Made by a program: the position numbers and the translations under genes. The notes under the pieces are model-generated. The model saw only the letters and a list, made by a program, of their open reading frames with translations. It searched no databases and was not told the DNA's origin. Below, in pieces: positions 1 to 64,000 of a stretch of 64,000 bases of DNA. Every line of letters starts with the position of its first letter. Position 1 is the first letter of the stretch. Source of the stretch: a virus; IMG/VR virus record IMGVR_UViG_3300049793_000123, positions 1-64,000 of that record; one strand, 5' to 3'.

Positions 1-126
1 GCATTGCCACAGACCCGCGCATCGCCACAGACCCGCGCATCGCCACAGACCCGCGCATCGCCACAGACCCGCGCATTGCCATAGACCCGCGCATTGCCAT
101 AGACCCGCGCATTGCCATAGACCTGC
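1..126. repeat. 18-bp tandem repeat, seven units, inside a coding region
   Basis: Seven consecutive 18-bp units run from the left edge. Units differ only at a few positions (ATTGCC/ATCGCC, CACAG/CATAG, and the last unit ends CTGC). Read on the minus strand the unit encodes VYGNAR or VCGDAR, so its length is an exact multiple of three and expansion keeps the frame. The array probably continues beyond the window. Confidence 0.95.
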
Positions 127-275
127 CCCCAAATGATGGCGTTCGGCCCGATGCGGCTGGTTTCGTCAACTTTTGCGCCTTTGTGGACCCAGCCTCCGCC
201 ATTGGTGTGTTGATGCCAGTCCGCGTGTCCCGATTCCGTAATGCCGATTTTCTCGGCCAGTTGTTCGATGGTCAT
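1..275 (-). CDS. Hexapeptide-repeat (left-handed beta-helix-like) protein, 3' end outside window
   Basis: This gene reads leftward from the ATG at 275 and is still open at position 1. The N-terminus (MTIEQLAEKIGI) is followed by about 45 residues of normal sequence and then by repeated six-residue units V-Y/C-G-N/D-A-R. These fit the hexapeptide pattern of left-handed parallel beta-helices (aliphatic residue, three spacers, small residue, one spacer). Each unit is one 18-bp DNA repeat. In phages such repeats are seen in uncharacterised proteins as well as in acyltransferases; no catalytic part is visible here. The gene follows the 301-519 gene after a 25-nt gap. Confidence 0.75.
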   Translation of the reverse strand, partial: MTIEQLAEKIGITESGHADWHQHTNGGGWVHKGAKVDETSRIGPNAIIWGQVYGNARVYGNARVYGNARVCGDARVCGDARVCGDARVCGN

Positions 276-300
276 ATTTTGATGGATTGGTTTAACCGCT

Positions 301-519
301 TCAAATTTTGGCAGACTTTGGCCGGTCTACCAGCGGAAGTGCGTGTTCACAGCACCAGATGCGTTTCGAGCGGGACCACACCAGCCATGTCATCGGGTTG
401 GCGCGGAACCAGAAACAGGGCTTCCCGCCGGGCGTCACGCTGGGACACTGGACGAAGCCAATACTCAGCAACTTCTTTGGGTTGCTTTGCGCGCACTCGC
501 AAAGCTCTTGATCTGTCAT
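301..519 (-). CDS. Small protein, paralogue of the 3519-3752 gene
   Basis: A 72-residue protein starting MTDQELCEC. The start is fixed by a 4-nt ATGA overlap with the upstream gene (stop at 516-518). It aligns with the product of 3519-3752: both begin M-x-x-QEL, then share a GFxx...GGKPxFxF segment and the motif WLVWSR near residues 50-55. The motif looks like a small beta-rich domain. The function is unknown. The two copies also share DNA (the minus-strand form of gggaccacaccagcca), so the duplication is fairly recent. Confidence 0.7.
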   Translation of the reverse strand: MTDQELCECAQSNPKKLLSIGFVQCPSVTPGGKPCFWFRANPMTWLVWSRSKRIWCCEHALPLVDRPKSAKI

Positions 520-770
520 GGCAGGTTCCATTTGAGGAGTATGTTTTGCAGCCGCAATTCGGCGGCTTGATTGGACCGTTTTACGTGCAGTTTCCATAAT
601 GTTTCGCGCGCCCTCTCCATCGCCTCATCGGTGCGCTTGATGGCGTCCGTCAGACTGATTATTTGGGCCATCCGTCTGGTTTGATCTTTTTTCATTTGGC
701 TTTCTTGCCGCGCCCGATCTTGACCGCGCCGCACCCGGCACGGAGTAATACCAGCCGTCCAGTGACTCAC
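516..770 (-). CDS. Small hypothetical protein, GTG start
   Basis: An 84-residue protein. GTG at 768-770 overlaps the upstream TGA (767-769), the GTGA arrangement common in this genome. An internal ATG at 693-695 would give a 59-residue form (MKKDQTRRMAQII...). The C-terminal half is a charged amphipathic helix (LTDAIKRTDEAMERARETLWKLHVK), probably a coiled coil. No family recognised. Confidence 0.55.
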   Translation of the reverse strand: MSHWTAGITPCRVRRGQDRARQESQMKKDQTRRMAQIISLTDAIKRTDEAMERARETLWKLHVKRSNQAAELRLQNILLKWNLP

Positions 771-934
771 GGAGTTTGATGTTTCGTTTCATTTCCCTCC
801 GCGTCAGCCTCGCTCACACCTTTTTCGGTGGTCGCCACGATGCAGTCCCATGACCAGCCAGCGTCGGTGGCATATTGGGCGGCGGTCCAAGTGCCAGTGG
901 AGTCAGTCCTTAGGGTTTTTTGGTTCGCGTTCAT
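767..934 (-). CDS. Small hypothetical protein downstream of the 76-bp repeat
   Basis: A 55-residue protein starting MNANQKTL, followed by a short Trp-rich region (TWTAAQYATDAGWSWDC). The ATG lies inside the left end of the 76-bp duplicated element, exactly as for the gene at 2912-3304, so the two genes share the same leader. The function is unknown. Confidence 0.55.
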   Translation of the reverse strand: MNANQKTLRTDSTGTWTAAQYATDAGWSWDCIVATTEKGVSEADAEGNETKHQTP

Positions 935-1005
935 TTTGTCTGAGTTTTTGATCTCTCGCCAGTTCCGCTGGCGCACGGGTTTAACCGTTCCCTTGCGCCC
1001 CCGGA
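930..1005 (-). repeat. 76-bp exact duplicated leader element, copy 1
   Basis: Identical over 76 bp to 3300-3375. On the minus strand it holds the hairpin CGCCAG-CGGAA-CTGGCG followed by an A-rich stretch and the start codon of the downstream gene (ATG at 934). In this copy the element is intergenic (the upstream gene stops at 1030). It could be a shared promoter/leader, an RNA processing site, or a trace of segment duplication. Confidence 0.9.
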
Positions 1006-1029
1006 CCCGTCTGGGGCGGGAGGTGGAGG

Positions 1030-1506
1030 TTAAGCGGCCACGCAGGCAGCCAAGGCCGGGGAATCGTCAGGCACGGCGACTAGGGCGACGTAGTCCAGCT
1101 TGGCGCACGCCTTGATCTCGTGGTTATTCGTGAAGCATTTCACGATTGCGGCCTCGTAATTGGCCACCAGCGAAGCGCACACGCTATACTCCTCACGCCA
1201 CCGGATCACGTCCGCGATGCCCGGCGGCGTGACTTCGCGCAGGATCATTTTGGCAAGATTACACACCAGCACATACCGCCCGGCGTCCGCGACTGACACC
1301 GTGTAAGCCCGCGAGAACATCCCGCGATGGCCTTTCTCGGCCGCAATGCTCATTTTGAGCAACTTGGTGCCGTAAGGCGTCATGGTTTGATTGTCCAGTG
1401 TGTGTTGCAGGCGCGACCACACGGAATTGGACAGCTTGATACTCTCGCGGCGTTGTTTGGTGGTCAGAGTTTGCATATCGTTTTGGGGTTGGATTTCAAA
1501 TCTCAT
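1030..1506 (-). CDS. Hypothetical protein, 158 aa
   Basis: Starts at 1506, where the ATG overlaps the upstream stop in an ATGA (stop 1503-1505). The product (MRFEIQPQNDMQTLTTKQRRESIKL...) looks helical in the middle and has an Ala/Val-rich end (SPALAACVAA). No catalytic motif or known fold was recognised. It precedes the 76-bp element, so it may end a transcription unit. Confidence 0.65.
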   Translation of the reverse strand: MRFEIQPQNDMQTLTTKQRRESIKLSNSVWSRLQHTLDNQTMTPYGTKLLKMSIAAEKGHRGMFSRAYTVSVADAGRYVLVCNLAKMILREVTPPGIADVIRWREEYSVCASLVANYEAAIVKCFTNNHEIKACAKLDYVALVAVPDDSPALAACVAA

Positions 1507-1739
1507 CCTTTGGCCAGTGTGGCCACTTCGCGCTTAATCCGGTTGTGCCGCACTTGCCGCCACTTCCGGCCCTGCCTGCCGTTGTCGGCGGCCCACGCGC
1601 TCACGTTGGCCCTGGCTGTCTCATGCAGGCGATCCGCGTTGACTTGCGCCTCTGTGGCAGCCCATGCCGCCGGGCTGTTGATTTCACGATTGAGCGCGAC
1701 GGTGCGTTGGATGTCTCCAAATGGGGTGGTGTCTTTCAT
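1503..1739 (-). CDS. Small basic helical protein
   Basis: A 78-residue protein rich in Ala, Arg and Gln with long predicted helices (AAWAATEAQVNADRLHETARANVSAW) and a basic C-terminus (GRQGRKWRQVRHNRIKREVATLAKG). The stop overlaps the next ATG by 4 nt. It may bind nucleic acid through the basic tail, but this is only inferred from composition. Confidence 0.55.
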   Translation of the reverse strand: MKDTTPFGDIQRTVALNREINSPAAWAATEAQVNADRLHETARANVSAWAADNGRQGRKWRQVRHNRIKREVATLAKG

Positions 1740-1752
1740 GGTGGGTTGGATT

Positions 1753-2019
1753 TCAATTGGGGTTGGGTGTGGCTACCGGTTTCGGGAGAAAATACGCGGT
1801 CTCGTGCAACCCTGTGCCGAGTGGCAAAAAGATGACTGATTTGCCAACCAACACTTGATCAGAGCTCACCCAGTCGGTGGCAAAAGGCCAGTTAGTTTTC
1901 GTGAATCGCAAATCCAGACCACTCAACGGGTTTACCGCCGCGTAAAATTGACCATTCGAGGCTTCAACCCATCCGGAATCATGTCTCCGTAAGCGGTCCA
2001 GCAAGTCTAAGTTGTTCAT
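1753..2019 (-). CDS. Hypothetical protein, 88 aa
   Basis: MNNLDLLDRLRRHDSGWVEAS... An ORF with protein-like composition, a Trp/Phe-rich centre and a Pro-rich end. It lies 13 nt upstream of the 1503-1739 gene in the same minus-strand run. No family recognised. Confidence 0.6.
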   Translation of the reverse strand: MNNLDLLDRLRRHDSGWVEASNGQFYAAVNPLSGLDLRFTKTNWPFATDWVSSDQVLVGKSVIFLPLGTGLHETAYFLPKPVATPNPN

Positions 2020-2059
2020 ACTCTTGGTTTGGTGTGGCTAGTGTTTTGACTGAACGCGA

Positions 2060-2272
2060 TTAAACGGTTTCCTTGCACATTTTCACCTTGGCCCACAATT
2101 GCCGCGCCAAGGGCTTGATTTCCACCAACGACGTCCTGGCCTGGCGTCTGGTGAATCTCACCGCTTGCTCCCTTCCGCGCATCAGGAACCGCCTTCCAGT
2201 TGTGGTGTCGCAAAGATGCATCACGTCGCCGTTTTCCATGCGGGCGGTGATTACGTAGCGGGCGGGTTTCAT
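2060..2272 (-). CDS. Small basic protein, 70 aa
   Basis: The start MKPARYVITARMENGD (ATG 2270-2272) is preferred over the longer open frame, which would overlap the 2298-2597 gene. The product has a beta-rich N-terminus (YVITARMENGDVMHLCD) and a basic C-terminal half. It resembles small phage proteins of unknown role; no motif identified. Confidence 0.6.
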   Translation of the reverse strand: MKPARYVITARMENGDVMHLCDTTTGRRFLMRGREQAVRFTRRQARTSLVEIKPLARQLWAKVKMCKETV

Positions 2273-2297
2273 GTTCAAAGGGTGTTGAGTGTGGCCA

Positions 2298-2597
2298 CTA
2301 AAGCCCGACGCTTTGAAGCAACGCGACGACTTCGGCTTGGGTGCGGCCGGGGGTGTCGTTCCAAGTGCTAATCCAATCATGTGGCGGGATGGCGTTCCGC
2401 ACCTCGGCGCGCGCGATGTCGTATTTGTCATCGTCGCCGGGGAAACATCGGGCCAAGGCACCAAGCAGGCACCATTGGCAAGCGTGCGGACTGTTTCCAT
2501 CCACCGTGTTATGGTGGCGATCCAAGGCTTCCGCCTTTTGGCACCAAGCGCCCGGCTTCGACAGTAGCGCGCTAGGTTTGAGAGGTTGGGTTTTCAT
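2298..2597 (-). CDS. DUF6197-like phage protein
   Basis: A 99-residue protein. It carries the pattern I associate with DUF6197: a Trp-Cys N-terminal helix, then the core CQWCLLGAL, then WNDTPGRTQAEVVALLQSV at the C-terminus. This family is found mostly in phages and actinobacteria and has no established function. The start at 2597 (MKTQPLKPS) lies within the end of the upstream gene (26-nt overlap). Confidence 0.65.
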   Translation of the reverse strand: MKTQPLKPSALLSKPGAWCQKAEALDRHHNTVDGNSPHACQWCLLGALARCFPGDDDKYDIARAEVRNAIPPHDWISTWNDTPGRTQAEVVALLQSVGL

Positions 2598-2823
2598 GGG
2601 TTTTGGGGGTTTGCGATTGGTTGGGAGGACAGCTTGGCAATGAGGGCGCTTGCGTGGCAGATAACGCACTTATGCTTTTTCCGGCCGCACCCAAAACCAC
2701 TGGCAAATCACGGCGCGTGATGCTGATGATTGTGTCATCCGTTGGCGGATGCTCTGATCTGCCCGCCGATCCGCAGATGGTTGCTGTGGATATAATAGCC
2801 TCCGCAATTTCAATGGGTTTCAT
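2572..2823 (-). CDS. Small hypothetical protein
   Basis: An 83-residue protein starting MKPIEIAEAIISTATICG; a TTG two codons upstream is possible. The N-terminus is hydrophobic/helical and the C-terminus is Pro/Ser-rich and probably disordered. It overlaps the next gene by 26 nt. The function is unknown. Confidence 0.5.
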   Translation of the reverse strand: MKPIEIAEAIISTATICGSAGRSEHPPTDDTIISITRRDLPVVLGAAGKSISALSATQAPSLPSCPPNQSQTPKTHENPTSQT

Positions 2824-2911
2824 TTTCAAAAAAGTTCTGGCCGCGACATCCGATTGCCGCCCGAGGTGCGACTCGCGCCACTGATATGGCTCAGCGCGGT
2901 GGAAAAATTAG

Positions 2912-3304
2912 TCAGTCAATGCCAAGAACGCGACGCTCGAATGCGTCTGATGCGGAAGCGTCGGCATGACTCAATCCGTTTTGCACGTCCGCGTCATGGT
3001 TTTCGCGGATGATTTGTTCTTGTTTCGTCCGCCAATTTTTACTCTTGTTCCAAGAAAATGTAGCCGGGTCAATGGGCTTGGTTTGGCGTCTCACCTCCTC
3101 GTCGTCTGGCATGGCGGTGACGAGCACTTTCTCGAACGCCCTGTAAGCGGCAAAGTCGGCGAACACGACGCGCAGCCAGCCCGTCTCGCACTTGAATACG
3201 CAGCCCCAAAATCCAGACTCATGCGCCATTCCAATTCCAGCACTAACGAAACCGGGTTGGGTTTTGGCAATTGAGGTTATTTGCTCGGCGCGATCTGTTT
3301 TCAT
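2912..3304 (-). CDS. Hypothetical protein, 130 aa
   Basis: Starts at 3304 (MKTDRAEQITSIAK), inside the second copy of the 76-bp repeat and in ATGA overlap with the zinc-ribbon gene (stop 3301-3303). Residues 20-65 (GFWGCVFKCETGWLRVVFADFAAYRAFEKV) look like a compact alpha/beta domain; the C-terminal half is charged and helical. No family recognised. Confidence 0.65.
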   Translation of the reverse strand: MKTDRAEQITSIAKTQPGFVSAGIGMAHESGFWGCVFKCETGWLRVVFADFAAYRAFEKVLVTAMPDDEEVRRQTKPIDPATFSWNKSKNWRTKQEQIIRENHDADVQNGLSHADASASDAFERRVLGID

Positions 3305-3375
3305 TTTGTCTGAGTTTTTGATCTCTCGCCAGTTCCGCTGGCGCACGGGTTTAACCGTTCCCTTGCGCCCCCGGA
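3300..3375 (-). repeat. 76-bp exact duplicated leader element, copy 2
   Basis: Identical to 930-1005, including the CGCCAG/CTGGCG hairpin and the downstream ATG (3302-3304). Unlike copy 1, here it forms the 3' end of the open frame of the zinc-ribbon gene 3301-3522, whose stop codon lies in the repeat. Confidence 0.9.
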
Positions 3376-3522
3376 AAGGAGCGCGGCGCTTGCCTGCAAG
3401 CTCACCTCTGGCGTTGGTTGCTCCGGGCCGTTGGTCCGGCACGGGTAACAGACTGTGCGCTCGTGCGGCGTTTCCGTGATTGTGTCACGCCCGCATTGGG
3501 CACATGGCTTGAGTGTTCTCAT
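3301..3522 (-). CDS. Small zinc-ribbon protein
   Basis: A 73-residue protein starting MRTLKPCAQCGRD. Two CxxC pairs (CAQC at residues 7-10, CYPC near 25-28) make a zinc ribbon typical of small phage proteins. The start is set by an ATGA overlap with the upstream gene (stop 3519-3521). The last 25 codons come from the 76-bp repeat, so the natural C-terminus may have been replaced when the element inserted. Confidence 0.6.
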   Translation of the reverse strand: MRTLKPCAQCGRDTITETPHERTVCYPCRTNGPEQPTPEVSLQASAALLSGGARERLNPCASGTGERSKTQTK

Positions 3523-3752
3523 GACAATTTCGTGTAGCTTTTCCAATCGCCCATCTTGCCATCCGGCGTTTGCTCATAGGCGAACCAAGCTTTCTTTTCA
3601 CGGGACCACACCAGCCATTTGCGCTCGCGTGGATTGTAAAAGAAGTGAGGCTTCCCGCCGGTGGTAAAGCTCGCGGCCTTTCGGAAGCCATACGCCGCCA
3701 ATGCCTTGGTGTTTCCCTTTTGCGCGAACGCGATTAATTCTTGGGGATTCAT
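3519..3752 (-). CDS. Small protein, paralogue of the 301-519 gene
   Basis: A 77-residue protein starting MNPQELIAFAQKG. The start is chosen because it aligns with the start of its paralogue (MTDQEL). Shared features are GGKPHFFYNPRERKWLVWSREKKAW and a GF before it; an extra C-terminal tail is present. An earlier ATG at 3773 would overlap the upstream gene. The function is unknown. Confidence 0.65.
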   Translation of the reverse strand: MNPQELIAFAQKGNTKALAAYGFRKAASFTTGGKPHFFYNPRERKWLVWSREKKAWFAYEQTPDGKMGDWKSYTKLS

Positions 3753-3763
3753 TTTTTGACTCG

Positions 3764-4048
3764 TTAAAGCCATGGGCCGATCGCGCTGTAATGGTAACGA
3801 GCGAAGCGCACCCATTTGCCCGCCACGCGCGTTTCAAGATAGCAACCGGCCTTGGACCGAAGTTGCGTCAAGTCTCCGCCAACGGCATTGCAGAGCGCTT
3901 CGATTGACTCAATCGCTTTCACTTGATCTTGCTGATAATAGTGAACCGGCAAGCTGCCAGCCTTGGGCGCAATGCCGAGCCGGGTTAGCCACGAAAAAGC
4001 CGCGCGGAGCTTGTTGTCATCGGTCCAAATTTCAGGGGACAGATTCAT
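3764..4048 (-). CDS. Hypothetical protein, 94 aa; first gene of the left minus-strand run
   Basis: MNLSPEIWTDDNKLRAAFSWLTRLG... has an N-terminal helical part and a C-terminal basic segment (VAGKWVRFARYHYSAIG). It is the most upstream gene of the compact minus-strand run, so the region just right of 4048 should carry its promoter. No family recognised. Confidence 0.6.
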   Translation of the reverse strand: MNLSPEIWTDDNKLRAAFSWLTRLGIAPKAGSLPVHYYQQDQVKAIESIEALCNAVGGDLTQLRSKAGCYLETRVAGKWVRFARYHYSAIGPWL

Positions 4049-4167
4049 GGGAGTTACTTGGTTGAATTTGTTTCGCGAGGTGTTTGATTGTCTTCACACC
4101 CTTGTCCCCGCGTGGCTACCCGGTTCAATGGAGCGTTTACTAGGTGTCAGGACAGCGGAGGGGGAAT

Positions 4168-4181
4168 TAGGACGCGTCCTA
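4168..4181. promoter_or_regulatory. 14-bp perfect palindrome (operator candidate)
   Basis: TAGGACGCGTCCTA is self-complementary. It lies about 120 bp upstream of the first gene of the left minus-strand run, in a stretch with no protein-coding signal. This is where an operator or repressor site would be expected, but no repeat of the same sequence was seen nearby. Confidence 0.35.
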
Positions 4182-4228
4182 GGGCATTGTGGGAATGCTG
4201 AGTGATTCGCCTGGGTTACTTTGGATTG

Positions 4229-4252
4229 AACTGTCAAGCATTCCTTGACGGT
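4229..4252. promoter_or_regulatory. Inverted repeat, 10-bp arms (operator candidate)
   Basis: Arms AACTGTCAAG and CTTGACGGTT (one mismatch) flank a 5-nt spacer, the size of a dimeric repressor site. It lies in the same 713-bp non-coding stretch (4049-4761) as the 4168 palindrome. The rest of that stretch shows no convincing gene; it has AT-rich patches near 4450-4500. Confidence 0.35.
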
Positions 4253-4570
4253 TGGAGATAGATGACCGTCTTGTAGCTGCCTAGCCTTGGACATTTGATG
4301 TCTAATGGTATGGCGACAGGATGACTCGTGTGGAATCTGCGTAAACCGTTGGTATTACGTTGTCGCGTCCCATTATCGGACACGGGTAGAGGTGTTAGGT
4401 ATAACTGCGAGCTTGCTTCGAGTGATAAAGTCTCTCCTAAAAATGTTAGGCGTGCATATATACTACCCACCTAGTAGATATTCTTTGTTTTTCTCTTGAG
4501 ACGAGAAACGACTGCGTTGCCTCCCAAGTCGTTGCAAATAAAGGTGTTGCAAGAGGCCGATTTTTGGCAT

Positions 4571-4620
4571 CATTCAAGCTGTGGTTTGAATGACCCCCGG
4601 GGGTATCGCGGGGTCGGCCC
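4571..4620. other. Stacked hairpins in non-coding DNA
   Basis: Three adjacent self-complementary elements: CATTCAA/TTGAATG (4571-4577, 4586-4592), the perfect palindrome ACCCCCGGGGGT (4593-4604), and GGGG/CCCC around 4609-4620. They lie downstream of the minus-strand gene 4762-4926. They may act as its terminator, or as a structured site such as an origin; neither is proven. Confidence 0.35.
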
Positions 4621-4761
4621 CCTATGCGCCTGCGGTTTCGTATCCCCCCTTGCGCTACTTTTGGCCAAATCCCCTAAAACTTTCCTTGATCTCCACCTAT
4701 CGCTGAATCTCGTGGATATTGCCTATTGGCCTCAGCTTGCCCGTGGAGAGGTTTTCACGAC

Positions 4762-4926
4762 TCAATCCGCACATAGTGGCGGTTTTGCTTGCTGGTGCTC
4801 CATGAACTCAATGTTTTCGCGCAGGTAGGCCACGATCCCGGCCCTGGTTTTGGGGTCGAGCTTTCGATGATGCCGAATCTCGGTTCTGATTTTGGATGGA
4901 ATCGGATTGGAATAGGCTTGTTTCAT
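4762..4926 (-). CDS. Small basic protein, 54 aa
   Basis: MKQAYSNPIPSKIRTEIR... has protein-like composition, with a helix RAGIVAYLRENIEFMEHQQ. The start overlaps the stop of the upstream gene in an ATGA (4923-4926), which supports both genes although the longer open frame around them is a shadow. The function is unknown. Confidence 0.5.
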   Translation of the reverse strand: MKQAYSNPIPSKIRTEIRHHRKLDPKTRAGIVAYLRENIEFMEHQQAKPPLCAD

Positions 4927-5180
4927 TGGGTTTTTGATGGTTTTCGGTCGCGCGACCCCCCGTACTGTACCCTGATTCTTTTGCTCTGCCAAGGCACTAT
5001 CACCGCCCCCAGCCCGTGCCTGATCATCTTGCCCAACACTCTCTCGGTGACCCATCCCGCATACCACTCGAAGGGTGGCCTGCAAGGGATCGACTTGAAT
5101 CCCAGCACCCGGGGATCGTGCAGCCTGCGCTTGTATTTGGCGTACCGCAGGAGTTTGTGCCGGTGGGATTGTCTTTTCAT
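4923..5180 (-). CDS. Small basic protein, 85 aa
   Basis: Starts MKRQSHRHKLLRYAKYKRR at 5180. Very basic at both ends, with a central hydrophobic/aromatic part (FEWYAGWVTERVLGKMIRHGLGAVIVPW). The gene is coupled to 4762-4926 by a 4-nt overlap. It may bind nucleic acid, judging only by charge. Upstream (5181-5901) no protein gene is convincing. Confidence 0.5.
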   Translation of the reverse strand: MKRQSHRHKLLRYAKYKRRLHDPRVLGFKSIPCRPPFEWYAGWVTERVLGKMIRHGLGAVIVPWQSKRIRVQYGGSRDRKPSKTQ

Positions 5181-5496
5181 GGTTCTTGGCCCCGGATCGA
5201 CCGTCTTTCCCTGCCTGCTTTCTCCCGCACCCTTCGGGGGTGGGGAGCGCATCTTCGCAGATGCTTGGGAATCGGGGGCCGGAGACATGAGGAGTTGCCG
5301 AAAGCACCCGGAGGGAGGGGAACCGACACCGACCCCCTGCAAAGGTTTGCAAGAGGTGGGTAGTCGGTTGGAAACAAGTGGAGTTGGCCGTGAAGCCGTC
5401 GATCAGGTCCGCTTACCATATCTCGTCCTCGCCGCGCAGGTGCGGCATCAACCGTGGTCAGTTGTAAATTGATTGGCGAATTCCAAAAGGCGAGAC

Positions 5497-5616
5497 TCCC
5501 GGACCCCGGAGGGTCCACTGGCGGGTACGTGCATGAATTAGTTCCATGCTCACTGGGTGGCAGCACCATTAATCCCCTCTTAGCCGAATTGCCAAGGACT
5601 GCCTTGGGTGTTTTTT
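5497..5616 (+). ncRNA. Candidate structured RNA ending in a terminator
   Basis: Between the divergent genes at 5180 and 5902 the plus strand shows consecutive hairpins: GGACCC-CGGA-GGGTCC near 5502-5517 and GCATG/CATGC near 5532-5550. A terminator-like stem then follows at 5592-5616. No ORF with coding character overlaps. The order 'hairpins then terminator' is that of a small RNA or a regulatory leader; I do not recognise the family. Confidence 0.35.
5592..5616 (+). terminator. Rho-independent terminator
   Basis: Stem CCAAGG-ACTG-CCTTGG followed, after GTG, by six T residues (5611-5616). It would end a rightward transcript that starts upstream of it, before the RNA ligase gene. Confidence 0.6.
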
Positions 5617-5695
5617 AATCCTGGAGTCGTATTACCGGCTTTCGCCTGCCTTCGTCTATGCGTTGGCCTACCCGACCAGGTTCCGCGTGTGGTGA

Positions 5696-5830
5696 TGCGC
5701 TCGACACGTAGAAACTTATGTGCCGCTTATTTCTCACAACCAGAAGGCGAACGCAAGTAATTCTTGAAAAATGTTGACCGGAGGCAGGGATATGTCATTG
5801 TCGCGTTGCGTTCGACACCTTATGTGCCGC
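5696..5830 (+). repeat. Imperfect direct repeat upstream of the RNA ligase gene
   Basis: Copies at 5696-5726 and 5806-5830 share TGCGyTCGACAC and CTTATGTGCCGC; the first has a 7-nt insertion between the two blocks. The spacing suggests two related leader or promoter-proximal elements. The second copy supplies the 5' arm of the terminator-like hairpin at 5826. Confidence 0.5.
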
Positions 5831-5892
5831 CTGCTGATCGAAAACCCGACTCACCCTTGGGCATATCAATCGACAGGCGGCTTTCTTTTTTA
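5826..5892 (+). terminator. Terminator or attenuator just before the RNA ligase gene
   Basis: Arms GCCGCCTG (5826-5833) and CAGGCGGC (5874-5881) enclose a 40-nt loop and are followed by TTTCTTTTTT. The T-tract ends 9 nt before the ATG at 5902. As the gene is read in the same direction, this is best explained as an attenuator in its leader, or as a terminator of an upstream transcript with a promoter hidden in the loop. Confidence 0.5.
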
Positions 5893-5901
5893 CCATCATC
5901 C

Positions 5902-6996
5902 ATGTTTAAGACGATCCATCACATCGACGACATCCGTGGCCCGGTAGCCCATAAACCGGAGATCAAGTTTCACCGCCAGCCAAACGGGGTGACCATTGGG
6001 TGCTACAACTTCCAGGACTCTACCACCTTCAACTGTCCCGAGGCGCTGGAGTGCCGTGGCGTCGCTTTTGACGACGACGGAAAGATTGTGTCCCGGCCGC
6101 TGCACAAGTTCTTCAACGCCGGGGAGCGCGGGGAGATCGCCGCTGTGTTCGAGAAGGTCGATGGCAGCATGATCGCCACCTGCTGGGTGAACAAGGAACT
6201 GGGATTCAGGTCCAAGAAGTCGTTCACCTCCGACGTGGTGGAGTTGACTGAGAAGTTCCTCGCCGATCCCAAGAATCGGAACCTCGTGTCGTTTTGTGAG
6301 GAGGTGGCACGCAGTGGCCACACCGCGATCTTTGAGCTTACTCACCCGTTGGCCCGCATTGTGGTCGAACAGCCGGAGCCGCAACTCCGGTTGCTGCATG
6401 TTCGGAACAATGTGACGGGTGAGTATGTCCTTTTGAACCCGAAGCATCCGCTGCACATGCTGATTCGCTGGCGGAATATTCCGCTGGTGCATCGCTTCAC
6501 TGGGCTGGCGCTGCGCGACCTGTTCGAGTCACTGGAAACGATGCAAGGCCAAGAGGGTTACGTGATCCAGTTCACCGACGGCGACATGGTGAAGGTCAAG
6601 TGCTCGTGGTATCTCGACCTGCACAAGGCGATCACTTTCCTGCGTGAGCGCGACATCGCTACACTGGCGCTGCACGAGGAGCTGGATGACGTGAAGGCGA
6701 AGCTGCGCGAGGCGGGGATTGATCTAGCCCAAGTTGAAGCGGTGGAGTCAAGATTGATGGGAATCCTTTCCGGCTTGGTCGATCAGGTTCACTCCACTTA
6801 CGATCACGACAGCTCGCTTTCGCGAAAGGACTTCGCGATCAAGTACCAGCACCACCCGCTGCGCAGCATGCTCATGTTGCAGTTTCAGGACCGCGACATC
6901 CAGTTGGCGAAGTGGTACGAGAAATACCAGCTCAAATCAGATTTCGGGCTGCGCATCCTCGCGGACGGCGCGCGCCGTGAAGCTGTTGAGATTTAA
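5902..6996 (+). CDS. rnl1: T4 RNA ligase 1-like protein
   Basis: A 364-residue protein, close to T4 Rnl1 (374). ATP-dependent RNA ligases rejoin RNA ends, classically tRNA cut in the anticodon loop by host anticodon nucleases. Visible nucleotidyltransferase motifs: I, EKVDGS with Lys85 as the adenylated residue; a conserved CRGVAF...RPLHKFFN segment before it; III, TAIFEL; IV, EGYVIQF; V, VKVKCSWY. The C-terminal third is helical as in the Rnl1 family. ATG 5902 is chosen over a longer frame because the family starts at this point. The gene lies upstream of a tRNA/tRNA-like cluster, consistent with tRNA repair. Confidence 0.85.
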   Translation: MFKTIHHIDDIRGPVAHKPEIKFHRQPNGVTIGCYNFQDSTTFNCPEALECRGVAFDDDGKIVSRPLHKFFNAGERGEIAAVFEKVDGSMIATCWVNKELGFRSKKSFTSDVVELTEKFLADPKNRNLVSFCEEVARSGHTAIFELTHPLARIVVEQPEPQLRLLHVRNNVTGEYVLLNPKHPLHMLIRWRNIPLVHRFTGLALRDLFESLETMQGQEGYVIQFTDGDMVKVKCSWYLDLHKAITFLRERDIATLALHEELDDVKAKLREAGIDLAQVEAVESRLMGILSGLVDQVHSTYDHDSSLSRKDFAIKYQHHPLRSMLMLQFQDRDIQLAKWYEKYQLKSDFGLRILADGARREAVEI

Positions 6997-7002
6997 TCCC
7001 AC

Positions 7003-7042
7003 AGGGGCTTCTAACGCGCTTCGCCTCGCGCTTGGAGCCCCT
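7003..7042. terminator. Hairpin between convergent genes
   Basis: Arms AGGGGCT and AGCCCCT with an inner GCGC/GCGC pair, located between the RNA ligase stop (6996) and the end of the minus-strand gene 7050-7196. Its position suggests a bidirectional terminator. The T-tracts are weak. Confidence 0.45.
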
Positions 7043-7049
7043 CCTCATT

Positions 7050-7196
7050 TCAAACCGGATCAGCGCGCAGCTTTCGGATCGCCTGCTCCAGATTGTCCAA
7101 CTCCTTGGTGATGCCGGGTGTCGAGCCAATATTCTCGGTTTTGATAAGCCGCCAGTATTTTTCCAGCAGCGCCTTGATGATCGTGTCGTCTTTCAT
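7050..7196 (-). CDS. Small protein, 48 aa
   Basis: MKDDTIIKALLEKYWRLIKT then a linker and a second helix (ITKELDNLEQAIRKLRADPV). Two amphipathic helices, good coding composition, stop TGA at 7050-7052. It is a single minus-strand gene facing the RNA ligase. The function is unknown. Confidence 0.55.
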   Translation of the reverse strand: MKDDTIIKALLEKYWRLIKTENIGSTPGITKELDNLEQAIRKLRADPV

Positions 7197-7236
7197 TGTT
7201 GACAAATCCTAACTGATGGGTTACTCACTGTCCATC

Positions 7237-7404
7237 ATGGATTGCCCCAAGTGCGGAAAAGACATCAACGTTGGCCGGCTGATCGGCAAGATCACAAGCC
7301 GGAAGAAGGCGGCTGCCAGCCGGGCCAATGGGAAGCGCGGGGGCAGGCCGAAGAAAACCATCAAACCCAATGAGCGAAGAAAACAAAAACAAGGCGCGCT
7401 TTGA
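7237..7404 (+). CDS. Small zinc-knuckle protein with GKRGGRPKK tail
   Basis: A 55-residue protein starting MDCPKCGKDI: one CxxC, then KAAASRANGKRGGRPKK, a basic motif common in small phage and plasmid proteins and probably nucleic-acid binding. ATG 7216 is an alternative start seven codons earlier. It overlaps the next frame by 35 nt. Confidence 0.55.
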   Translation: MDCPKCGKDINVGRLIGKITSRKKAAASRANGKRGGRPKKTIKPNERRKQKQGAL

Positions 7405-7572
7405 CTACTGCGGATACACGCTTGAATTCAATGAGCGTGAGGAGTCGTGGACGATCTTCGGAGGCGAAGGCGAGTTGACCACACACAAGAATTGCGCGCT
7501 GGCCAAGGAGCGTGTGGACAAGCCGACGACTTGCTGGCGACTTTGGACAAGATCACACTCCCGACCGAATAA
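7370..7572 (+). pseudogene. Small protein with apparent 1-nt frameshift
   Basis: The frame from ATG 7370 (MSEENKNKARFDYCGYTLEF) has good coding character up to about 7520 (ALAKERVDK). Past that point the same frame runs into the next gene, while the +2 frame reads DDLLATLDKITLPTE and stops at 7570-7572, 4 nt before the next ATG. One missing base in 'aagccgacgac' would restore a 67-residue protein. Sequencing error, true mutation or programmed frameshift are all possible. Confidence 0.4.
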
Positions 7573-7576
7573 CCTC

Positions 7577-7966
7577 ATGACCCCCATAACCCGCCGCTCC
7601 TTCACCTCCCGCGTGGTCGCCGCCCTGGCGGGGTTGTTTGCTGGCCTGCCTGCGATGTGGGCGCGCACGCCAAATCCGTACAGGGGTGTGCTCGACGATG
7701 AGGGGCGAGAGTGGCATGAGTTTGTGGTGCGCCGACATCAAGTAGTTGTGGCCCGTCCAAAGGCCACTGGCATCCGGCCCATGGCCCTGAGAGACTGTCA
7801 TTTAAGATGCATGGTCTCCGGCGGTGGAGGGACCGGGGTTGAAGTCCTTTTCTTCGACCAGCCGGGACGTGATGGCGAGGCTATTTGGAGACCGGCATCT
7901 GGGTTGAGGATTTACCGCCTCGAACACGGGCGCGAGGTTTTGTTCTGGCCGAAGGAGGGTGTGTGA
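7577..7966 (+). CDS. Secreted protein with Tat-like signal
   Basis: A 129-residue protein starting MTPITRRSFTSRVVAALAGLFAGLPAMWA. The twin Arg followed by a hydrophobic stretch looks like a Tat (or Sec) signal peptide. The mature part (DEGREWHEFVVRRHQVVVARPK...) is beta-rich with unknown function. The frame is also open upstream to 7370, but I treat that as a separate, frameshifted gene. It ends in GTGA overlap with the next gene. Confidence 0.6.
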   Translation: MTPITRRSFTSRVVAALAGLFAGLPAMWARTPNPYRGVLDDEGREWHEFVVRRHQVVVARPKATGIRPMALRDCHLRCMVSGGGGTGVEVLFFDQPGRDGEAIWRPASGLRIYRLEHGREVLFWPKEGV

Positions 7967-8295
7967 GCACTGAAAATAAACCAGCCAGCGTGCCGGATAA
8001 GCCGGGATATTACTGGCTTCGCTTCTTCGGTGAAGATGTCGCCGCCAAGGTCAGTATAAGAAATGGCGTACTGAAAGCCAGCTTTGGCGATTTGTCGGCA
8101 CAGGTCATCACATTCAGCAATTGGCTTGGTCCAATTCCATCACACGCCGAGTCCAATTCTTGGAAAGAGGCGCTGGAGGCTATTGCGGCGGCCTCACAGG
8201 AAAGAACCGGCGTCTATCCAGATTACGACCTGTTCGCGGATAAAATACTGAACATCGCCAAGAACGCCCTGAGCGCGAAAGGAGAGGGCAATTGA
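7963..8295 (+). CDS. Hypothetical phage protein, GTG start
   Basis: A 110-residue protein. GTG 7963 overlaps the preceding TGA (7964-7966). The N-terminal segment PDKPGYYWLRFFGEDV is a short 'PGYYWxR' type motif seen at the start of many small phage proteins of unknown role. The C-terminal half is helical. The stop overlaps the TTG start of the next gene. Confidence 0.65.
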   Translation: MSTENKPASVPDKPGYYWLRFFGEDVAAKVSIRNGVLKASFGDLSAQVITFSNWLGPIPSHAESNSWKEALEAIAAASQERTGVYPDYDLFADKILNIAKNALSAKGEGN

Positions 8296-8579
8296 CCAAA
8301 GAGCGACAAGAACAGTTGGAGACGATTCAGCCGGGCATTAACGCTTACCGCGCGCTGACTGAATGCCTCGACGCCATCCGCCAGCGGGACTCCCAACTCA
8401 CCGCCGCGCTCGGCCGCGAGCGGGTGCTGAAAGAGAAGGTGGAACACTGGAAAAATATGGCCATGAAATTTAGCGTGGACGAGGCCGGTCTTTGTCAAAG
8501 GTGCTTCAACTGGGATGGTGAGCACGCCGCCAATTGCGAGACGGGCCAAGCCTTGTCTGAAACGGAGGAAAAGAAGTGA
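8292..8579 (+). CDS. Coiled-coil protein with C-terminal Cys pair, TTG start
   Basis: A 95-residue protein using TTG at 8292-8294 in a TTGA overlap. Residues 1-60 form a helical/coiled region (EQLETIQPGINAYRALTECLDAIRQRDSQL...). The C-terminal part has CQRCFNWDGEHAANC, a likely zinc site. The function is unknown. Confidence 0.6.
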   Translation: MTKERQEQLETIQPGINAYRALTECLDAIRQRDSQLTAALGRERVLKEKVEHWKNMAMKFSVDEAGLCQRCFNWDGEHAANCETGQALSETEEKK

Positions 8580-8668
8580 CCTCTGAGTGCGACCTCTGCC
8601 ACGACTATTTCCAAGACTCCGACCTTGAGTGGTCTGGCACGCAGTGGTTGTGCTCCAAGTGCCGGTGA
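8576..8668 (+). CDS. 30-aa zinc-binding microprotein
   Basis: GTG start in GTGA overlap with the previous stop; product MTSECDLCHDYFQDSDLEWS then GTQWLCSKCR. Two CxxC pairs (residues 5-8 and 26-29) give a complete four-Cys zinc ribbon in 30 residues. Very short, but the overlap and the intact metal site support it. Confidence 0.5.
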   Translation: MTSECDLCHDYFQDSDLEWSGTQWLCSKCR

Positions 8669-8682
8669 GTTACCATCCCCTC

Positions 8683-8994
8683 ATGACCATCCAACAACTC
8701 CAGCCCCCCCAACTCCTCCAAGAGAATCGGAATCTCCGCCAACAGGTCGTCGGCCTGATTGCCGAGAACAACCTGCTGCGCGCCCAGGCTGTCCCGCCAG
8801 TGGCTCCGGTTCCACTGTCCATGCGGGAAGGCATACTTCGGAACGATGCCGATTCCAGCGGGCTCCTGTTGCTGGCGATCATGAAGGCGGCGAAGATGCC
8901 ATCGGACGGGGGGCTCACGGCCAAGGATTTGCCCGTGTTCGTGTCCGGGCTGGTGGTGGAATTGGAGAAGTTGCGCAAGAAGGTTAAAAAGTGA
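8683..8994 (+). CDS. Leucine-zipper-like small protein
   Basis: A 103-residue protein starting MTIQQLQPPQLLQENRNLRQ. Residues 10-36 are a coiled coil with Leu at heptad spacing, followed by a Pro-rich linker and a helical C-terminus ending in a Lys-rich tail. It overlaps the convergent minus-strand gene by 11 nt at its end. Confidence 0.6.
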   Translation: MTIQQLQPPQLLQENRNLRQQVVGLIAENNLLRAQAVPPVAPVPLSMREGILRNDADSSGLLLLAIMKAAKMPSDGGLTAKDLPVFVSGLVVELEKLRKKVKK

Positions 8995-9415
8995 GGCGAC
9001 ATTTCTCATTCAGACACCGGCCAGACATCCACCGCTCGGTGCCCCATGTGTCAAACTCAATGGTAAGCCAGAACGCGCCACACTTGGGGCATTCCTGTTC
9101 CGCCTTCCGTGTCATTAGGTCTGGCTCCATGCCTTGAAGGTGTGGCAACCAAAATGAAGCAGCCTTGGTCATGGCCTCGACATCCGCGCGGAACTCGGCG
9201 AGGTATTCGGCCTTTTCCTTGGCCAGCCGGTCGTCTGGAATGAACTCGCACTTGGGGCACGCGGCCCGGCGCTCTGACATGGTGAATGTGTTGCCGGTCA
9301 TGAACACGCACGGCACGATCTCCGCGCTGCAAACACTGCCGTAGCACACATTGGCCGCGCACCGATACTGATTGGTGCTGGTGAAGTGGCGGCAGTCTTG
9401 GGTTTGGTCTCTCAC
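8984..9415 (-). CDS. Cysteine-rich zinc-ribbon protein
   Basis: A 143-residue protein starting at GTG 9415, which overlaps the upstream stop (9412-9414). It has at least ten Cys, including CPKCEF (about residue 54) and CPKCGAFW...CLNEKC near the end, so one or two zinc ribbons are likely. The longer frame upstream is a shadow. The function is unknown. Confidence 0.6.
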   Translation of the reverse strand: MRDQTQDCRHFTSTNQYRCAANVCYGSVCSAEIVPCVFMTGNTFTMSERRAACPKCEFIPDDRLAKEKAEYLAEFRADVEAMTKAASFWLPHLQGMEPDLMTRKAEQECPKCGAFWLTIEFDTWGTERWMSGRCLNEKCRLTF

Positions 9416-9732
9416 TTGCCCTCCATTTCCTTGACGTACCGAATGAACCCCTTGGCGAACTCGTAGCCCTCGCGCTGCTTGGCTTCTTTCCACGCATCGG
9501 GGTCGGACTTCAGTGTGAACCCAATCAGCTTTCCACTCGCGTACATATGCCCCGTGTTGGTGTCCGTGTAGTTGAGTTTTGGATCGAACACCTTCCGCAT
9601 GTCCATGACGTGATAGCCCAGCAGTTGGAGGCCGACTCGGGAATCCTCGGTCGCGGATTTGGCGCGCTTCCAAGATAACGCGGAAATGGCCGACGCGGCG
9701 GACATCAGGACCACCAAGATCGCGAATCTCAC
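9412..9732 (-). CDS. Small protein with N-terminal membrane or signal segment
   Basis: A 106-residue protein from GTG 9732 (GTGA overlap with the upstream gene). The first 20 residues (MRFAILVVLMSAASAISALS) form a hydrophobic segment, either a signal peptide or a membrane anchor. The rest is soluble (GLQLLGYHVMDMRKVFDPK...). The function is unknown. Confidence 0.6.
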   Translation of the reverse strand: MRFAILVVLMSAASAISALSWKRAKSATEDSRVGLQLLGYHVMDMRKVFDPKLNYTDTNTGHMYASGKLIGFTLKSDPDAWKEAKQREGYEFAKGFIRYVKEMEGK

Positions 9733-10034
9733 TTGGCCACCCTCCAAAACCCCGTCTTCACGTCGAGTATGAGGGTGAGCTTGCGCCCCCACTTGGTGGC
9801 CTGCGCGTAGTCGTTGATCTGGCCGAGGGTGAGGTCGCAGTCGGCACCGGACTCCAGCTTGGAAATGTGGCCTTGGGTTACGCCCAGAGTCTTGGCGAGT
9901 TCCAACTGCTTGTTTCCGTTCGCAATCCGCATGCACGCCAGCGACGTGCAGACGCGGCTATTGGGCTTCAACCGGTGGAGATCACGCTCGGCAGGGTCGA
10001 TGATGCGCGCCTTGAGTGTTGGGGTGGTTTTCAA
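9729..10034 (-). CDS. XRE-type helix-turn-helix protein, TTG start
   Basis: A 101-residue protein. The start is TTG 10032-10034, in TTGA overlap with the upstream stop. Residues 35-65 (RIANGNKQLELAKTLGVTQGHISKLESG) are a classic XRE helix-turn-helix with the recognition helix TQGHISKLE. A positively charged C-terminus follows. It is a likely transcription regulator or antitoxin-like partner within this four-gene minus-strand group. Confidence 0.75.
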   Translation of the reverse strand: MKTTPTLKARIIDPAERDLHRLKPNSRVCTSLACMRIANGNKQLELAKTLGVTQGHISKLESGADCDLTLGQINDYAQATKWGRKLTLILDVKTGFWRVAK

Positions 10035-10219
10035 AGTCGGATAATGACCGCGATCTGGTTGATGTCGATGTGAAGGATGTTTGGGCCTTCAACACCGTCG
10101 AGCTTGTAGCCGTGGAACTCGGTGGTCTCGGTGTTGAACTTGCAAGTGCAACTCTCAGCCTTGATGTCGAAGTGAGCACCACCCTTCAGGAAGAACCGCC
10201 ACTTTTTAAGGTTGTCCAT
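10031..10219 (-). CDS. Small hypothetical protein
   Basis: A 62-residue protein starting MDNLKKWRFFLKGG. Beta-rich (HFDIKAESCTCKFNTETTEFHGYKL...ILHIDINQIAVI), so probably a small barrel. It is the first gene of the 8984-10219 minus-strand group; the promoter should lie in 10220-10286, shared with the divergent plus gene. Confidence 0.6.
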   Translation of the reverse strand: MDNLKKWRFFLKGGAHFDIKAESCTCKFNTETTEFHGYKLDGVEGPNILHIDINQIAVIIRL

Positions 10220-10286
10220 GCGGTGACAGTATTCCACCTCGGAATTTATTCAAGGAAAATGTTTGACTCGATTATTCCAAGGCGTA

Positions 10287-10571
10287 ATGTCGGTGGCGAG
10301 ACAGAAAGCCATCATGACCCTCCTCCACATCATTTGGGAAGACTCCCACCACCGCTCGGGATGGACCGACGAGCGCGAGCCTGCCAAGCCTATGGTGATT
10401 CACTCCATCGGCTGGCTGGTTAGTGAGACGGATACCGCCATCACCCTCAGCGCGAACGTGGAGCACACTGAGTCGCAGTGGTGCTGCGAAATGACAATTC
10501 CGAAGCGGTGTGTCATAGCGCGGCACGAACTGGATCAGCGGCTTCTGAACGGTGCTCCTGGAAGGATTTAA
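10287..10571 (+). CDS. Conserved small phage protein
   Basis: A 94-residue protein from ATG 10287, which has AAGGCG just upstream as a possible Shine-Dalgarno; ATG 10314 (MTLLHIIWEDSHHRSGWTD) is the alternative. The pattern IIWEDSxxRSGWTDE, SIGWLVSETDxxITL, EMTIPKRCVIxRHEL is that of a widespread small phage protein with no known role. Confidence 0.65.
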   Translation: MSVARQKAIMTLLHIIWEDSHHRSGWTDEREPAKPMVIHSIGWLVSETDTAITLSANVEHTESQWCCEMTIPKRCVIARHELDQRLLNGAPGRI

Positions 10572-10613
10572 TAAAATGGTCGAACGCTATCGGTTCACAC
10601 GACTAACACTTGG

Positions 10614-10952
10614 TTAAACGTTCTCCACTTCCAACCCCAAGGCGTGGGCATTGCGAGCCACGAACAAACCCAACGCCGCGTGCGCATCTCGATGCTCCAT
10701 TTCCGCGTATCCTTTGGGCTGGCCGTCCAGCCAGAAGTCCACATGAAAGCCTTGAACGCGCGGAGTGAAACGAATCTTGATATGCTGGCGAGTCGCGGAC
10801 AGCAGCTCGTTGCGCTCTCGGACGGCCAGCAGGAGACCGCCCACCTGATCGGAAGGGTTGATCTCGCCTGCCTCCCATTGGCGCAGCGTGGCACCAATTT
10901 GGGCGGATGGGGTGGGGTGGGTTTCGGAGGGTGCTACAATTGCTGGTTTCAT
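10614..10952 (-). CDS. Hypothetical protein divergent from an HTH repressor
   Basis: A 112-residue protein starting MKPAIVAPSETHPTPSAQIG. Residues 18-35 (IGATLRQWEAGEINPSDQVG) recall an 'xLRQWExG' HTH fragment, followed by a domain with HIKIRFTPRVQGFHVDFWLDG. It lies back to back with the HTH gene 11039-11254, an arrangement typical of paired regulators, but its role is not established. Confidence 0.55.
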   Translation of the reverse strand: MKPAIVAPSETHPTPSAQIGATLRQWEAGEINPSDQVGGLLLAVRERNELLSATRQHIKIRFTPRVQGFHVDFWLDGQPKGYAEMEHRDAHAALGLFVARNAHALGLEVENV

Positions 10953-11002
10953 ATTTTTGAAACGTAATCGCGCGGGGAATGTGTGGCAAGTGAAATTCGT
11001 GG

Positions 11003-11031
11003 TTGACAGTTCTTTTAACAAAACCCATTGT
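11003..11031 (+). promoter_or_regulatory. Sigma70-like promoter
   Basis: A perfect -35 TTGACA (11003-11008), a 17-nt spacer and a weak -10 CATTGT (11026-11031). Transcription would begin near 11038, next to the GTG start of the HTH gene, giving a nearly leaderless mRNA. Confidence 0.4.
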
Positions 11032-11038
11032 CGGCCAA

Positions 11039-11254
11039 GTGAAGCAGCAATTCCAATTGCAAATCGACATCGGGAACCGGATTGCGACCAAGCGCGGGAA
11101 GATCGGCCTGTCGTTTTTGAATCTGGCCAAGAAGGCTGGCGTATCCAAGGGCACGCTGTCCTGCGTCGAGCGCGGTTTGAGAGCGCCGAACATTCTGACG
11201 CTGATCCGCATTGCCAACGCGCTGGGGACGACGGTGCAGCGGTTGATTTCGTAA
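11039..11254 (+). CDS. XRE/Cro-CI-type helix-turn-helix repressor
   Basis: A 71-residue protein from GTG 11039 (MKQQFQLQIDIGNRIATKRG); the frame is open further upstream to TTG 11003, which overlaps the promoter and is less likely. Residues about 11-65 are an XRE domain: IGNRIATKRG, LAKKAGVSKGTLSCVERG (HTH) and PNILTLIRIANALG. It has no dimerisation or protease domain, so it is Cro-like. With the divergent gene at 10952 it forms a small regulatory switch. Confidence 0.8.
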   Translation: MKQQFQLQIDIGNRIATKRGKIGLSFLNLAKKAGVSKGTLSCVERGLRAPNILTLIRIANALGTTVQRLIS

Positions 11255-11264
11255 TACAAAAATC

Positions 11265-11891
11265 ATGAGCTTGAATCCTTGCAAGTGTGGGTCGGAAAAC
11301 ATCTGTCCACACGCCGGACAAAGCTGGCCAGCTGTGTGGCACGCAGTTCAATGCATGTCCTGCGGAAAGACAACTTTGCAACTTCCAAGTGAAGTGGATG
11401 CGCAGATATCGTGGAACAAGGAGAACCCCGCCCCAGAACCCAACTCAACCTGCTGCCAGCGCGGCTGCTCCGACGCGCCCAAGGCCACGCCGTCCACGCC
11501 GGTTTGGAATGTGCATCTGAAGGATGGTCGGGTTGCGAAGGTGGTGGCTCATCACTGCTCATCCGATTCTCACAGCGTGATATTTCTCAATAACCTTGAG
11601 GAAGACGTGGCGGAATTCTGGCCCAAAGACATCGACTTCATCGCGCGCGACGGGGCGGTGGAGATTGTGCCTGCGGACCCAAAATCCGCCCCAGACGTTC
11701 AGCCTGGCGGCGGAGAATGCTTCGAGAATTTCTGTGCTCGTAACAAGGTTCAGCCTGACATGACGTTCGCGTACCACGCGTGGATCGCGGAGAGGAAGAA
11801 GTCCGCCCCGAATCAGGATACACTGCCAACGGTTGAGGATGTGCAGAAGATTTACCAAGAAGAAAAGACAGTACCACCTCGACGAACATGA
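11265..11891 (+). CDS. Lar-like zinc-ribbon protein with long extension
   Basis: A 208-residue protein. Residues 1-52 (PCKCGSEN...VQCMSCGKTT...AQISWNKE) match the pattern of restriction-alleviation Lar proteins: CxCGS, C-x-x-CG, then A-x-x-xWN. The remaining 150 residues are not Lar-like: a middle part with WNVHLKDGRVAKVV and a C-terminal helical part. Calling it anti-restriction is inference from the N-terminus only. Confidence 0.6.
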   Translation: MSLNPCKCGSENICPHAGQSWPAVWHAVQCMSCGKTTLQLPSEVDAQISWNKENPAPEPNSTCCQRGCSDAPKATPSTPVWNVHLKDGRVAKVVAHHCSSDSHSVIFLNNLEEDVAEFWPKDIDFIARDGAVEIVPADPKSAPDVQPGGGECFENFCARNKVQPDMTFAYHAWIAERKKSAPNQDTLPTVEDVQKIYQEEKTVPPRRT

Positions 11892-12166
11892 AGGTCTTTA
11901 TCACCAAGCACGCCTTGACAGCCGGTATCGAGGAAGCCGAGGTTGAGGTATCTCCGAGGTCGCCTGATGTGGTGTCATGTGGCGAGGGTTATGACAAGCG
12001 ATATTACCACAAGCCGGATTGGCATAAGGATCGGGATTCGGCGATCAGCCATGCCGAGCAAATTCGCGCATCCAGAGTGGCAGACTTGCTTGGTGAGGTA
12101 GCGCGGTTGAAGGCGCTCAGGTTTTGGCCGGAGCATTGGCGGTTGAAACCCGTCAAACAGTTATGA
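11888..12166 (+). CDS. Small phage protein (MKVFITKHALTxGI type)
   Basis: A 92-residue protein in ATGA overlap with the gene before it. The start MKVFITKHALTAGIEEAEVE with the later YYHKPDWHKDRDSAISHAEQIR resembles a widespread phage protein family of unknown function. A C-terminal helix (VADLLGEVARLKAL) follows. It also overlaps the next ATG by 4 nt. Confidence 0.6.
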   Translation: MKVFITKHALTAGIEEAEVEVSPRSPDVVSCGEGYDKRYYHKPDWHKDRDSAISHAEQIRASRVADLLGEVARLKALRFWPEHWRLKPVKQL

Positions 12167-12873
12167 ACATTCGAGAATCCAGAGAAAGAAAAATCGTGTG
12201 GTGCGGGTTGGTGGCGCTGAGCGTGTTATTTTCCGCTTGGGGCTGGATGACCAGAGGGTCTTCCGCCGAGTTTACCAATTGGAATGAATTCGTTGCCTCC
12301 ATCAAGCCGGATAAGAATGGCCATCGCTGGGTGAACCGAGGTCCGACAACGATTGGATTTATCACCACCAACAAAGATGATGCCAGGCCGACCGCCAGCG
12401 AGACAATTTTTCTTTCCACGAATAAGGCCACTGGAATCACCACCAACACAACCGATGTTGGCACTTGGCAAATTTTCAGCATCGACCTGCTCTCGAACAC
12501 CAATCGCGTCAATTTCGGTTTGAATTGGATCAAAGAGGTGTGCTGGGAATTGGAGGGCGTTACGATCACCCGTCCAGTCTGGCTGGTCGAAACCAATTGG
12601 GTGACTGTGGCGCATGTGCAACCTGAGAAGATCACGAGGTTGGATGATCCGATGGCCAACAGGGCAACCGCCGAACTCATGACCGCCAACGCCATTCAAG
12701 TGATCCAGCGCGGTGACGTGTCCTCCAACCTTGTGGCGTGGGTTTACGGCCACGGCGTGACCAATACTGTGCGATTCAAGAGCATCCCGATTCCTGAGTG
12801 GTCGAATGAGGAGCGGAGATTGTTGGAATATCACCAGAGCCCGTTCATCACACCGGGGTTAATTGGATGGTGA
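12163..12873 (+). CDS. Membrane-anchored or secreted protein
   Basis: A 236-residue protein from ATG 12163 (ATGA overlap). A basic N-terminus (MNIRESRERK) precedes one membrane segment (IVWCGLVALSVLFSAWGW, about residues 11-28). The exported part is Thr/Asn/Trp-rich (TNTTDVGTW, VETNWVTVAH), like other secreted proteins in this window. The function is unknown. It is the last protein gene before the RNA cluster. Confidence 0.6.
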   Translation: MNIRESRERKIVWCGLVALSVLFSAWGWMTRGSSAEFTNWNEFVASIKPDKNGHRWVNRGPTTIGFITTNKDDARPTASETIFLSTNKATGITTNTTDVGTWQIFSIDLLSNTNRVNFGLNWIKEVCWELEGVTITRPVWLVETNWVTVAHVQPEKITRLDDPMANRATAELMTANAIQVIQRGDVSSNLVAWVYGHGVTNTVRFKSIPIPEWSNEERRLLEYHQSPFITPGLIGW

Positions 12874-12919
12874 ATCAACTTGCCAAAACGTATTCTGTGT
12901 GGTTGGTTTCTGACGCACC

Positions 12920-12986
12920 GGCGTAGTGGTGTAGATGCACACGGACTATGACAGTCCGAAGGTGGGGTGTGACTCCCTGATGCGCC
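12920..12986 (+). tRNA. tRNA-like element, degenerate
   Basis: The ends pair as an acceptor stem (GGCGTA with TGCGCC, one G-T). Inside are GTG/CAC as a minimal D stem, a strong CGGAC/GTCCG stem in the anticodon position, and GGG/CCC with GTGTGACT as a T arm. The anticodon loop TATGACA lacks U33, so no decoding identity is given. It may be a tRNA relic or another structured RNA. Confidence 0.3.
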
Positions 12987-13248
12987 TTCAGTTTTTGACT
13001 GCGAATGCCCATGCGGACTACATTTTAACGTTCGTCTGCACAACTTTTGTCGCGGTTATTTTGATTTTGGATTCAGCGGTTCACTCCGCAAGATGGCCAG
13101 CACTGGCAAGACTACCGCTAGCACGGTCCCCGGTGGCAACCATTGAGTCCGCCAATAGCGCCTGTGACCTGATTGGCGAAGACGAGCATGGTCCACCCGA
13201 TCATAAGCAGGCCATTTTACGCTCGGGTAGCAGACATTGATAAATGCG

Positions 13249-13326
13249 GCATGGGCGACGGCTCATGTGCTCTGCGGAATCAAGCGCTTGGTTCCAATGA
13301 TGCCGGTTCAATTCCGGCCCCTTGCA
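13249..13326 (+). tRNA. tRNA-like element with canonical T arm
   Basis: T arm GCCGG-TTCAATT-CCGGC is canonical. The acceptor GCATGGG pairs with CCCTTGC at six of seven positions. The centre forms a 9-bp self-complementary hairpin (GGAATCAAG/CTTGGTTCC) instead of a normal 17-nt anticodon arm, and the D arm is unclear. It is likely tRNA-derived; function uncertain. Confidence 0.35.
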
Positions 13327-13332
13327 GAATTT

Positions 13333-13476
13333 GCACCCACGAACAACCCGGTAGGCAAGTAACTCGAACCGTCGTGAGATGATTCTGAATCCGGGACCGG
13401 TCACGGTGAAGCTGGACAGCCCGCGTGCGCGTGGCGCTACCGGCTGAGTGATCGGGAAACAAACTGGCTTGGGTGC
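13333..13476 (+). ncRNA. Candidate multibranched RNA
   Basis: GCACCCA (13333-13339) and TGGGTGC (about 13470-13476) can close a 144-nt domain. Inside are two sub-domains, CCCGG/CCGGG and CCGGT/ACCGG; the second contains GCTG-GA-CAGC and CGCG-TG-CGCG hairpins. No protein frame is convincing. The element sits between tRNA-like elements and may be part of a common transcript. Confidence 0.3.
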
Positions 13477-13485
13477 GATCTTTAC

Positions 13486-13580
13486 GGATGAAGTAGCTCA
13501 GTCCGGGAGAGCAGGAGCCGCGAGCCACTTGATTGTGGCTCAACGCCCCAGGTCGCCGGTTCAAATCCGGCCTTCATCCA
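13486..13580 (+). tRNA. tRNA-like gene with elongated anticodon arm
   Basis: Acceptor GGATGAA/TTCATCC (perfect, with discriminator A), D arm GCTC-AGTCCGGGA-GAGC and T arm GCCGG-TTCAAAT-CCGGC are all canonical. Between GAGCA and AGGTC, where 17 nt are normal, there are 36 nt. They form GGAGC/GCCCC with one mismatch, an internal loop, and a further GAGCCAC-TTGATT-GTGGCTC stem. One extra C separates the T stem from the acceptor. No ordinary anticodon can be assigned. Confidence 0.5.
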
Positions 13581-13586
13581 TGCTTT

Positions 13587-13660
13587 GGGCTCGAATCTGA
13601 AGTGCCGAGGAACCCGACTGTCGCTCGGGTCGTTAGCGAGTGCGAGTCTCGTCGAGCCCG
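13587..13660 (+). tRNA. tRNA-Asp(GTC)
   Basis: Acceptor GGGCTCG/CGAGCCC is perfect, with discriminator G. The anticodon arm is CCCGA-CTGTCGC-TCGGG: U33, anticodon GTC, purine 37. The T arm is GCGAG-TGCGAGT-CTCGT, with G in place of the usual second T of the T loop. The D arm is short and irregular. No CCA is encoded. This is the one tRNA in the cluster with a clear identity. Confidence 0.7.
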
Positions 13661-13695
13661 CCACGTTCCATCGGGGATCACTGCGCGGTTTAGTG

Positions 13696-13798
13696 TTTGG
13701 AACGACCGTGGTGAAACTAGCAGACACGCCGCAGATGCAAGTCCGGTGACGGGTGAAATCCCCGTTATGCTGGTGCAAGTCCAGCCGGATGTTCCAAA
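13696..13798 (+). tRNA. Type II (long variable arm) tRNA-like gene
   Basis: The ends pair TTTGGAAC/GTTCCAAA. The D arm CGTG-GTGAAACTAGCAGA-CACG is strongly Leu-like. An arm CCGCA-GATGCAAG-TCCGG is followed by a variable arm ACGGG/CCCGT and a T arm GCTGG-TGCAAGT-CCAGC, with the same TGCRAGT loop as the tRNA-Asp. Five extra nucleotides separate the T arm from the acceptor, and the anticodon loop has 8 nt, so function is doubtful. Confidence 0.4.
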
Positions 13799-13803
13799 TG
13801 CAA

Positions 13804-13845
13804 GGCCCGGTGTGTGGCTCCATGCCGACGCCGGGCCGTCTCTTT
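13804..13845 (+). terminator. Strong hairpin ending the tRNA/RNA cluster
   Basis: A perfect 7-bp stem GGCCCGG (13804-13810) / CCGGGCC (13831-13837) followed by GTCTCTTT. Its position directly after the last tRNA-like element fits a terminator for the rightward RNA transcript. Confidence 0.5.
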
Positions 13846-14031
13846 ATGAAGCAAGAACTTAAACCAATCGACTGGCGCGCTGCTGAGGAGGCGTTACGCC
13901 GGGTCGCCTGCGGTCTTCCATCGACCAACAAAGAAAAACCCGCCAGCGAGGCGGGTGAGAAGCGTGGCCGGGTGTTCCGGCCCTGGTTCAAAAAGAGTGG
14001 TGAGATTATTGTGGTTGGGGATCAGCAGTGA
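13846..14031 (+). CDS. Possible small protein, 61 aa
   Basis: MKQELKPIDWRAAEEALRRV... has protein-like composition with an amphipathic N-terminal helix and a basic C-terminus. Against it: it starts right after a terminator-like hairpin, contains the terminator of the opposite strand (13930-13955) and overlaps the convergent gene 14006-14221. Confidence 0.35.
   Translation: MKQELKPIDWRAAEEALRRVACGLPSTNKEKPASEAGEKRGRVFRPWFKKSGEIIVVGDQQ
13930..13955 (-). terminator. Rho-independent terminator of the long minus-strand block
   Basis: On the minus strand CCCGCC-TCGCT-GGCGGG is followed by TTTTTCTTT. It lies about 50 bp beyond the last gene (14006-14221) of the leftward block that starts at the terminase, so it probably ends that transcript. 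Confidence 0.75.
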
Positions 14032-14221
14032 GGCAGTCGGGGTGTAACGTGTGGGCGCAGGAGTTGCAGCGTTTCTTGGGAATCTCGTTCCCAGAACTGC
14101 TGTAGTCCTCGTCGATCAAATTGCCACCCGTTCCGAAGCGGCGGCATCGCTGAACCGGTTCAAGCTCGAACCAGCCGTTGGTGGAGTGGCACTGTACGCA
14201 GGGGGTGGTCTGTTTTGTCAT
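14006..14221 (-). CDS. Small zinc-ribbon protein
   Basis: A 71-residue protein starting MTKQTTPCVQCHS. The Cys pairs CVQC (8-11) and CNSC (about 52-55), plus HTLHPDC, form a likely zinc-binding fold. It is the last gene of the long minus-strand block, starting in ATGA overlap with the lysozyme-like gene. Confidence 0.65.
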   Translation of the reverse strand: MTKQTTPCVQCHSTNGWFELEPVQRCRRFGTGGNLIDEDYSSSGNEIPKKRCNSCAHTLHPDCLTADPQPQ

Positions 14222-14667
14222 GGCTTCTTGGGTTTGAGTGAATCTTCCACGAGGTTCTGAAAACGGATGCAGCGATCACGCTCGCGCTGGCTCAGGTGGG
14301 TTAGGCTGTAGGTAAGGTGGATTTTGCTGAACATCTTGGATGGGCGAGACCAGAGGCCATAAGTCTCGGATGGGGTTGGCCATCGACCCATGACCTTGCG
14401 GAATGAGTCGGCGCGCTCGTTGATGATTTGAGATGCCACCAGCCATGCCGATTGCGAGTTGCTGGCTCTGGCTCGGATCGCCTTGCTGTGCGTGCATCCA
14501 GTCACTTCAGTCCACACTCGTGGTAAAATCTGAAAGCGAGAGACTTCCCGCGCTCGGCCTACCTTGGTATCGACGCCACCGCTTTCCACTTGGCCCAGCG
14601 CGATTCGGATCGCGTTCTGTTCGATTGGTGAAAGGCTCAACAAGTAGCAGAGGATTGCAGTCTTCAT
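14218..14667 (-). CDS. Lysozyme/lytic transglycosylase-like protein
   Basis: A 149-residue protein. Residues 15-52 (IEQNAIRIALGQVESGGVDTKVGRAREVSRFQILPRVWTEV) have the layout of SLT-type transglycosylases: a catalytic Glu in 'xVESGG', then G-R-x-x-E-x-S-x-FQI-x-P-x-xW. The remainder is helical as in the family. The N-terminal hydrophobic stretch (ILCYLLSLS) is short. A role in cell-wall degradation at entry or lysis is inferred; no holin sits beside it. Confidence 0.55.
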   Translation of the reverse strand: MKTAILCYLLSLSPIEQNAIRIALGQVESGGVDTKVGRAREVSRFQILPRVWTEVTGCTHSKAIRARASNSQSAWLVASQIINERADSFRKVMGRWPTPSETYGLWSRPSKMFSKIHLTYSLTHLSQRERDRCIRFQNLVEDSLKPKKP

Positions 14668-14885
14668 GGTTTCTTTTTGGAGAGTCGGCTGTTGAGGATT
14701 TCGACGGCCTTCTGTGCGTCAGGATCGTTGATTGATCTCAGGCCGATGACGCAGGATTTCATGTAATCTTCTTCGAGCTTGGCATGAGGCTTCGCCAAAA
14801 TCTGCTGCGCGATGGCGATCCATGGCCGTTGGTCATTTTCGATGTGTGAAAACTGGATCGCCTTGATTTCTTCGTGCTTACTCAT
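14664..14885 (-). CDS. Small hypothetical protein
   Basis: A 73-residue, mainly helical protein (MSKHEEIKAIQFSHIEND...) with a basic C-terminus. It is coupled to both neighbours by 4-nt overlaps. No family recognised. Confidence 0.55.
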   Translation of the reverse strand: MSKHEEIKAIQFSHIENDQRPWIAIAQQILAKPHAKLEEDYMKSCVIGLRSINDPDAQKAVEILNSRLSKKKP

Positions 14886-15232
14886 GAATCCTGACCGCCA
14901 CCGATCTCGTGAAGCACGCTGTTCAGGGCTGCGGTGTAAGATAGTAAATCGACCAAAGTGTCTTCTTTGTATCCGCCCTTCATCCGGCCAAGTTTCACGT
15001 CACACAAGCAAGCGGCTTGGATAGCCCGCTGGCAGACCACCTCAGGAGCTTGGGACTTTTTGATGTGCTCCACCGTCATCTCGTAAAACGGAGCCTGAAA
15101 CTGTTGCAAGTCCCAGCCGTCCTTTTGATCGGCTGCGTATTGGGTGGCGCGGTCCTGTAAAATCGCATCGCACTTCGCCAGTGTGGCCAAGGCGAGGGAT
15201 TGGAATGCGCGTTTGGGTTTGGGGTCGTTCAT
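14882..15232 (-). CDS. Hypothetical protein, 116 aa
   Basis: MNDPKPKRAFQSLALATLAK... is all-helical by composition, with a 'KLGRM...KEDTLVDLLSYTAAL' segment. This recalls phage proteins of the DUF6378 kind (a K-x-x-R ... D-x-x-D-x-x-Y core), although the match is from memory and weak. It starts in ATGA overlap with the nuclease gene. Confidence 0.55.
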   Translation of the reverse strand: MNDPKPKRAFQSLALATLAKCDAILQDRATQYAADQKDGWDLQQFQAPFYEMTVEHIKKSQAPEVVCQRAIQAACLCDVKLGRMKGGYKEDTLVDLLSYTAALNSVLHEIGGGQDS

Positions 15233-15738
15233 TGGTTGATGATGGTTAGGAATTCTGAGATGGAGCGGACGACGTGATAGCGGCCTTCAAATCCTCTCGC
15301 GTCAAGATAACATTTGAACGCGAGCTGTTCCGGCCTTAGCTTGGAGTTGGCGCGCTTGGCCTCAATACACCACCAGCGCCCTTGGTCTCCGAAGATGATA
15401 AAGTCGGGTTCGCCAATGGTTCTTCCGGTGGCCTTATCCATTCGTCCGTGACAAGCCATCCAACCACGTCGGCGGCACTCGGCCAGGATTTGGTCGTGCA
15501 AAATCGCCTCCCTGTCAACTGGTGGATTCGATAGGTGCGTTGGCCTAGCTAAAACTTCTTGTTGAAGCTTCCACAGCTTATCCGTTCTTCCGTTAGCAAT
15601 ACGCGCGTTATGAGCGTCTGCCTCAGCTTGGGTCATCCTTTGCATAACTTGCCTTTGAAGCATCTCCTTCCTCCGCATCATTATCCACCTCGTCGCGCAC
15701 AACAAGTGATCCGTCATCTTGATCGTGAACGCCCGCAT
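15229..15738 (-). CDS. VRR-NUC-like nuclease
   Basis: The C-terminal 100 residues have a PD-(D/E)xK core: an N-terminal Glu/Asp helix (DREAILHDQILAECRRRG), then GEPDFIIFGDQGRWWCIEAKR (Asp, then Glu-x-Lys), then LRPEQLAFKCYLDARG. This is the usual look of VRR-NUC/Holliday-junction-type nucleases in phage replication regions. The start is uncertain: ATG 15636 (MTQAEADAHNAR) would give a 135-residue form closer to family length. Confidence 0.7.
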   Translation of the reverse strand: MRAFTIKMTDHLLCATRWIMMRRKEMLQRQVMQRMTQAEADAHNARIANGRTDKLWKLQQEVLARPTHLSNPPVDREAILHDQILAECRRRGWMACHGRMDKATGRTIGEPDFIIFGDQGRWWCIEAKRANSKLRPEQLAFKCYLDARGFEGRYHVVRSISEFLTIINQ

Positions 15739-15780
15739 CGTGATAGTCCGGCATCTCCCGGCTACTCCAGCGCATTGGCA

Positions 15781-16035
15781 TCACAACAACCTCGCCTGTT
15801 CGGGATTTTCCAGCTCCACCTCCGCGCGCGGCTCGTAGGTAAGCGGGCAGCCGTGTTCATCATGGGACGGGATGGACATTTCGCACACCAGCTTACGCCC
15901 TCCGGGTTTTCCTTCCAGCTTGAACTCCAGGCTGGCCTTCTTGCGCTTTGACGCCTCCACCTTGGCACCGTGCTCGGTAAACAGCTTGGTGACCAGGAAA
16001 GCCGCCTTGGTGGTCAGTTCATTCTGATCGCTCAT
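15781..16035 (-). CDS. Small hypothetical protein
   Basis: An 84-residue protein. A helix at the N-terminus (ELTTKAAFLVTKLFTEHG) is followed by a beta-rich segment (SLEFKLEGKPGGRKLVCEMSIP). It overlaps the upstream gene by 17 nt. The function is unknown. Confidence 0.6.
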   Translation of the reverse strand: MSDQNELTTKAAFLVTKLFTEHGAKVEASKRKKASLEFKLEGKPGGRKLVCEMSIPSHDEHGCPLTYEPRAEVELENPEQARLL

Positions 16036-16498
16036 GCTTCCTCTCCCTCTTGGTTTTGGGTTCCACGTATTGGATGCGCGACCTGAACGCGAGGGCCAGC
16101 TTGATCTTGCCGCTCATCAGCCCACTTACAAGCACAGCCACCACTCCGCCGTGGCCGTGAATTATCTCCGACACGTATCCGCGTTTCCATTTGGACCACT
16201 CATCAGTCTGCACTTCGGTTCCATCCTTCCTGAACGTTCCAGACTCGGCCATAAGTTTGGCCCATCTCACCTGAACCCCGACAATTATCCTTGGGTCGAT
16301 CACAGGGCACTGAATTGGATCAAAGAAGTTCTCAAACTTGGCGAGCTTGCGCACCCCGGAAAGTCGGCATGCTCCAAGGATTCCGCCACCGTCGTTGGGG
16401 AACACCTCGGCGACAGTGTGTGCCTTGAAGGCTGCTGATGGACATGATCTCCACAGCACGCGCTGGCCGACGGTCCAGTAACCGATGAGATATTTCAC
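16019..16498 (-). CDS. Hypothetical protein, 159 aa, GTG start
   Basis: GTG 16498 overlaps the upstream stop (16495-16497). The product (MKYLIGYWTVGQRVLWRSC...) is beta-rich with several Trp residues and ends in a highly charged tail (EPKTKRERKHERSE). No family recognised. The longer open frame upstream overlaps two other genes and is not real. Confidence 0.6.
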   Translation of the reverse strand: MKYLIGYWTVGQRVLWRSCPSAAFKAHTVAEVFPNDGGGILGACRLSGVRKLAKFENFFDPIQCPVIDPRIIVGVQVRWAKLMAESGTFRKDGTEVQTDEWSKWKRGYVSEIIHGHGGVVAVLVSGLMSGKIKLALAFRSRIQYVEPKTKRERKHERSE

Positions 16499-16701
16499 AC
16501 TTCCCCCTGTCTTCGCGGAAGCTTGATCTTTTGGCGGCGACACAGGCTTCGGACATAATAGCTGGCAACCGCCAGAGAATGCATCCTGCCAGCCCAGTAA
16601 GGATTTGACTTCAACTTGTGCTGATCCTTTGCCTCGGCATGAAGTCTCTGAAAATGTTTCAGTGTTAACAGCGCGAACTTTTGGTTGGTCATGTTTTTCA
16701 A
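16495..16701 (-). CDS. Small basic protein
   Basis: A 68-residue protein. The start is either TTG 16701 (in TTGA overlap with the helicase stop) or ATG 16692. Helical and basic (LLTLKHFQRLHAEAKDQHKL ... RSLCRRQKIKLPRRQ). The function is unknown. It follows the helicase directly. Confidence 0.55.
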   Translation of the reverse strand: MKNMTNQKFALLTLKHFQRLHAEAKDQHKLKSNPYWAGRMHSLAVASYYVRSLCRRQKIKLPRRQGEV

Positions 16702-18137
16702 TCCTTCTGATGCGACGGATAATCCGCCTGTTCAACTTTCGACGCCGACTCAAACCGCGTCTGCTCGGCGAAGAACGTCAGCATGTCCTTGCCGAGATTG
16801 CCCTCCCGGTTCTTGGCTGTCTTAGCACACACCAAGCGGGACGATTCAGCAGCACGATCCTTGGTGAACAGCAGCACGATCTTGTCGGCGTCCTCTTCGA
16901 TGTCACCGGACTCTCTCAGGTTTATCAGGGTCGGCTCCGTATCCTCGTCCTTGGCAGCCTCACGACCAAGCTGGGAAGCCAGCATCACCACAATCCCGAG
17001 TTCCAACGCCATCTCGTGGCAGGCCCAAGAAACCGCGCTCACCTCATTCCGACGATCCCGTGCCGATGGATGACGCACACGCTGGGCATGATCTACCATG
17101 GCGATCTTGATCCCGTAACGCTTAACCATTTCCCGCATGGTGGAACGCATCATCGAAGTGGTGAACCCGCTGCGCTCGTCAATCCAAATAGGCAGCCGCT
17201 TCACCTTTCCGAGGCAGTTCGTGATGCGGAAAAAGTCTACGTCGTTCCAATTGGTGATCCCGCGCGCGGACATGTTCACCTTGGCCCGGGTTGCGATCAC
17301 GCGCGAGGTCAGGCTTTTGCCGGGCATCTCGGTGGACACGATTCCAGTCCCAATCCCGGAGTCAGCCAAGTTGTTGGCGATGTTCATCATGAGCGCCGTT
17401 TTGCCAGTGCCAGTGCGAGCGCCAAGGATCACCAACTCGCCCGGCTTCATGCCGCCCAGCGTACGGTCTAGGTCGGGAAACCCGGTTCTCAGCCCGATGA
17501 TGCCGTCACCGCCCAGCTTGTGGACTTCCTCGGCCGCATCCACCACGGGCTGGACGAAGTTGCCGATGGGCTGGACCGATCCCTTGGATTCGATCAGCTT
17601 GCTTAATCCAAGCGCGCTCTCTTGCAGAGAATCTATCAACTCGATGACTGTTCCGGTCAAGCCGGTGTATGCTCGGCCGATCAATTCGCTGGCCTCGTGG
17701 ATGAATTTTCGGCGCACGAAGCAATCACGAACAGACTGGGCATAGGTTGGCAAGTTGGCGGCACTGGGCACCCCGTCTATCAGGGAGTTTAAGTAGGCCA
17801 GCCCCCCAACTGCCTCCAATTGGTCTAATCGTTTCAACGCCGTGGGAAAGGTAATCATGTCAACGGGCACCCTCATCTCCCGCATTCCAAGGATGACCTC
17901 GAAGATGGCTCGGTGTCGCAAGTCGTAGAAGGCTTCGATGGTTCAGAGTTGTTCGAGTAGCAGGTCGGCATTCGTCTCAGGATCAAGTAGGACGCATCCG
18001 AGGCACCCTTGCTCGGCCTCCACGTCATGCGGTGGCAGCCGGTCGAGACGCGCCATGTCCGGGGCCATGCGCGAGGTCTTACGTGGATTAGACGCATTGC
18101 GGGCCTCCAAGTCTGCTTGATCGTCGAGTGAGGACAT
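16698..18137 (-). CDS. dnaB: DnaB-like replicative helicase with an in-frame TGA
   Basis: The reading frame starts at ATG 18137 (MSSLDDQADLEAR) and carries the DnaB N-terminal sequence LPPHDVEAEQGCLGCVLLDP. It meets TGA at 17943-17945, then continues in the same frame with TIEAFYDLRHRAIFEVIL, a standard continuation of this domain. Total length is 479 codons, normal for DnaB. The RecA-like half has Walker A GARTGTGKT (about residues 239-247), STEMPGKSLTSR, Walker B-type IAMVDHAQ, ASQLGREA and NLRESGDIEEDAD. It would unwind DNA at the phage fork. The TGA lies between coding halves that are both conserved. Confidence 0.75.
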
Positions 18138-19211
18138 TCATTTTATTGGAGCAGGCGTTCCGCCGCCCGCAAGTTGGTCCGCATATTCTCCAACCAGAAA
18201 CCGAAATGCCATTGCGGCGCAGAGTGGCACTTGTCCATTTCCAATGGCTGCAAGTCGGTCGCCCCGATTGGCCATCCCATGAACCACTCGACCCACTGCG
18301 GGTTCAGCGGACCACCAAGAAGGGATTTGTAATCCTCCTCCGACAACCGCGCCTTCAGCGCCTTCCGGGAGTTCGATCCTCCGTCCAGACCGTGTCCCAT
18401 TCCGCTCATTGGGGTTGCGAGACGAATTGGAATCCGATTCAATGCCGTTGCAAGCCCATCCCCGCTGTGCGCTGACGCTCCTTTGCGGTTGTAATTGCCG
18501 TGAACGGTCACAGTTGGAAGACGTGTCGCATCCTTCCACTTGCCTTTCTGCGCCATTCCCACAAGACTCAATCGAACAGGACTGTGATCTCCGACGCTCT
18601 TTTGTTGTGAGTGGCTCCCTGCGGTCGGCGTTGGGAAGTGTAGCCCCAATCCACATTCGGTTTCGGAAGTGATACAACGTCGGAGGGCCAGCAATCCAGA
18701 TGGCATCAGAAGCGCCGAGACAGCACCACTCCGCATCGTACCCCAAGCTGGCAAGATCACCGAGGACCAATGCGAGTCCCTTGGTTCGGAGTCGCGGAGA
18801 GTTTTCCACGAACACGATTGGAGGCAGAACCTCGGAAACGACGCGCTTGAACTCGGACCAGAGGCCGCTGCGGGGGCCTTCGATTCCAATACCTCTTCCG
18901 GCTTGCGAAATATCTTGGCAAGGAAATCCCCCTGCAACCACATCGGAGAGTCCTTTGAATGGTTTCGCATCGAACGCTTTGATGTCGCCAAAAACTGGAT
19001 GCCGGTCGAAGACGCCATCTTGTTGTCGTTGGAGAAGGACACGCTGGCAGTAGGGGTTGATTTCGACTGATCCAACGGTTCGGTGGCCGAGGATTCGGTC
19101 GGCGTATATTCCGCCGCCAGACCCCGCAAAAAGGTGGAGAGTTCTGAGTCGTCGAAGTTCACGCTTAGCATGATTCCCTCCCTCTGCGTCGGCTAGCGCG
19201 TCGATGCTCAT
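18138..19211 (-). CDS. dcm: DNA cytosine-5 methyltransferase
   Basis: A 357-residue protein that transfers a methyl group from SAM to cytosine C5, probably protecting phage DNA from restriction. Motifs: I, LFAGSGGG (27-34); IV, GFPCQDIS with catalytic Cys98; VI, FVENSPRL (135-141); VIII-like, FRNRMWIGA (182-190); IX/X, WWSAEPAVGRVVHGMANRGDRLAAIGNGQVP near the end. The stretch around 195-270 is low in conserved features and may hold the target recognition part. The gene ends one base before the helicase start. The same DNA is open in a second frame (18143-19171) that also shows conserved motifs. Confidence 0.9.
   Translation of the reverse strand: MSIDALADAEGGNHAKRELRRLRTLHLFAGSGGGIYADRILGHRTVGSVEINPYCQRVLLQRQQDGVFDRHPVFGDIKAFDAKPFKGLSDVVAGGFPCQDISQAGRGIGIEGPRSGLWSEFKRVVSEVLPPIVFVENSPRLRTKGLALVLGDLASLGYDAEWCCLGASDAIWIAGPPTLYHFRNRMWIGATLPNADRREPLTTKERRRSQSCSIESCGNGAERQVEGCDTSSNCDRSRQLQPQRSVSAQRGWACNGIESDSNSSRNPNERNGTRSGRRIELPEGAEGAVVGGGLQIPSWWSAEPAVGRVVHGMANRGDRLAAIGNGQVPLCAAMAFRFLVGEYADQLAGGGTPAPIK
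18143..19171 (-). CDS. Overprinted ORF in the dcm gene (phage methylase-associated protein)
   Basis: A 342-residue frame fully inside dcm, shifted relative to it. It has no stop codon in 1,029 nt and carries what I recognise as conserved motifs of a phage protein family usually labelled 'DNA methylase': HFPTPTA, VHGNYNRKGASxxSGDGLAT, and LNPQWVEWFMGWPIGATDLQPLEMDK near the C-terminus. The last motif and the GMANRGDRLAAIGNGQVP motif of Dcm are encoded by the same bases. Its function is unknown. Confidence 0.6.
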   Translation of the reverse strand: MLSVNFDDSELSTFLRGLAAEYTPTESSATEPLDQSKSTPTASVSFSNDNKMASSTGIQFLATSKRSMRNHSKDSPMWLQGDFLAKIFRKPEEVLESKAPAAASGPSSSASFPRFCLQSCSWKTLRDSEPRDSHWSSVILPAWGTMRSGAVSALLMPSGLLALRRCITSETECGLGLHFPTPTAGSHSQQKSVGDHSPVRLSLVGMAQKGKWKDATRLPTVTVHGNYNRKGASAHSGDGLATALNRIPIRLATPMSGMGHGLDGGSNSRKALKARLSEEDYKSLLGGPLNPQWVEWFMGWPIGATDLQPLEMDKCHSAPQWHFGFWLENMRTNLRAAERLLQ

Positions 19212-19227
19212 TGCTCACGGCTGGTCC

Positions 19228-19431
19228 TTACTTGTTATCGTCCAAAAGGCCGCAGTGTTGGAAATGCAGTGGAGTCTCGGGCAGAGGCCCGTAACGGTTC
19301 TTGGTGATCTGAACGAACGGACCTCCTGAAATCGGAATACAAACCATGCTGGCCATCATGACAGCCTCTTGAGCGTAGTGTTTCATCGAACTGTCTTGGT
19401 TGTAATCGCGCGGTTCGAGAATGATTTTCAC
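19228..19431 (-). CDS. Small hypothetical protein
   Basis: A 67-residue protein, MKIILEPRDYNQDSSMKHYA..., in ATGA overlap with the MazG-like gene upstream. Mixed alpha/beta composition; no motif recognised. Confidence 0.55.
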   Translation of the reverse strand: MKIILEPRDYNQDSSMKHYAQEAVMMASMVCIPISGGPFVQITKNRYGPLPETPLHFQHCGLLDDNK

Positions 19432-19991
19432 TTCGATCCCTCCAGTGGCGTGAACACTGCATCCAGTATCTGGCGCTCCTTCTCCAAATCCCGATTCACC
19501 GCCTTGTCCTCCGTGAACTTCTCGGGATACCGCGCGCGCAGCTTGTCGATGTTACACTGCAACACGGCCTCCGGGCTGATGAGGAACACGTTCATCAGGA
19601 TCGCGTCATACCACTCGTCGTCGCCCATCTCCTCCTGGAGGTTCACGGTGTCAACGATGCCGCTGGAGTGGGTGGTGAGCGCGGGCAGCAGGCACTCGAT
19701 CAATTCGCCGAGTTCGCTAATCTTACCCAATAGCGCGTGTATAATGCGGAACTGCGCGACGGATGTCATGCCTTTGAACATATCCTCCGGGTTAAATTGA
19801 GCGATCACAGTATTCGGCTCCAGCTTGCCGTAAACAATCCATCGCTTGACCGAGTTCGCGGCAGCCGCAGCCTGTAGCGCGTTTTGCAAGCACGATGCGA
19901 TTGCGGCCTTTTCATTCCACACCCAGTCGGTTTCGCCTTCAGGAATCTTCTCTGTGCGCTGGGCCAGTGGCAGGTATTCAGTTGGGGTCAT
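19428..19991 (-). CDS. MazG-like nucleotide pyrophosphohydrolase
   Basis: A 187-residue protein starting MTPTEYLPLAQRTE. The all-alpha NTP-PPase signature is present: GKISELGELIECLLP (ExxE), then LQEEMGDDEWYDAILM (ExxxD). It ends with CNIDKLRARYPEKFTEDKAVNRDLEKER, typical of phage MazG-like proteins. The family hydrolyses (d)NTPs or alarmones; the phage role may be nucleotide pool control or dampening of (p)ppGpp. The start was chosen at 19991 because the longer frame overlaps the membrane-protein gene. Confidence 0.75.
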   Translation of the reverse strand: MTPTEYLPLAQRTEKIPEGETDWVWNEKAAIASCLQNALQAAAAANSVKRWIVYGKLEPNTVIAQFNPEDMFKGMTSVAQFRIIHALLGKISELGELIECLLPALTTHSSGIVDTVNLQEEMGDDEWYDAILMNVFLISPEAVLQCNIDKLRARYPEKFTEDKAVNRDLEKERQILDAVFTPLEGSK

Positions 19992-20274
19992 TTTTCGGCG
20001 GGGTTGATGGTTCAGGCTTGTTTTGTTCGGGTGACGAAATTTGGTCGAACAGGGCAATCACTAACGCGCCAAGTCCACACCAAACCGCGACGGAGGTTGT
20101 GACGGCAACTGCATTGGAAAATCCAATGCTGTAGCCTTTGGCTTTGACGGCTTCGTAAACAATGTCGTGGAGAATTTCCATCACCATTATGAATATCCCG
20201 CACCCAAGCGCGACCACCACGGCAACCCGACAAGCTATACCAAGGCTGTTGATGATGATTTTCAGTATTTTCAT
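19978..20274 (-). CDS. Small membrane protein, two segments
   Basis: A 98-residue protein starting MKILKIIINSLG. Hydrophobic segments at about 9-34 (GIACRVAVVVALGCGIFIMVME) and 55-78 (VAVTTSVAVWCGLGALVIALF), with a Pro-rich cytoplasmic tail. One of three adjacent tiny membrane proteins (19978-20628). Function unknown; a superinfection-exclusion or envelope role is possible but unproven. Confidence 0.55.
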   Translation of the reverse strand: MKILKIIINSLGIACRVAVVVALGCGIFIMVMEILHDIVYEAVKAKGYSIGFSNAVAVTTSVAVWCGLGALVIALFDQISSPEQNKPEPSTPPKNDPN

Positions 20275-20275
20275 T

Positions 20276-20452
20276 TCAATCTTTCCGCGTGTCAATTTCA
20301 CCGGCGATGAAGGTGCAGGTGGCGGCTCCCATTATTCCACCAATGATGGCCAGGACTCCCCAGCCAGACATCTGGCGCATTCCCCAGCCGCACAGCACGC
20401 AGAAAAGGCAGCAGGAGAAACCGAGGAGGAAGATGGCGGGGCCTTTGGTCAT
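20276..20452 (-). CDS. Small membrane protein
   Basis: A 58-residue protein starting MTKGPAIFLLGFSCCLFCVL. Two membrane segments (about 5-22 and 30-50, GWGVLAIIGGIMGAATCTFIA). It starts in ATGA overlap with the neighbouring membrane-protein gene. Confidence 0.5.
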   Translation of the reverse strand: MTKGPAIFLLGFSCCLFCVLCGWGMRQMSGWGVLAIIGGIMGAATCTFIAGEIDTRKD

Positions 20453-20628
20453 GACTTGTTTCTTTCGTCGTAGCAGACTTTGAAGTTGGCGATGGCCACC
20501 ATGAGGCACGATGTGAACATGACGGCGTAGAACAGATTTCCGGTGGCTGCGTATTTGGAAACGTAAAACGGGATCAAGCAGAGCATGCACAAGCCTTGAA
20601 CCAGATAACTGAATCGTTGGAAGCTCAT
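20449..20628 (-). CDS. Small membrane protein
   Basis: A 59-residue protein (MSFQRFSYLVQGLCMLCLIP...) with two hydrophobic segments (about 9-24 and 32-50) and a basic end. The start ATG shares one base with the previous stop (TAATG). The function is unknown. Confidence 0.5.
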   Translation of the reverse strand: MSFQRFSYLVQGLCMLCLIPFYVSKYAATGNLFYAVMFTSCLMVAIANFKVCYDERNKS

Positions 20629-20873
20629 TATCTTTTTGGCGTCCAAATCTCGTCCCACAGCCCGAGGTCTTTGGGGAAATGTTGGCGGATGTGATCGGCG
20701 GCGGACAGGCGTTGGACCATACCCTTGGTCACGCGCAGATGCTTGGCTTCCTCGCCATACTCGTCTCGCAGGCCGTAGTCGCCCATGTAGCCACGAATCA
20801 GGCCGCTCTTTTCGCGCATCCACTTGACCACGGACAGGTCGTAACCGTTGGGCGGGGAGGTGGTGGCGCTCAT
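20628..20873 (-). CDS. Small helical protein
   Basis: An 81-residue protein, MSATTSPPNGYDLSVVKWMREK..., with a disordered N-terminus and helices (EEAKHLRVTKGMVQRLSAADHIRQ). No family recognised. It is separated by one base from the Cys-rich gene upstream. Confidence 0.55.
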   Translation of the reverse strand: MSATTSPPNGYDLSVVKWMREKSGLIRGYMGDYGLRDEYGEEAKHLRVTKGMVQRLSAADHIRQHFPKDLGLWDEIWTPKR

Positions 20874-20874
20874 A

Positions 20875-21291
20875 TCATTCCATCCATGCTAGACAGTCTT
20901 TGGTTTCGCAACGCCCGTGAACATGACCATTATAGGCGGCGTGACTCATGTGAAGCTTGCCTTGGCAGATAGGGCACGTTTCGATGCCTCGCCAGTTCCG
21001 GCCTTTGTTCGCGCGCTTGATCTGACCAATCAGAGGGGTGACTTTGGCAAAACGCTCCATTGATTCAACGATTCGCTTCCGGTCAACATCCAACTCCTCC
21101 TTGGTTGGTAATTCCATTTTTAGACAGGCAGCTTTGCGTGAGGCTACCGTTTGATGCTTGGAGGTGTCTCCAAACAATAGGCATGGCAGCGTGTCCTTGC
21201 CTTGCTCCTTGGTGAACTCGTCATATCGACACCCCGCCTTGCAGGACTCGTTTTGGACGCCGTTAAAATGCTTGCAGGTCGTGTCTTTCAT
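20875..21291 (-). CDS. Conserved zinc-binding phage protein
   Basis: A 138-residue protein starting MKDTTCKHFNGVQNESCKAGC. The N-terminal part is Cys-rich (CKHF, CKAGC, CLLF); the C-terminal part has CPICQGKLHMSHAAYNGHVHGRCETKDC, a zinc ribbon seen in many phage proteins of unknown role. It starts in ATGA overlap with the replication-protein-like gene. Confidence 0.65.
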   Translation of the reverse strand: MKDTTCKHFNGVQNESCKAGCRYDEFTKEQGKDTLPCLLFGDTSKHQTVASRKAACLKMELPTKEELDVDRKRIVESMERFAKVTPLIGQIKRANKGRNWRGIETCPICQGKLHMSHAAYNGHVHGRCETKDCLAWME

Positions 21292-21761
21292 ATCGGTGTG
21301 CTCGCAATCTTGGCCTTCAGGTCGTCGATGGACTGGCGCATGGCCTTCCACTTCACGCGCACCTCGTCAGGCATGGGGAGGCAGTCCCATTGCTGCGTGA
21401 GGCGGTCGTATTCGCTTTGCTTGGTTTCGAGGAGTTTACGCATCTCCCAAACTGGGGTCACCCGTGGCGCAACCGGCTTATTGCTGGCGACGGGCAAGTC
21501 CCGGTCGTCGTAGTAACGGTGGAAGTTACTCGGCCGAAACAGCGTCGTCGGGTTCAGGAACGTGGCCATGTGATCGTCACACTTCCATAGGGCGCACTGG
21601 CGGTCGATCATCTCCTTGATCCCGTCAACGTCGTTGTCAACCTCCTCCAGCCGGTGGCGAATGGGAGTGAGGTATGTGGGTATCAGCCGGAACTTGCGCC
21701 CAGCCTTGGCATTCAGGTGCTCGACGATCTCCTGAGCCGCGTAGGAAGAAATTATGCTCAT
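21288..21761 (-). CDS. Phage replication protein C-terminal-domain-like
   Basis: A 157-residue protein starting MSIISSYAAQEIVEHLNAKAG. It matches the layout of the conserved phage C-terminal domain (Phg_2220_C type): I-x-EHLNAKAGRKFR, then GIKEMIDRQCALWKCDD and ATFLNPTTLFRPSNFHRYYDD. In other phages this domain follows a winged-helix replication initiator; here it stands alone with a charged C-terminal extension. Replication context (DnaB, RecT, Dcm) supports it. Confidence 0.65.
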   Translation of the reverse strand: MSIISSYAAQEIVEHLNAKAGRKFRLIPTYLTPIRHRLEEVDNDVDGIKEMIDRQCALWKCDDHMATFLNPTTLFRPSNFHRYYDDRDLPVASNKPVAPRVTPVWEMRKLLETKQSEYDRLTQQWDCLPMPDEVRVKWKAMRQSIDDLKAKIASTPI

Positions 21762-21865
21762 GATCCAAATCCTTGATTGCCGCCAGTTGACGAGGGCCAA
21801 GACTCCGGTGCCGGGCGGCATCGAAAGAAACCCATTTCTGGCGGCAATGAAAGATTCGGATTCAT
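21758..21865 (-). CDS. Possible 35-aa ORF coupled to the replication-type gene
   Basis: From ATG 21865: MNPNLSLPPEMGFFRCRPAP, then a Gly/Ser-rich end. The TGA overlaps the next ATG in an ATGA. Supported only by that coupling; the region also forms an 11-bp inverted repeat, so it may be a leader instead. Confidence 0.3.
   Translation of the reverse strand: MNPNLSLPPEMGFFRCRPAPESWPSSTGGNQGFGS
21776..21848. other. 11-bp perfect inverted repeat with 51-nt spacer
   Basis: ATTGCCGCCAG (21776-21786) and CTGGCGGCAAT (21838-21848) are exact reverse complements. They lie in the 160-nt gap upstream of the minus-strand gene 21288-21761. This could be a leader structure or a protein-binding site. Confidence 0.4.
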
Positions 21866-21921
21866 AGTCTTGCGAGTCGTCAAACTCGTTGTTTGGAGTG
21901 AAAGGTTGCGGAGGTGGAAAG

Positions 21922-22149
21922 TCAAGTCAGGAAGGGGAGGCCGTGCTCGTGTCTGCTCTTTTGGTCATCGGGACATCCGCCGCCGTGGTCAAATCGGATT
22001 TGCCGCGCGTCAAACTCGCTTATCTGGGAGTGCGGCAGCCACTTGTCGCCCACCAGGATGTAGCGGATGCAGTCGCCGTTGTCCGTCTTCTTCTGGCTCG
22101 TGCGGACGCGCCATAGGTGGTCTTTGGTAGCGTAAACGAAGTCCGTCAC
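21922..22149 (-). CDS. Small hypothetical protein
   Basis: A 75-residue protein (MTDFVYATKDHLWRVRTSQKK...). The first half resembles a small beta-barrel (LWRVRTSQKKTDNGDCIRYILVGDKWL); the tail is His/Gly-rich. It starts in ATGA overlap with the HTH gene. Confidence 0.55.
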   Translation of the reverse strand: MTDFVYATKDHLWRVRTSQKKTDNGDCIRYILVGDKWLPHSQISEFDARQIRFDHGGGCPDDQKSRHEHGLPFLT

Positions 22150-22622
22150 TTGCCCCGTCCTTTCCGGTAGTTCTTGAGGCTGCGCGGTATGCCGATCCTG
22201 GCCAGCACGTATTTGGCTTGCGCCTCGCTGAGTCGATAAGCGTCACACAAAACCCTGAATGTGTTTCTCGGATTCGTGGCCAGCGGATATTTCTTGGCCA
22301 GAAGTTCGGGGGTCATCCGTGGCGACCGATTGTGCGGCGGTGGCTGCTTCGTCCGGTAATACGCCACTTGAGCGACCGTGAGGCCCGTGGTCGATTCGAT
22401 GTCCTTGTTGTAGTGCGTCCAGTCGATCCGGTCTTTCACGTCCTCGTAGCGCACCATGGTCCGCTTGGTGTTGCGCGGCTTGCAATTGAACCCACGGAGC
22501 CGGAGCTTTCGCGCCTTCTGCGGGACGCTGCGCGGCGTGATCCACACCTTGCGCGCGATGTCCTCGAACGGGGCGTCGGCATTCCACATCTCAATGAATG
22601 TTTCGGTATGCGAGAGGATCAT
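22146..22622 (-). CDS. HTH DNA-binding protein
   Basis: A 158-residue protein. Residues 10-45 (FIEMWNADAPFEDIARKVWITPRSVPQKARKLRLRG) fit a simple helix-turn-helix of the GcrA/sigma-4-like type ('DIAxxxxITPxSVxxKARKLxL'). A second helical part (STTGLTVAQVAYYRTK) may be another HTH. It ends in a basic tail. Likely a phage regulator; no target known. Confidence 0.55.
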   Translation of the reverse strand: MILSHTETFIEMWNADAPFEDIARKVWITPRSVPQKARKLRLRGFNCKPRNTKRTMVRYEDVKDRIDWTHYNKDIESTTGLTVAQVAYYRTKQPPPHNRSPRMTPELLAKKYPLATNPRNTFRVLCDAYRLSEAQAKYVLARIGIPRSLKNYRKGRGK

Positions 22623-22628
22623 TTGGAG

Positions 22629-23516
22629 TTAGCTCATTATATCTTTCGGCATGGACATGGGAGCGTACGACTCCCTCCTCAACACCCAGTCCGGCACGCC
22701 CACCTTGACGCACTTCTCGGGATAGCCGGGCCACTGGCCGGTTGCCACGCACTGGGCGTAACGACGCAGCAGCCGTTGATACTGGCGACGGCCGTAGGCG
22801 ATGCTAGCCTCGTCCAACTCGTAGATCATCACCACGTAAGGCGGATGCTTCTCGACGACTATGAACACGAATCCCTGCTTTGGATTCTCCGGCTCCAGCG
22901 CATTGGCGATGTCGAGGTAGTAGGCCCCCTGGCAGGCGTAGCCGTAGTCGAAGATCGCTTTGCTGAAGGCATCCTCGCTCGCGTCCTCGGTAGTTTTGAT
23001 GTCAGCGAGGTAGCCGTCGGCGAGGATGTCGATGAGGCATTTGCGGCGAATTTGAACCGGGGTATCGCATTCGCCGTCGTTCAAATGCAGATCGTGATCC
23101 TCGAAACACGCCACCTCATGCCTTCCTGAGTCTCTACACACTCTTTGAGCAATCGGATGCCTCAATATGGATTGTGCCATGCCGCAGATATCACTCGATT
23201 CCTCGTAAGTCAGAGTCTCGCGATCCGGTCCAATTTCAGCCAGCCACGCTTTTCCCTCTTTGGTTCTCCCATCGAATCCTTTGGGCTTTTCCACCCACGT
23301 CTGCCGAATATCAGGTTGAAGGACCATCTGGTGCAGTATCGTTCCGAGAATCATCGCCCGGGTCGGCTCCTGTGGCTGCGACATCGCTGAGACGAAGTGG
23401 GCCGGTGTGGGCTCCATCTTCTTCAGCGCGCTCTGGGAGATGCCCGGCGCGGCGCGGTACACCTTCTCGGGCATTCCGACGTGGATGCCTTGTGGGATTG
23501 GGTTACTTTGGTCCAT
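22629..23516 (-). CDS. recE: RecE-like exonuclease (PD-(D/E)xK, exonuclease VIII type)
   Basis: A 295-residue protein starting MDQSNPIPQGIHVG. Family landmarks: ISQSALKKMEPTPAHFVSAM, then MILGTILHQMVLQP (H of motif I), then IDILADGYLADIKTTEDAS (D-x-x-K) and YGYACQGAYYLDIAN. It degrades one strand from DNA ends to make 3' tails for annealing. RecT is encoded just upstream in the same operon (23772-25052), the usual pairing. It overlaps the small gene 23503-23766 by 14 nt. Confidence 0.8.
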   Translation of the reverse strand: MDQSNPIPQGIHVGMPEKVYRAAPGISQSALKKMEPTPAHFVSAMSQPQEPTRAMILGTILHQMVLQPDIRQTWVEKPKGFDGRTKEGKAWLAEIGPDRETLTYEESSDICGMAQSILRHPIAQRVCRDSGRHEVACFEDHDLHLNDGECDTPVQIRRKCLIDILADGYLADIKTTEDASEDAFSKAIFDYGYACQGAYYLDIANALEPENPKQGFVFIVVEKHPPYVVMIYELDEASIAYGRRQYQRLLRRYAQCVATGQWPGYPEKCVKVGVPDWVLRRESYAPMSMPKDIMS

Positions 23517-23766
23517 ACGCGGCCCCTCCAAAAGCCTTGTCGTAGTCGCGCTCATTCATCCACTGAACCGGCTCCGCAATCTGGCTCATGTCCCGACCCC
23601 ACTGGATGAACCAGCCTTGAAACGCGGGCTGTTCTTCGCCACTAAGGTCGCTGGCCCAGTGAGCGCGATGGATCGTGCCGTCTTTCATTTTCACAATGAC
23701 CCACTTAGCAGTCTTTGTGGCGGATGAAATTGGCTGCCATTCGGCAGTCGTTGGCTTGGGGTCCAT
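23503..23766 (-). CDS. DUF551-like small protein
   Basis: An 87-residue protein. It has the DUF551 layout: WQPISSATKTAKWVIVKMKDG, then AHWASD, then FQGWFIQWG and EPVQWM. This family is common in phage early regions and has no defined function. Confidence 0.55.
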   Translation of the reverse strand: MDPKPTTAEWQPISSATKTAKWVIVKMKDGTIHRAHWASDLSGEEQPAFQGWFIQWGRDMSQIAEPVQWMNERDYDKAFGGAAYGPK

Positions 23767-23771
23767 AAAGA

Positions 23772-25052
23772 TCAGGCTCCGTGAGTGGCCGAGACCGCCT
23801 CACACATCTCATCCCACCCGATGAGCATCTTGTTCATCACGGTGGTGTCGCTGAGTCGCGACGCCTGTTCCAAGTTGGCGCAGGACGACGGCAGCAACGG
23901 CGCACCGTTCAATCCGCCCTTGGTGCGGAAATACTCCATGCACTCGTCCTCGGCGATGCCGTCATCGACCAGCAGGCGCTTGATGCGCTCCAACTGGCTC
24001 ATCTTCTGCTGCTGGCGAGGAGGAGCCGAGGCTGTAGATGGCGCGGTGGCAGGTGCGCTAACCGGCCCGCTGGGCTGGGCTATCGGCGGAGTTGATGGAG
24101 GTGCCACGTTTTCACGTACAGCCTCGGCCTGAGTTTGCGGGCCGAGATCGGGGTTGGAGTCGTCATACATGGCGTCCGTGACTTGCTTGTCAGGATCAGC
24201 CGTCGATGGCGCGGGAATCGTTTGGGGTGTAGGAGTGACTTCGGCCTGCACCTGCTTCGCCGGACCACGGCCGCGACGGGCCACAGGCGCGGCAGCAGGC
24301 AGGGCGGCGGGGGCGGGCGAGTTGAGCATCGCGGCGACTCCGGTGTCGGCGACAGGCGGCGCGTCCACGTCGATGAAGTTCTTATCGTCGGCCTCCAGTG
24401 CGAAGTTGAACTCGGGAGAAATGTCCCACCGCTTCGAGTGGCGCTTGATGACGGTCTTCTTGGCCATCTCGTCGAAGTCAGTCTGCCAAGGGCCTGAGCG
24501 GGCCTTGCTGCGCTTCTGGACCGCTTGCACCTGTTCCGGGGTCATGTACTCCACGTCGGGGATGTTGGAGTCGCGACGGCGGCACCACGAGTAATAGCAA
24601 ACCACTTCGCCGCGATCCTTGGCCGGATCGAAAACATGCTTGAAGTGAGGGCCGTTCTCGCCCACCCAACACTCCAAGGTGTCGTTCGAGTAAACGATGC
24701 CTGGAAACGCCGACTCCAAGTATTTATCCAGCGCGAGCTTGTAAATCCCCTTCCAGTCAAACTGGAACTCGCAGGTGCGACCGTAGGGGATCAGGTGGCA
24801 ATTCCTGCCGTCGAGTTCGAGGCCGCACGAGAAGGCTTTCTTGATGCAGGACAGCACGGATACCGGGTCGCAGTTCAGCAAGTCCTGAGACTGCTTGCAG
24901 TTGAGGATGTACAGCATCGCCGTGCTGACGAGCCGCGCAACGTCGGTGCCTTTGGGAAGCACCTTGGCGAACTCGTCGAGCACCATTGGCTGGCGAAGTT
25001 TCTGGATGATGGCGGGGACCTGTGGTTGGGTGGTTTGGACGGATTGGTTCAT
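23772..25052 (-). CDS. recT: RecT-like single-strand annealing protein
   Basis: A 426-residue protein. The N-terminal 240 residues match RecT: LISTAMLYILN-like start, DPVSVLSCIKKAFSCGLELDGRNCHLIPYG, CEFQFDWKGIYKLALD, then MTPEQVQAVQKRSKARSGPW and FDEMAKKTVIKRHSKRW. It binds ssDNA and anneals complementary strands during recombination. A long Pro/Ala-rich linker (about 255-365) is followed by a conserved-looking tail (QQQKMSQLERIKRLLVDDGIAED), perhaps a protein-interaction module. It lies upstream of recE. Confidence 0.85.
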   Translation of the reverse strand: MNQSVQTTQPQVPAIIQKLRQPMVLDEFAKVLPKGTDVARLVSTAMLYILNCKQSQDLLNCDPVSVLSCIKKAFSCGLELDGRNCHLIPYGRTCEFQFDWKGIYKLALDKYLESAFPGIVYSNDTLECWVGENGPHFKHVFDPAKDRGEVVCYYSWCRRRDSNIPDVEYMTPEQVQAVQKRSKARSGPWQTDFDEMAKKTVIKRHSKRWDISPEFNFALEADDKNFIDVDAPPVADTGVAAMLNSPAPAALPAAAPVARRGRGPAKQVQAEVTPTPQTIPAPSTADPDKQVTDAMYDDSNPDLGPQTQAEAVRENVAPPSTPPIAQPSGPVSAPATAPSTASAPPRQQQKMSQLERIKRLLVDDGIAEDECMEYFRTKGGLNGAPLLPSSCANLEQASRLSDTTVMNKMLIGWDEMCEAVSATHGA

Positions 25053-25064
25053 GCTGTGGATGAA

Positions 25065-25856
25065 TTAAAGACCGAGTTTGATGGTGGTGAGAATAGGTGA
25101 ATCGTTGTTGGGCCGATAGCTATCGGTGGTGATGATCGACTGGAAGTGTTTCTCCAAGACCGAGAAGCCTTTGGAGAAAAGCCCATGGGAAACTATGAGT
25201 GTAAGGTGCGCGGGCTTGATCTGTTCAGCAATCGCAATGAAGGTCGCGCCGCCGTCGCACAGGTCGTCAATGATGACGCAGTTGCGAAACTCGCACTTTC
25301 CAGGCTCCAGCACTTTCAGGGTGATATTGCCGTTCGACAGGTCACGGACCTTCTGGCAATAGACCACATCGGTGATGTTTGGATTCCACTCCAGATACTT
25401 GTCAGCCTTCTTCACCGCGCCAGCGTCAGGCACGATCAACACGGCGTTTGGCTTGTCGTAGGATTTCACCAACCGGCTGTTGTTGTGGTTCTTCGCGTTG
25501 CGAATCAGGAGCGCGGCCACATCGCTGTGGGCATCGAACAGATTGACCCGCTCAAAACCGCAGGAGTTCACGGCGTTCGCCACGACCTCCAAATCCACGG
25601 AGTCACCCAACTGCATGAGGCGGTCGAACCGAGCGCCCATTAAGTAAGGGATAACCAACTCCTTTTTCTTGGCCCAAGCGTGATCCAACGCGTTGGCGAT
25701 TTCCAGCAACTGGACCAATTCCTGGCTGGACCGAATTGGGCACACAACGCACACCTCATCACCGGCAGCGATGTCCTGCAACTGAACGTGCGGATGATTA
25801 TCCGGGAACAGCGTCAGCTTGATCCGCTCCAGCGTGTAAAGGCTGATGTTTTTCAT
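25065..25856 (-). CDS. Prs-like (phosphoribosyl/ADPR pyrophosphokinase) protein
   Basis: A 263-residue protein of the ribose-phosphate pyrophosphokinase fold. It shows the PRPP-type loop VIIDDLCDGGATF (residues 194-206), the N-terminal YLMGARFDRLMQ region (like YxxxARQDR) and NLFDAHSDVA. Standard Prs is about 310 residues, so this is a short phage type. In NARP1 the enzyme of this fold (Adps) pyrophosphorylates ADP-ribose instead of ribose-5-phosphate. It overlaps the Nampt-like gene by 4 nt, so the two are co-translated. Confidence 0.8.
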   Translation of the reverse strand: MKNISLYTLERIKLTLFPDNHPHVQLQDIAAGDEVCVVCPIRSSQELVQLLEIANALDHAWAKKKELVIPYLMGARFDRLMQLGDSVDLEVVANAVNSCGFERVNLFDAHSDVAALLIRNAKNHNNSRLVKSYDKPNAVLIVPDAGAVKKADKYLEWNPNITDVVYCQKVRDLSNGNITLKVLEPGKCEFRNCVIIDDLCDGGATFIAIAEQIKPAHLTLIVSHGLFSKGFSVLEKHFQSIITTDSYRPNNDSPILTTIKLGL

Positions 25857-27307
25857 GCGATCAAACGCGCCCGGATTTCAGCCAAGGTGGTCTCGCGGGT
25901 GATCTTGCCATCCAAGAACACGGTTTGGAGTTCGCCTTGAGCCTCGCCAATGAAACTCACCTTATCCTCCAGCCGGTAACGCCCGCCATCCAAGTGGACG
26001 CGCAGCAGGCCGGTGGCGGATTTCTTTGTTCCGTCGTCCGTGACGGGCTCCTTGAAGATGTCGTGCCGCGTCCCGTCGATGACCACACTGGTGGCCTTCA
26101 TGGCGGTTCCAAACGTGTCCCGGGTGTTGTATTGGTAGGTGAAAGAACCGATTCCAAAGACAACCTGCGAGGCGAATCCCTTAGCCTTCAGTTGTTCGCA
26201 GATTTGCGTGGCCCGATCCATCGTGATGCTGTCGCCGTAGATGGCCCCGATGTGCGAATCAAGCAGTTTGTGACCGGTCGCCGTGATGGTTCCACCAAAG
26301 ACGTTCCACAGAAGCTCCACAACGCCTTGGCGAGCCGCCGGATGCGAGGAATCGGGATCGCCGCAGATAATCTTCACCGGGTCACCTGAGTCGGGCCGTA
26401 TGACCACCTTGCCATTGCGCGCCATGATCTCAGCTTTCAACGCCGGAAGGAACTCGGTGCAGACTTTCCACAAGTCCCATGTGTCCGAGACGATGGACAC
26501 AATTCCGGCCGGGTAGATGCGCGTGATGAGTCGTCGAAAGGTTTCAAGCTCGCCATCCTTGTGGCCGCTGCACATCACACTGTGCTCGGTGGCTGGGACA
26601 CTTCCGCCAATCAATTCCTTCTCACAGTTCGCGCCATAATATTGCTCCAACGCGTCGATGGCCGGGATGGAATCGGTGCCGGTAAACGACAACAGGTGGC
26701 CCATTCCGGAAACGAAAGCGCTCTCCAGTGAACTCATTCCGCGAAAGCTGAAGTCGTGTCCCTGCCACTGCACAAACTCCTTGGCCATACCGGTTTCAGC
26801 CGCGTAGCGATCCAGAATCTTGCGGTATTCGTAGGCGATGGTGGCAGACGTGCAGGCTTTCCAGATCGCCGTGGAGAGGATGGTCTCGATGAAGTTGGTG
26901 AGCCAGTAAAACTCCGGCAGCGTGTTGATGATGGTGAGGCACGGCACCCGCATCGGGACTCGCGATCCCTCTGGCAGCGCCTTGATCTTGATCGGCAGGA
27001 AGCCGAGGTCATGTAACGCCTCAAGGTGGGAGTAGCTCGGCAAGTCACCGCCAAGCGAGGTTGTGATCCGGCGCTTGTATTCCGCCATCACCTCGGCCTT
27101 TGGGCGGTGGAAGAAGTTGGCGTTGAAATACTCCAGCAAGTACGCCTTCATGAAATACTGAAGGCCAAAGAACACCATCTCATCAACCCCGGGTATGCGC
27201 GACTTTCGAGGCGTGAGGTTGGAGTAAACAAACTCGGTCTTGTCTGGATACTGAAAAACGTGGGCGACCTTGTAAAAATCGGTGAGTAGGAATGGGTTTA
27301 TTTTCAT
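25853..27307 (-). CDS. Nicotinamide phosphoribosyltransferase-like protein
   Basis: A 484-residue protein, the normal length for Nampt/NadV. Landmarks: FLLTDFYKVAHVFQYP at the N-terminus, FSFRGMSS, SVPATEHSVM, VVIRPDSGDPVK, ITATGHKLLDSHIGAIYGDSI and FGIGSFTYQYNTRDTFGTAMKAT. It condenses nicotinamide with PRPP (or ADPR-PP in NARP1, where the enzyme is called Namat). The operon with a Prs-like partner fits NAD+ reconstitution. The gene is first of the pair and follows a 34-nt gap. Confidence 0.85.
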   Translation of the reverse strand: MKINPFLLTDFYKVAHVFQYPDKTEFVYSNLTPRKSRIPGVDEMVFFGLQYFMKAYLLEYFNANFFHRPKAEVMAEYKRRITTSLGGDLPSYSHLEALHDLGFLPIKIKALPEGSRVPMRVPCLTIINTLPEFYWLTNFIETILSTAIWKACTSATIAYEYRKILDRYAAETGMAKEFVQWQGHDFSFRGMSSLESAFVSGMGHLLSFTGTDSIPAIDALEQYYGANCEKELIGGSVPATEHSVMCSGHKDGELETFRRLITRIYPAGIVSIVSDTWDLWKVCTEFLPALKAEIMARNGKVVIRPDSGDPVKIICGDPDSSHPAARQGVVELLWNVFGGTITATGHKLLDSHIGAIYGDSITMDRATQICEQLKAKGFASQVVFGIGSFTYQYNTRDTFGTAMKATSVVIDGTRHDIFKEPVTDDGTKKSATGLLRVHLDGGRYRLEDKVSFIGEAQGELQTVFLDGKITRETTLAEIRARLIA

Positions 27308-27341
27308 GTGATGGATGAAATTGGAATGAGTCGGATTTTGA

Positions 27342-27548
27342 TTATTCCGGTCCCATCAAAAGGTTGTCGATTGCGAAACGCGCGACCTCGCTGACGGAAT
27401 ACGGATGGTGGATTCTGCGACCATTCTTGCGGGCGTTTCGAGTCATCTCCGCCGCCTTGTCTTTCAGGAGGCCCTTGATGCCGGGTCGAACCCGGATCAG
27501 CACGATGTCTGGAAACTCGCCTTGGGGCTTCTTTTTGGTGCGCTTCAT
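27342..27548 (-). CDS. Small basic DNA-binding-like protein
   Basis: A 68-residue protein. A basic N-terminus (MKRTKKKPQGEF) precedes a beta strand and two helices (DIVLIRVRPGIKGLLKDKAAEM ... YSVSEVARFAIDNLL), the order of a ribbon-helix-helix domain. It may regulate the NAD+ operon immediately downstream. Confidence 0.55.
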   Translation of the reverse strand: MKRTKKKPQGEFPDIVLIRVRPGIKGLLKDKAAEMTRNARKNGRRIHHPYSVSEVARFAIDNLLMGPE

Positions 27549-27610
27549 TTGACTGAATGTGTTGTAATACAGTTGTATTCGCGGATCAATCTTTTTCTTT
27601 CAAAATCTTT

Positions 27611-28126
27611 TCAAGGAGCCAAATCCACCACCTGTCGCGGCTCCGGCGTGGGCTGGTTCACGTTGACCACAACCTGCGGCGTGACTTGCTGGCGGGGTTC
27701 GGCCATGGGGACGAGAGCCGCTGTGGCGTCACTGACCGCCTTGTCCACGCAGGACTTCATCATGGTGCCGATGGCGTGGGTTTCGTTGGCCATCAAATCC
27801 TTTTGCACTGCGCGCAATTGAGCCCTGATCTCAGGGTCTTTGCAGTCGTCCACATCCTTTTCCAAATCACGCTGGAGATCGCTGATTTTGTCGATGTTGC
27901 GCAGGATATACAACCTCGCGATTTTCATGACCCCTTCTTGGTCAAGAAAGGCTCCCATCCTCGCTGCTGCTCGCACCTTCTTGATGCGTAAACCGACCAT
28001 GCCGCAATCACGCGCCGCCTGAGCCGCCTCAGCATCGGTGACCTTGACGTTGGCGCTGTATTTTGAAACCGGGAGATCGCTCTCGACGGGTTCCTCGGAG
28101 ATGGAGACGGAGCCGGTGTCACTCAT
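27611..28126 (-). CDS. Helical protein in the terminase region
   Basis: A 171-residue protein, mostly helical, with a segment RNIDKISDLQRDLEKDVDD and a Pro/Gln-rich C-terminal tail (EPRQQVTPQVVVNVNQPTPEPRQ). Its position in the terminase operon makes a small-terminase or accessory role possible, but there is no clear HTH. It starts in ATGA overlap with the HNH gene. Confidence 0.5.
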   Translation of the reverse strand: MSDTGSVSISEEPVESDLPVSKYSANVKVTDAEAAQAARDCGMVGLRIKKVRAAARMGAFLDQEGVMKIARLYILRNIDKISDLQRDLEKDVDDCKDPEIRAQLRAVQKDLMANETHAIGTMMKSCVDKAVSDATAALVPMAEPRQQVTPQVVVNVNQPTPEPRQVVDLAP

Positions 28127-28629
28127 TTTGTTCCGGGATTGTAGAACTCTTGATGGAGTTTCTTTGCCATTCTCACGTAGGCGGCGTGAGCGGATTTTGG
28201 GTCGCTGTAGGAGCCTAGAAAAAACTCCTTGTTTTTGTGTTGAACTCTTGCCACGTATTTCTCTCTATGCCGACACCAAGAGACTCCCCTGTAGCCGGTT
28301 AATCCAATTCTTCGACGTGAATTATTCGAGTTGTTTTGTGATGATGTTGCAACGCGGAGATTGCATCTCCTGTTATCAAGCCGGTTCCCGTTTATGTGGT
28401 CCGCTTGTAATCCTTTGCCGGGTTTGATTATCAGGCGGTGCATGTAGATATTTGTTCGCTTGGTTTGTGGCTGTCCCAGTTGTGATGTGATAGCGTATCC
28501 GTCGCTGTGAATCCTCCACTTAAGATGGCACACAAGGTGAAAGTCTTCAGCATCGACGAGCGCAAATTCACCACTTGGCCTCCAAAGCTTTCGTAGTGGA
28601 ACTTTTCGGACGCCCACCAAGTTTTCCAT
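28123..28629 (-). CDS. HNH homing endonuclease with AP2 domain
   Basis: A 168-residue protein from ATG 28629 (MENLVGVRKVPLRKLW). The N-terminal part is of the kind seen in phage HNH enzymes; the centre has MHRLIIKPGKGLQADHINGNRLDNRRCNLRVATSSQNN (HNH core); then an AP2 DNA-binding domain, YRGVSWCRHREKYVARVQ...LGSYSDPKSAHAAYVRMAK. A longer start at 28824 would overlap two genes. It is a selfish mobile endonuclease or a packaging-linked HNH protein; its place among terminase genes fits both. Confidence 0.8.
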   Translation of the reverse strand: MENLVGVRKVPLRKLWRPSGEFALVDAEDFHLVCHLKWRIHSDGYAITSQLGQPQTKRTNIYMHRLIIKPGKGLQADHINGNRLDNRRCNLRVATSSQNNSNNSRRRIGLTGYRGVSWCRHREKYVARVQHKNKEFFLGSYSDPKSAHAAYVRMAKKLHQEFYNPGTK

Positions 28630-28759
28630 TTGCGATTGAAGCCCGCTTCCGCGCTGGCGATGTGTGTCCTCGCGCGAGCTTTCCAAGCGCGACGGCGTGT
28701 GGGTTTTTCTCTTTGATGGTTTGCATAAGGTTTTCATTCCCCGCACCATACCTTGGTGC

Positions 28760-28990
28760 CTAGGTTTTGTCAAACGGACGAAGATCGGCTTCCCAGCCAT
28801 GGTATCCGTCAATCTCCAGATCATTGACCGCTAGCCAGCAATCCTTCTGCGGGTGAAAGCTGGCAACGTTGATCGGGCACGCGCAGCCCAATTGCTCCCT
28901 CACTCCCGGCTCCGGCTCCCACATCTGGCACGGCGTCCCGCAGGTGCTCAAGTTCCAGTCGAACAGCGGGCATTGGTGGCAAGCTGACAT
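28760..28990 (-). CDS. Cysteine-rich small protein overlapping the gene upstream
   Basis: A 76-residue protein starting MSACHQCPLFDWNLSTCG. Eight Cys residues (CxxC and CxxxC pairs), probably binding zinc. It is read in a different frame from the end of the 28821-30059 gene and overlaps it by 170 nt. Conserved Cys spacing suggests this is the real frame here and that the larger gene's tail may be artefactual. Confidence 0.55.
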   Translation of the reverse strand: MSACHQCPLFDWNLSTCGTPCQMWEPEPGVREQLGCACPINVASFHPQKDCWLAVNDLEIDGYHGWEADLRPFDKT

Positions 28991-30059
28991 TCTCCGGTTC
29001 CTGAACTCCATCTTCTTCGGATTCAGGACCGCTGATGGCCAATGTCGGGTCAGAATATCGCAATTGAGTGTCAGGTTGTGGATTAGCCATTTTGCGAACG
29101 CGACCTTTCCCAACTGCGCGGCAGAACATCTGACCGAGGCCGTTGCGGCCCGAATCCAGCGCCGCGAATTCGCAAGCAGCGCGGTCGCACCAAGAACTGA
29201 GGACTTCATAAATTGAGGATGATGTGCTGCGTATGAGTTGACTCCAGCGGTGGACGTAATTCACCGGACCCTGTGCAGCCAGTTGCCTGGTTTCGTGAGT
29301 TTTCACCCATTCCAGCCACGATTTTGTGGGAACCGCCTCGATGGTCCAACCGATCACACCGGCGTTGGGATCGAACTCGATCATGTCCGTGGACCTGAGC
29401 CGGGCACCGATGGTCATTGAGGCCAATGCGGCGGCACGCTCGGCCTTTGGAAGCTTCATCACAGAGATTAACTCCGGGAATTCAGAGATCATCTTAGCCT
29501 TCCAAGTTGCTCGGAATGGCACCGCGTGCAGCACACAGAAACCCATATCAAGAGGCTTCCTGCTTTGGTAGAGATAGCGCGCCGCCTCGGTTTGAATCAC
29601 AGCCCAAATGACCTTCAATTGAGGTAACGTCACAAGGCCAGTTTCCGCCACGCGCCTAAGAAATCGCTCCGGTTCTTTGCCCGGCTTGAAATCCACATTT
29701 TCGCCATCCGGCAGCGTCTCCACCGGCACAAACACCTCGCGGCACGGGTTGGCCTTCACGCCGGGCCACTTGAGGTAAATCTCCGCCGTGATCCCGGGCG
29801 CTTGCGTGGCCAGTTTTTCGACGGTGCCGGGCTTGACCACCCAGTAAACGCCGAAATCGTCGAGCGCAAACTCCTTGAGGATGGGATTCAGCATCGCGTA
29901 TTGCGGGCCGTTGAGCACCACAGCCGCCGCGACGTATTCGCCCTTTCGGCCGTCAGGCATCGAGCAGGGCGCGGTATGAATCGGGATAGCCCAGTCGCCG
30001 CGCGCAATGATCCACAACTGCCGGTCGCGATCCAAGGTAATGGTTGGCCTGAGGCTCAT
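28821..30059 (-). CDS. Hypothetical protein next to the terminase
   Basis: A 412-residue protein from ATG 30059 (ATGA overlap with the terminase stop). The first 340 residues look like a genuine structured protein (LWIIARGDWAIPIHTAPCS..., KPLDMGFCVLHAVPFRATWKAKMISEF...). The last 55 (from about 'PAVRLELEHLRDAVPDV') lie over the Cys-rich gene and are of doubtful character. No known family; the terminase operon suggests packaging or an early structural role. Confidence 0.6.
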   Translation of the reverse strand: MSLRPTITLDRDRQLWIIARGDWAIPIHTAPCSMPDGRKGEYVAAAVVLNGPQYAMLNPILKEFALDDFGVYWVVKPGTVEKLATQAPGITAEIYLKWPGVKANPCREVFVPVETLPDGENVDFKPGKEPERFLRRVAETGLVTLPQLKVIWAVIQTEAARYLYQSRKPLDMGFCVLHAVPFRATWKAKMISEFPELISVMKLPKAERAAALASMTIGARLRSTDMIEFDPNAGVIGWTIEAVPTKSWLEWVKTHETRQLAAQGPVNYVHRWSQLIRSTSSSIYEVLSSWCDRAACEFAALDSGRNGLGQMFCRAVGKGRVRKMANPQPDTQLRYSDPTLAISGPESEEDGVQEPENVSLPPMPAVRLELEHLRDAVPDVGAGAGSEGAIGLRVPDQRCQLSPAEGLLASGQ

Positions 30060-31591
30060 GCGGGGATGGAGACTATGTGATTGGTGGCAGGTTTCAAGCG
30101 CGTGGCGAGGTCGTGAGGGCACTCCATGCCCAGCAGGTAGGTGCAGGCATCGAAGGCGTGCTTGTATTCCGAGTCAGGCTCGATCACTTGGCCTCTGGCT
30201 TTTGCGGGTTTCATTTTCGACAACGATTCGATCAAATGAGGACACCTCGCGGAGATGTGAACCCGATCCTCGAACAGCATTTTGCGCAGCATGTTCTTCC
30301 GCAACTTAATCGAGTCGCGGCCCTTGGTCGATGGCCGAAGTTGAATTCGGTTGGCTGAAGCCTGCTGGACGATCATGTAGTCGAACGTGTCCAACCCTGC
30401 GCGGTAACGGTTGAACGCCGTGTCGTCGGACCAGTGCTTCCACTGCACCTTCGCCGTGCCGTAGTTGGTCTTCACGTAGTCCTCCCAGAAGTCCATGACC
30501 TCCATGACGGCCTCCACGATGTCGGCGGTCTTAATCATCTGCTGCTTGTAAACCACCTCATCGATAAAGTCCCACGACGCAGCCGAGCCTCCGAACTCGC
30601 GTTTCACCGCGAACTCGATGGCGTTGTTCTTGTCGCCCAAGTCCCATCCAGAATAGAACTCGAAGCAGTTCTCGGTGGGCACGATAAACTCCCAATCCTC
30701 CTCGCGCCCATGCGTGTGGCCGATGATGTGCCTCTGCGGGAAGAAAGCGCCCTTGAACAGTGTGTTGGAAAGGTCGCGCACCCACTTGCCAAGAATCCAC
30801 CGGTCGTACAGGTTAGGATCGTAGCGGCAGCTATTCTCCAATTCCCGGCGCTCGTTGGGATCGAGCTTCGTGTTGTCATCCAGAGTGAAGCCAATCCGGT
30901 GATAGTCCAGTTGATCGACCGTGCGCTCACTGTCCGGCTTGTCCACCGCGTTCTCAACCCAGAACAGACCGTAAATCCAGTGCTGCTCCCCCTCCTCGGG
31001 CGGGTTGCAGTCGATAATCATCTGGTGATCCGCGAAGGCCCAACTCTCGCCCGGCGCGGGAGGGCCGAGCATCCGCAACTGCTGGGATAGGATAGTGAAC
31101 ACATTCCGGCTATCCCACTGGTCAGCCTCCGAGAGGTAAACCATGGAGAACCGCATCGACTTGAACTTGGCCTCGGCCTCCTGCGTGTGTTCGATGCTGT
31201 GGAGCTGTATCTCGGACTCGCCGTAATGCGTCTGACCATCCTCCCCACGGTAAGGCCGCGAGCGAATTCGGATGTAGGTCATCTTGGTGTCCGGGGCCAT
31301 CGTGGACGGCTTTGTAACCATAAACCCGGTGCCCGCCTTCTCCCATTTTGGAAGAACAAACCGCAGCAAGTCCTCCCAGATGCCCGACTTGGCGTTCCGC
31401 GTGGTCTTTGTGACGATGGCTACCCGCGCGCCGGGAAACTCGAAAGCGTGGCGGACGACCTTGTGGAGATTGGAGATTGTCTTGGCGGATTTGCGCGGCC
31501 CATCCACAAGCACGTATCGCTTGTAGCAGTTGTATATCTGGTAGCCTTTGGGGACCAAATCTGGAGCCCAAGGAGCGCGCTTTTCCGGCAT
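30056..31591 (-). CDS. terL: Terminase large subunit
   Basis: A 511-residue protein from ATG 31591 (MPEKRAPW; ATG-like start 31615 is possible). ATPase: Walker A GPRKSAKT (31-38), Walker B MVYLSEAD (150-157). Nuclease: YSGWDLGDKNN (Asp317) and KHAFDACTYLLG near the end. It packages phage DNA into the prohead. Unusually, it is read on the strand opposite to portal and capsid, with the divergent promoter region at 31592-31711. Confidence 0.9.
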   Translation of the reverse strand: MPEKRAPWAPDLVPKGYQIYNCYKRYVLVDGPRKSAKTISNLHKVVRHAFEFPGARVAIVTKTTRNAKSGIWEDLLRFVLPKWEKAGTGFMVTKPSTMAPDTKMTYIRIRSRPYRGEDGQTHYGESEIQLHSIEHTQEAEAKFKSMRFSMVYLSEADQWDSRNVFTILSQQLRMLGPPAPGESWAFADHQMIIDCNPPEEGEQHWIYGLFWVENAVDKPDSERTVDQLDYHRIGFTLDDNTKLDPNERRELENSCRYDPNLYDRWILGKWVRDLSNTLFKGAFFPQRHIIGHTHGREEDWEFIVPTENCFEFYSGWDLGDKNNAIEFAVKREFGGSAASWDFIDEVVYKQQMIKTADIVEAVMEVMDFWEDYVKTNYGTAKVQWKHWSDDTAFNRYRAGLDTFDYMIVQQASANRIQLRPSTKGRDSIKLRKNMLRKMLFEDRVHISARCPHLIESLSKMKPAKARGQVIEPDSEYKHAFDACTYLLGMECPHDLATRLKPATNHIVSIPA

Positions 31592-31620
31592 GGCGTGTGA
31601 TGGTTCGCGGAGCATACCTA

Positions 31621-31640
31621 AGTATCCTTATAGGGATACT
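31621..31640. promoter_or_regulatory. 20-bp palindromic site between terminase and portal operons
   Basis: Arms AGTATCC and GGATACT flank TTATAG. It lies in the 120-bp divergent intergenic region, so a regulator bound here could control both the terminase and the structural operon. Confidence 0.45.
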
Positions 31641-31687
31641 CATGATTGCCCTTGCGGAACAGTGGCACACCTGTATTCTGTATGCAA

Positions 31688-31714
31688 CCACCTTCGTTGG
31701 TGGAGCCTTTTATG
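31688..31714 (+). promoter_or_regulatory. Ribosome-binding site in a hairpin
   Basis: CCACC-TTCGTT-GGTGG pairs 5 bp; its 3' arm continues into GGTGGAG, the best Shine-Dalgarno sequence in this region, 7-8 nt before the ATG at 31712. Folding would hide the site. Confidence 0.4.
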
Positions 31715-31981
31715 ATTACCATTGATACGACCAATCCCGAGGTGGCCAAGTTGTTCGAGGACTGCGAGCCCGGGGATTCCAAGACGCTTACTTTCACCGT
31801 CAAAGGCAAGACTCCAACGTCCGTCCAAGGCGAGATTGAGACCGTGGAGGGCTACGGGGATGACAGTGGTGGGGAAGGTGAGTCTGCGGAGTCCGAAGCG
31901 CCGCACCGTGGCCTGCCCAACAAGATCGGCGACAAGATGCCGCCCGGCGTGATGGTGATCCTGCATGGCCGGGGCAAATAA
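31712..31981 (+). CDS. Small protein at the start of the structural operon
   Basis: An 89-residue protein starting MITIDTTNPEVAKLFEDCEPGD. A beta-rich N-terminus (TLTFTVKGKTPTSVQGEIETV), an acidic low-complexity middle (DDSGGEGESAESEA) and a conserved-looking end (GDKMPPGVMVILHG). It precedes the portal; function unknown. Confidence 0.6.
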   Translation: MITIDTTNPEVAKLFEDCEPGDSKTLTFTVKGKTPTSVQGEIETVEGYGDDSGGEGESAESEAPHRGLPNKIGDKMPPGVMVILHGRGK

Positions 31982-32267
31982 AGTCACGGTCGAGTTCACG
32001 CCGTCCGCCAAACCCGGCTGCCAAGACGTGGTGATCCGCGCAACGGGATGCAGGCTGGTGGCCGACCGGTCAGCCCGAAAATACGTGGCACTGGATGTCT
32101 CCCAAGGCGCTGGAGTGAAATTCGACTGCGACGGAACACTGGTTGAGCCACGATTGATCGTGAAGATATTCTGCCAAATCAAACCCCAACACCTCCGCCG
32201 CCACCTGCTGCGCCGGGGTTTGAAGCGCATTAACGAACAGAAATCCAAGGTGATCGACATCTCGTGA
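31965..32267 (+). CDS. Small hypothetical structural-operon protein
   Basis: A 100-residue protein starting MAGANKVTVEFTPSAKPGCQ; it overlaps the previous gene by 17 nt. Beta-rich, with a basic C-terminal helix (HLRRHLLRRGLKRINEQKSK). No family recognised. Confidence 0.55.
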   Translation: MAGANKVTVEFTPSAKPGCQDVVIRATGCRLVADRSARKYVALDVSQGAGVKFDCDGTLVEPRLIVKIFCQIKPQHLRRHLLRRGLKRINEQKSKVIDIS

Positions 32268-32268
32268 T

Positions 32269-34776
32269 ATGTGGGACTTAAATCACCTCAAATCGGTCGG
32301 GGGCACTCCCGAGAAGTTGAAGGAGAAGTTCGAGAAGGATGTGCTCTCGGACAAAAACGCCAAGTTTCGCGACCTCTGCTGGTCCCGCATTCGCACCGGG
32401 CTCCAACGCTCCTGTTCCCGCGCGCGATACTACTACGCCATTGACACGGCTTTCGACGCGGCACAGGCCCAAACCACGATCACTCTGGTTCGCGGATTGA
32501 TCGACAAGAATTTCTCGACTGACAAGGTGCTGTCTGCCGCGATGGAGTTTGGTCTCCAGTCGTGCTTGGTGCCGGTGGTGGGGGCCAATGGACTTCAGAT
32601 GCCGTTGCCAGCCGGTTGTCCCAACGTGTGTGGTGACGGCAAGCTCTACAAGCTCGACCTCCCGACGTTCTTCCAAGTTTTCATCCCACTCACTGCCGCC
32701 TACGTCAAAATCCGGTGGGCCAAGCTGTTCAACGACCGAAATGTCTATCCGCTCTACAAGTACGCGCCGCTGACCCTCACGGCGGACAACCGGATGAAGT
32801 GCGACATCGTTACTGCCCGCGTCAACCAGATGACGGAGCAGATGAATTACCGGGAGAACGACAAGCAGTCCATCCTGCAAGAACTCCTGTACGGGAAGTG
32901 CTTCAACTTCCCCACTGAGAGCTGGTATCGCGAGGAGCAGGTGATTGACGGCAAGAAAGAGGTGGTCAAGGAGGGTATTCGATATGCCATCCCGCATCCG
33001 ACCCGCTGCTTCTTTGATGATTCCTATCAGGCTTCGACGTTCAACGCCGACATCGGCTGCACGTTCAGCGGTTACTGGGACTTGCAGAAATACGGCGAGG
33101 TGAAGGCGCAGTCACACCTGTGGAACAAGGACAAGATCACTTTCGGCGGTGGCATGGAGTTCTTTGCCAGCCCGGCGTGGAGCGTTTACCAGATGCTCTA
33201 CCCGTGTGTCATCAGCTTCCCGAATTCGATGGTGATGAGCCCGGGAATCGGTGTGAACGACCGGACCAACAACGCGTTCACCTACCAGTCCGACCAATAT
33301 GACGCTGCGGTGGTGGTCACCAGCCTGTTCATGAAGGTGGTGCCCAAGGAGTGGGACTTGTTCGACTACGAGTATCCGGTGTGGATGCGCGTCCAGATGG
33401 CGAACGACCTGACGATCACCTACATGGAGCCGCTGGGATACAATCCCAACTGCCTGTTCCAGTATGACGCGGATCAGAACCGGGAGATGACCACCTCATT
33501 GGCTCTGGAGACCGTGCCGTTTCAGGACATGCTTTCCAACTTGGTCACGCAGAAGATTCTGTCGGTGAAGCAGAACTTGGCCAAGGCGGTGTTCTTTAAT
33601 ACCGACCAACTTTCTGATGAGGATGTTTCCCAGGTCAAAAACCTCGGTGAAAAGATATACCGCACCTTGACTTTTCTTGGCTACTCCGCAACACGGAACG
33701 CGCAGATCGGCCAAGTCGGTGGTGCCAACGCTTTCTCGATGGTCAACTTTCCGCAGGTGCCAGTGGATCAAATCGAGGGAGCTATCATCAGCCTTCTGGG
33801 CCTCATGGAGCGCGTGCTAGGATTCTCCCCGCAAGAGCTTGGCGGGGCTGCCAGCCACGAGCAATCGGCCACGGAGACCCAGATCATCGCCGCGAACAAC
33901 TCCGTGCGCCTGGAGTTCACCGGGGCATCCGTGGACGCGGGCCAGAACGCGCGCAAGCAGATGATCTATGACGGTCTCCTGAATTACTCCAAGGACGAAT
34001 TCTGGGTGGAGGTCGCGGAGCTGAGTGGCCAAGACAAGAAGACTTTGGAGCGCCTCGGGTTTGATGTGGAGGATGGCAAGGATGGGCTGCTGGGTGGTCG
34101 CATCAAGGCGCAGGTGAAGAAGCTCCGGCTCGATGGCTTCTCATCGCAGCGTGAGGGTGCCAATCGAATCCAGGATTCCAAGATCGCCCAAGCGATGCTG
34201 CAAGCGTGGCAGGTGGCGTTCTCCAATCCATTGATCGTCGAGCAGGTCGGCGTGAAGCAGATGGTCGAGACGTTCAACCAGATGCTGGTTTACGCCGGTT
34301 TGCCGCCCGACTTCAAGTTGAAGATTCGCGACAAATCCCCCGAGGAACAGGCTTCCGCGCAGCAGGCCCAAGCGCAGGCCGAGCAGGACAAGCTTCAGAT
34401 CGCCCAAGCCATTTCCCAGCTTCAGCAGGGCCAGCAACAGATTGCGCAACAAATGCAGCAGCAGGGCCAAGCGTTGGCGCAAGGCGCACAGCAAATGATC
34501 GAGCAGAATATCGCCCAATTCGGCCATAATTTAACCCAAGAGGTGATCGCGCCGATCAACCAAAAGACGAACGAGATCGCGCAGGTCACGGCGCAGATCG
34601 CTTCCGAGGTTGGCAAGATTAACCAGACCGACGTGCAGCAGGCCCAAGCTATTTCAACTTTGGCGACCAGACTCCAGCAATTGGTGGCCATAGCCGCCAG
34701 TCCATCACCCGAACCTCCGTATGCTCCAGCCAGCCAAATACCCCCTCCCGCAGGACCAGTTGGTCCAGTTGTCTAA
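32269..34776 (+). CDS. Portal protein (large, podovirus-like)
   Basis: An 835-residue protein. It lies first among the large structural genes, next to the scaffold-like and capsid-like genes. N-terminal helices (ACSRARYYYAIDTAFDAAQAQTTITLVRGLIDKNF-type), a central aromatic-rich core with SVYQMLYP and DYEYPVWMRVQMANDLTITYMEPLGYNPNC, and a Gln-rich coiled tail from about residue 695 (AQAQAEQDKLQIAQAISQLQ). Identity rests on size, position and style; no exact motif is decisive. It would form the dodecameric DNA channel at the head vertex. Confidence 0.7.
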   Translation: MWDLNHLKSVGGTPEKLKEKFEKDVLSDKNAKFRDLCWSRIRTGLQRSCSRARYYYAIDTAFDAAQAQTTITLVRGLIDKNFSTDKVLSAAMEFGLQSCLVPVVGANGLQMPLPAGCPNVCGDGKLYKLDLPTFFQVFIPLTAAYVKIRWAKLFNDRNVYPLYKYAPLTLTADNRMKCDIVTARVNQMTEQMNYRENDKQSILQELLYGKCFNFPTESWYREEQVIDGKKEVVKEGIRYAIPHPTRCFFDDSYQASTFNADIGCTFSGYWDLQKYGEVKAQSHLWNKDKITFGGGMEFFASPAWSVYQMLYPCVISFPNSMVMSPGIGVNDRTNNAFTYQSDQYDAAVVVTSLFMKVVPKEWDLFDYEYPVWMRVQMANDLTITYMEPLGYNPNCLFQYDADQNREMTTSLALETVPFQDMLSNLVTQKILSVKQNLAKAVFFNTDQLSDEDVSQVKNLGEKIYRTLTFLGYSATRNAQIGQVGGANAFSMVNFPQVPVDQIEGAIISLLGLMERVLGFSPQELGGAASHEQSATETQIIAANNSVRLEFTGASVDAGQNARKQMIYDGLLNYSKDEFWVEVAELSGQDKKTLERLGFDVEDGKDGLLGGRIKAQVKKLRLDGFSSQREGANRIQDSKIAQAMLQAWQVAFSNPLIVEQVGVKQMVETFNQMLVYAGLPPDFKLKIRDKSPEEQASAQQAQAQAEQDKLQIAQAISQLQQGQQQIAQQMQQQGQALAQGAQQMIEQNIAQFGHNLTQEVIAPINQKTNEIAQVTAQIASEVGKINQTDVQQAQAISTLATRLQQLVAIAASPSPEPPYAPASQIPPPAGPVGPVV

Positions 34777-35026
34777 ATGGCTCGCCTCCACTGAAACCAA
34801 CCTGTTTTGCGAGTGCATCGAGCACGAGATCGCGGCCAAGCAGGCTGAGATCGGTGCCTTGATGTCCAAAACCAGCGTGTTGGGAGGCACCATCCCCGCG
34901 CCTGTGGGCGATCCTGCCCGAGCCATTGTGCGTGTGAAGGAATTGGAGGCGTTTCTGGAGATCATCAAGTCATTCCGCGAGGGGAGATACACACCATCCC
35001 GATTCACTTTCGAGGTCAAACACTAA
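34721..35026 (+). CDS. Small structural-operon protein
   Basis: A 101-residue protein that overlaps the 3' end of the portal gene by 56 nt. Helical with Leu/Glu-rich segments (LVQLSKWLASTETNLFCECIEHEIAAKQAEIGAL ... VKELEAFLEIIKSFREG). The function is unknown; it is conserved-looking in position. Confidence 0.6.
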   Translation: MLQPAKYPLPQDQLVQLSKWLASTETNLFCECIEHEIAAKQAEIGALMSKTSVLGGTIPAPVGDPARAIVRVKELEAFLEIIKSFREGRYTPSRFTFEVKH

Positions 35027-35038
35027 ACATCCATCATC

Positions 35039-36487
35039 ATGCGAGATTCAATGCCCAGCTTGGACATGCCCAAGCCCCCAACCCCACCCAACCTGACACC
35101 GCAGGCTGACCCCGCGCCTCCACCAGCACCGAAACCCGAGGCCAAGCCTGAGCCACCCGCCAAAAACTCGGGCGTAATGGACGAAGCGCGCGAGAAGCTG
35201 CGCAAGGAGGCCATCGCGACGATCTTGACGGTGCCAAAGCCAGCGAAACCGGAGTCAAAGAAGGCCCCGGAGGCTGCCGCGCCTGCGCCGGAAACCGCTA
35301 CCCCGACTCCCGCTGACGATACGCCCGCACCGGAGGCCCGAAAGCCGCGCCGCGTGGCCCCCCGGCCGGACATTGATGTCGCCGATATTGCCTCCAAGGC
35401 GGCAGCAGGTGCCACCAAGACTGTCTTGGACTCAATGCGCGCCAAAGACGCTCCTGCGGCACCGCCAGAGGCCAAGAAAGAGGATTTGAGCGGGCTCCCG
35501 GAGGATGTGCGCCGCAAGATTCCCGTGCTGAAGAAGATGGCTGAGTTGAACCCGGACAAGTACGGCGGCATCGTGGACGAAATCAAGGCGTACACCGCCA
35601 AGGAGGAGTCCTACGTCAGCCAATGGGAGAAGGAGCACCCAGGCCAGGAATTTGACGCCGAGGACGAGGCGCATGACTCGTGGTATGCCAAAAACAAGCC
35701 GGAATACAGCTCAGATGACTACGAGGACGCCCGGGTGGAGATCAGGATGGAGCCGAAGCTGAAGAAGTTGGCCGATGAAAACCAGTCCTACCGGCAAAAG
35801 ATCGAGGCGGCTGAAAAGCAGGCCCAGTTGAAGCCGATGGTGGAGAGTCTGGCGGCTGATGCGACCAAGCAAATTGCAACGGCTATCAATGCGGAATTCA
35901 CGAGCCCGGAAAAGCTCCAGTCGGACCCGCTGGCCCATGACATCGTTCAAAACGTCGCCCGCTCCGCCGCCGACCACATCGGAACGCTGGCCGGGCTGAT
36001 GACCAGTGCCGTGCAATACAACGATGCGGACCCCAAGCACCGCTATCTCTACGATTTTGCCGTGGATTTGGACCAGCGCATCAAATCGCTCCCGGCAGCC
36101 GAGACCTCCAACGACGGCAAGCGGTTCGCCACGCAGGATGAATGGGCTCAGATGAGCGAATCCCAGCGCCGGAGTCACTGGAAGCTTGGCGTTCCAGAAA
36201 TCGCCTCCGCCTTGACCAATCGCTTCGCCTCACAGGCCGCTGAACACCACGCGCAGGAGACAAAAAAGATGGAGGAGATGGTGAAGCGCCTCGGCTACGT
36301 CAAAAACGGCGCGCATGTTCCTGCACCAAAGCAGGCCGCTGCTCCATCTCCAAAACCGGCTGATAACACGCCGTCACCAACGCCTTCCCCGAGCCATGTT
36401 CCGGGTGCCGTGTCAACCAGTGGCGCGCCATCGGTGGCTTCCAATCAGCCTCCGTGGATGAAAGGTATCCTGACTGGAAAGTTCTGA
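35039..36487 (+). CDS. Scaffolding-like protein
   Basis: A 482-residue protein of highly charged composition. The N-terminal 120 residues are Pro/Ala-rich and disordered, followed by helical regions (LPEDVRRKIPVLKKMAELNPDKYGGIVDEIKAY, KLKKLADENQSYRQKIEAAEKQAQLK) and a Pro/Ser-rich tail. Position between portal and capsid, high charge and disorder fit an internal scaffold; identity is inferred. Confidence 0.6.
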   Translation: MRDSMPSLDMPKPPTPPNLTPQADPAPPPAPKPEAKPEPPAKNSGVMDEAREKLRKEAIATILTVPKPAKPESKKAPEAAAPAPETATPTPADDTPAPEARKPRRVAPRPDIDVADIASKAAAGATKTVLDSMRAKDAPAAPPEAKKEDLSGLPEDVRRKIPVLKKMAELNPDKYGGIVDEIKAYTAKEESYVSQWEKEHPGQEFDAEDEAHDSWYAKNKPEYSSDDYEDARVEIRMEPKLKKLADENQSYRQKIEAAEKQAQLKPMVESLAADATKQIATAINAEFTSPEKLQSDPLAHDIVQNVARSAADHIGTLAGLMTSAVQYNDADPKHRYLYDFAVDLDQRIKSLPAAETSNDGKRFATQDEWAQMSESQRRSHWKLGVPEIASALTNRFASQAAEHHAQETKKMEEMVKRLGYVKNGAHVPAPKQAAAPSPKPADNTPSPTPSPSHVPGAVSTSGAPSVASNQPPWMKGILTGKF

Positions 36488-36540
36488 TTTAATAAGGGGT
36501 GAACAGGGCTTGGCTCGAAGCCGGTCCAAATCACAACCTT

Positions 36541-38271
36541 ATGGCAGCTTCAATCAGTCAGAGCATCTTTGAGAAATGCGCTGCGGTGGCCTCGACGGAC
36601 ATCGAGCACTGTGGTGGCCCCACACTTTGTCAAGTCTCCCCCACCACGGCAGACGAGTTGGCCTCAATCTATCAGGACGATAATGAGCGTTTTCGCGCCC
36701 TGTCGCAACTGGTCAACATCGACTTCATGGGCGCGGCTTGCCAGCGCAAGCGGCTCGGGATGTATGATTTCCTGCGGGCCACGTCGCGCTTCATTTCGCC
36801 GAAGAAAATCCAGCGCAACCGCCTGAGCACCGGCTTGATGGAGGCCCAGCCCTTCGTGATGATGGGCTCCAAGCAGCCGCTCAACGAGGAGTATTGGTCG
36901 ATTTCCAACGGTGTGGCGGGTGACGGAACCGCCCCAAACGGCGACGCCTACACCCACCTGGTGGACGTGCAGAGTCAGAGCGGGCTCGAAGCCAATGTGA
37001 GCTGGTGGCCCGCGAAGCAGCGCGTGTTCATCGACTCGCGCACCACGGGTGGAACGACCACCCATACCGCGTGGCGCATCGTGGACGCGGCCATTCAGGG
37101 CAGCAACGTGCGGCTCTATTTGGTGTCTGAGAACGGCAACTCCTTCCTGCCCGCCAGCGCCCTCACCTTCCCTACCACCTACGGCCTGCTCACTCGCGGC
37201 ACCGCAAACATCGCGGACCCCGAAACGTTTTGCTCGCAAGACCCGGCGATCAACACGAACAACAACGTGCCGTTCTGGACGGAGACCAGCCGTTACACGT
37301 TGTGCGAGGACCAACTGACCATCGACTTCATGGCGGCGGTTATGGAGAACAACCCGTATTACAAGAGGTTTCTCTACGTGCCGCAGGTGGAGTGGAACCG
37401 CCAGATCATTGACGGCTACCAGAAGCGCACCGCGTGCCAGGCGTTCTTCGGCAAGGCGTTGCCGAATCAGACGCTCAACCTGTGGCCGAACCTGGAGCAG
37501 ATTACCTTCCCCGAGTCCGACATCGAGACTGGTTACGAGGGGGTTTGCATCGGGCGCAAAGCCAACGCCATCGGTCTGTTGGAATTGATGGCCGAGTGCG
37601 ACCGGGTGCGCGACTTGCAGGGCAACGTGCTGAACCTCCCTGAGTTGTTTGACGACATCTACGAGATGATGCGGATGCGTCAGTCCATTGGCAGCCCGAT
37701 GGATCGCGTGTTCGAGTTGTGGATGCCCTCCCGCTTCCGCCCGACCATCTGGGAAGGGTTCCTGCGCTACTTCAAGGATCGCGCCCAAGACATGCTGCGC
37801 CTCAACATGGACATCAATCCCAAGTTGGAGCAAGCGCCGTTCGGGTTCGCGTTCACTCGGTTCCAACTGGATTACCCGGCGGTGGAAATCCGCTTGGTCA
37901 CCCACGATGCCTTGGACGACTACTCCGACGCCATGCGCCGGGCCGCGCCGGTATCCTCGGGGGCCTCGCCGCTGGAGAACCAATCCAACTTCATCTGGAT
38001 TTTCGACTGGAGCGTCACCTACATGGGGGCGATCAACTCGAACGCCGTCACGAACCGAACAGGCACGCTCGCCGAACAGGCCGCTGTCAACCCGGGACTC
38101 ATGTGCGTCATGCAGGTGCCGAGCAAGACCCGCAAGCTGGTTTCGATCACCACGACCAACGTTGTGGAGTGCGCCAAGACCGGCCTGCTGATCTTCGGTA
38201 TCCCGGATGAGGTGCCCGAGTTCCGCGCTCGCTCCGGCAACTACTACGATCTGTACGGTTTCGCGTCGTAA
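36541..38271 (+). CDS. Major capsid protein (probable)
   Basis: A 576-residue protein from ATG 36541 (GTG 36499 is an alternative start). Follows the scaffold-like gene and is itself followed by a strong terminator, as expected for a highly expressed capsid gene. The protein is rich in aromatic and Asp/Asn residues with a conserved-looking C-terminus (QVPSKTRKLVSITTTNVVECAKTGLLIFGIPDEVPEF). The fold cannot be proven from sequence alone; a tail-type protein is less likely. Confidence 0.65.
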   Translation: MAASISQSIFEKCAAVASTDIEHCGGPTLCQVSPTTADELASIYQDDNERFRALSQLVNIDFMGAACQRKRLGMYDFLRATSRFISPKKIQRNRLSTGLMEAQPFVMMGSKQPLNEEYWSISNGVAGDGTAPNGDAYTHLVDVQSQSGLEANVSWWPAKQRVFIDSRTTGGTTTHTAWRIVDAAIQGSNVRLYLVSENGNSFLPASALTFPTTYGLLTRGTANIADPETFCSQDPAINTNNNVPFWTETSRYTLCEDQLTIDFMAAVMENNPYYKRFLYVPQVEWNRQIIDGYQKRTACQAFFGKALPNQTLNLWPNLEQITFPESDIETGYEGVCIGRKANAIGLLELMAECDRVRDLQGNVLNLPELFDDIYEMMRMRQSIGSPMDRVFELWMPSRFRPTIWEGFLRYFKDRAQDMLRLNMDINPKLEQAPFGFAFTRFQLDYPAVEIRLVTHDALDDYSDAMRRAAPVSSGASPLENQSNFIWIFDWSVTYMGAINSNAVTNRTGTLAEQAAVNPGLMCVMQVPSKTRKLVSITTTNVVECAKTGLLIFGIPDEVPEFRARSGNYYDLYGFAS

Positions 38272-38297
38272 GGCCCGCGAAGGATCGACAACGCTTT

Positions 38298-38329
38298 GGC
38301 GGGGGTGGCTCACGTCATCCCCGCCTTTT
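38298..38329 (+). terminator. Rho-independent terminator after the capsid gene
   Basis: GGCGGGG (38298-38304) pairs with CCCCGCC (38319-38325), followed by TTTT, 27 nt after the capsid stop codon. Confidence 0.75.
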
Positions 38330-38352
38330 CACAACAACCAGCATACCATCAC

Positions 38353-38847
38353 ATGCGCTACTTCAAAAAAGAGATTGTCAGCCGCCCGATCAACGCGAGT
38401 TGGGGTGGTCGTATTCAATGGCAGGACATCGGCGGGGATGTCGGGGTCTTGCAAACCGATGACGAGCGATTGATCCACGAACTCTCCCAAGCGGCCCAGA
38501 ATGGTCGCGGCGGGGTGGTTGAGATCGACGAGGTCACAATGGAGGGCTTAAAAAAAAATCCCCCACAGTCCCGTCGGTCGCGCAGCGAGTCCGTCGCAGG
38601 CAGACATTGGGCTCCGCCCCAGCCAAGCCAAAAACCGGCCGTTGCTGCGGTCGTTAAGGCGGGCGGGATTCCGAACTATCTGCCGCCGAATCCTGGCAGC
38701 GACACGCCGTTGGAGATTCCCAAAGCCAGCGATTTCATCGCACCTCCACGCCCGCCAACGGGTCGTCGTAGTGGTGTGATCGCGAAGTCTGGCACGGTTC
38801 CGGCCATCGTTGAGCCGGTTAGCATGGTGTCAGCCAAAGTTGCCTGA
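38353..38847 (+). CDS. Hypothetical structural-operon protein
   Basis: A 164-residue protein starting MRYFKKEIVSRPINASWGGR. A compact N-terminal part (GGRIQWQDIGGDVGVLQTDDERLIHELSQAA) is followed by a Pro/Ser/Arg-rich, probably disordered tail. Next after the terminator; shares one base (TGATG) with the following gene. Confidence 0.6.
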   Translation: MRYFKKEIVSRPINASWGGRIQWQDIGGDVGVLQTDDERLIHELSQAAQNGRGGVVEIDEVTMEGLKKNPPQSRRSRSESVAGRHWAPPQPSQKPAVAAVVKAGGIPNYLPPNPGSDTPLEIPKASDFIAPPRPPTGRRSGVIAKSGTVPAIVEPVSMVSAKVA

Positions 38848-39659
38848 TGACATTCGCAGCATTCAGCGCGCTGGTCCGAAGGCGATGCTTCCCGGAAGGC
38901 GAGGCTGAAGAACTGGTTGACCGTCACGAGGACACGATCAAGAACGGGTTGATCGACCTGCAATACCGGGTCAAGCGCCTTCAGGTGAACCATACCACCG
39001 TGACGGCTGGCGAGGACACATTCTTCCATTGCGGAGCCACGCGGATCGACGCGCCGGACGGTAACATCTTGCAGAAGGGTGTTTGGGTGTATCCCAACGA
39101 CGAGCCCTGCAAACGGGTGGATTATTATCCCATCACCTGGCCGGAGATGGACTGCAAGATCGACGTTGCCAATGCTCAGTGCTGGTGCGGCACCTACAAC
39201 GCGCCCTACTCGGAATACGATGTGGGTGACTACACCTACTACTATCCGGTCGGGCCTGAGCTTGGCGACGAGTACATGAACGCTGGGGCCAACAAGCCAG
39301 CGCGCGCACGCCAAGGGTTCGTGGCTTTGAACCGTGGATCGCTCTACCTGTTCCCGAGCGTCCAGACGACCGAGAACGTGGTGATCCTTTGGGACGGCAT
39401 CAAGAAGGATTGGGCTGACGCTGACACATCGGAAATTCTGGACTTCTTGGATGTGCGCGAGGCGATTGAGAATTACCTCACAGGCAACGCGACCATGGAT
39501 GACGATGATGATCCGAAGCGGGCCGAGGTTTATTTCAGCGACAACTGGCCGAACGCCGGTCGTTACCAGAAGAACGCGCGCGACATGATTGTGCGTTGCC
39601 GCGAGAAGCAGCAGTTACCCCAACCAACGCGGTATTGCTTTTTGTGCAGAACACTTTGA
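38847..39659 (+). CDS. Head-to-tail adaptor-type protein (tentative)
   Basis: A 270-residue protein, MTFAAFSALVRRRCFPEGEAEEL..., Tyr/Asp-rich (YSEYDVGDYTYYYPVGPE) with a helical C-terminus. Position after the capsid suggests a connector or tail-tube-like part of a short tail (gp4/tubular-A position), but no motif proves it. Confidence 0.5.
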   Translation: MTFAAFSALVRRRCFPEGEAEELVDRHEDTIKNGLIDLQYRVKRLQVNHTTVTAGEDTFFHCGATRIDAPDGNILQKGVWVYPNDEPCKRVDYYPITWPEMDCKIDVANAQCWCGTYNAPYSEYDVGDYTYYYPVGPELGDEYMNAGANKPARARQGFVALNRGSLYLFPSVQTTENVVILWDGIKKDWADADTSEILDFLDVREAIENYLTGNATMDDDDDPKRAEVYFSDNWPNAGRYQKNARDMIVRCREKQQLPQPTRYCFLCRTL

Positions 39660-39745
39660 CCGGTGCCCGTGGATGCGTGGGCTGGAGACGTGATGGACTC
39701 CGGTTTTTGGGGTTATCCCGGGTGCCGGTCTTTACTTGAACGAAT

Positions 39746-40378
39746 ATGGCAACTCCCTCTCCGATAACAGCAGTCGATTTTCAGCCAGTGAATTTCGAGG
39801 GGGACATTTGTGCCCAACTCAGGTCGCTGCTCCAGACCAATGACAAGCTGAATCTGTTTTTTTCGTGGATGCTGAATGCTGACGGAACAATCAGCAACAC
39901 CTTCAAGCAACAGTTCACGTCGCTGTTCTTGCCGGTTGGGTCCATCATTTGGATGCCGGTTAACTTGGTTCCAGACGGATATTTGGTGGCAAATGGGCAA
40001 GAAGTTTCAAAAACCACCTACGCCAATCTGTTCTCGATTTATGCGACCAACTTCGGGGTGGCTTCAAACCCCACGGACAACTTCAAACTGCCGGACATGC
40101 AAGGGCGCTTCCCGATTGGTCAAGGCGGCTCCTATCCGTTTTACACACCAGGCGGGGAGGCAACCCATATCCTGACCATTGGCGAGATGCCTTCACACAC
40201 CCACACTGCATCCCCGTCTTTCAGGACTCTCCAAGGATTCGACCCGACTCTCGCGGGAGCGAGGGACTTGGGCGCGGGCAATGACACTGGCGACATGACC
40301 ATCGACAACACTGGTGGTGGATTGGCCCACAATAACGTGCCGCCATACCTTGCTGGTTACTGGCTGGTGAAATTCTAA
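39746..40378 (+). CDS. Tail collar/tail fibre-type protein
   Basis: A 210-residue protein. Phage tail-collar domain features: FLPVGSIIWMPVNLVPDGYLVANGQEVSKTTYANLFSIYAT, then FKLPDMQGRFPIGQGG, then GGEATHILTIGEMPSHTH (metal-binding His cluster), ending NVPPYLAGYWLVKF. It would be a receptor-binding or collar component. It is separated from the previous gene by an 86-nt gap with no clear element. Confidence 0.8.
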   Translation: MATPSPITAVDFQPVNFEGDICAQLRSLLQTNDKLNLFFSWMLNADGTISNTFKQQFTSLFLPVGSIIWMPVNLVPDGYLVANGQEVSKTTYANLFSIYATNFGVASNPTDNFKLPDMQGRFPIGQGGSYPFYTPGGEATHILTIGEMPSHTHTASPSFRTLQGFDPTLAGARDLGAGNDTGDMTIDNTGGGLAHNNVPPYLAGYWLVKF

Positions 40379-42873
40379 TGGCACTGCGCGACTTCAACCT
40401 TGCACCGCTCAACGGCCCGTTCGATGTCAGATCGGCCGATGGCGAGATGTTGCCCAACGCCTTCCGCATCGTCCTCAACATGGACATGGCGAATTTCGGG
40501 AAGCGATGCCGTTTGGGTGGCTGGCGCAAGTTTGGAACCGAAAGCCCATACGGTTTCTTCAATCAAGACCTCCACAGCCAGTTGACGGACTGCCTGAGCT
40601 ATCAGGACCACATCACCGAGGAGCAGGTTGACTACTATGGCATTGAGACCGACTACACCTACTGCACCGGACCAGAGCAATTCCGTGACGGCTGCACCGA
40701 GTCGATCACGATGCTTCAGGAGGTGGTCACCATATCCAAGAAGCGAATCCTGTTGGCGGGAACCAAGAGCCGAATCTACGCGCTGAACGAGCGGTTTGGA
40801 AACTGGCAGATCGTGGCGGACGGGCTGGGTGGGCACTATGACGCCGACGACAACTGCGCGTGCAGCTCCATCCGCACTCAAGTCTGCCAGATCGGTAACC
40901 TCGTATTTTTCTCGAACAACGTTGACCCGGTGCTCTATTGGTCGATTGACGATGGTGGCCCACTGCAAGGTGTGGCGCAGTGCAACCAATGGGTGGCCCA
41001 GTATTTGACCGACCTGACGGCGCTGGGCATCGTGCGCGTCGGTGTCATCGCTGTCTGGCAGGGGTTCCTGTTCTGCGGCAACGTCATAAAGGAAGGTCAG
41101 TTTCAAACGTCTTCGATCTACTGGAGCGATTTCAACAACCCGTTGAGCTTCATCCCTGGAGGCGAATCGGCGGCGGGATTCATCGACCTTGGACGTGGCG
41201 AGCGCATTGTGGCCATGGCTCCGTTGGGCGGCTACCTCATGGTTTACACCTCACGCGGAACTGAGAAAGTGATTTACCGCGTGTCCCAAGTGGGTGGTGA
41301 CGAGATTTTCAACTTCAACGAGATTTACCGTGGGCCTGACGGCATCGAGTTTCAATACTCGCTGGTGAATTTGGGTGGCGCTCACTGGTGGATCGGTGCG
41401 GCAGGAATCTTCGCTCTTGGCGAATACGACGGCACGCCCCAGCGGCCTCAGTGGGTCCACTTGGCAAGTGGTGTGGTCGATCAAGGAGTTCGTTCCGAAT
41501 GGCTCTCCGACTTCGATGGTCTGGATTCGTTCGGCCCGGTGAACAAGTCCAAGTGCGATCTCGTGGTGGGTGGCTACAACTCCTCACGCAAGACACTGTG
41601 GTTCTCGTGGCCCACCCAAAACAGCGAGTGCAACAACATGTCGCTGATCCTCAATTTGGAGTATGGCGGGGCCAGTTTGGTGGACAAGGGGTTCATGTGC
41701 TTCACCATGCACCGGCCCGACTACTCGCCCTCCTTGCGGGATGTCCTGTCCGAGCTTGGAATTTGCACGGTGCCCGAGTTGCTGAACAACAAGGAAGGCA
41801 TCGCCTATGGCATGGATTGGAGTTCGGGTGTGGCTCCAACACCCGGAACGCAGACTCAAGTGTGGCAATATGACCGCGCGTCAAGCTGGCCGGGAAGGCC
41901 GTGTGCTGACTCACAGATCGCCGGGTTTTCAAGCAACTATTACTGGGGGCTTCTCTCCGATCAGAACCCGAACGACTTCCTGACTGGTGGCCAAGTTGGA
42001 TTCTCGGTGGCGCTTTTCCTGAACGAGATCGCGCTGGCGAATCCGGGCGTTGTGCTTGGCCCAATCTATTGGGATTGGTTGAACATCACCAACGGGCTTT
42101 CGGCGAACATCAAGTGGCTGTCTGGCATCACCGATCCCGAGAACCCGGACGGCAATGTAAATATCCTGTTCAATGGCGCGGCAATGCTGGCCGTGGAGTT
42201 CTGCCCTCCGGGCTCTGGTGGGGGTGGCACTGCGAACCCGCCGAAATACATCGTCAACGCCACGGAAGACCCAAACCTGCCATCTGATCCAGACTCAGTG
42301 TGCGCCCGATTTGAGGGCCGCTACCTCGATGACTACTGTGCCCGTTGCGAGGGTGATTCGCTGTTCCTCATGTCGGACGCGGATGACCTGACGATCAAGC
42401 AGTTCTCCCCGCAAGACTTCCTGCGTGAGCGTTACGCGGGCACCGAGTTCGCCTACGGCTGCCCCTACAGCGACCCGGGCGAGTATGACAATGGCGGCTA
42501 CTACTCCATGATGCAGCTTGGAGCCAACAACTTTGGACCCCAGCAGGAAAAGTTCATCAACAGCCTGCTCATGGTATTCGACCCGGTGGCCCAGACGATT
42601 CCGAACCTGCTGCATGTCCAGATTGGTTCAGGGCAGCAGCCGTCATGCATCACATGGTCGGACACGGAGCCCCAAGAATTCGCGTGCCTGACGAACAAGA
42701 CAGCAGCCGAGGCGGCGGCACAGAACACGCGGCCCAGCCGGTATGCCAGCTTCCCGACCTATCGCGCGGGCGCTTGGATCACTTGGCGGTTCTTCCTGAA
42801 CGGCACTGGTGGTGGAGGCTGCTTTGACTCCGTGACGAGCAAGCTCCGGCTGAAGCAGGGGAGGTGGGCATGA
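40378..42873 (+). CDS. Large virion protein (stabilisation/tail-tubular-B type)
   Basis: An 831-residue protein. The N-terminus (MALRDFNLAPLNGPFDVRSADGEMLPNAFRIVLNMDMANFGKRCRLGGW) and repeated blades such as KKRILLAGTKSRIYALNERFGNWQIV, VCQIGNLVFFSNNVDPVLYW and GYLMVYTSRGTEKVIYRVS suggest a beta-propeller, as in P22 gp10 or T7 gp12-like tail proteins. Cys-rich loops are notable. It begins at a TAATG junction with the tail-collar gene. Confidence 0.6.
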   Translation: MALRDFNLAPLNGPFDVRSADGEMLPNAFRIVLNMDMANFGKRCRLGGWRKFGTESPYGFFNQDLHSQLTDCLSYQDHITEEQVDYYGIETDYTYCTGPEQFRDGCTESITMLQEVVTISKKRILLAGTKSRIYALNERFGNWQIVADGLGGHYDADDNCACSSIRTQVCQIGNLVFFSNNVDPVLYWSIDDGGPLQGVAQCNQWVAQYLTDLTALGIVRVGVIAVWQGFLFCGNVIKEGQFQTSSIYWSDFNNPLSFIPGGESAAGFIDLGRGERIVAMAPLGGYLMVYTSRGTEKVIYRVSQVGGDEIFNFNEIYRGPDGIEFQYSLVNLGGAHWWIGAAGIFALGEYDGTPQRPQWVHLASGVVDQGVRSEWLSDFDGLDSFGPVNKSKCDLVVGGYNSSRKTLWFSWPTQNSECNNMSLILNLEYGGASLVDKGFMCFTMHRPDYSPSLRDVLSELGICTVPELLNNKEGIAYGMDWSSGVAPTPGTQTQVWQYDRASSWPGRPCADSQIAGFSSNYYWGLLSDQNPNDFLTGGQVGFSVALFLNEIALANPGVVLGPIYWDWLNITNGLSANIKWLSGITDPENPDGNVNILFNGAAMLAVEFCPPGSGGGGTANPPKYIVNATEDPNLPSDPDSVCARFEGRYLDDYCARCEGDSLFLMSDADDLTIKQFSPQDFLRERYAGTEFAYGCPYSDPGEYDNGGYYSMMQLGANNFGPQQEKFINSLLMVFDPVAQTIPNLLHVQIGSGQQPSCITWSDTEPQEFACLTNKTAAEAAAQNTRPSRYASFPTYRAGAWITWRFFLNGTGGGGCFDSVTSKLRLKQGRWA

Positions 42874-43067
42874 ACGCGAATGTTCAGCGGCTCGCGACCA
42901 ACAGCAAGTCGGCCAAGACTTTGGTGGTGCCGCCAGTGACACCACTTCCCTCCGATGTGTTGAAACGCTTCCCATCGCTGGCTGGATGGCAGGCAGCCGA
43001 GGAGCAACGCCGCGCGAATTTCCAGACACTCCTTAACGATTCCTTGCTGGCGTTGGCCAAGGAATAG
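42870..43067 (+). CDS. Small structural-operon protein
   Basis: A 65-residue protein starting MNANVQRLATNSKSAKTLVV in ATGA overlap. The second half is helical (LAGWQAAEEQRRANFQTLLNDSLLALAKE). No family recognised. Confidence 0.55.
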   Translation: MNANVQRLATNSKSAKTLVVPPVTPLPSDVLKRFPSLAGWQAAEEQRRANFQTLLNDSLLALAKE

Positions 43068-43072
43068 CTTAT

Positions 43073-43087
43073 TGCAAATGATTTGCA
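43073..43087. promoter_or_regulatory. 15-bp palindrome before the 43130 gene
   Basis: TGCAAAT-G-ATTTGCA is a perfect inverted repeat in the 62-nt gap between 43067 and 43130. It could be an operator or a weak terminator without T-tract. Confidence 0.35.
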
Positions 43088-43129
43088 TTAACGTAAAAAT
43101 GACCGGGCTGAATTTGAGAAAGAGATTTT

Positions 43130-44032
43130 ATGCCTATTGGCGTTGAAAGTGCGGCTGGTGCAATAGCATCTCTATTCACCGACCCGGACAAGATCAACAA
43201 GATTTACAAGAACGACGCGCTCAATGCGGGTGTCAACGAGCAGGCGGCGTTGCTGTCGCAGGCATCCCGCGACAATCAGAAGTCCTTGGCGGATTTCAAT
43301 GCTGCCATGGGCTATTACCAGCCTGCGGTTCGGCAGGCGGCTCTGAGTGACATCGGCGCATTGGGTGGCGTGGTCAGCAACAACCTGAACTACGACCCGC
43401 TGGCGACCTACGAGCGGCTGCGCACGGGCAATCTGAAGGCTTTTGGAGATGTGGCTGGGAGCATCGCTGATCGCGGCGCTCTGGCCGACCGGATGGCACT
43501 GGCTGCGCGCGGGTATGGTGGGCGTGGTGGTGGCTCCTACGAGCAAATCCTGCGCAACGACCGGGTGGCTAAGGGGCTTTCGCCGGTTTTGCAATCAATC
43601 TTCGGCGGCCTTGGTTCGGACACTGGGGCGATCACGTCTGGACGGAACTCCAACTTCGCCCAAATCCTCGCGGCGATCCAAGGGCGTCAGGCGATCCCGC
43701 AGCAGGCACTCAACTTTGAATACTCCCCCATCGCCGCCCGGAACTCGGCGCTGCTTGGTCAAGGCAGTGTGCTGAACTCGTTGGCTGACACCACGAACCG
43801 AAACTTTGGTGGGTTCCAAGTCGAGGAGGACAAGTGGAAGACCTTCGCCAAGGGCTTAGGTGCTGGTGTGGACCAAGCGGCTGATGCCTACCTTAGCATG
43901 TACGGCGGAGGCATGATGAAAGGTGCTGGAGGTGGCGGCGGAGGCGGTGGTGGTGGTGCCTACTCAAACCCGGCGTTCGATAGTTACGTGGGTGGCACTG
44001 GCTCTCGATTAAACTCCTCATTCTCTTACTAA
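43130..44032 (+). CDS. Gly-rich virion protein (internal/ejection type, tentative)
   Basis: A 300-residue protein. Ala/Gly/Gln-rich, mostly helical in the first two thirds (LSQASRDNQKSLADFNAAMGYYQPAVRQAALSD...) and ending with a poly-Gly stretch (about 265-275). It resembles the small internal proteins placed before large virion proteins in podoviruses. AAGAGA lies just upstream of the ATG. The function is inferred from position only. Confidence 0.5.
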   Translation: MPIGVESAAGAIASLFTDPDKINKIYKNDALNAGVNEQAALLSQASRDNQKSLADFNAAMGYYQPAVRQAALSDIGALGGVVSNNLNYDPLATYERLRTGNLKAFGDVAGSIADRGALADRMALAARGYGGRGGGSYEQILRNDRVAKGLSPVLQSIFGGLGSDTGAITSGRNSNFAQILAAIQGRQAIPQQALNFEYSPIAARNSALLGQGSVLNSLADTTNRNFGGFQVEEDKWKTFAKGLGAGVDQAADAYLSMYGGGMMKGAGGGGGGGGGGAYSNPAFDSYVGGTGSRLNSSFSY

Positions 44033-44050
44033 TTTCAACACAGAATTGCT

Positions 44051-44455
44051 ATGAACACAGGTCTTACCGCAGGGCTTTACGAGAAGCCAGTTATCGTTTC
44101 AGTGACACTGGCAGCGCCGGGGGTGCAGCGGCTCCCCGATCTCCAAGGTTGTCGCAGGCTCACTTTTTTCCCGCACAAAGCCCCGCGCACCGTGAACGCC
44201 GGGCGTGTGTGGATCATGGCCCGAAACAAGGTTTTCGATCCAGCTACAGGATTGTGGTCTGGTGGTGCCGATCCTGTATCTGGTGGCGCTGGTTTTCCCG
44301 TGGACACCTACGACCTGTTGGGAACCATCCCAGCCTATCCCTACGCGCTTCAATGGCTGTCCCCAGAAAGTGCCAGCCACAACATCAACCTCTCGGATTA
44401 CTGGCTGGAAACCGAAATCGCGGGCGACGGCATTGAAGTCTCAGTCAACTACTGA
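44051..44455 (+). CDS. Small beta-rich virion protein
   Basis: A 134-residue protein starting MNTGLTAGLYEKPVIVSVTLAAPG. Beta-sandwich-like composition with a C-terminus (ASHNINLSDYWLETEIAGDGIEVSVNY). Possibly a tail or decoration protein; no family recognised. Confidence 0.5.
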   Translation: MNTGLTAGLYEKPVIVSVTLAAPGVQRLPDLQGCRRLTFFPHKAPRTVNAGRVWIMARNKVFDPATGLWSGGADPVSGGAGFPVDTYDLLGTIPAYPYALQWLSPESASHNINLSDYWLETEIAGDGIEVSVNY

Positions 44456-44461
44456 CCCACA

Positions 44462-46435
44462 ATGAAGAAGATCATTCCAATCCTGCTACTCCTGTTCGTT
44501 GGTGTCGTGTTTGGGCAAGTTATTCCACCTCCGCAGCCACCAAGTGGCGGCTCCCAGACAAACTCATACCGGTTCAACAACACCCAGTTCTTGACTGCAA
44601 ATGTCACGAACATTTCGATCTTGAACGGGGCGTTGCTGACGAATGTGGTGCTGAAGACACCAGCCAACACGTCGTTCACCAACTTAGGGGCGTTGCTGTT
44701 CACAAATCGTGGTGGGTTGGCCAACTACGTGGCGACCTACGACAACAATCAGGTGCTCACCAACACTTGGGTGTCGACGACCAATCTCTCGGACTCGGTT
44801 CAGGCGACCACCAACTTTTTCAGCGTCAGCAACGGGGTGTCTTACATCCTGATCGGCAGCCCGTTCGCGTCATCGGGTGCCGCGCAGCAATACACCAACG
44901 GAAGTTACACCGGGTGGGGTGGCTGGATCGGCGCTCCACAGTGGATTGACCGGATCACGTTTTATGTCTGCCAGTGGGATGGCAGCAGTCCGATTACCAC
45001 CGTCTCGGCGCGGTTGAGGAAGGATGGGCCGTTTGGCTCAATCATTTCCTCTAACTCCACTTCGGTCACGCCTGTCACCGGAACTCCGCTGGGCGTTTCA
45101 CTTGATCTCGGGCAGACGCTCTACAACGCCGAACAGGCCAACCTGTGGCTGGAGTTCACTTGCAACGGAAAGAGCGGGTTCTACGGAAAATCCACAGGCA
45201 CATACGATTTTCCGAGTTACCCGATTGGCAGATACTACACGGTGCTGACTCCCGGCGCACCCGGAAACAGCTTGCGACTTGGGGCCACCACGAACTGCAA
45301 CATGTTCGTCACTTATGAACGCAGTCTTGGCACTGGCAGCACCCTGCTGACATCCGCAGCGGAATTGTTGGTGCAAGGCGCGGGCGCGAAGTTGACTGGA
45401 GCGACAAACCTCATCTTCCCGGAAGTGTCAGTTTACTTGCCGTTGACCAATTACTTCACCCCCGGCAGCCAGGGGAATTTGTTTTACAAAAACTTCATAC
45501 GATCAACGGTGCCGTTGGAAAGTCTTGAGATTCTGCTTACGTGCTCAAAGGGAAGCGTGTTGGACGACAATTGGACCTATACTCCAACGCAGGCGGAGGT
45601 TGGGACGTATCAGATGAATTTCGAGGTCAAGTGGAATGGCATGTCGCTCTACAACCGGCCAAGCTGGGTCAAGGTGGCGTCCACGAACGCCGGGATCGCG
45701 GTTAACCGAAAGGTGCTCATTATCGGGGACTCGCTGACCGCAAACGCGATTTGGCCAGCCTACTTGGCTACCAACTTCGCCAACCTGCCGATGGACATCA
45801 CCTTCATCGGAACGCAGGGACCAGTGGGCCAAAAGACGGAAGGCTACAGCGGCTACCGGTGGAATACTTTTGCGACCAATTCCAGCTCGCCTTTCGTGTT
45901 TGGTGGCGTGTTCAACTTCGCGACATACCTAGCGACCAACAGTTTCACGATGGCCTCCGGGGACTGGGTATTGTTTGAGATTGGCATCAATGACGTGTTC
46001 ACGGAAACCAGCGACGCCAACGCGTTGCTGAACACACAGGCGGCGATGGCATACAGCCAAATGATGGTGAGCAACATTACCGCGACGGTCTCGGGCATTC
46101 GTATCGGCTTCCTTGGCATCACGCCATTTGCGAGCCAGACGGCTTTCGGGCTCAATTACGGCACCCGTTCGCAAAAGCAATCACTGCGCAACCGGGACAT
46201 CTATCAGGCCAACATGCTGGCCAACTGGGAGAACGGTTGCCCAAACAATCTTGGGGTGTGGGCTGGAACATCAGGCCAGCTCGACGGCCAGCACAACATG
46301 CAATGGCAGACTTTCCGGCCAAACGCCAACAATCCACAGATGGTGTACCAACAGATCGACGCCGTTCATCCTGATGAACCCGGCTACATCGACATGGCCG
46401 ATGCCGTCCGTAACTTCCTCATTGGACAAGAATAA
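44462..46435 (+). CDS. Secreted-type tail protein with SGNH/GDSL esterase domain
   Basis: A 657-residue protein. Residues 1-19 ([19 protein letters not shown]) are a Sec signal peptide. A Thr/Asn-rich beta region follows (to about 400), then an SGNH hydrolase: IIGDSLTAN with nucleophile Ser424, [12 protein letters not shown] (block III, GxND) and DAVHPDEPG (Asp633, His636). Such domains deacetylate surface polysaccharide. The combination fits a tail spike that trims capsule or O-antigen, but the signal peptide is odd for a virion protein. Confidence 0.75.
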
Positions 46436-46437
46436 CC

Positions 46438-48642
46438 ATGAAGACACTGCTCAAAATCCTTTTCTTTCTGGCGCTAGTTTTGCGCGTTTCAGCCAACCAA
46501 TCCTGGCCGATTCTCAACTACAACCCGACGAACGACTGGAACTTCCATCGCTCCACCAAGCCCGTCATTTTCGATATCCAAGGCGGATCACCGCTATTGC
46601 TCACACCGAGCGGGGTTCGACCCATCGGGCTGTCTCCATCCTCGGTGGTGTTTACGTCCTCGGACACGAATTTGACCACTACTGGAAGCATATCGGTTAC
46701 AAACGGGGGCACGGGCCGGACTACCGCCATGTCAGCTTCAGGTGTCGTATTCCCAGACAGCAATGGGGCCTTGGCGAATGCGCCGACAAAGTTTGTTTAC
46801 GACCCGACGAACTTCTTTGTTGGAATCGGACTTGGAAACCCTTCTTCGGCGCTTGATGTGCGCGTTAGTGGAGGCGCTCCATCCGCAACCTTTGGTCAGA
46901 AGACATCCTCCGGCACTGTCGGGGCTATCGGGTTGTTTGGAGGGCTTGATCTTGCGATTGTCCATTATTATCGCGACGGCACCAAGCTGGGCGGCATCAC
47001 AACCAACACCGCCGACGTTACCGGACCTGGAAATATCGTCGTTTGGAACCACGAAACACTTGGGGTCGAGATGCCTCAGACCCTCACAGTCACCGGCAAC
47101 ATCACCAACACCGCCCTGACGACAACGAGGCTGACCTACGCGACGACCGGCGGGAGATTGACGGCCAGCCCGCTCGCCACCGACGGCACGAGCATTGGAT
47201 GGGGCACAGCCAGCCCAGTTGCACCGATTCACATTCTGTCGGGCGGAGCCACCCCGGCGTTTGTGGTGGGCACCCCAACCGGCACCGGCACGTCGAGTTC
47301 CATGCAAGTGGCCGGAGGTGTCAGGCGCGCGACATGGGCCTACCGGGATGGCACCCAGTATTCCTATTGGACCACGAATACTTTGGATCACACGGGCGCG
47401 GGCACGATGCTCCAATTGAACCATGTCACCTTGGGCGTGGAGGCTCCGAATACGTTGACCGTGACAGGGAACTTCACGAACACCGCTGTCACCGCCAGCC
47501 TTCCGGCCAAGTTTGGAAGCGGCAAGCAACTCACCAGCGGTGCCATCAACCTGAGTGGCTCCGAGGTCACTGGAAACCTGCCGGTTGGCAACCTCAACTC
47601 AGGCACCTCTGCAAGCTCATCTACGTTTTGGCGCGGAGATGGGACTTGGGCTGCGCCCGCCGGAACTTTCAGCGGAACGCAGTTTGGATTGGCTTATTAT
47701 CCAACCACGACCACGCTTGGGAGCACGGCGGCTGGCACCACCTCACAAGTGCTCATTGGAAACGCTTCAGGGGCTCCGACGTGGGGAGCAGTGCCAACTG
47801 CGGCCCTTCCAACCGTAACAGAGGCGAAAGGTGGAACCGGCATTGACACTTCCTCCGTCACTCAAGGCCGTATTTTTTTCCAAAGCGGGGCCAGCACATT
47901 TGATTGGGACACCTACTTAAACTACAGCAAGTCAACCACCACGTTTTCAGTTGGGAATCCGAACGGGGATTTGACCAAGCAAACCCCGGGTTACTTCAAG
48001 AGTTATGTGTCAACGGATTTTGACTACATGATTTCTCTGTTTAACACGAACACTGCAAGCTCAACATTGCATCAAGTGGGTGAGGCGGCGTATTTCGCCA
48101 CCACGGCTGCGTGGAACGCGATTGAGGCCGGTGGAATAATTTACTCCAAGGAGCAGGAATGGACCGGCACCGCTTCCACGCAGGACGCGAAAATCATGTT
48201 CAGAGCAGCCAGAGATGGAAATCCGGTGACGCCAATGACGATATATGGATCAACAGGGAAGGTGGAGGTGGCTGCGGAGTTGAATGCAGCTACCGTAGTG
48301 GCGACTACCAGCATCACATCGAATGGGGCTCTTAATGGCGGTGCGATCACAGCAACAGACCACATCACGATTAGCACAGCCGGAAAAGGATTGCGCATCA
48401 AGATGGGTGCGAACGCAAAAATGGGTCAGGCGATTTTAACCGGTGGAACCGTTACCATTAGCACAACCGCCATCACCGCATCTTCCTTGGTATTTCTTTC
48501 CAACGGACAGGCCGGAGGCGTTCCTGGAGTGTTGTCCGAGGACGCGGCATCGCGTGTGGCTGGCACATCCTTCAAGGTGGACTCCACTTCCGCTGCTGAT
48601 GCGAGCGGAGTGAATTGGTTGATTATTGAGCCCGCCCCATGA
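46438..48642 (+). CDS. Tail fibre-like protein with signal peptide
   Basis: A 734-residue protein. N-terminus [19 protein letters not shown] is a signal peptide. Thr/Gly/Ser-rich repeats follow; two homologous blocks share [20 protein letters not shown] and [19 protein letters not shown] (about residues 200-220 and 325-350), showing internal duplication. The C-terminus ([22 protein letters not shown]...VNWLIIEPA) is typical of phage tail-fibre ends. It lies 2 nt after the SGNH gene, also exported by signal peptide. Confidence 0.7.
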
Positions 48643-48645
48643 TCT

Positions 48646-48921
48646 ATGACCGAAGAAACCGAGATGCTCCAAAGAGCGGCGGTGACCGAGGCGGGGATTC
48701 CGGGCGATCCTCCGCAGACGACCGTGGCGACATCAACCACGCATCCGATGCCCGAGTCCCACATCTGCGGCATTACGATCCGCGCATGGCTGGCTGTGAT
48801 GGTAGTGGCAACCATGTGCATTATTGCCCTGTACCAGGTGTGGAAAACCGGGGTGATAGACGAGTCCTTCAAGGTGGCCTACGGGTTGGTGATTGGCCTT
48901 TATTTTGGGCAAAAGAAATGA
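48646..48921 (+). CDS. Holin-like single-pass membrane protein
   Basis: A 91-residue protein. One hydrophobic segment (AWLAVMVVATMCIIALYQVW, about residues 46-66) and a second weaker one near the end (AYGLVIGLYFG), with a polar N-terminus. Position in the late region near other envelope proteins fits a holin. No lysozyme lies beside it; one lies at 14218. Confidence 0.55.
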   Translation: MTEETEMLQRAAVTEAGIPGDPPQTTVATSTTHPMPESHICGITIRAWLAVMVVATMCIIALYQVWKTGVIDESFKVAYGLVIGLYFGQKK

Positions 48922-48954
48922 ATCATTACCGCTGTCCGTATGAAGCGTTCAAAC

Positions 48955-49191
48955 ATGAAATCCCAAGTTGAGTTTGCTGGCAAGATAGTCGGCCTGATAT
49001 TGACTTTGGGAGGTCTGGTTTGGACTTCGGCGACCGCCTATGGATCGCTGGACGCGCGATCCAGGGCCACGGAAAAGGCGGTGGAAGTGCTACAATCTTT
49101 TCGAGCAGCCGACCACGAAGCATTGGTGCGGATCGAGGAGCAGTTGAAGATCGTCCGGCACATCCTTGAGGCCCGGCGTGATTCGCCTTGA
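48955..49191 (+). CDS. Small membrane protein with coiled coil (spanin-like)
   Basis: A 78-residue protein from ATG 48955 (MKSQVEFAGKIVGLILTLGG); ATG 48940 gives five more residues. One N-terminal membrane segment, then a coiled helix (ARSRATEKAVEVLQSFRAADHEALVRIEEQLKIVRH). This is the shape of an inner-membrane spanin; the nearby lipoprotein (49249) could be the outer partner. Confidence 0.55.
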   Translation: MKSQVEFAGKIVGLILTLGGLVWTSATAYGSLDARSRATEKAVEVLQSFRAADHEALVRIEEQLKIVRHILEARRDSP

Positions 49192-49248
49192 AATAGGCGG
49201 CTGGGCGTGGTTCATTGTGGGGGTTGAAGTAAAGAACGACATCCATCT

Positions 49249-49557
49249 ATGAAACGATCCATCCTAACCCTAATCGCCGCACTGGCTCTTGCCACGTCCG
49301 GCTGTACGAACCTGTCCCACACCATCACCTCCAAGGATGGGACTCAAACCTCGCTCAAGATCACTGGGTTCATGAGCAACAAGGCGGTCGCCACGCTGTC
49401 CAACGGTGGCGGCACGGAGAAGTCTCAAGGCCGGTTGAAGATTGGCTCCATCAACGACGACGTGACGAGCCCGATGGCGCAGTTCACCGAGTTGCTCAAG
49501 GTGATGGGTGAGATCACTGCCAAGGGTGCCACCAAAGCTATCGTGCCGGCCCCGTAA
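49249..49557 (+). CDS. Small lipoprotein
   Basis: A 102-residue protein. Signal peptide MKRSILTLIAALALATSGC with lipobox Cys19. Mature part beta-rich (HTITSKDGTQTSLKITGFMSNKAVATLS). It could be an outer-membrane spanin subunit or a surface protein. Late position with 48646 and 48955 favours lysis. Confidence 0.6.
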   Translation: MKRSILTLIAALALATSGCTNLSHTITSKDGTQTSLKITGFMSNKAVATLSNGGGTEKSQGRLKIGSINDDVTSPMAQFTELLKVMGEITAKGATKAIVPAP

Positions 49558-49575
49558 TCCAGCGCCTACCACGCC

Positions 49576-50100
49576 ATGAAACCCTTCATCATTTTCCTGA
49601 TCGCCTCCATCACACTGGCGATTGCGGCTGAACCACCAAAGAACAGTCCAAAGGCACCCTCCAACATTGAAACCAGAGGCCCTAGCGGACCTGAATCAGT
49701 TGGAGTATCGACTGGTTATCGAGATGGAACAAACACCATTGTAACCATTCCGGCGCGCGCGACCGAATGGCCAACCAACGGGGTCCATTGGACTCAGCTT
49801 TCCACCAAGCTCTCCGGTTTCTCGCCTGACATTGTTTACTACGAACTCAAAGGCACAAACTACGGCCTGAGTTTCAAGGTCGAAACCAACTGGTTCACCT
49901 CGCGCCGGGTGACCATTGAGGAGGCTAATCGCCCTCCGTCCATCGTGGACCGGCTGGACGGCCATGTGGAAACCAATCTCTATCTCGCGTTCACTTACAA
50001 GGGTCGCGAGTTCACCGCCATCATCGACACGTTGCCGTGTACCAATTGCCCGGCCTTTTACCGGGAAGTCAGTCAAAATCCATCCCCCACACCAAAGTAA
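49576..50100 (+). CDS. Secreted protein
   Basis: A 174-residue protein with signal peptide MKPFIIFLIASITLAIAAE. The mature part is Trp/Thr/Asn-rich (EWPTNGVHWTQLSTKLSGF, VETNWFTSRRVTIEEANRPP) and has a CxxC (CTNC) near the end. Function unknown; one of five exported proteins in this late region. Confidence 0.6.
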   Translation: MKPFIIFLIASITLAIAAEPPKNSPKAPSNIETRGPSGPESVGVSTGYRDGTNTIVTIPARATEWPTNGVHWTQLSTKLSGFSPDIVYYELKGTNYGLSFKVETNWFTSRRVTIEEANRPPSIVDRLDGHVETNLYLAFTYKGREFTAIIDTLPCTNCPAFYREVSQNPSPTPK

Positions 50101-50102
50101 CC

Positions 50103-50591
50103 ATGCCCATCGCCCCTCCCACTGGAACCAATACCACCACACCGGCCCCCGCCGGAGCCAACGTGATTCCATCCGCCGCCGACACGGCTGCCATGTTTGG
50201 CAACAACACCTCACCGCTGCCGCCTGGCCCCGGCGAAGGCGATCCCAACGCCGTGTTTACAAACCTGTTGGAGCAGCAGAAGGCTGCGGCTGATGCGAAG
50301 GCCGCTGCCGACAACGCCAAAGCCGCCAACGAGGAGCAGCGCCTCAAGGATGAGCGGCAGGCGCAGTTGACCGCCGAGCAGTTGGAGCGGCAATCTCGGT
50401 TCAAGGCAAACTCCGTGGCTCACCCGCTGTTTTTCGTCTTTTGGCAGACCGCTAAATTCCAACAAGATATGCTGGACGCAATGGCTGACTTGGTTCCGGC
50501 GGATAACGTGCGCGGCCGGAACGCCTACAAGTTGATGGCCACTACCTTCGCGGTTCATCAGAAGGCGCTGGAAGACCTCTCAACCCTTTAA
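50103..50591 (+). CDS. Helical virion-region protein
   Basis: A 162-residue protein starting MPIAPPTGTNTTTPAPAGAN. The first 50 residues are Pro/Thr-rich, then a long coiled coil (EQQKAAADAKAAADNAKAANEEQRLKDERQAQLTAEQLERQ) and a C-terminal globular part. It may be a structural or assembly protein; no family recognised. Confidence 0.55.
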   Translation: MPIAPPTGTNTTTPAPAGANVIPSAADTAAMFGNNTSPLPPGPGEGDPNAVFTNLLEQQKAAADAKAAADNAKAANEEQRLKDERQAQLTAEQLERQSRFKANSVAHPLFFVFWQTAKFQQDMLDAMADLVPADNVRGRNAYKLMATTFAVHQKALEDLSTL

Positions 50592-50596
50592 CCCCT

Positions 50597-51673
50597 ATGG
50601 CTGGCTCCACATTCTACGGAACGACCCTGACCGACCTTCAGGGCGGAAGAACCGCGCAAGACCGTATGGATGCGGAGCGCCAGCAGTTGGCTCAACGGCT
50701 GTTCGCTCAGGCCGCGCAAGGCATGGCTGAGCGAATGGCCGCGCAGCAGAAGGCGCAGCAGGATCGCGAATACCAAAGATACGCGTTGGAGCAGCAGGAC
50801 CGTCAGGCGGCTGCTGATCGCGGTTTGAGAGGGCAACAGCTAACCATGCAAGGTCAGGCTGAGATCGAGCGCCAGAAGGCCGAGCAGGCGCGCACGGCTG
50901 CCATCCTTGAGGCGGAGCGCATCCGCAACCAAGGCATTTCAATTCAGTATCCTCAGGGCCGACTCGACCCCAAGATGATGGAGCAAATCCAGAAGCAGAA
51001 TGACGCGGCGGCGCAGAGTAATGCGATTGCCGAGGCAGCAGCACGGGAAGCCAATGCGCTTCTCTCCCAAACGGTCCGTGGGGCAACCGATGTGGCTGTG
51101 GACGCTGGAAAGCCATTGACCAACAATGACGAATTCCACTGGTACAAGCCTTGGGGGTGGAGTTTGCCATCCACAACCGCCAAGAACGACGCAACAGCTC
51201 AAAAGGCCATCGGAAACACCTATCGCGACACTCTGGCCAAGAGCGTTGATGCCATTCGGCTGAAGCTTGGGGACAAGGCCCAGTACCTGAACTTCAACGG
51301 CCGCTCTTTCGAGCCTCTGAAGCTGCCTATCCACGAGCTTCCTTCGCGGCAGTCATTCCCTGGCACTGAGGTTCCGAGCGCAGGCGGGTTCGATACCGAT
51401 CTGTCTGGCCGGGTTGGCGTGGATGTGCCGGTTGTGAACCGAGTGTTTCCGGGCACGGCCCCGGTCATCCACGCCGTTCCGGCTGGCACCAACCAATTCC
51501 AACTTATCAATCCCGCCATTAACCAGCCGCCCGCGCGCAATGCAGTTCCCAATTTCAGATTCGATAGCAATGGCAATTTGATCCCGATCAAAGTTGGCGC
51601 AATTGACGAAGCACCGGAAGACCCTTATTCGGACATCCAGCGCAGGAACCAATACTTCGCCAGCCTGTACTGA
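50597..51673 (+). CDS. Helical internal-virion-type protein
   Basis: A 358-residue protein. A very long coiled coil in the first 120 residues (ERQQLAQRLFAQAAQGMAERMAAQQKAQQDREYQRY...) followed by a Pro-rich, partly beta C-terminus. It stands immediately before the giant polyvalent gene, the place of an internal/ejection core protein. Confidence 0.55.
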   Translation: MAGSTFYGTTLTDLQGGRTAQDRMDAERQQLAQRLFAQAAQGMAERMAAQQKAQQDREYQRYALEQQDRQAAADRGLRGQQLTMQGQAEIERQKAEQARTAAILEAERIRNQGISIQYPQGRLDPKMMEQIQKQNDAAAQSNAIAEAAAREANALLSQTVRGATDVAVDAGKPLTNNDEFHWYKPWGWSLPSTTAKNDATAQKAIGNTYRDTLAKSVDAIRLKLGDKAQYLNFNGRSFEPLKLPIHELPSRQSFPGTEVPSAGGFDTDLSGRVGVDVPVVNRVFPGTAPVIHAVPAGTNQFQLINPAINQPPARNAVPNFRFDSNGNLIPIKVGAIDEAPEDPYSDIQRRNQYFASLY

Positions 51674-51689
51674 TGGCCATGCCTGAACC

Positions 51690-54600
51690 ATGCCACAAAT
51701 TGCAGAGATCGAAGGGATTGGAAACGTCGAATTTGACGACAGTTTCACACCGGACCAAATAGCCGACAAGGTTAAGAACGAGGTCATCCCGCAGTTTCAA
51801 AGGCGCAAGGCGCGGCTTTCCCAGCTTACTGCCGAGCGGGCTCAATTCGAGAACGAACAGGCCACAAGGAGTCCATCACTCAGCGACAGGATGGGTGCGG
51901 CCACCATCGCGGCACTGGATCAAGGTCCGTCTGAATTCCTGCGACAGGGCTATTCGATTCTGGAGGCTGGATCACGCCCATTCAGCGCGTCAGACAGCCA
52001 AATCTTCGCACGCAAGGCTCAAGCCGCGAGGGCAGACGTTCAGCGCGCCGCCGAGGAGGCCCAGACACTTGATCCTTCAGCGACTGGCCGGGTCGCTCAA
52101 ACCGTTGCCTCTACGGCCACATCCTCCGCGCCACTGATGGCAGCCTCGGTCGTGGCCCCCATATTGGCTGGCCCAGCGTTGGCCGTGAAGGCTGCCGTGG
52201 GCGCAAGCGCATTGGCCGGTGCTGGACAATCCTTTGGCGCGGTCTTCAACGACGCCAAGAACACCTACATGGAGCAGGGTTTGTCGGAGGACGAGGCCGC
52301 CCGGAGATCATACGTGCCCGCCATTGCGTCCGGGGCGTGGACTGGCGCTCTGACATCAGCCTTCGGTGCCACGGGTATTCAGGCCATCGCGAAAGGATTC
52401 GGCAAAGAGTCGGCCAAGGCCACATTCATTGGTATCCTCAGAAACGCCGCGCCCGAGGCTGTCCACGAGATGAGCGAGGAGGGTTTGGACCAGCTTGGCC
52501 AAGGCTTTGTCGAGCGCCTCACCTTCAACCCCAAGAAGACCATCGCCGACATCGCGGAGGAGACGCTCATGGCGGGACTGGCTGGCGGTTTGCTAGGTGG
52601 CGGGGCCAATGTTGGGTTTGGGTTGGCTGGAAAGGCTTCAGAAGCCGTGGATGCCGGTCGCACCGCATTCGACCAACGCCGATTAGCAACCGCGTTCCAA
52701 AATGAGGAGGCTGCCACGGATCAAGCGAGTGCGGCCCGCGCTCTGCGAATGTCAGACCGTTCGGCGGTGCAGGCGTTGGACCCCAATCGTTCCGCGCAAT
52801 ACTTCGCACCGAGGCAAACTCCAGTTCCGGGGAATTCGGTCGAGACGCAGCGGAATTTCGCACAGCCCGGTCCAGCGAGCGCACCACCTTCTCAAGGCCA
52901 GATGTCCTTCGTCCTTCCCGACGAGGTTCGAGCGCAGATGGCACAGCAGCTTCAGACGCCTAATTTGGTGGCTGAGATTGCGCCGCCGCCAGTTGTCATG
53001 GAATCCTTGGTTGCCGCCGCTCCAACTACCGAGCAATCCTCGGCAGTTGCCCCACCAATTGCACAACCATCAACTGAAACTGCCGCCGTCCCGGTCGCGG
53101 AGACGGCGACCACAACCCCAACCCAAACTGCCATCGCTAATGATCTCCAAGACATCTCAGGGCTACGAAGTGAAATCCAGCCAAGGTCGACCACTCAGCA
53201 AGAAGAACCTGTCGCTCAAACAAGCCAAGAAGCGGCTCCAAATCGTGGAATTTTTCAAGCACAAGAAGCAGTCCAAACACCGCCCGCTGTAGCCAATGGT
53301 GTGTTCTACCGATCTGGAATCACATCATCGCGTGAGGGGGTTACCTATGTGGCTGATGATCCAACAGTTGCTGCATTGTTCGCAGAAGGTGGTGAGTTTG
53401 GGAGGCCGGGAGCAAAGCTTGAAACACTGCGTGGTAACCTGAAGATTTTCGACAGCCGATCCGCATCACCGGAGGAAACTTTGCACATATTGGGCCGCAA
53501 AGCCCTTAAATATGTGGAGCCTGATGGGTTGTTGAATTTCACCGGTTTCGAGGGTGACCCATCCATTCGCCAAAGATTGCAAGAAAGCGGTTACGACGCG
53601 ATCCGAATATCGGAGGGTTCAAATGGAAATTCAATCGCGGTTTTGAATGAGAGTTTTCCAAAGCTTTCATCTGGATCAAATCCGCCCGTTGTAACCACCG
53701 AACAGCCACACGGATTCGTCTCTCTGGTGGATTTCAATTCCAGCGCGTTGAACCCAAAGGTTGGAACGGCATTCGATGTCGATCTCCCAGATGTTTCCAC
53801 GCCCGGAAACATGGTAGCGCTGGAGCAACGACTGTTAACTGGCGCACGTCAATCATCGGCACAAGGCTCAAAACGCAGCATCACGCACAAGTTCCTCGCG
53901 GTGGTCGATAACAACGATGGGCAGGTTTATTTGCTTCCGGTTTATGAGGACACCAAGAGTGGATTCGCCAACACAGTCGCCCCAAATGCGGCTGGCGAGC
54001 CTCGTGGCCAGAGGTTGAGCCGTGTGCTTGGTGAGAAAAGCGCGGGAGACATCAGCGAGCCACGCTACGAGGTCTTGGAAGGCGTCCGCCTCAAGAATCC
54101 GGCGCGCACATTCCCGCGCACGTTCACCCGCGAGGAGTGGAGCCAGATTCGCAGCGACGCTTTGGCTGAACAGGAGGCCACGACCAACAAGCTGGTTGGA
54201 GATGTGGAACCCGCCGAAGGATTGATCGACACACCGACTGCTGCGGTGGTTGAGGCGGTGATCCCGCCGGGCCACTTGGCCGAGCACGATCTGCGCGAGA
54301 TTTTCCGACTGTATCAACAGAATCCTGAACTGAAGGAATTCGCCACGGCGGCATCGCCAATCATTCAAGCCATCGAGCGCGAGGAGCGCACGGTTTGGGA
54401 GCCTGCCACATTCGCTCAGCAATTGAACGCTGTGCTGAACGCGAGGCCGCAGACATTCGACCAGTTTTACGACACGTTTGACCCGAGTGGTTACGCGGAA
54501 TGGAAGGAGCGAACGATTCGCAGCAACCGGTCCAAATATGCGGGTGGACCTCCGGTTTCTGGCACAGCGATTCCGCAGACTCCCGGGCTTCCGACCACCT

Positions 54601-57600
54601 TCGCCACACCACAAGAGGCCATCGACTTTCTCACCGCGCCCGGCTCGCCCGTGGCCAGCAACGTAGGCAACGTTCTGGTGGCTGCATTAACCGATCCTGC
54701 GCTCCAAAAATCGCTGGGGGCACTTGGCTTCAAACTGTCGGTTCAAAACGCGGCTGTGAGCCTTGCAGAAGGCGCAACCACCGGTCGCCATGCCGCCTAT
54801 GATCCTGTTACTGGCACGGTCTTGTTGGCGCTGGGTATCCGTGATGCCGAGGCTGGTCCGCACGAGTTGGCTCACCATCTGGAGACGTTGTTGCCACAAG
54901 CCGACCGGAAAGCCTTGGACAATGCTCGTCAATCAGCGATCTCCAAGGAGCTTCGGCGTGCTGATCTTACTGCCGAACAGCGCGCTTTCCTTGAGGCGCT
55001 TCGGGCCGGTCAGAAATCCTCCGCTTGGTTCGATTCCCAGTTCCAATCCATTGGTCCAGCCATTGAGGAGTTCTACCCGCTGATTAACACCAGTGAGTTC
55101 TTCGCCAAAGGATTCTCGGAGCGGTATCTGAACCGGATCAACGCGACGCATCAAGAGCGCGGCCTGTGGGGGCGCATCAAGGAGATGCTGAAGCGGGTCT
55201 ATGCGTGGCTGAAGGACCGCGTTGGACTGACCAGCGCGCAGGATGCCGCGTTCCAACGGCTGATCTCTGGTGATTTTGAGGTCACGGCTCGGAATGGGAT
55301 GCTGTTTGACGATGGCGGGTTGTCTGGGTCGGCGTCCCACGTCTTCACTTCCTCGCAAGAAGTGGCTGACCGTGCGGGGGCCGTTGACCTCACGCCGGAT
55401 CAGGTGGCTGGAATCTCGCGGGTGGCTCAGGCCCAGACCTCCATCGTTCCACAGGCTTTCACCGCGCAGCTGGATGCCCTGAATTCCGATACCTCCACGC
55501 CGGAAGGAGTGGCCAAGCGAGAACTGGGATACCTGTCGGATATTGGCAGCATCAATGCGGGTGTTCCGACGCCGCAGCAGTTGGCCACCATGCCAGCCAA
55601 CACGGAGCAAGAGCTTCTGGAACGGGAATCGGCTGCTGACGCCGCGATCAGGCATTACCAAACGGTGGATGATATTCGCAGCGGTCTGTCCAATAAGATG
55701 CAGAAGGCATCGGAGGAACTGGCCAAGGCGGTGAAGAAGATTCCGGCGCGCAACAAGGCGGAGGCTCAGGAAGCCATGCTGGCGGCTATGAGCGACCGGC
55801 TGTTGACTGGTTACAAGCAATACTTGGCGGATCAGGCGGCGTTGACGGCTCCCAATTCAACGATCCAAGGACAACGGAACGCGCTGTTGGAGGCGATGCA
55901 GCGTCGGGTGGCCGATGCCGAGATCACGCCGTCGTCCATCCGCAAGGCTCTTGAGGCGATCAGTCTTCACATCCCGGATGTTGTGCTGAATGCGGCCAAA
56001 GACCCGCACGACATTCTGGTGTGGGTTCAACAGAACCCCAACTTGCTCAATGGGGTTATATCCCAATCGGTGCAGGACTTCCTGACTGACACCATGGGCG
56101 GTCCCACGGGGCTCCAGTTTCAAGGCTTGGCGAATCCGACCAATCCATTTGGATCGCAGCAATACTTCATCACCAAGTCCCCCCTTGAATTCAAAGGCAT
56201 CATCGAGCAGTTGAAAGGTATGCGCGCCTTGCGCCAACAGCAGGACGCCACGCTGAACTCGGTCAAGAATTTCAAGAGTTGGTTTTCCGGTGGTGGCAGG
56301 CCGACCGTAGTTGGCTCGGACGCCTTCGCCCGCGCCTACTACCGATACCGCTCCAAGCAAGAGAAGGCCGCTGCCATTGTATCGGCCATCGACAAGGACA
56401 TCGCGCATTGGGACAACGAGATTCGCGGCCTGCTGCTTGCGGAGCAGCATTTGGACGCGCTGCGATCCACGCCTGAGTGGCAGGCTGGGCTGACACTGGC
56501 CTCCAATCTTGGTGACGTGATGATGCGGGATGTGGAGCGCGCCGACCCACGTACTGGTGTCACTGAATACATCGGTCCAATCACTGGCGAAAAATTCTAC
56601 GTCAACCTGTCCCCGGACGCCGATGTGGAAAACGAGAACATGACATCGCTCATGAAGCTCGTTGCTGAATTTGACCAATTCGCTGCTGACCCAAATTCGG
56701 ACCCGGTGCGCAAGCGAGATGCGGCGAAAAGAAGCGCATATTTGAAGCAGTACAAACTGCGCCCCGACTTCAACCCGGATGCCGGGACCATGGTGAATTA
56801 CTGGGATGTTGGCCCTGGAGTGCAGGTGAAGATTGATCCCATTGGCACGTTTCGTCGTGTCCTTGGTGGCTTGCCATCGACCATGAACCACGAGCTGCGT
56901 TCGTTGGCAGGTCGTGCCGCCACCGACGCGCTGCAAGTGGCCCAGCAGGCCGATCAGATCGAGCAGTATTTGGAGACGCTCCAGAACAACGCGGATCACG
57001 GTGGTAAGGCCATCAACATCGCGTCGGTTCAGGCGGCTCAGGCGCACGGTTACCAAGGCAACAAGGGTGTGTTGCTGTGGGAGCGAGACGTGCTCAACCC
57101 AATCCTTGCTTCAGGGCAGTCGTTTGGCTCTCCGGTGCTGAAGGTCGGAATGACCCTCCCCACATCGGGTAAAGTGGTTATCCAGTCCGACATTGATGCC
57201 ATCGAGAAGATGAAGGCGTGGAACCGTGACGTGCTGAAGACTGCGCAAGGCGCTCCCGAGAGCCGCACCGCGCGATACTTCAACCCGGTCCAAGTGGTGG
57301 ACGAGACTGGCAAGGTGAACCGGAACGCTGTTGGTAGTGGAGTTTACACCATGGCTCGCGCTCCATCCCGGTGGGGTTTTGAATTCAGCCAAGAGTGGAA
57401 ACGTGCTGGCAACGATCTCCAGCGTGTCGGGCTGCTGCGTGACCCGGTGAATTTTCAGCAAGCTGTCCTTGGCCGCATCGCTGAACAATCTTCCGAGTTC
57501 AACCAAGGCCGATTGGGTCCAGTGTTCGCGCAGATGGCGTCGGAGATGAAGAAGGGCCGTCGTTACAACACGATGGACGACGTGCTGGACGACATGGCTA

Positions 57601-60197
57601 ACCGTATGGTTGCCGCGAGAATGGCACCCAATTACGCCACGGCGTTGAACGAGGCCAAGCGTGACTTGTTCTCGGCCATAAACAGCGATGTGGCAGCCAT
57701 CGACAAAGTGTTTGGCGATGCCAATAACAGCCACGACCGGAACCGACCTGACAGCCTGATCGACGTGGTGACCGCTGATAATTCTTTCACCAAGCCTCGC
57801 CAAGGATTGGTGGCCCCATCCACCTATTTCGACTACTCGATGGCCCAGAATGGGCGCAGGGCTCAATTCACCAATAGCCTGCGCAATGTCATGCGGCTGC
57901 GCGAGGTCGAGGCCATGCAGGGCGTGCTGGCCCAATTCCGTTCAGCCAAGCTCGACTTCGACAACCGGATCAAGGCTTTGGAGATGCAGGGCAAGACGCC
58001 TGCGCAGGCACGTAAACAGGTGGGCAACGAGTCACGCGCAGAGCAACTGGCTGGCAAGCGCCATGTGGACCTCTACGAGTTGGAGAAGACCATCAAGTCG
58101 CTGGAGAGAATCTTGAGCGAGACGGAGCGCATCGCCTCCCTGCGTGATGACCATTTCGATGGGGCCTTGATCCAAGGACTGAACAAGACCCGCGCATTTC
58201 TTGGAACGAGCTTGCTGGCTACCGCTGGATCGTCGGCTCGTAACACCTTCGGGTCTGGATTGGTGCAGGCGACACTGAGCCGGATTCTGGGTCGTTCGTG
58301 GCACGAAATCCTGCGCAATGTGGCGACGTTCGGAAGGCATATTGGAAAATCCTTGGCCCTGCAACTGACTCACGCTACCGTCGGAAATCCCAATCTTCAT
58401 CGGATGCTCACACGGAACGCCCCATTGCTCGCCAAGGTGACCAGCGGGATTGCGCAGTGGGCCAATCAATGGGAGAAGATTCAGGCGCAGATGGATGAGA
58501 TCGGAGTGTCGCCAAACACGCAGATCATGCAGGCCGTGAAGCTGCGCGGGATGCTGCCGGAGACCGGTGGAAAAATCACCACAGTTGAGCCGGGCGCGAT
58601 TGCGAATCTGGCCACGGCCATTACCACGCTTCCAGGAATCAGAAAGTTCTCAGTAGGTGGAAGGGTGATTGGCGAAGGTGCTAAGGCCATCTTCCCGGGC
58701 TTCTTCGACCGCGCCATCAACGCTGGGGCAATGGCTTTCTGGAATGGCGAGGAGGCTGCGCTGAAGGCCAAGGCTTTTGAGGCTTTCGCGCGCAAGGAAT
58801 CCATCAACGGCCCGGGCTGGGATGACCTGACCAGGGGTGACAACTTGCTCCAGCCGTCGGACCTTGGAACCAACCACCTCGGGATGAAGCAATGGCGCGA
58901 CAACTTCGCCTCTGTTGGCCTGATGGATCGCGTGCTTTTGGACTGGTATAACAAAGTGAAGAACCTGCCTCCCGATCAGCGCGCCGCAGTGCCTATCCTC
59001 GCGCCCGAGGAAGAGGCTCAGGTTGCATTGGAGCATCTCAAGACCGTCAACGTCGGCACCGAGACCAATCGGCCCACGTTCAGCAAGGGTAGTGGAATTG
59101 GTGGAACGGTGCGCCAAGCACTGGGCCAATTCACCGGTTTCCCGTCCGAAATCCTGAACCTCATCAGCAGGCTGGAAAAGCGTGGAGGAAAGGACTCTGG
59201 AAACGCTGGTCGTTATGCCCTGCACATGGCTGTCCTGACGCTGCTGGCCATCATCATTGGTGGCGCAGGAAATGAGTTGGCCAAGTGGCTGAACCGGGCG
59301 ACCACTGGCGAGGCAACGTCGGCGGTCGGGCTGGAGAACATCACGGACGCCAACACGGCGCTCCGCTGGCTGGCCACGGCGCTTGGAACGGTGGTGCCTG
59401 GCGTTGGTGAACCGCTCTCGCGCGTGCTTGGTGGCACGTCCAACAAGCCGCTGATGGACATCACCCAGTTGACCCCGTTGTTTGGTGCCACGGCGGACGC
59501 GGCGATGGCGTTGCAGAAGATCGCGCAGACACACGAGTTCGTTTACCCGGTGGCTGATTTTGTTCGGAGATGGGTGCCGTTGGCCAAGCCCGCGTTACTG
59601 TTGATTCCGGGAGCACTGGGAGACCAAGCCGCACGCAACGCCAACCGTGCCGTCACCGCCGCAGTGCCTCCTGAAATGGAACCGCGCAAGCAATCTGGAG
59701 GTGGAGCGCCGACGCAAACTCCGATGACTCCAATTCTGCGCGATCTGATGGCCGCAGCCTACGCTGGAGATCAGCAACGTGTCGCCAGCCTGTATCAAGC
59801 GGCGGTGGAGGAGAAGCGCCACCAAGGCTCACCCGATCCAGAAGGCTCGGTCCTGTCGTCGATCCAGTCTCAAGTTCCGACCAGAAAAGTCTTAGGCCGA
59901 GTGCCAACCGCTGCCGAGGAGGCAACCATTCTATCGCGCATGTCAGGAACACAGCGGGCAGACTTTGAAAAGTCTCGCCGAGCGTTCGCGCTGCTTGAGC
60001 AAACTGTCGGCAAGTCGATTGCATTTACGAAGCGAATTCGGCCGACGGCTACACGCGCTCGTTCGCGAGGCTTGTTGGGTGGCGGTCGGTCTGTGCTGGG
60101 GCGGCGTCGCCAATCGTTTCCACGGCTTCGGCTGGGATCAGGCCGGTCCCGGCGCACAGTGGGCACGGGACGGAAGAAGCGGCGGGAGTTGGTGTGA
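51690..60197 (+). CDS. Giant polyvalent virion protein with ART-like and metallopeptidase-like domains
   Basis: A 2,835-residue protein. N-terminus MPQIAEIEGIGNVEFDDSFTPDQIADKV is of the type seen in podovirus internal proteins. Hydrophobic segments at about 147-190 and 2509-2531 could cross membranes. ART-like region at about 536-657 (VFYRSG...YVADDPTVAALFAE...GYDAIRISEGSNGNSIAVLNE). Metallopeptidase motif HELAHH (1058-1063) with a Glu at 1136. Many helical regions in between. The C-terminus from about 2785 overlaps a convergent gene and may be read-through. It probably enters the host with DNA; enzyme activity is inferred. Confidence 0.8.
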   Translation: MPQIAEIEGIGNVEFDDSFTPDQIADKVKNEVIPQFQRRKARLSQLTAERAQFENEQATRSPSLSDRMGAATIAALDQGPSEFLRQGYSILEAGSRPFSASDSQIFARKAQAARADVQRAAEEAQTLDPSATGRVAQTVASTATSSAPLMAASVVAPILAGPALAVKAAVGASALAGAGQSFGAVFNDAKNTYMEQGLSEDEAARRSYVPAIASGAWTGALTSAFGATGIQAIAKGFGKESAKATFIGILRNAAPEAVHEMSEEGLDQLGQGFVERLTFNPKKTIADIAEETLMAGLAGGLLGGGANVGFGLAGKASEAVDAGRTAFDQRRLATAFQNEEAATDQASAARALRMSDRSAVQALDPNRSAQYFAPRQTPVPGNSVETQRNFAQPGPASAPPSQGQMSFVLPDEVRAQMAQQLQTPNLVAEIAPPPVVMESLVAAAPTTEQSSAVAPPIAQPSTETAAVPVAETATTTPTQTAIANDLQDISGLRSEIQPRSTTQQEEPVAQTSQEAAPNRGIFQAQEAVQTPPAVANGVFYRSGITSSREGVTYVADDPTVAALFAEGGEFGRPGAKLETLRGNLKIFDSRSASPEETLHILGRKALKYVEPDGLLNFTGFEGDPSIRQRLQESGYDAIRISEGSNGNSIAVLNESFPKLSSGSNPPVVTTEQPHGFVSLVDFNSSALNPKVGTAFDVDLPDVSTPGNMVALEQRLLTGARQSSAQGSKRSITHKFLAVVDNNDGQVYLLPVYEDTKSGFANTVAPNAAGEPRGQRLSRVLGEKSAGDISEPRYEVLEGVRLKNPARTFPRTFTREEWSQIRSDALAEQEATTNKLVGDVEPAEGLIDTPTAAVVEAVIPPGHLAEHDLREIFRLYQQNPELKEFATAASPIIQAIEREERTVWEPATFAQQLNAVLNARPQTFDQFYDTFDPSGYAEWKERTIRSNRSKYAGGPPVSGTAIPQTPGLPTTFATPQEAIDFLTAPGSPVASNVGNVLVAALTDPALQKSLGALGFKLSVQNAAVSLAEGATTGRHAAYDPVTGTVLLALGIRDAEAGPHELAHHLETLLPQADRKALDNARQSAISKELRRADLTAEQRAFLEALRAGQKSSAWFDSQFQSIGPAIEEFYPLINTSEFFAKGFSERYLNRINATHQERGLWGRIKEMLKRVYAWLKDRVGLTSAQDAAFQRLISGDFEVTARNGMLFDDGGLSGSASHVFTSSQEVADRAGAVDLTPDQVAGISRVAQAQTSIVPQAFTAQLDALNSDTSTPEGVAKRELGYLSDIGSINAGVPTPQQLATMPANTEQELLERESAADAAIRHYQTVDDIRSGLSNKMQKASEELAKAVKKIPARNKAEAQEAMLAAMSDRLLTGYKQYLADQAALTAPNSTIQGQRNALLEAMQRRVADAEITPSSIRKALEAISLHIPDVVLNAAKDPHDILVWVQQNPNLLNGVISQSVQDFLTDTMGGPTGLQFQGLANPTNPFGSQQYFITKSPLEFKGIIEQLKGMRALRQQQDATLNSVKNFKSWFSGGGRPTVVGSDAFARAYYRYRSKQEKAAAIVSAIDKDIAHWDNEIRGLLLAEQHLDALRSTPEWQAGLTLASNLGDVMMRDVERADPRTGVTEYIGPITGEKFYVNLSPDADVENENMTSLMKLVAEFDQFAADPNSDPVRKRDAAKRSAYLKQYKLRPDFNPDAGTMVNYWDVGPGVQVKIDPIGTFRRVLGGLPSTMNHELRSLAGRAATDALQVAQQADQIEQYLETLQNNADHGGKAINIASVQAAQAHGYQGNKGVLLWERDVLNPILASGQSFGSPVLKVGMTLPTSGKVVIQSDIDAIEKMKAWNRDVLKTAQGAPESRTARYFNPVQVVDETGKVNRNAVGSGVYTMARAPSRWGFEFSQEWKRAGNDLQRVGLLRDPVNFQQAVLGRIAEQSSEFNQGRLGPVFAQMASEMKKGRRYNTMDDVLDDMANRMVAARMAPNYATALNEAKRDLFSAINSDVAAIDKVFGDANNSHDRNRPDSLIDVVTADNSFTKPRQGLVAPSTYFDYSMAQNGRRAQFTNSLRNVMRLREVEAMQGVLAQFRSAKLDFDNRIKALEMQGKTPAQARKQVGNESRAEQLAGKRHVDLYELEKTIKSLERILSETERIASLRDDHFDGALIQGLNKTRAFLGTSLLATAGSSARNTFGSGLVQATLSRILGRSWHEILRNVATFGRHIGKSLALQLTHATVGNPNLHRMLTRNAPLLAKVTSGIAQWANQWEKIQAQMDEIGVSPNTQIMQAVKLRGMLPETGGKITTVEPGAIANLATAITTLPGIRKFSVGGRVIGEGAKAIFPGFFDRAINAGAMAFWNGEEAALKAKAFEAFARKESINGPGWDDLTRGDNLLQPSDLGTNHLGMKQWRDNFASVGLMDRVLLDWYNKVKNLPPDQRAAVPILAPEEEAQVALEHLKTVNVGTETNRPTFSKGSGIGGTVRQALGQFTGFPSEILNLISRLEKRGGKDSGNAGRYALHMAVLTLLAIIIGGAGNELAKWLNRATTGEATSAVGLENITDANTALRWLATALGTVVPGVGEPLSRVLGGTSNKPLMDITQLTPLFGATADAAMALQKIAQTHEFVYPVADFVRRWVPLAKPALLLIPGALGDQAARNANRAVTAAVPPEMEPRKQSGGGAPTQTPMTPILRDLMAAAYAGDQQRVASLYQAAVEEKRHQGSPDPEGSVLSSIQSQVPTRKVLGRVPTAAEEATILSRMSGTQRADFEKSRRAFALLEQTVGKSIAFTKRIRPTATRARSRGLLGGGRSVLGRRRQSFPRLRLGSGRSRRTVGTGRKKRRELV

Positions 60198-60477
60198 TGA
60201 GCCACCGGCGTTCAGCCTCACGACGCAACGCCTCGTAAGCAGGGCCGAACACGCCAACCTTATCGCACTCAGCCATCGTGCGCAGGATGGCAGTCTCCTC
60301 GTCGGTGAGCGTTGGTGGTTCGGTCTCAACGCGGAATTCATCCTCGTGGCAGTCATACCGCCACCCATGACGGTCGGCGATTAACCATCCGTTTCGACTT
60401 CTGGCGCACACGCGGCCAGATTTTCCATACATCCCGGACAGCACGACGGAATACCACTTACCTATTTCGATTGTCAT
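60049..60477 (-). CDS. Zinc-binding small protein
   Basis: A 142-residue protein starting MTIEIGKWYSVVLSG. The N-terminal half resembles a small beta domain (GRVCARSRNGWLIADRHGWRYDCHEDEF); the C-terminal half has CPLCAGTG (zinc/J-protein-type motif). It overlaps the end of the giant plus-strand ORF by 149 nt, convergent. The function is unknown. Confidence 0.55.
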   Translation of the reverse strand: MTIEIGKWYSVVLSGMYGKSGRVCARSRNGWLIADRHGWRYDCHEDEFRVETEPPTLTDEETAILRTMAECDKVGVFGPAYEALRREAERRWLITPTPAASSVPCPLCAGTGLIPAEAVETIGDAAPAQTDRHPTSLANERV

Positions 60478-60679
60478 ATTCAGGGCGGTAAACATTTGAG
60501 GTCATGTGCCACATCCCGCAGTCGTCGCATTTGTAGGCCCCCAATTCGCCGCCGGGTTGAATAACCTTCCCGGCGGCGATCAACGCTTGGGTGTGCGACT
60601 GAAATTTCACCTTGCCACTGTCCTCGCAACGCCTTGGTGTGGGCTTGTCGCGCGTGGCGTGGTTGCGTTTTTGGCGCAT
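60458..60679 (-). CDS. Small zinc-binding protein (CxxCGxWHxTS type)
   Basis: A 73-residue protein starting MRQKRNHATRDKPTPRRCEDSG. The end KCDDCGMWHMTSN is the C-x-x-CG-x-WH-x-TS motif found in many small phage proteins, together with the upstream CEDSGKVKFQSHTQAL. Function unknown; probably nucleic-acid binding. Confidence 0.65.
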   Translation of the reverse strand: MRQKRNHATRDKPTPRRCEDSGKVKFQSHTQALIAAGKVIQPGGELGAYKCDDCGMWHMTSNVYRPEYDNRNR

Positions 60680-60693
60680 GGTGAAACACGGCT

Positions 60694-61587
60694 CTATTGG
60701 ATGGGGAACGGAAGCGTTTGACACACAAAGCCGCACGCTCCACGGTGGCCACCACCGCCATGCTTCTTAGCGATCTCGGAGAGGTCCAAATCCTTGCGGT
60801 GGTTGGCATGGTAAAGTGACACCATCCACTTCTTTCCGTCGAACCTGAAACCCAGCAGCGCATCGTGTCCGGTCTCCGGGTTGTCCTTGGCAGCGAACAG
60901 GAGCGAGTTGAATCGAGCGTGATTGACGCACAGGAATTTCAACCCCTCCCACTCCATCACCCAAGTGAGGTCATTGCAAATCCCAGCATCAACCGCCTTG
61001 GCGTAACGCTGGGCAATGCGACCGCTTTCGATCACCCCATAAACCACATCCTTGGTCAGAAGCAGAGTGCCGAGCAGTGAAGGATCATCCAATTCTTCAG
61101 CCTTCAGTCCGTATTGGAATGTCTCGGCGTCCGGGTCGCGCTTGTCCCAAATGTCGTACTCGCCAGCCAACCGGATTGCGTGCGGCTCAGACACCTTGCG
61201 ATCAATGAAGTCCTGCTTGCCGGGCAGTGGAACCTGAAGTTGCTCGTTGGTTCGGTTCTGCGCGTTGTGCTCGCCAATGGAGAACCACTGCCACGCTAGC
61301 CGACAAGCGGCCACGCCGTCAATTTGGTAGCCGTGCAGGCTCGGGAACTGGTCAATACTGGTGGCGTGATGGTCGATCCATACGATGTTGTGAAGGGACC
61401 GCCCGGTGATGCAGGTTGGTGGCAAGTCCATCACCACCACATGATCGTAACCAGAGGCGTCGATTTGAGGCTGTCCAAAGTTCCACCCGATCAAGGTGGC
61501 ATTGGGAAGAAATTTTGAGGCGACCTCTCGACAGAAGATGCCATCGTAGTCCGCGCTGTGATAAACCGCGAGTGTTTTTGGGGTCAT
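60694..61587 (-). CDS. DHH-family phosphoesterase
   Basis: A 297-residue protein starting MTPKTLAVYHSADYDGIFC. DHH motifs: I, YHSADYDGI; II, VVMDLPP; III, VWIDHHATS (the DHH triad); DHHA1-type end KKHGGGGHRGACGF. The family includes nanoRNases, c-di-AMP/c-di-GMP or pApA phosphodiesterases, RecJ and cyclic-oligonucleotide-degrading enzymes. The short RecJ-like/NrnA size fits oligonucleotide or cyclic nucleotide cleavage, and an anti-defence role is conceivable. Confidence 0.8.
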   Translation of the reverse strand: MTPKTLAVYHSADYDGIFCREVASKFLPNATLIGWNFGQPQIDASGYDHVVVMDLPPTCITGRSLHNIVWIDHHATSIDQFPSLHGYQIDGVAACRLAWQWFSIGEHNAQNRTNEQLQVPLPGKQDFIDRKVSEPHAIRLAGEYDIWDKRDPDAETFQYGLKAEELDDPSLLGTLLLTKDVVYGVIESGRIAQRYAKAVDAGICNDLTWVMEWEGLKFLCVNHARFNSLLFAAKDNPETGHDALLGFRFDGKKWMVSLYHANHRKDLDLSEIAKKHGGGGHRGACGFVCQTLPFPIQ

Positions 61588-61600
61588 ATTTGTTGTGATT

Positions 61601-61866
61601 TCAGATGGGTTTGCGACCAACGAAAAGAATACTGTAATCCCGAATCTGATCGCCATTCTTACCAACCCCGTGCGCGCAGTCGGTCAGCTCGTCCTTCAGC
61701 ACCTCAAGGCCGAGGCCAGGGGCGTAGGTGGACAGCTCGCCCACGTAGCCCTCGTGCCGGTGCGCGCAGTTCGGTGGCTGGCCTTTGCGCAGGGCCTCGC
61801 GCCAGAGGCCGCGACGTGGCTGCCGAGGAACCCGGCGATGCCGGTGATGAGAACGGTTTTGCTCAT
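61601..61866 (-). pseudogene. Chimeric remnant: epimerase N-terminus joined to a methyltransferase-like C-terminus
   Basis: From ATG 61866 the frame reads MSKTVLITGIAGFLGSHVAA, the start of an NAD-dependent epimerase (GxxGFLG). After about 20 codons the epimerase reading stops making sense. A shifted frame then reads GLWREALRKGQPPN ... ELTDCAHGVGKNGDQIRDYSILFVGRKPI, resembling the end of a SAM methyltransferase, and stops at 61601. Each half is real-looking, but they are out of frame, so a deletion or a mis-joined assembly is likely. Confidence 0.5.
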
Positions 61867-62060
61867 GGTGTGTTCAAGGCTGTGATTGAAGCGTCGGCAA
61901 TCGCCTTGGCCTCTTGAATCGTGGTCTCGTAATCGCCGTATGCCGTTCCAGCCATCAGCAGCCCTTGGAGGGCTTGCGCGAATAGCCACTCGCGCTTGGT
62001 GAGCCCGTAGGCAGTTGTGGCATAAACCGGATCACCCGGTCTGGTTGGTGTGACATTCAT
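61863..62060 (-). CDS. Small phage protein (GLTKREWLFAQ type)
   Basis: A 65-residue protein, MNVTPTRPGDPVYATTAYGLTKREWLFAQALQGLLM..., of a kind common in phages (short N-terminal region, helix GLTKREWxxAxALQG, then a helix DYETTIQEAKAIADASI). It starts near the glycosyltransferase end and ends in ATGA overlap with the chimera. Confidence 0.6.
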   Translation of the reverse strand: MNVTPTRPGDPVYATTAYGLTKREWLFAQALQGLLMAGTAYGDYETTIQEAKAIADASITALNTP

Positions 62061-64000
62061 GTTTTCTCGTGGATTAATGGCAGATATTTTTCACTCCAGA
62101 AAGGATAGACAGCGCCCTCGAAAGCCAGTTCAAGGTTGCGGATCGAGAACTGCTTAACCAGTTCGGAGTCCCCATCTTGGTGGAGGTGGACATGTTGAGG
62201 ATAGAACCATTCACTCTCCACCAGCGCAATATCCTTCAAGCATGGCAGGCAGATGTCTTGGGCGTGCGGGAAGTTCACCACGACAACGCACTTGCAACCA
62301 ACCGCCGTGGCAATGTGCATGGGGCCGCTCATGATGCCGATGAACCACTCGCACTGTTCCAACTCGACCACCAGAGACGCCACCGATGCGCGCGGTGCCG
62401 TGGCATTGCGGACGCCTCGAAGGCCGCTGGGCTTGCGACCAACCTCAACGAACTCCATGTCGTAGCCGTGGCGGCTAATGAACTCCTGAATCACGGCCAT
62501 GTGGGTGGAATAAATCTGGCGTGCCCGGCAGTGCAGATTGTCACGCTGCCAATCAGCGAACCGGCCAGCCTCCAAATGGATGGCGCATCGGCCACGCTTC
62601 CGGCGTGACGGGTTGTGGGCGATGTGCGGGGATGGAACTAAACTGGGATTCAATCCAAAGGCCCGCTGCAACCGCTGGGTGAAATGGCCATTCCCCATGT
62701 CGAAGGTGGTCTGCAAGTAATCAGCGGACACCAGCGGCTCGCCCGAATAGGTCTTGTTCCACCCATTGATGGAGCAAATCTCGCCGAAGATCGTGGACGG
62801 GTGCCACGTCGAGCGTGACACTCCATCCGCCCGAGCCGCCTCTTGCTGCGCCGTGAGGATGGCAATATCTCCGAGGCCAAGCGCGTTGTTGCTCAGGGCG
62901 TGCTTCGAGAAGTCTATCAGGGCGTGCTTTTGCGCGCGTTGCAGCCGCCGGTAATGGCGCAAGATCAAATCCTCAACCCCAACCGGAGTCGCCCGGATCA
63001 TAATAGCTGGCGCGGCGGCAGCCAGTGGCTTGTTGTGGCTCGCCGTGTTGGTAGAAGACGGGTGGCACTCGTGGTAAATCAACCCGTCAAACCGCGCCTT
63101 TGGCTCAAAAGCCTCCATGATCCGGCGCAGCACACGGTCCCACTCCACGTCGCCCACGATAAAGTCAGGCACTTGGTCGCGATGGCCCAGCCACCACGCT
63201 TTGGTGCAGCAGAACAGGTCGCACCCGTCGTACGGGATTCCAGTCTCAACAGCATCCCGAATCCGCATGGTTGGGACTGGTGCCATGAAATCCCGACGGA
63301 ACGAATAGAGGCAGTCCTGCGCCGCCAAGGTCTGCGCAATCTTGGTGGCCGTGTCCGAGCAAAACGCCACGTCCGAATTGCTGTAAACGATTACATCGTC
63401 GTCGCCGCACATGGCTGCGGCTTGATCGAAGATGTCGCGCAGGAATGGTTTCCCTGCGACGCTTCGCTCTGGCTTCAACTCCAGCTTCAACCACGCCTGG
63501 TGCTTGTGAGACTTTGGCCATGTCTGCCACGCGCGGCGGTGGCGCTCGACTTCCCGCTGGTCATCTGGTGTGTGGCACGGGGTAGCGTGAGCGAAGATGC
63601 GCGGCCTGATAATCCGACTTACAACCTTATTGATCCACGCCAGATCAATCGCACGCTTGTAAGGCTGCTTCCAAACCACGTTGCAGCGCGTCTCCGTGCC
63701 GCTCCACGGCGGGTAAAGATCGGAGATGAACGCCACCACCGGAACCTGCGAGGCGACTGCCAAGTGAAGCGTGGAGGTGTCCACGGTGATTAACAGGTCG
63801 GCACTGTCCATTAGCCCGAGCAGGTCGATCACCGTGCGAGCCCTAATAAGCGTCAGGTTGACCAGATTCACGCCACCGCAAATGCATTTCACCAAGGTTG
63901 TAAGTTCGTCGGACTTCTCAAATGGAGACGAATGGCTGGCAATGGCCAAGAGGACGTTTGGACAGTTCGGCTGGATGTGTTTTGAGACCAGCGCGGACTC
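62057..64000 (-). CDS. Multidomain glycosyltransferase, 5' end outside window
   Basis: The frame is open to the right edge (64000) and ends at 62057; at least 647 residues. The first visible part has ADLLITVDTSTLHLAVASQVPVVAFI...PPWSGTETRCNVVW, typical of GT9 (heptosyltransferase-like) enzymes. The middle (LKPERSVAGKPFLRDIFDQAAAMCGDDDVIVYSNSD) resembles a nucleotide-sugar glycosyltransferase. A second GT9-like half is at the C-terminus (ELEQCEWFIGIMSGPMHIATAVGCKCVVVVN). It probably modifies host LPS or phage DNA/protein; the target is unknown. Confidence 0.7.
   Translation of the reverse strand, partial: ESALVSKHIQPNCPNVLLAIASHSSPFEKSDELTTLVKCICGGVNLVNLTLIRARTVIDLLGLMDSADLLITVDTSTLHLAVASQVPVVAFISDLYPPWSGTETRCNVVWKQPYKRAIDLAWINKVVSRIIRPRIFAHATPCHTPDDQREVERHRRAWQTWPKSHKHQAWLKLELKPERSVAGKPFLRDIFDQAAAMCGDDDVIVYSNSDVAFCSDTATKIAQTLAAQDCLYSFRRDFMAPVPTMRIRDAVETGIPYDGCDLFCCTKAWWLGHRDQVPDFIVGDVEWDRVLRRIMEAFEPKARFDGLIYHECHPSSTNTASHNKPLAAAAPAIMIRATPVGVEDLILRHYRRLQRAQKHALIDFSKHALSNNALGLGDIAILTAQQEAARADGVSRSTWHPSTIFGEICSINGWNKTYSGEPLVSADYLQTTFDMGNGHFTQRLQRAFGLNPSLVPSPHIAHNPSRRKRGRCAIHLEAGRFADWQRDNLHCRARQIYSTHMAVIQEFISRHGYDMEFVEVGRKPSGLRGVRNATAPRASVASLVVELEQCEWFIGIMSGPMHIATAVGCKCVVVVNFPHAQDICLPCLKDIALVESEWFYPQHVHLHQDGDSELVKQFSIRNLELAFEGAVYPFWSEKYLPLIHEKT

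What the first reader, a model, noticed from the sequence alone, without database searches (positions are those of the whole stretch)
18143..19171. Second ORF overprinting the DNA methyltransferase gene, both frames with family-type motifs
A 342-codon frame nested in dcm has no stop in 1,029 nt. It carries motifs I recognise from another phage protein family (PTPTA, GNYNRKGASxxSGDGLAT, NPQWVEWFMGWPIGATDL). The dcm frame keeps its own motifs (PCQDIS, ENSPRL, GMANRGDRLAAIGNGQVP). Around 18225-18300 both proteins depend on the same bases. The overlap could be a dual-coding gene or a relic of a frame switch. Seen: both frames open and motif-bearing. Established: Dcm motif order. Inference: both are translated.
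Basis: partly seen in the sequence, partly recalled or inferred. Interest (0 to 1): 0.75.

Follow-up and report, generated by a model that had tools for sequence, protein, structure and literature searches.

The report
Two-frame split cytosine DNA methyltransferase gene
One stretch of phage DNA appears to encode both halves of a single DNA-methylating enzyme in two overlapping reading frames, the catalytic part in one and the DNA-recognition part in the other, and this layout recurs in about 200 related phage and prophage sequences.

Summary
On the minus strand a 342-codon frame (19171-18143) lies inside a 357-codon cytosine-5 methyltransferase gene (19211-18138), shifted by +1. It is not a shadow of that gene: it scores 175.5 bits against a profile of 103 relatives, against a maximum of 83 in 1,000 synonymous shuffles. 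Of 214 loci, 196 keep the layout. Substitutions show which frame selection acts on: the first part is constrained in the Dcm frame; the segment between motif VIII and the C-terminus is near-neutral in the Dcm frame (dN/dS about 0.6-1.3) but strongly constrained in the second (0.04-0.08); the last ~90 bases in both. The Dcm frame carries motifs I-VIII and X; the second carries the target-recognition segment and motif IX. Best reading: a dual-coding gene for the two subunits of one split C5-methyltransferase, like M.EcoHK31I, where motif IX is on a separate polypeptide. Relatives include split and single-frame versions. In 119 loci the second start ATG sits 4 nt after the Dcm start (AAT 118/119, though AAC is commoner elsewhere). 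The kind is known; the breadth, the recognition segment in the second frame and the shared start site look new. Translation is not shown experimentally.

The parts
18138..19211 (-). alpha: C5-methyltransferase large subunit (Dcm frame), 357 aa, motifs I-VIII and X, no motif IX
   Evidence: ORF; PF00145 E 3e-23 over residues 23-169, phrog_363 E 4e-50 over 15-339; PDB sequence match to M.HhaI over residues 17-141 only
18143..19171 (-). beta: second ORF in +1 frame, 342 aa, recognition segment plus motif IX
   Evidence: ORF; phrog_1008 E 1e-8; beta profile E 4e-56 over residues 104-326
19169..19185 (-). ribosome-binding-site-like GAGGGAGGGAATC and the beta start ATG (first base 19171), inside the alpha N-terminal coding region (approximate extent)
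   Evidence: sequence; GGAGG at spacing 5 scored. Role inferred
19110..19139 (-). alpha motif I LHLFAGSGGG
18906..18932 (-). alpha motif IV GGFPCQDIS (catalytic Cys)
18789..18815 (-). alpha motif VI VFVENSPRL; the same bases give SWKT (18800-18811) in beta
18318..18638 (-). segment between alpha motif VIII and the alpha tail: variable linker in alpha, conserved recognition segment (PTPTA, LPTVTVHGNYNRKGASAHSGDGLATAL, LATPMS) in beta
   Evidence: family substitution pattern: Dcm dN/dS 0.6-1.3, second frame 0.04-0.08; position rates d1 0.359, d2 0.141, d3 0.108
18251..18307 (-). beta motif IX LNPQWVEWFMGWPIGATDL
   Evidence: hhalign to the actinophage motif IX segment prob 94, E 1e-7; the only alignment with E. 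coli Dcm falls on its motif IX (not significant)
18225..18242 (-). alpha motif X GNGQVP
   Evidence: both frames constrained here in relatives

Best explanation
The locus is a dual-coding gene for one two-subunit cytosine-5 DNA methyltransferase. The Dcm frame gives the large subunit (alpha: AdoMet binding, catalytic PCQ, motifs I-VIII and X). The +1 frame gives the small subunit (beta: the target-recognition segment and motif IX), which would bind alpha and supply the small, DNA-reading domain that alpha lacks. Shown from sequence: both frames conserved, which segment is constrained in which frame, single-frame and split relatives, strongly biased start codons. Inferred: both are translated, beta by its own initiation (in the window from ATG 19171 behind a strong Shine-Dalgarno-like sequence 40 nt into alpha); they form one active enzyme; the phage uses it as an orphan methylase, probably to mark its DNA against host restriction. 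The sequence it methylates is unknown.
For: (1) 196 of 214 loci carry motif IX in the +1 frame with the Dcm ORF open throughout and motif X in the Dcm frame; nearly all the rest are contig edges, split or fused versions. Of 26 loci found with the Dcm query alone, 21 have this layout, one is split, one is single-frame, two are truncated by contig ends and one (L046) shows a diverged +1 partner. (2) 61 independent pairs: constraint moves from the Dcm frame to the second frame to both (bins); 57 of 60 informative pairs vary more at Dcm position 1 than 3 in the recognition segment. (3) dN/dS by frame. (4) Stop avoidance 185/186 against 21.4 expected; the +2 frame is open in 0 of 195. (5) In 119 loci starting [ATG]TG-AAT-GAG, AAT is used 118 times; elsewhere in those genes AAC 489, AAT 235; and the second frame is stop-free from that ATG to ENS in 119/119 (20.8 expected); in high-GC loci 30/31. 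(6) Several relatives whose second frame opens further inside alpha have an internal ATG behind a strong Shine-Dalgarno sequence. (7) Split versions in which the second frame also has motif X (L004, L165, L205, phiBT1, Phanphagia 65/66) and a version with all motifs in one frame (PFR1), whose protein matches PF00145 over 6-349 and whose model matches M.HhaI over its whole length, Z 22.2. (8) Precedent: M.EcoHK31I has motif IX on a separate small polypeptide (PMC3404938).
Against: No translation or activity data. The window has no close relative, so selection is inferred from the family plus the window-specific shuffle test. AlphaFold2 of beta alone is poor (pLDDT 64.8, pTM 0.34) and has no PDB match. 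Beta has no Pfam match. The second frame is also somewhat constrained upstream (ratio about 0.28), which may be codon bias or stop avoidance, or an unrecognised role of the beta N-terminus.
Confidence: 0.88

Rival explanations
1. Programmed +1 ribosomal frameshifting near motif VIII joins the Dcm N-terminus to the second frame, giving one fused chain.
For: In split forms (L004, phiBT1, Phanphagia) a +1 shift would give a complete single chain I-X.
Against: It does not need the second frame to be open upstream of the shift, yet it is open in 119/119 loci from a start ATG with a 118/119 biased codon, and other loci have internal ATGs with Shine-Dalgarno sequences. In window-type genes the shift would lose motif X.
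Confidence: 0.06
2. The second frame is a by-product: conserved Dcm codons create motif-like words and long open frames in +1.
For: SWKT and PARTS-like words do lie opposite conserved Dcm words (ENS, PCQDIS), and the upstream part follows Dcm constraint.
Against: In the recognition segment the Dcm protein evolves near-neutrally while the second frame is strongly conserved; profile score 175.5 against at most 83 in synonymous shuffles.
Confidence: 0.02
3. Relic of a frame switch: one frame is no longer used and one subunit is lost.
For: Layouts do change between lineages (L018, L045, CheeseTouch).
Against: Both frames remain intact and constrained in nearly all relatives.
Confidence: 0.04

Closest known systems
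M.EcoHK31I (and, from memory, M.EaeI), YGGCCR cytosine-5 methyltransferase of two polypeptides
   Same: Large subunit with motifs I-VIII and X, motif IX on a small polypeptide (PMC3404938); from memory the small ORF lies inside the large one in another frame
   Different: Described as a bacterial enzyme with the predicted recognition domain in the large subunit; here the segment between VIII and X is constrained only in the second frame, and no restriction enzyme was recognised beside the phage gene.
M.AquI (split C5-methyltransferase)
   Same: Two subunits, N-terminal I-VIII and C-terminal IX-X (PMC3404938)
   Different: Partition differs: motif X sits with IX there, as in the split relatives L004, L165, L205 and phiBT1, not as in the window
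Nested or overlapping methylase CDSs already in GenBank: Escherichia phage K1ind2 ORF28 inside ORF29; Paenibacillus phage Bloom 57 inside 56; mycobacteriophage Phanphagia 65/66
   Same: Same +1 overlap, both annotated
   Different: Annotation only; no explanation of the pair was found in the open papers searched
phrog_363 and phrog_1008
   Same: Families that hold the alpha and beta proteins; all 104 beta members match phrog_1008
   Different: Listed as two separate 'DNA methyltransferase' families, not as two frames of one gene

Membership tests
C5-cytosine methyltransferase (PF00145), alpha frame | motifs I, IV (PCQ), VI (ENV/ENS), VIII | tested here: met
   PF00145 E 3e-23 over residues 23-169; M.HhaI match
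C5-cytosine methyltransferase (PF00145), alpha frame | recognition domain and motif IX in the same chain | tested here: not met
   profile match stops at position 146/324; motif IX lies in the +1 frame
C5-cytosine methyltransferase, beta frame | motif IX | tested here: met
   hhalign prob 94, E 1e-7 to the motif IX of actinophage C5 enzymes, which align to IX and X of E. coli Dcm (weak)
C5-cytosine methyltransferase, beta frame | fold of the small domain | tested here: inconclusive
   low-confidence model, no PDB match
M.EcoHK31I-type two-polypeptide methyltransferase | I-VIII and X on one chain, IX on another | tested here: met
   definition from PMC3404938
M.EcoHK31I-type two-polypeptide methyltransferase | both polypeptides made and both needed for activity | not testable with these tools
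   needs expression and assay
M.EcoHK31I-type two-polypeptide methyltransferase | sequence homology to M.EcoHK31I | not tested
   sequence not held; the 1995 paper is not in the library

The most novel reading that the evidence does not exclude
In a large branch of phage C5-methyltransferases, dual coding is the rule. The DNA-recognition half is translated from a second frame, in many phages starting from an ATG 4 nt after the catalytic subunit's start and so sharing one ribosome-binding site, which would tie the amounts of the two subunits together.
Probability: 0.7. Interest if true: 0.78.

Novelty: new variant of a known kind. Interest (0 to 1): 0.7.

Why it matters
Long same-strand overlaps with selection shown in both frames are rare in bacteria and phages. 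This one is deep (about 200 loci, with examples from Proteobacteria, Firmicutes, Bacteroidota, Spirochaetes and Actinobacteria), involves an enzyme with an easy assay, and divides along a domain boundary: catalytic part in one frame, DNA reading in the other. Annotation is affected: several database records seen here list only one frame (in Vibrio phage 1.291.O only the second, as 'hypothetical protein'), and phiBT1 gp9.1 is labelled possibly inactive although its partner frame is present. The series single-frame, split, overlapping makes the origin of overlapping genes testable.

Tried and rejected
AlphaFold2 of beta alone and a Foldseek search of the PDB gave nothing usable. hmmsearch of the beta profile against PDB sequences found no methyltransferase. 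A search for beta on its own found none: the four loci without a Dcm N-terminus (L099, L115, L166, L180) have matches close to contig ends. No restriction enzyme was recognised among the window genes scanned, but that scan was partial. Papers on EcoHK31I: only secondary mentions are held. The shadow, relic and frameshift readings were considered and rejected for the reasons given under rivals.

Full report
Observation. The window is a tailed phage (65.9 kb virus record). On its minus strand a Dcm-like ORF (19211-18138, 357 aa) contains a second ORF (19171-18143, 342 aa) in the +1 frame. The Dcm frame matches PF00145 only over the first half (profile positions 2-146 of 324) and phrog_363; the second frame matches phrog_1008, also named DNA methyltransferase. 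Searches of public phages and virus contigs with either protein return loci in which both frames are open.

Distribution. With an alignment of second-frame proteins as query, further loci were fetched from virus contigs and genomes. Of 214 loci, 196 have motif IX (LNPxWVEWxMGWPxG) in the +1 frame, a Dcm ORF open throughout and motif X in the Dcm frame. Most of these loci were found with second-frame queries, so the count is biased. Among the 26 found with the Dcm protein alone, 21 have the layout, one is split (L044), one is single-frame (L045), L047 and L048 are cut by contig ends, and L046 shows a diverged partner, LPTPKA...LSPALSLHMMGFPPSW. Five further named phages (Vibrio 1.291.O, Pseudomonas phPA-G, Lacticaseibacillus R9.1, a Porphyromonas phage, Paenibacillus Bloom) all have it too. 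No free-standing second frame was found.

Which frame is under selection. In 61 non-overlapping pairs of loci the differences were counted by Dcm codon position. In the first part the rates are 0.118, 0.058 and 0.262: ordinary coding in the Dcm frame. Between motif VIII and motif IX they are 0.359, 0.141 and 0.108: ordinary coding in the second frame, whose protein is 81% identical while the Dcm protein is 56% identical. Over motifs IX/X they are 0.146, 0.058 and 0.151: both. Classifying isolated changes by their effect in each frame gives, for that middle segment, a nonsynonymous/synonymous ratio of 0.59-1.27 for Dcm and 0.04-0.08 for the second frame; over IX/X 0.08-0.18 and 0.07-0.16; over the first half 0.07 and about 0.28. 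These are simple counts (40 pairs, transition weight 3), not a full codon model. The enteric-phage group shows it by eye.

Openness. From motif ENS to IX the second frame is stop-free in 185 of 186 loci; shuffling synonymous Dcm codons predicts 21.4. The +2 frame is never open. For the window itself, the second frame scores 175.5 bits against a profile built without it; 1,000 synonymous shuffles reach at most 83.

What the second frame is. Its LNPxWVEWxMGWPxG motif corresponds to C5-methyltransferase motif IX. The evidence is a chain: the beta profile matches the C-terminal segment of actinophage enzymes at this motif (prob 94, E 1e-7); that segment aligns with motifs IX and X of E. coli Dcm (weak by statistics but in the right place); one such enzyme, of Propionibacterium phage PFR1, has all motifs in one frame, matches PF00145 over positions 3-312 of 324, and its predicted structure matches M.HhaI along its whole length (Z 22.2, rmsd 3.7, 232 aligned). 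In that model the segment 194-283 has low confidence, so the fold of the recognition segment itself is not established. Split relatives, where the Dcm ORF stops after motif VIII and the second frame carries recognition segment, IX and X, occur in L004, L165, L205, L044, phiBT1 and mycobacteriophages. In Gordonia phage CheeseTouch and L224/L225 the LPTP segment is in +1 while IX and X are in the Dcm frame. What is nearly constant is that most of the LPTP segment lies in the +1 frame; in PFR1 and Tweety part of it has joined the Dcm frame.

How it is probably made. In 119 loci the Dcm gene starts [ATG]TG-AAT-GAG, which places an ATG for the second frame 4 nt downstream. The AAT codon is used 118 times of 119, though AAC is twice as common elsewhere in these genes, and the second frame is stop-free from there to ENS in all 119 (20.8 expected); at high GC it is 30 of 31. 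The 119 loci form 35 clusters at about 70% identity, so they are not independent, and A/T-rich codons are favoured near starts (general knowledge), but the bias together with the open frame argues for initiation there. In a second group the frame opens later, and several of those loci have an internal ATG behind AAGGAG or TAAGGA. The window has its own version: ATG 19171 behind GAGGGAGGGAATC, 40 nt inside alpha.

Known and new. M.EcoHK31I is a two-polypeptide C5-methyltransferase with motif IX on the small one (PMC3404938); that the small ORF is nested in another frame is from my memory of the 1995 work, which could not be read. GenBank already has nested pairs in K1ind2 and Bloom. New here, as far as the searched open literature shows: the breadth, the recognition segment constrained in the second frame rather than in alpha, the shared start site, and the range of layouts. 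The function in the phage, probably protection from host restriction, is inference.

Noticed in passing
L220 1224-2330 (Streptomyces phage phiBT1): gp9.1 is annotated 'DNA methylase may be inactive', but an unannotated +1 frame carries the LPTP segment and motifs IX and X, so it looks like a split enzyme.
   Followed up: partly
L249 908-1606; L250 908-1636: In Vibrio phage 1.291.O and Pseudomonas phage phPA-G the annotated CDS is the second frame ('hypothetical protein'); the Dcm frame itself is not annotated.
   Followed up: partly
L222 642-2996 (same match in L223): The methyltransferase appears to hold an intein inside its catalytic PCQ motif (GGSPC then FVAGTSVLTHDG... ending VVHN before CQDLS).
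   Followed up: no
window 25853-27307 (-): Nicotinamide phosphoribosyltransferase gene (phrog_448, E 2e-199) near RecE- and RecT-like genes.
   Followed up: no
window 19228-19431 (-): 67-aa ORF just upstream of the methyltransferase gene; its stop codon lies about 16 nt before the alpha start.
   Followed up: no
window 51690-60197 (+): 2,835-aa ORF, probably a virion protein; not examined.
   Followed up: no
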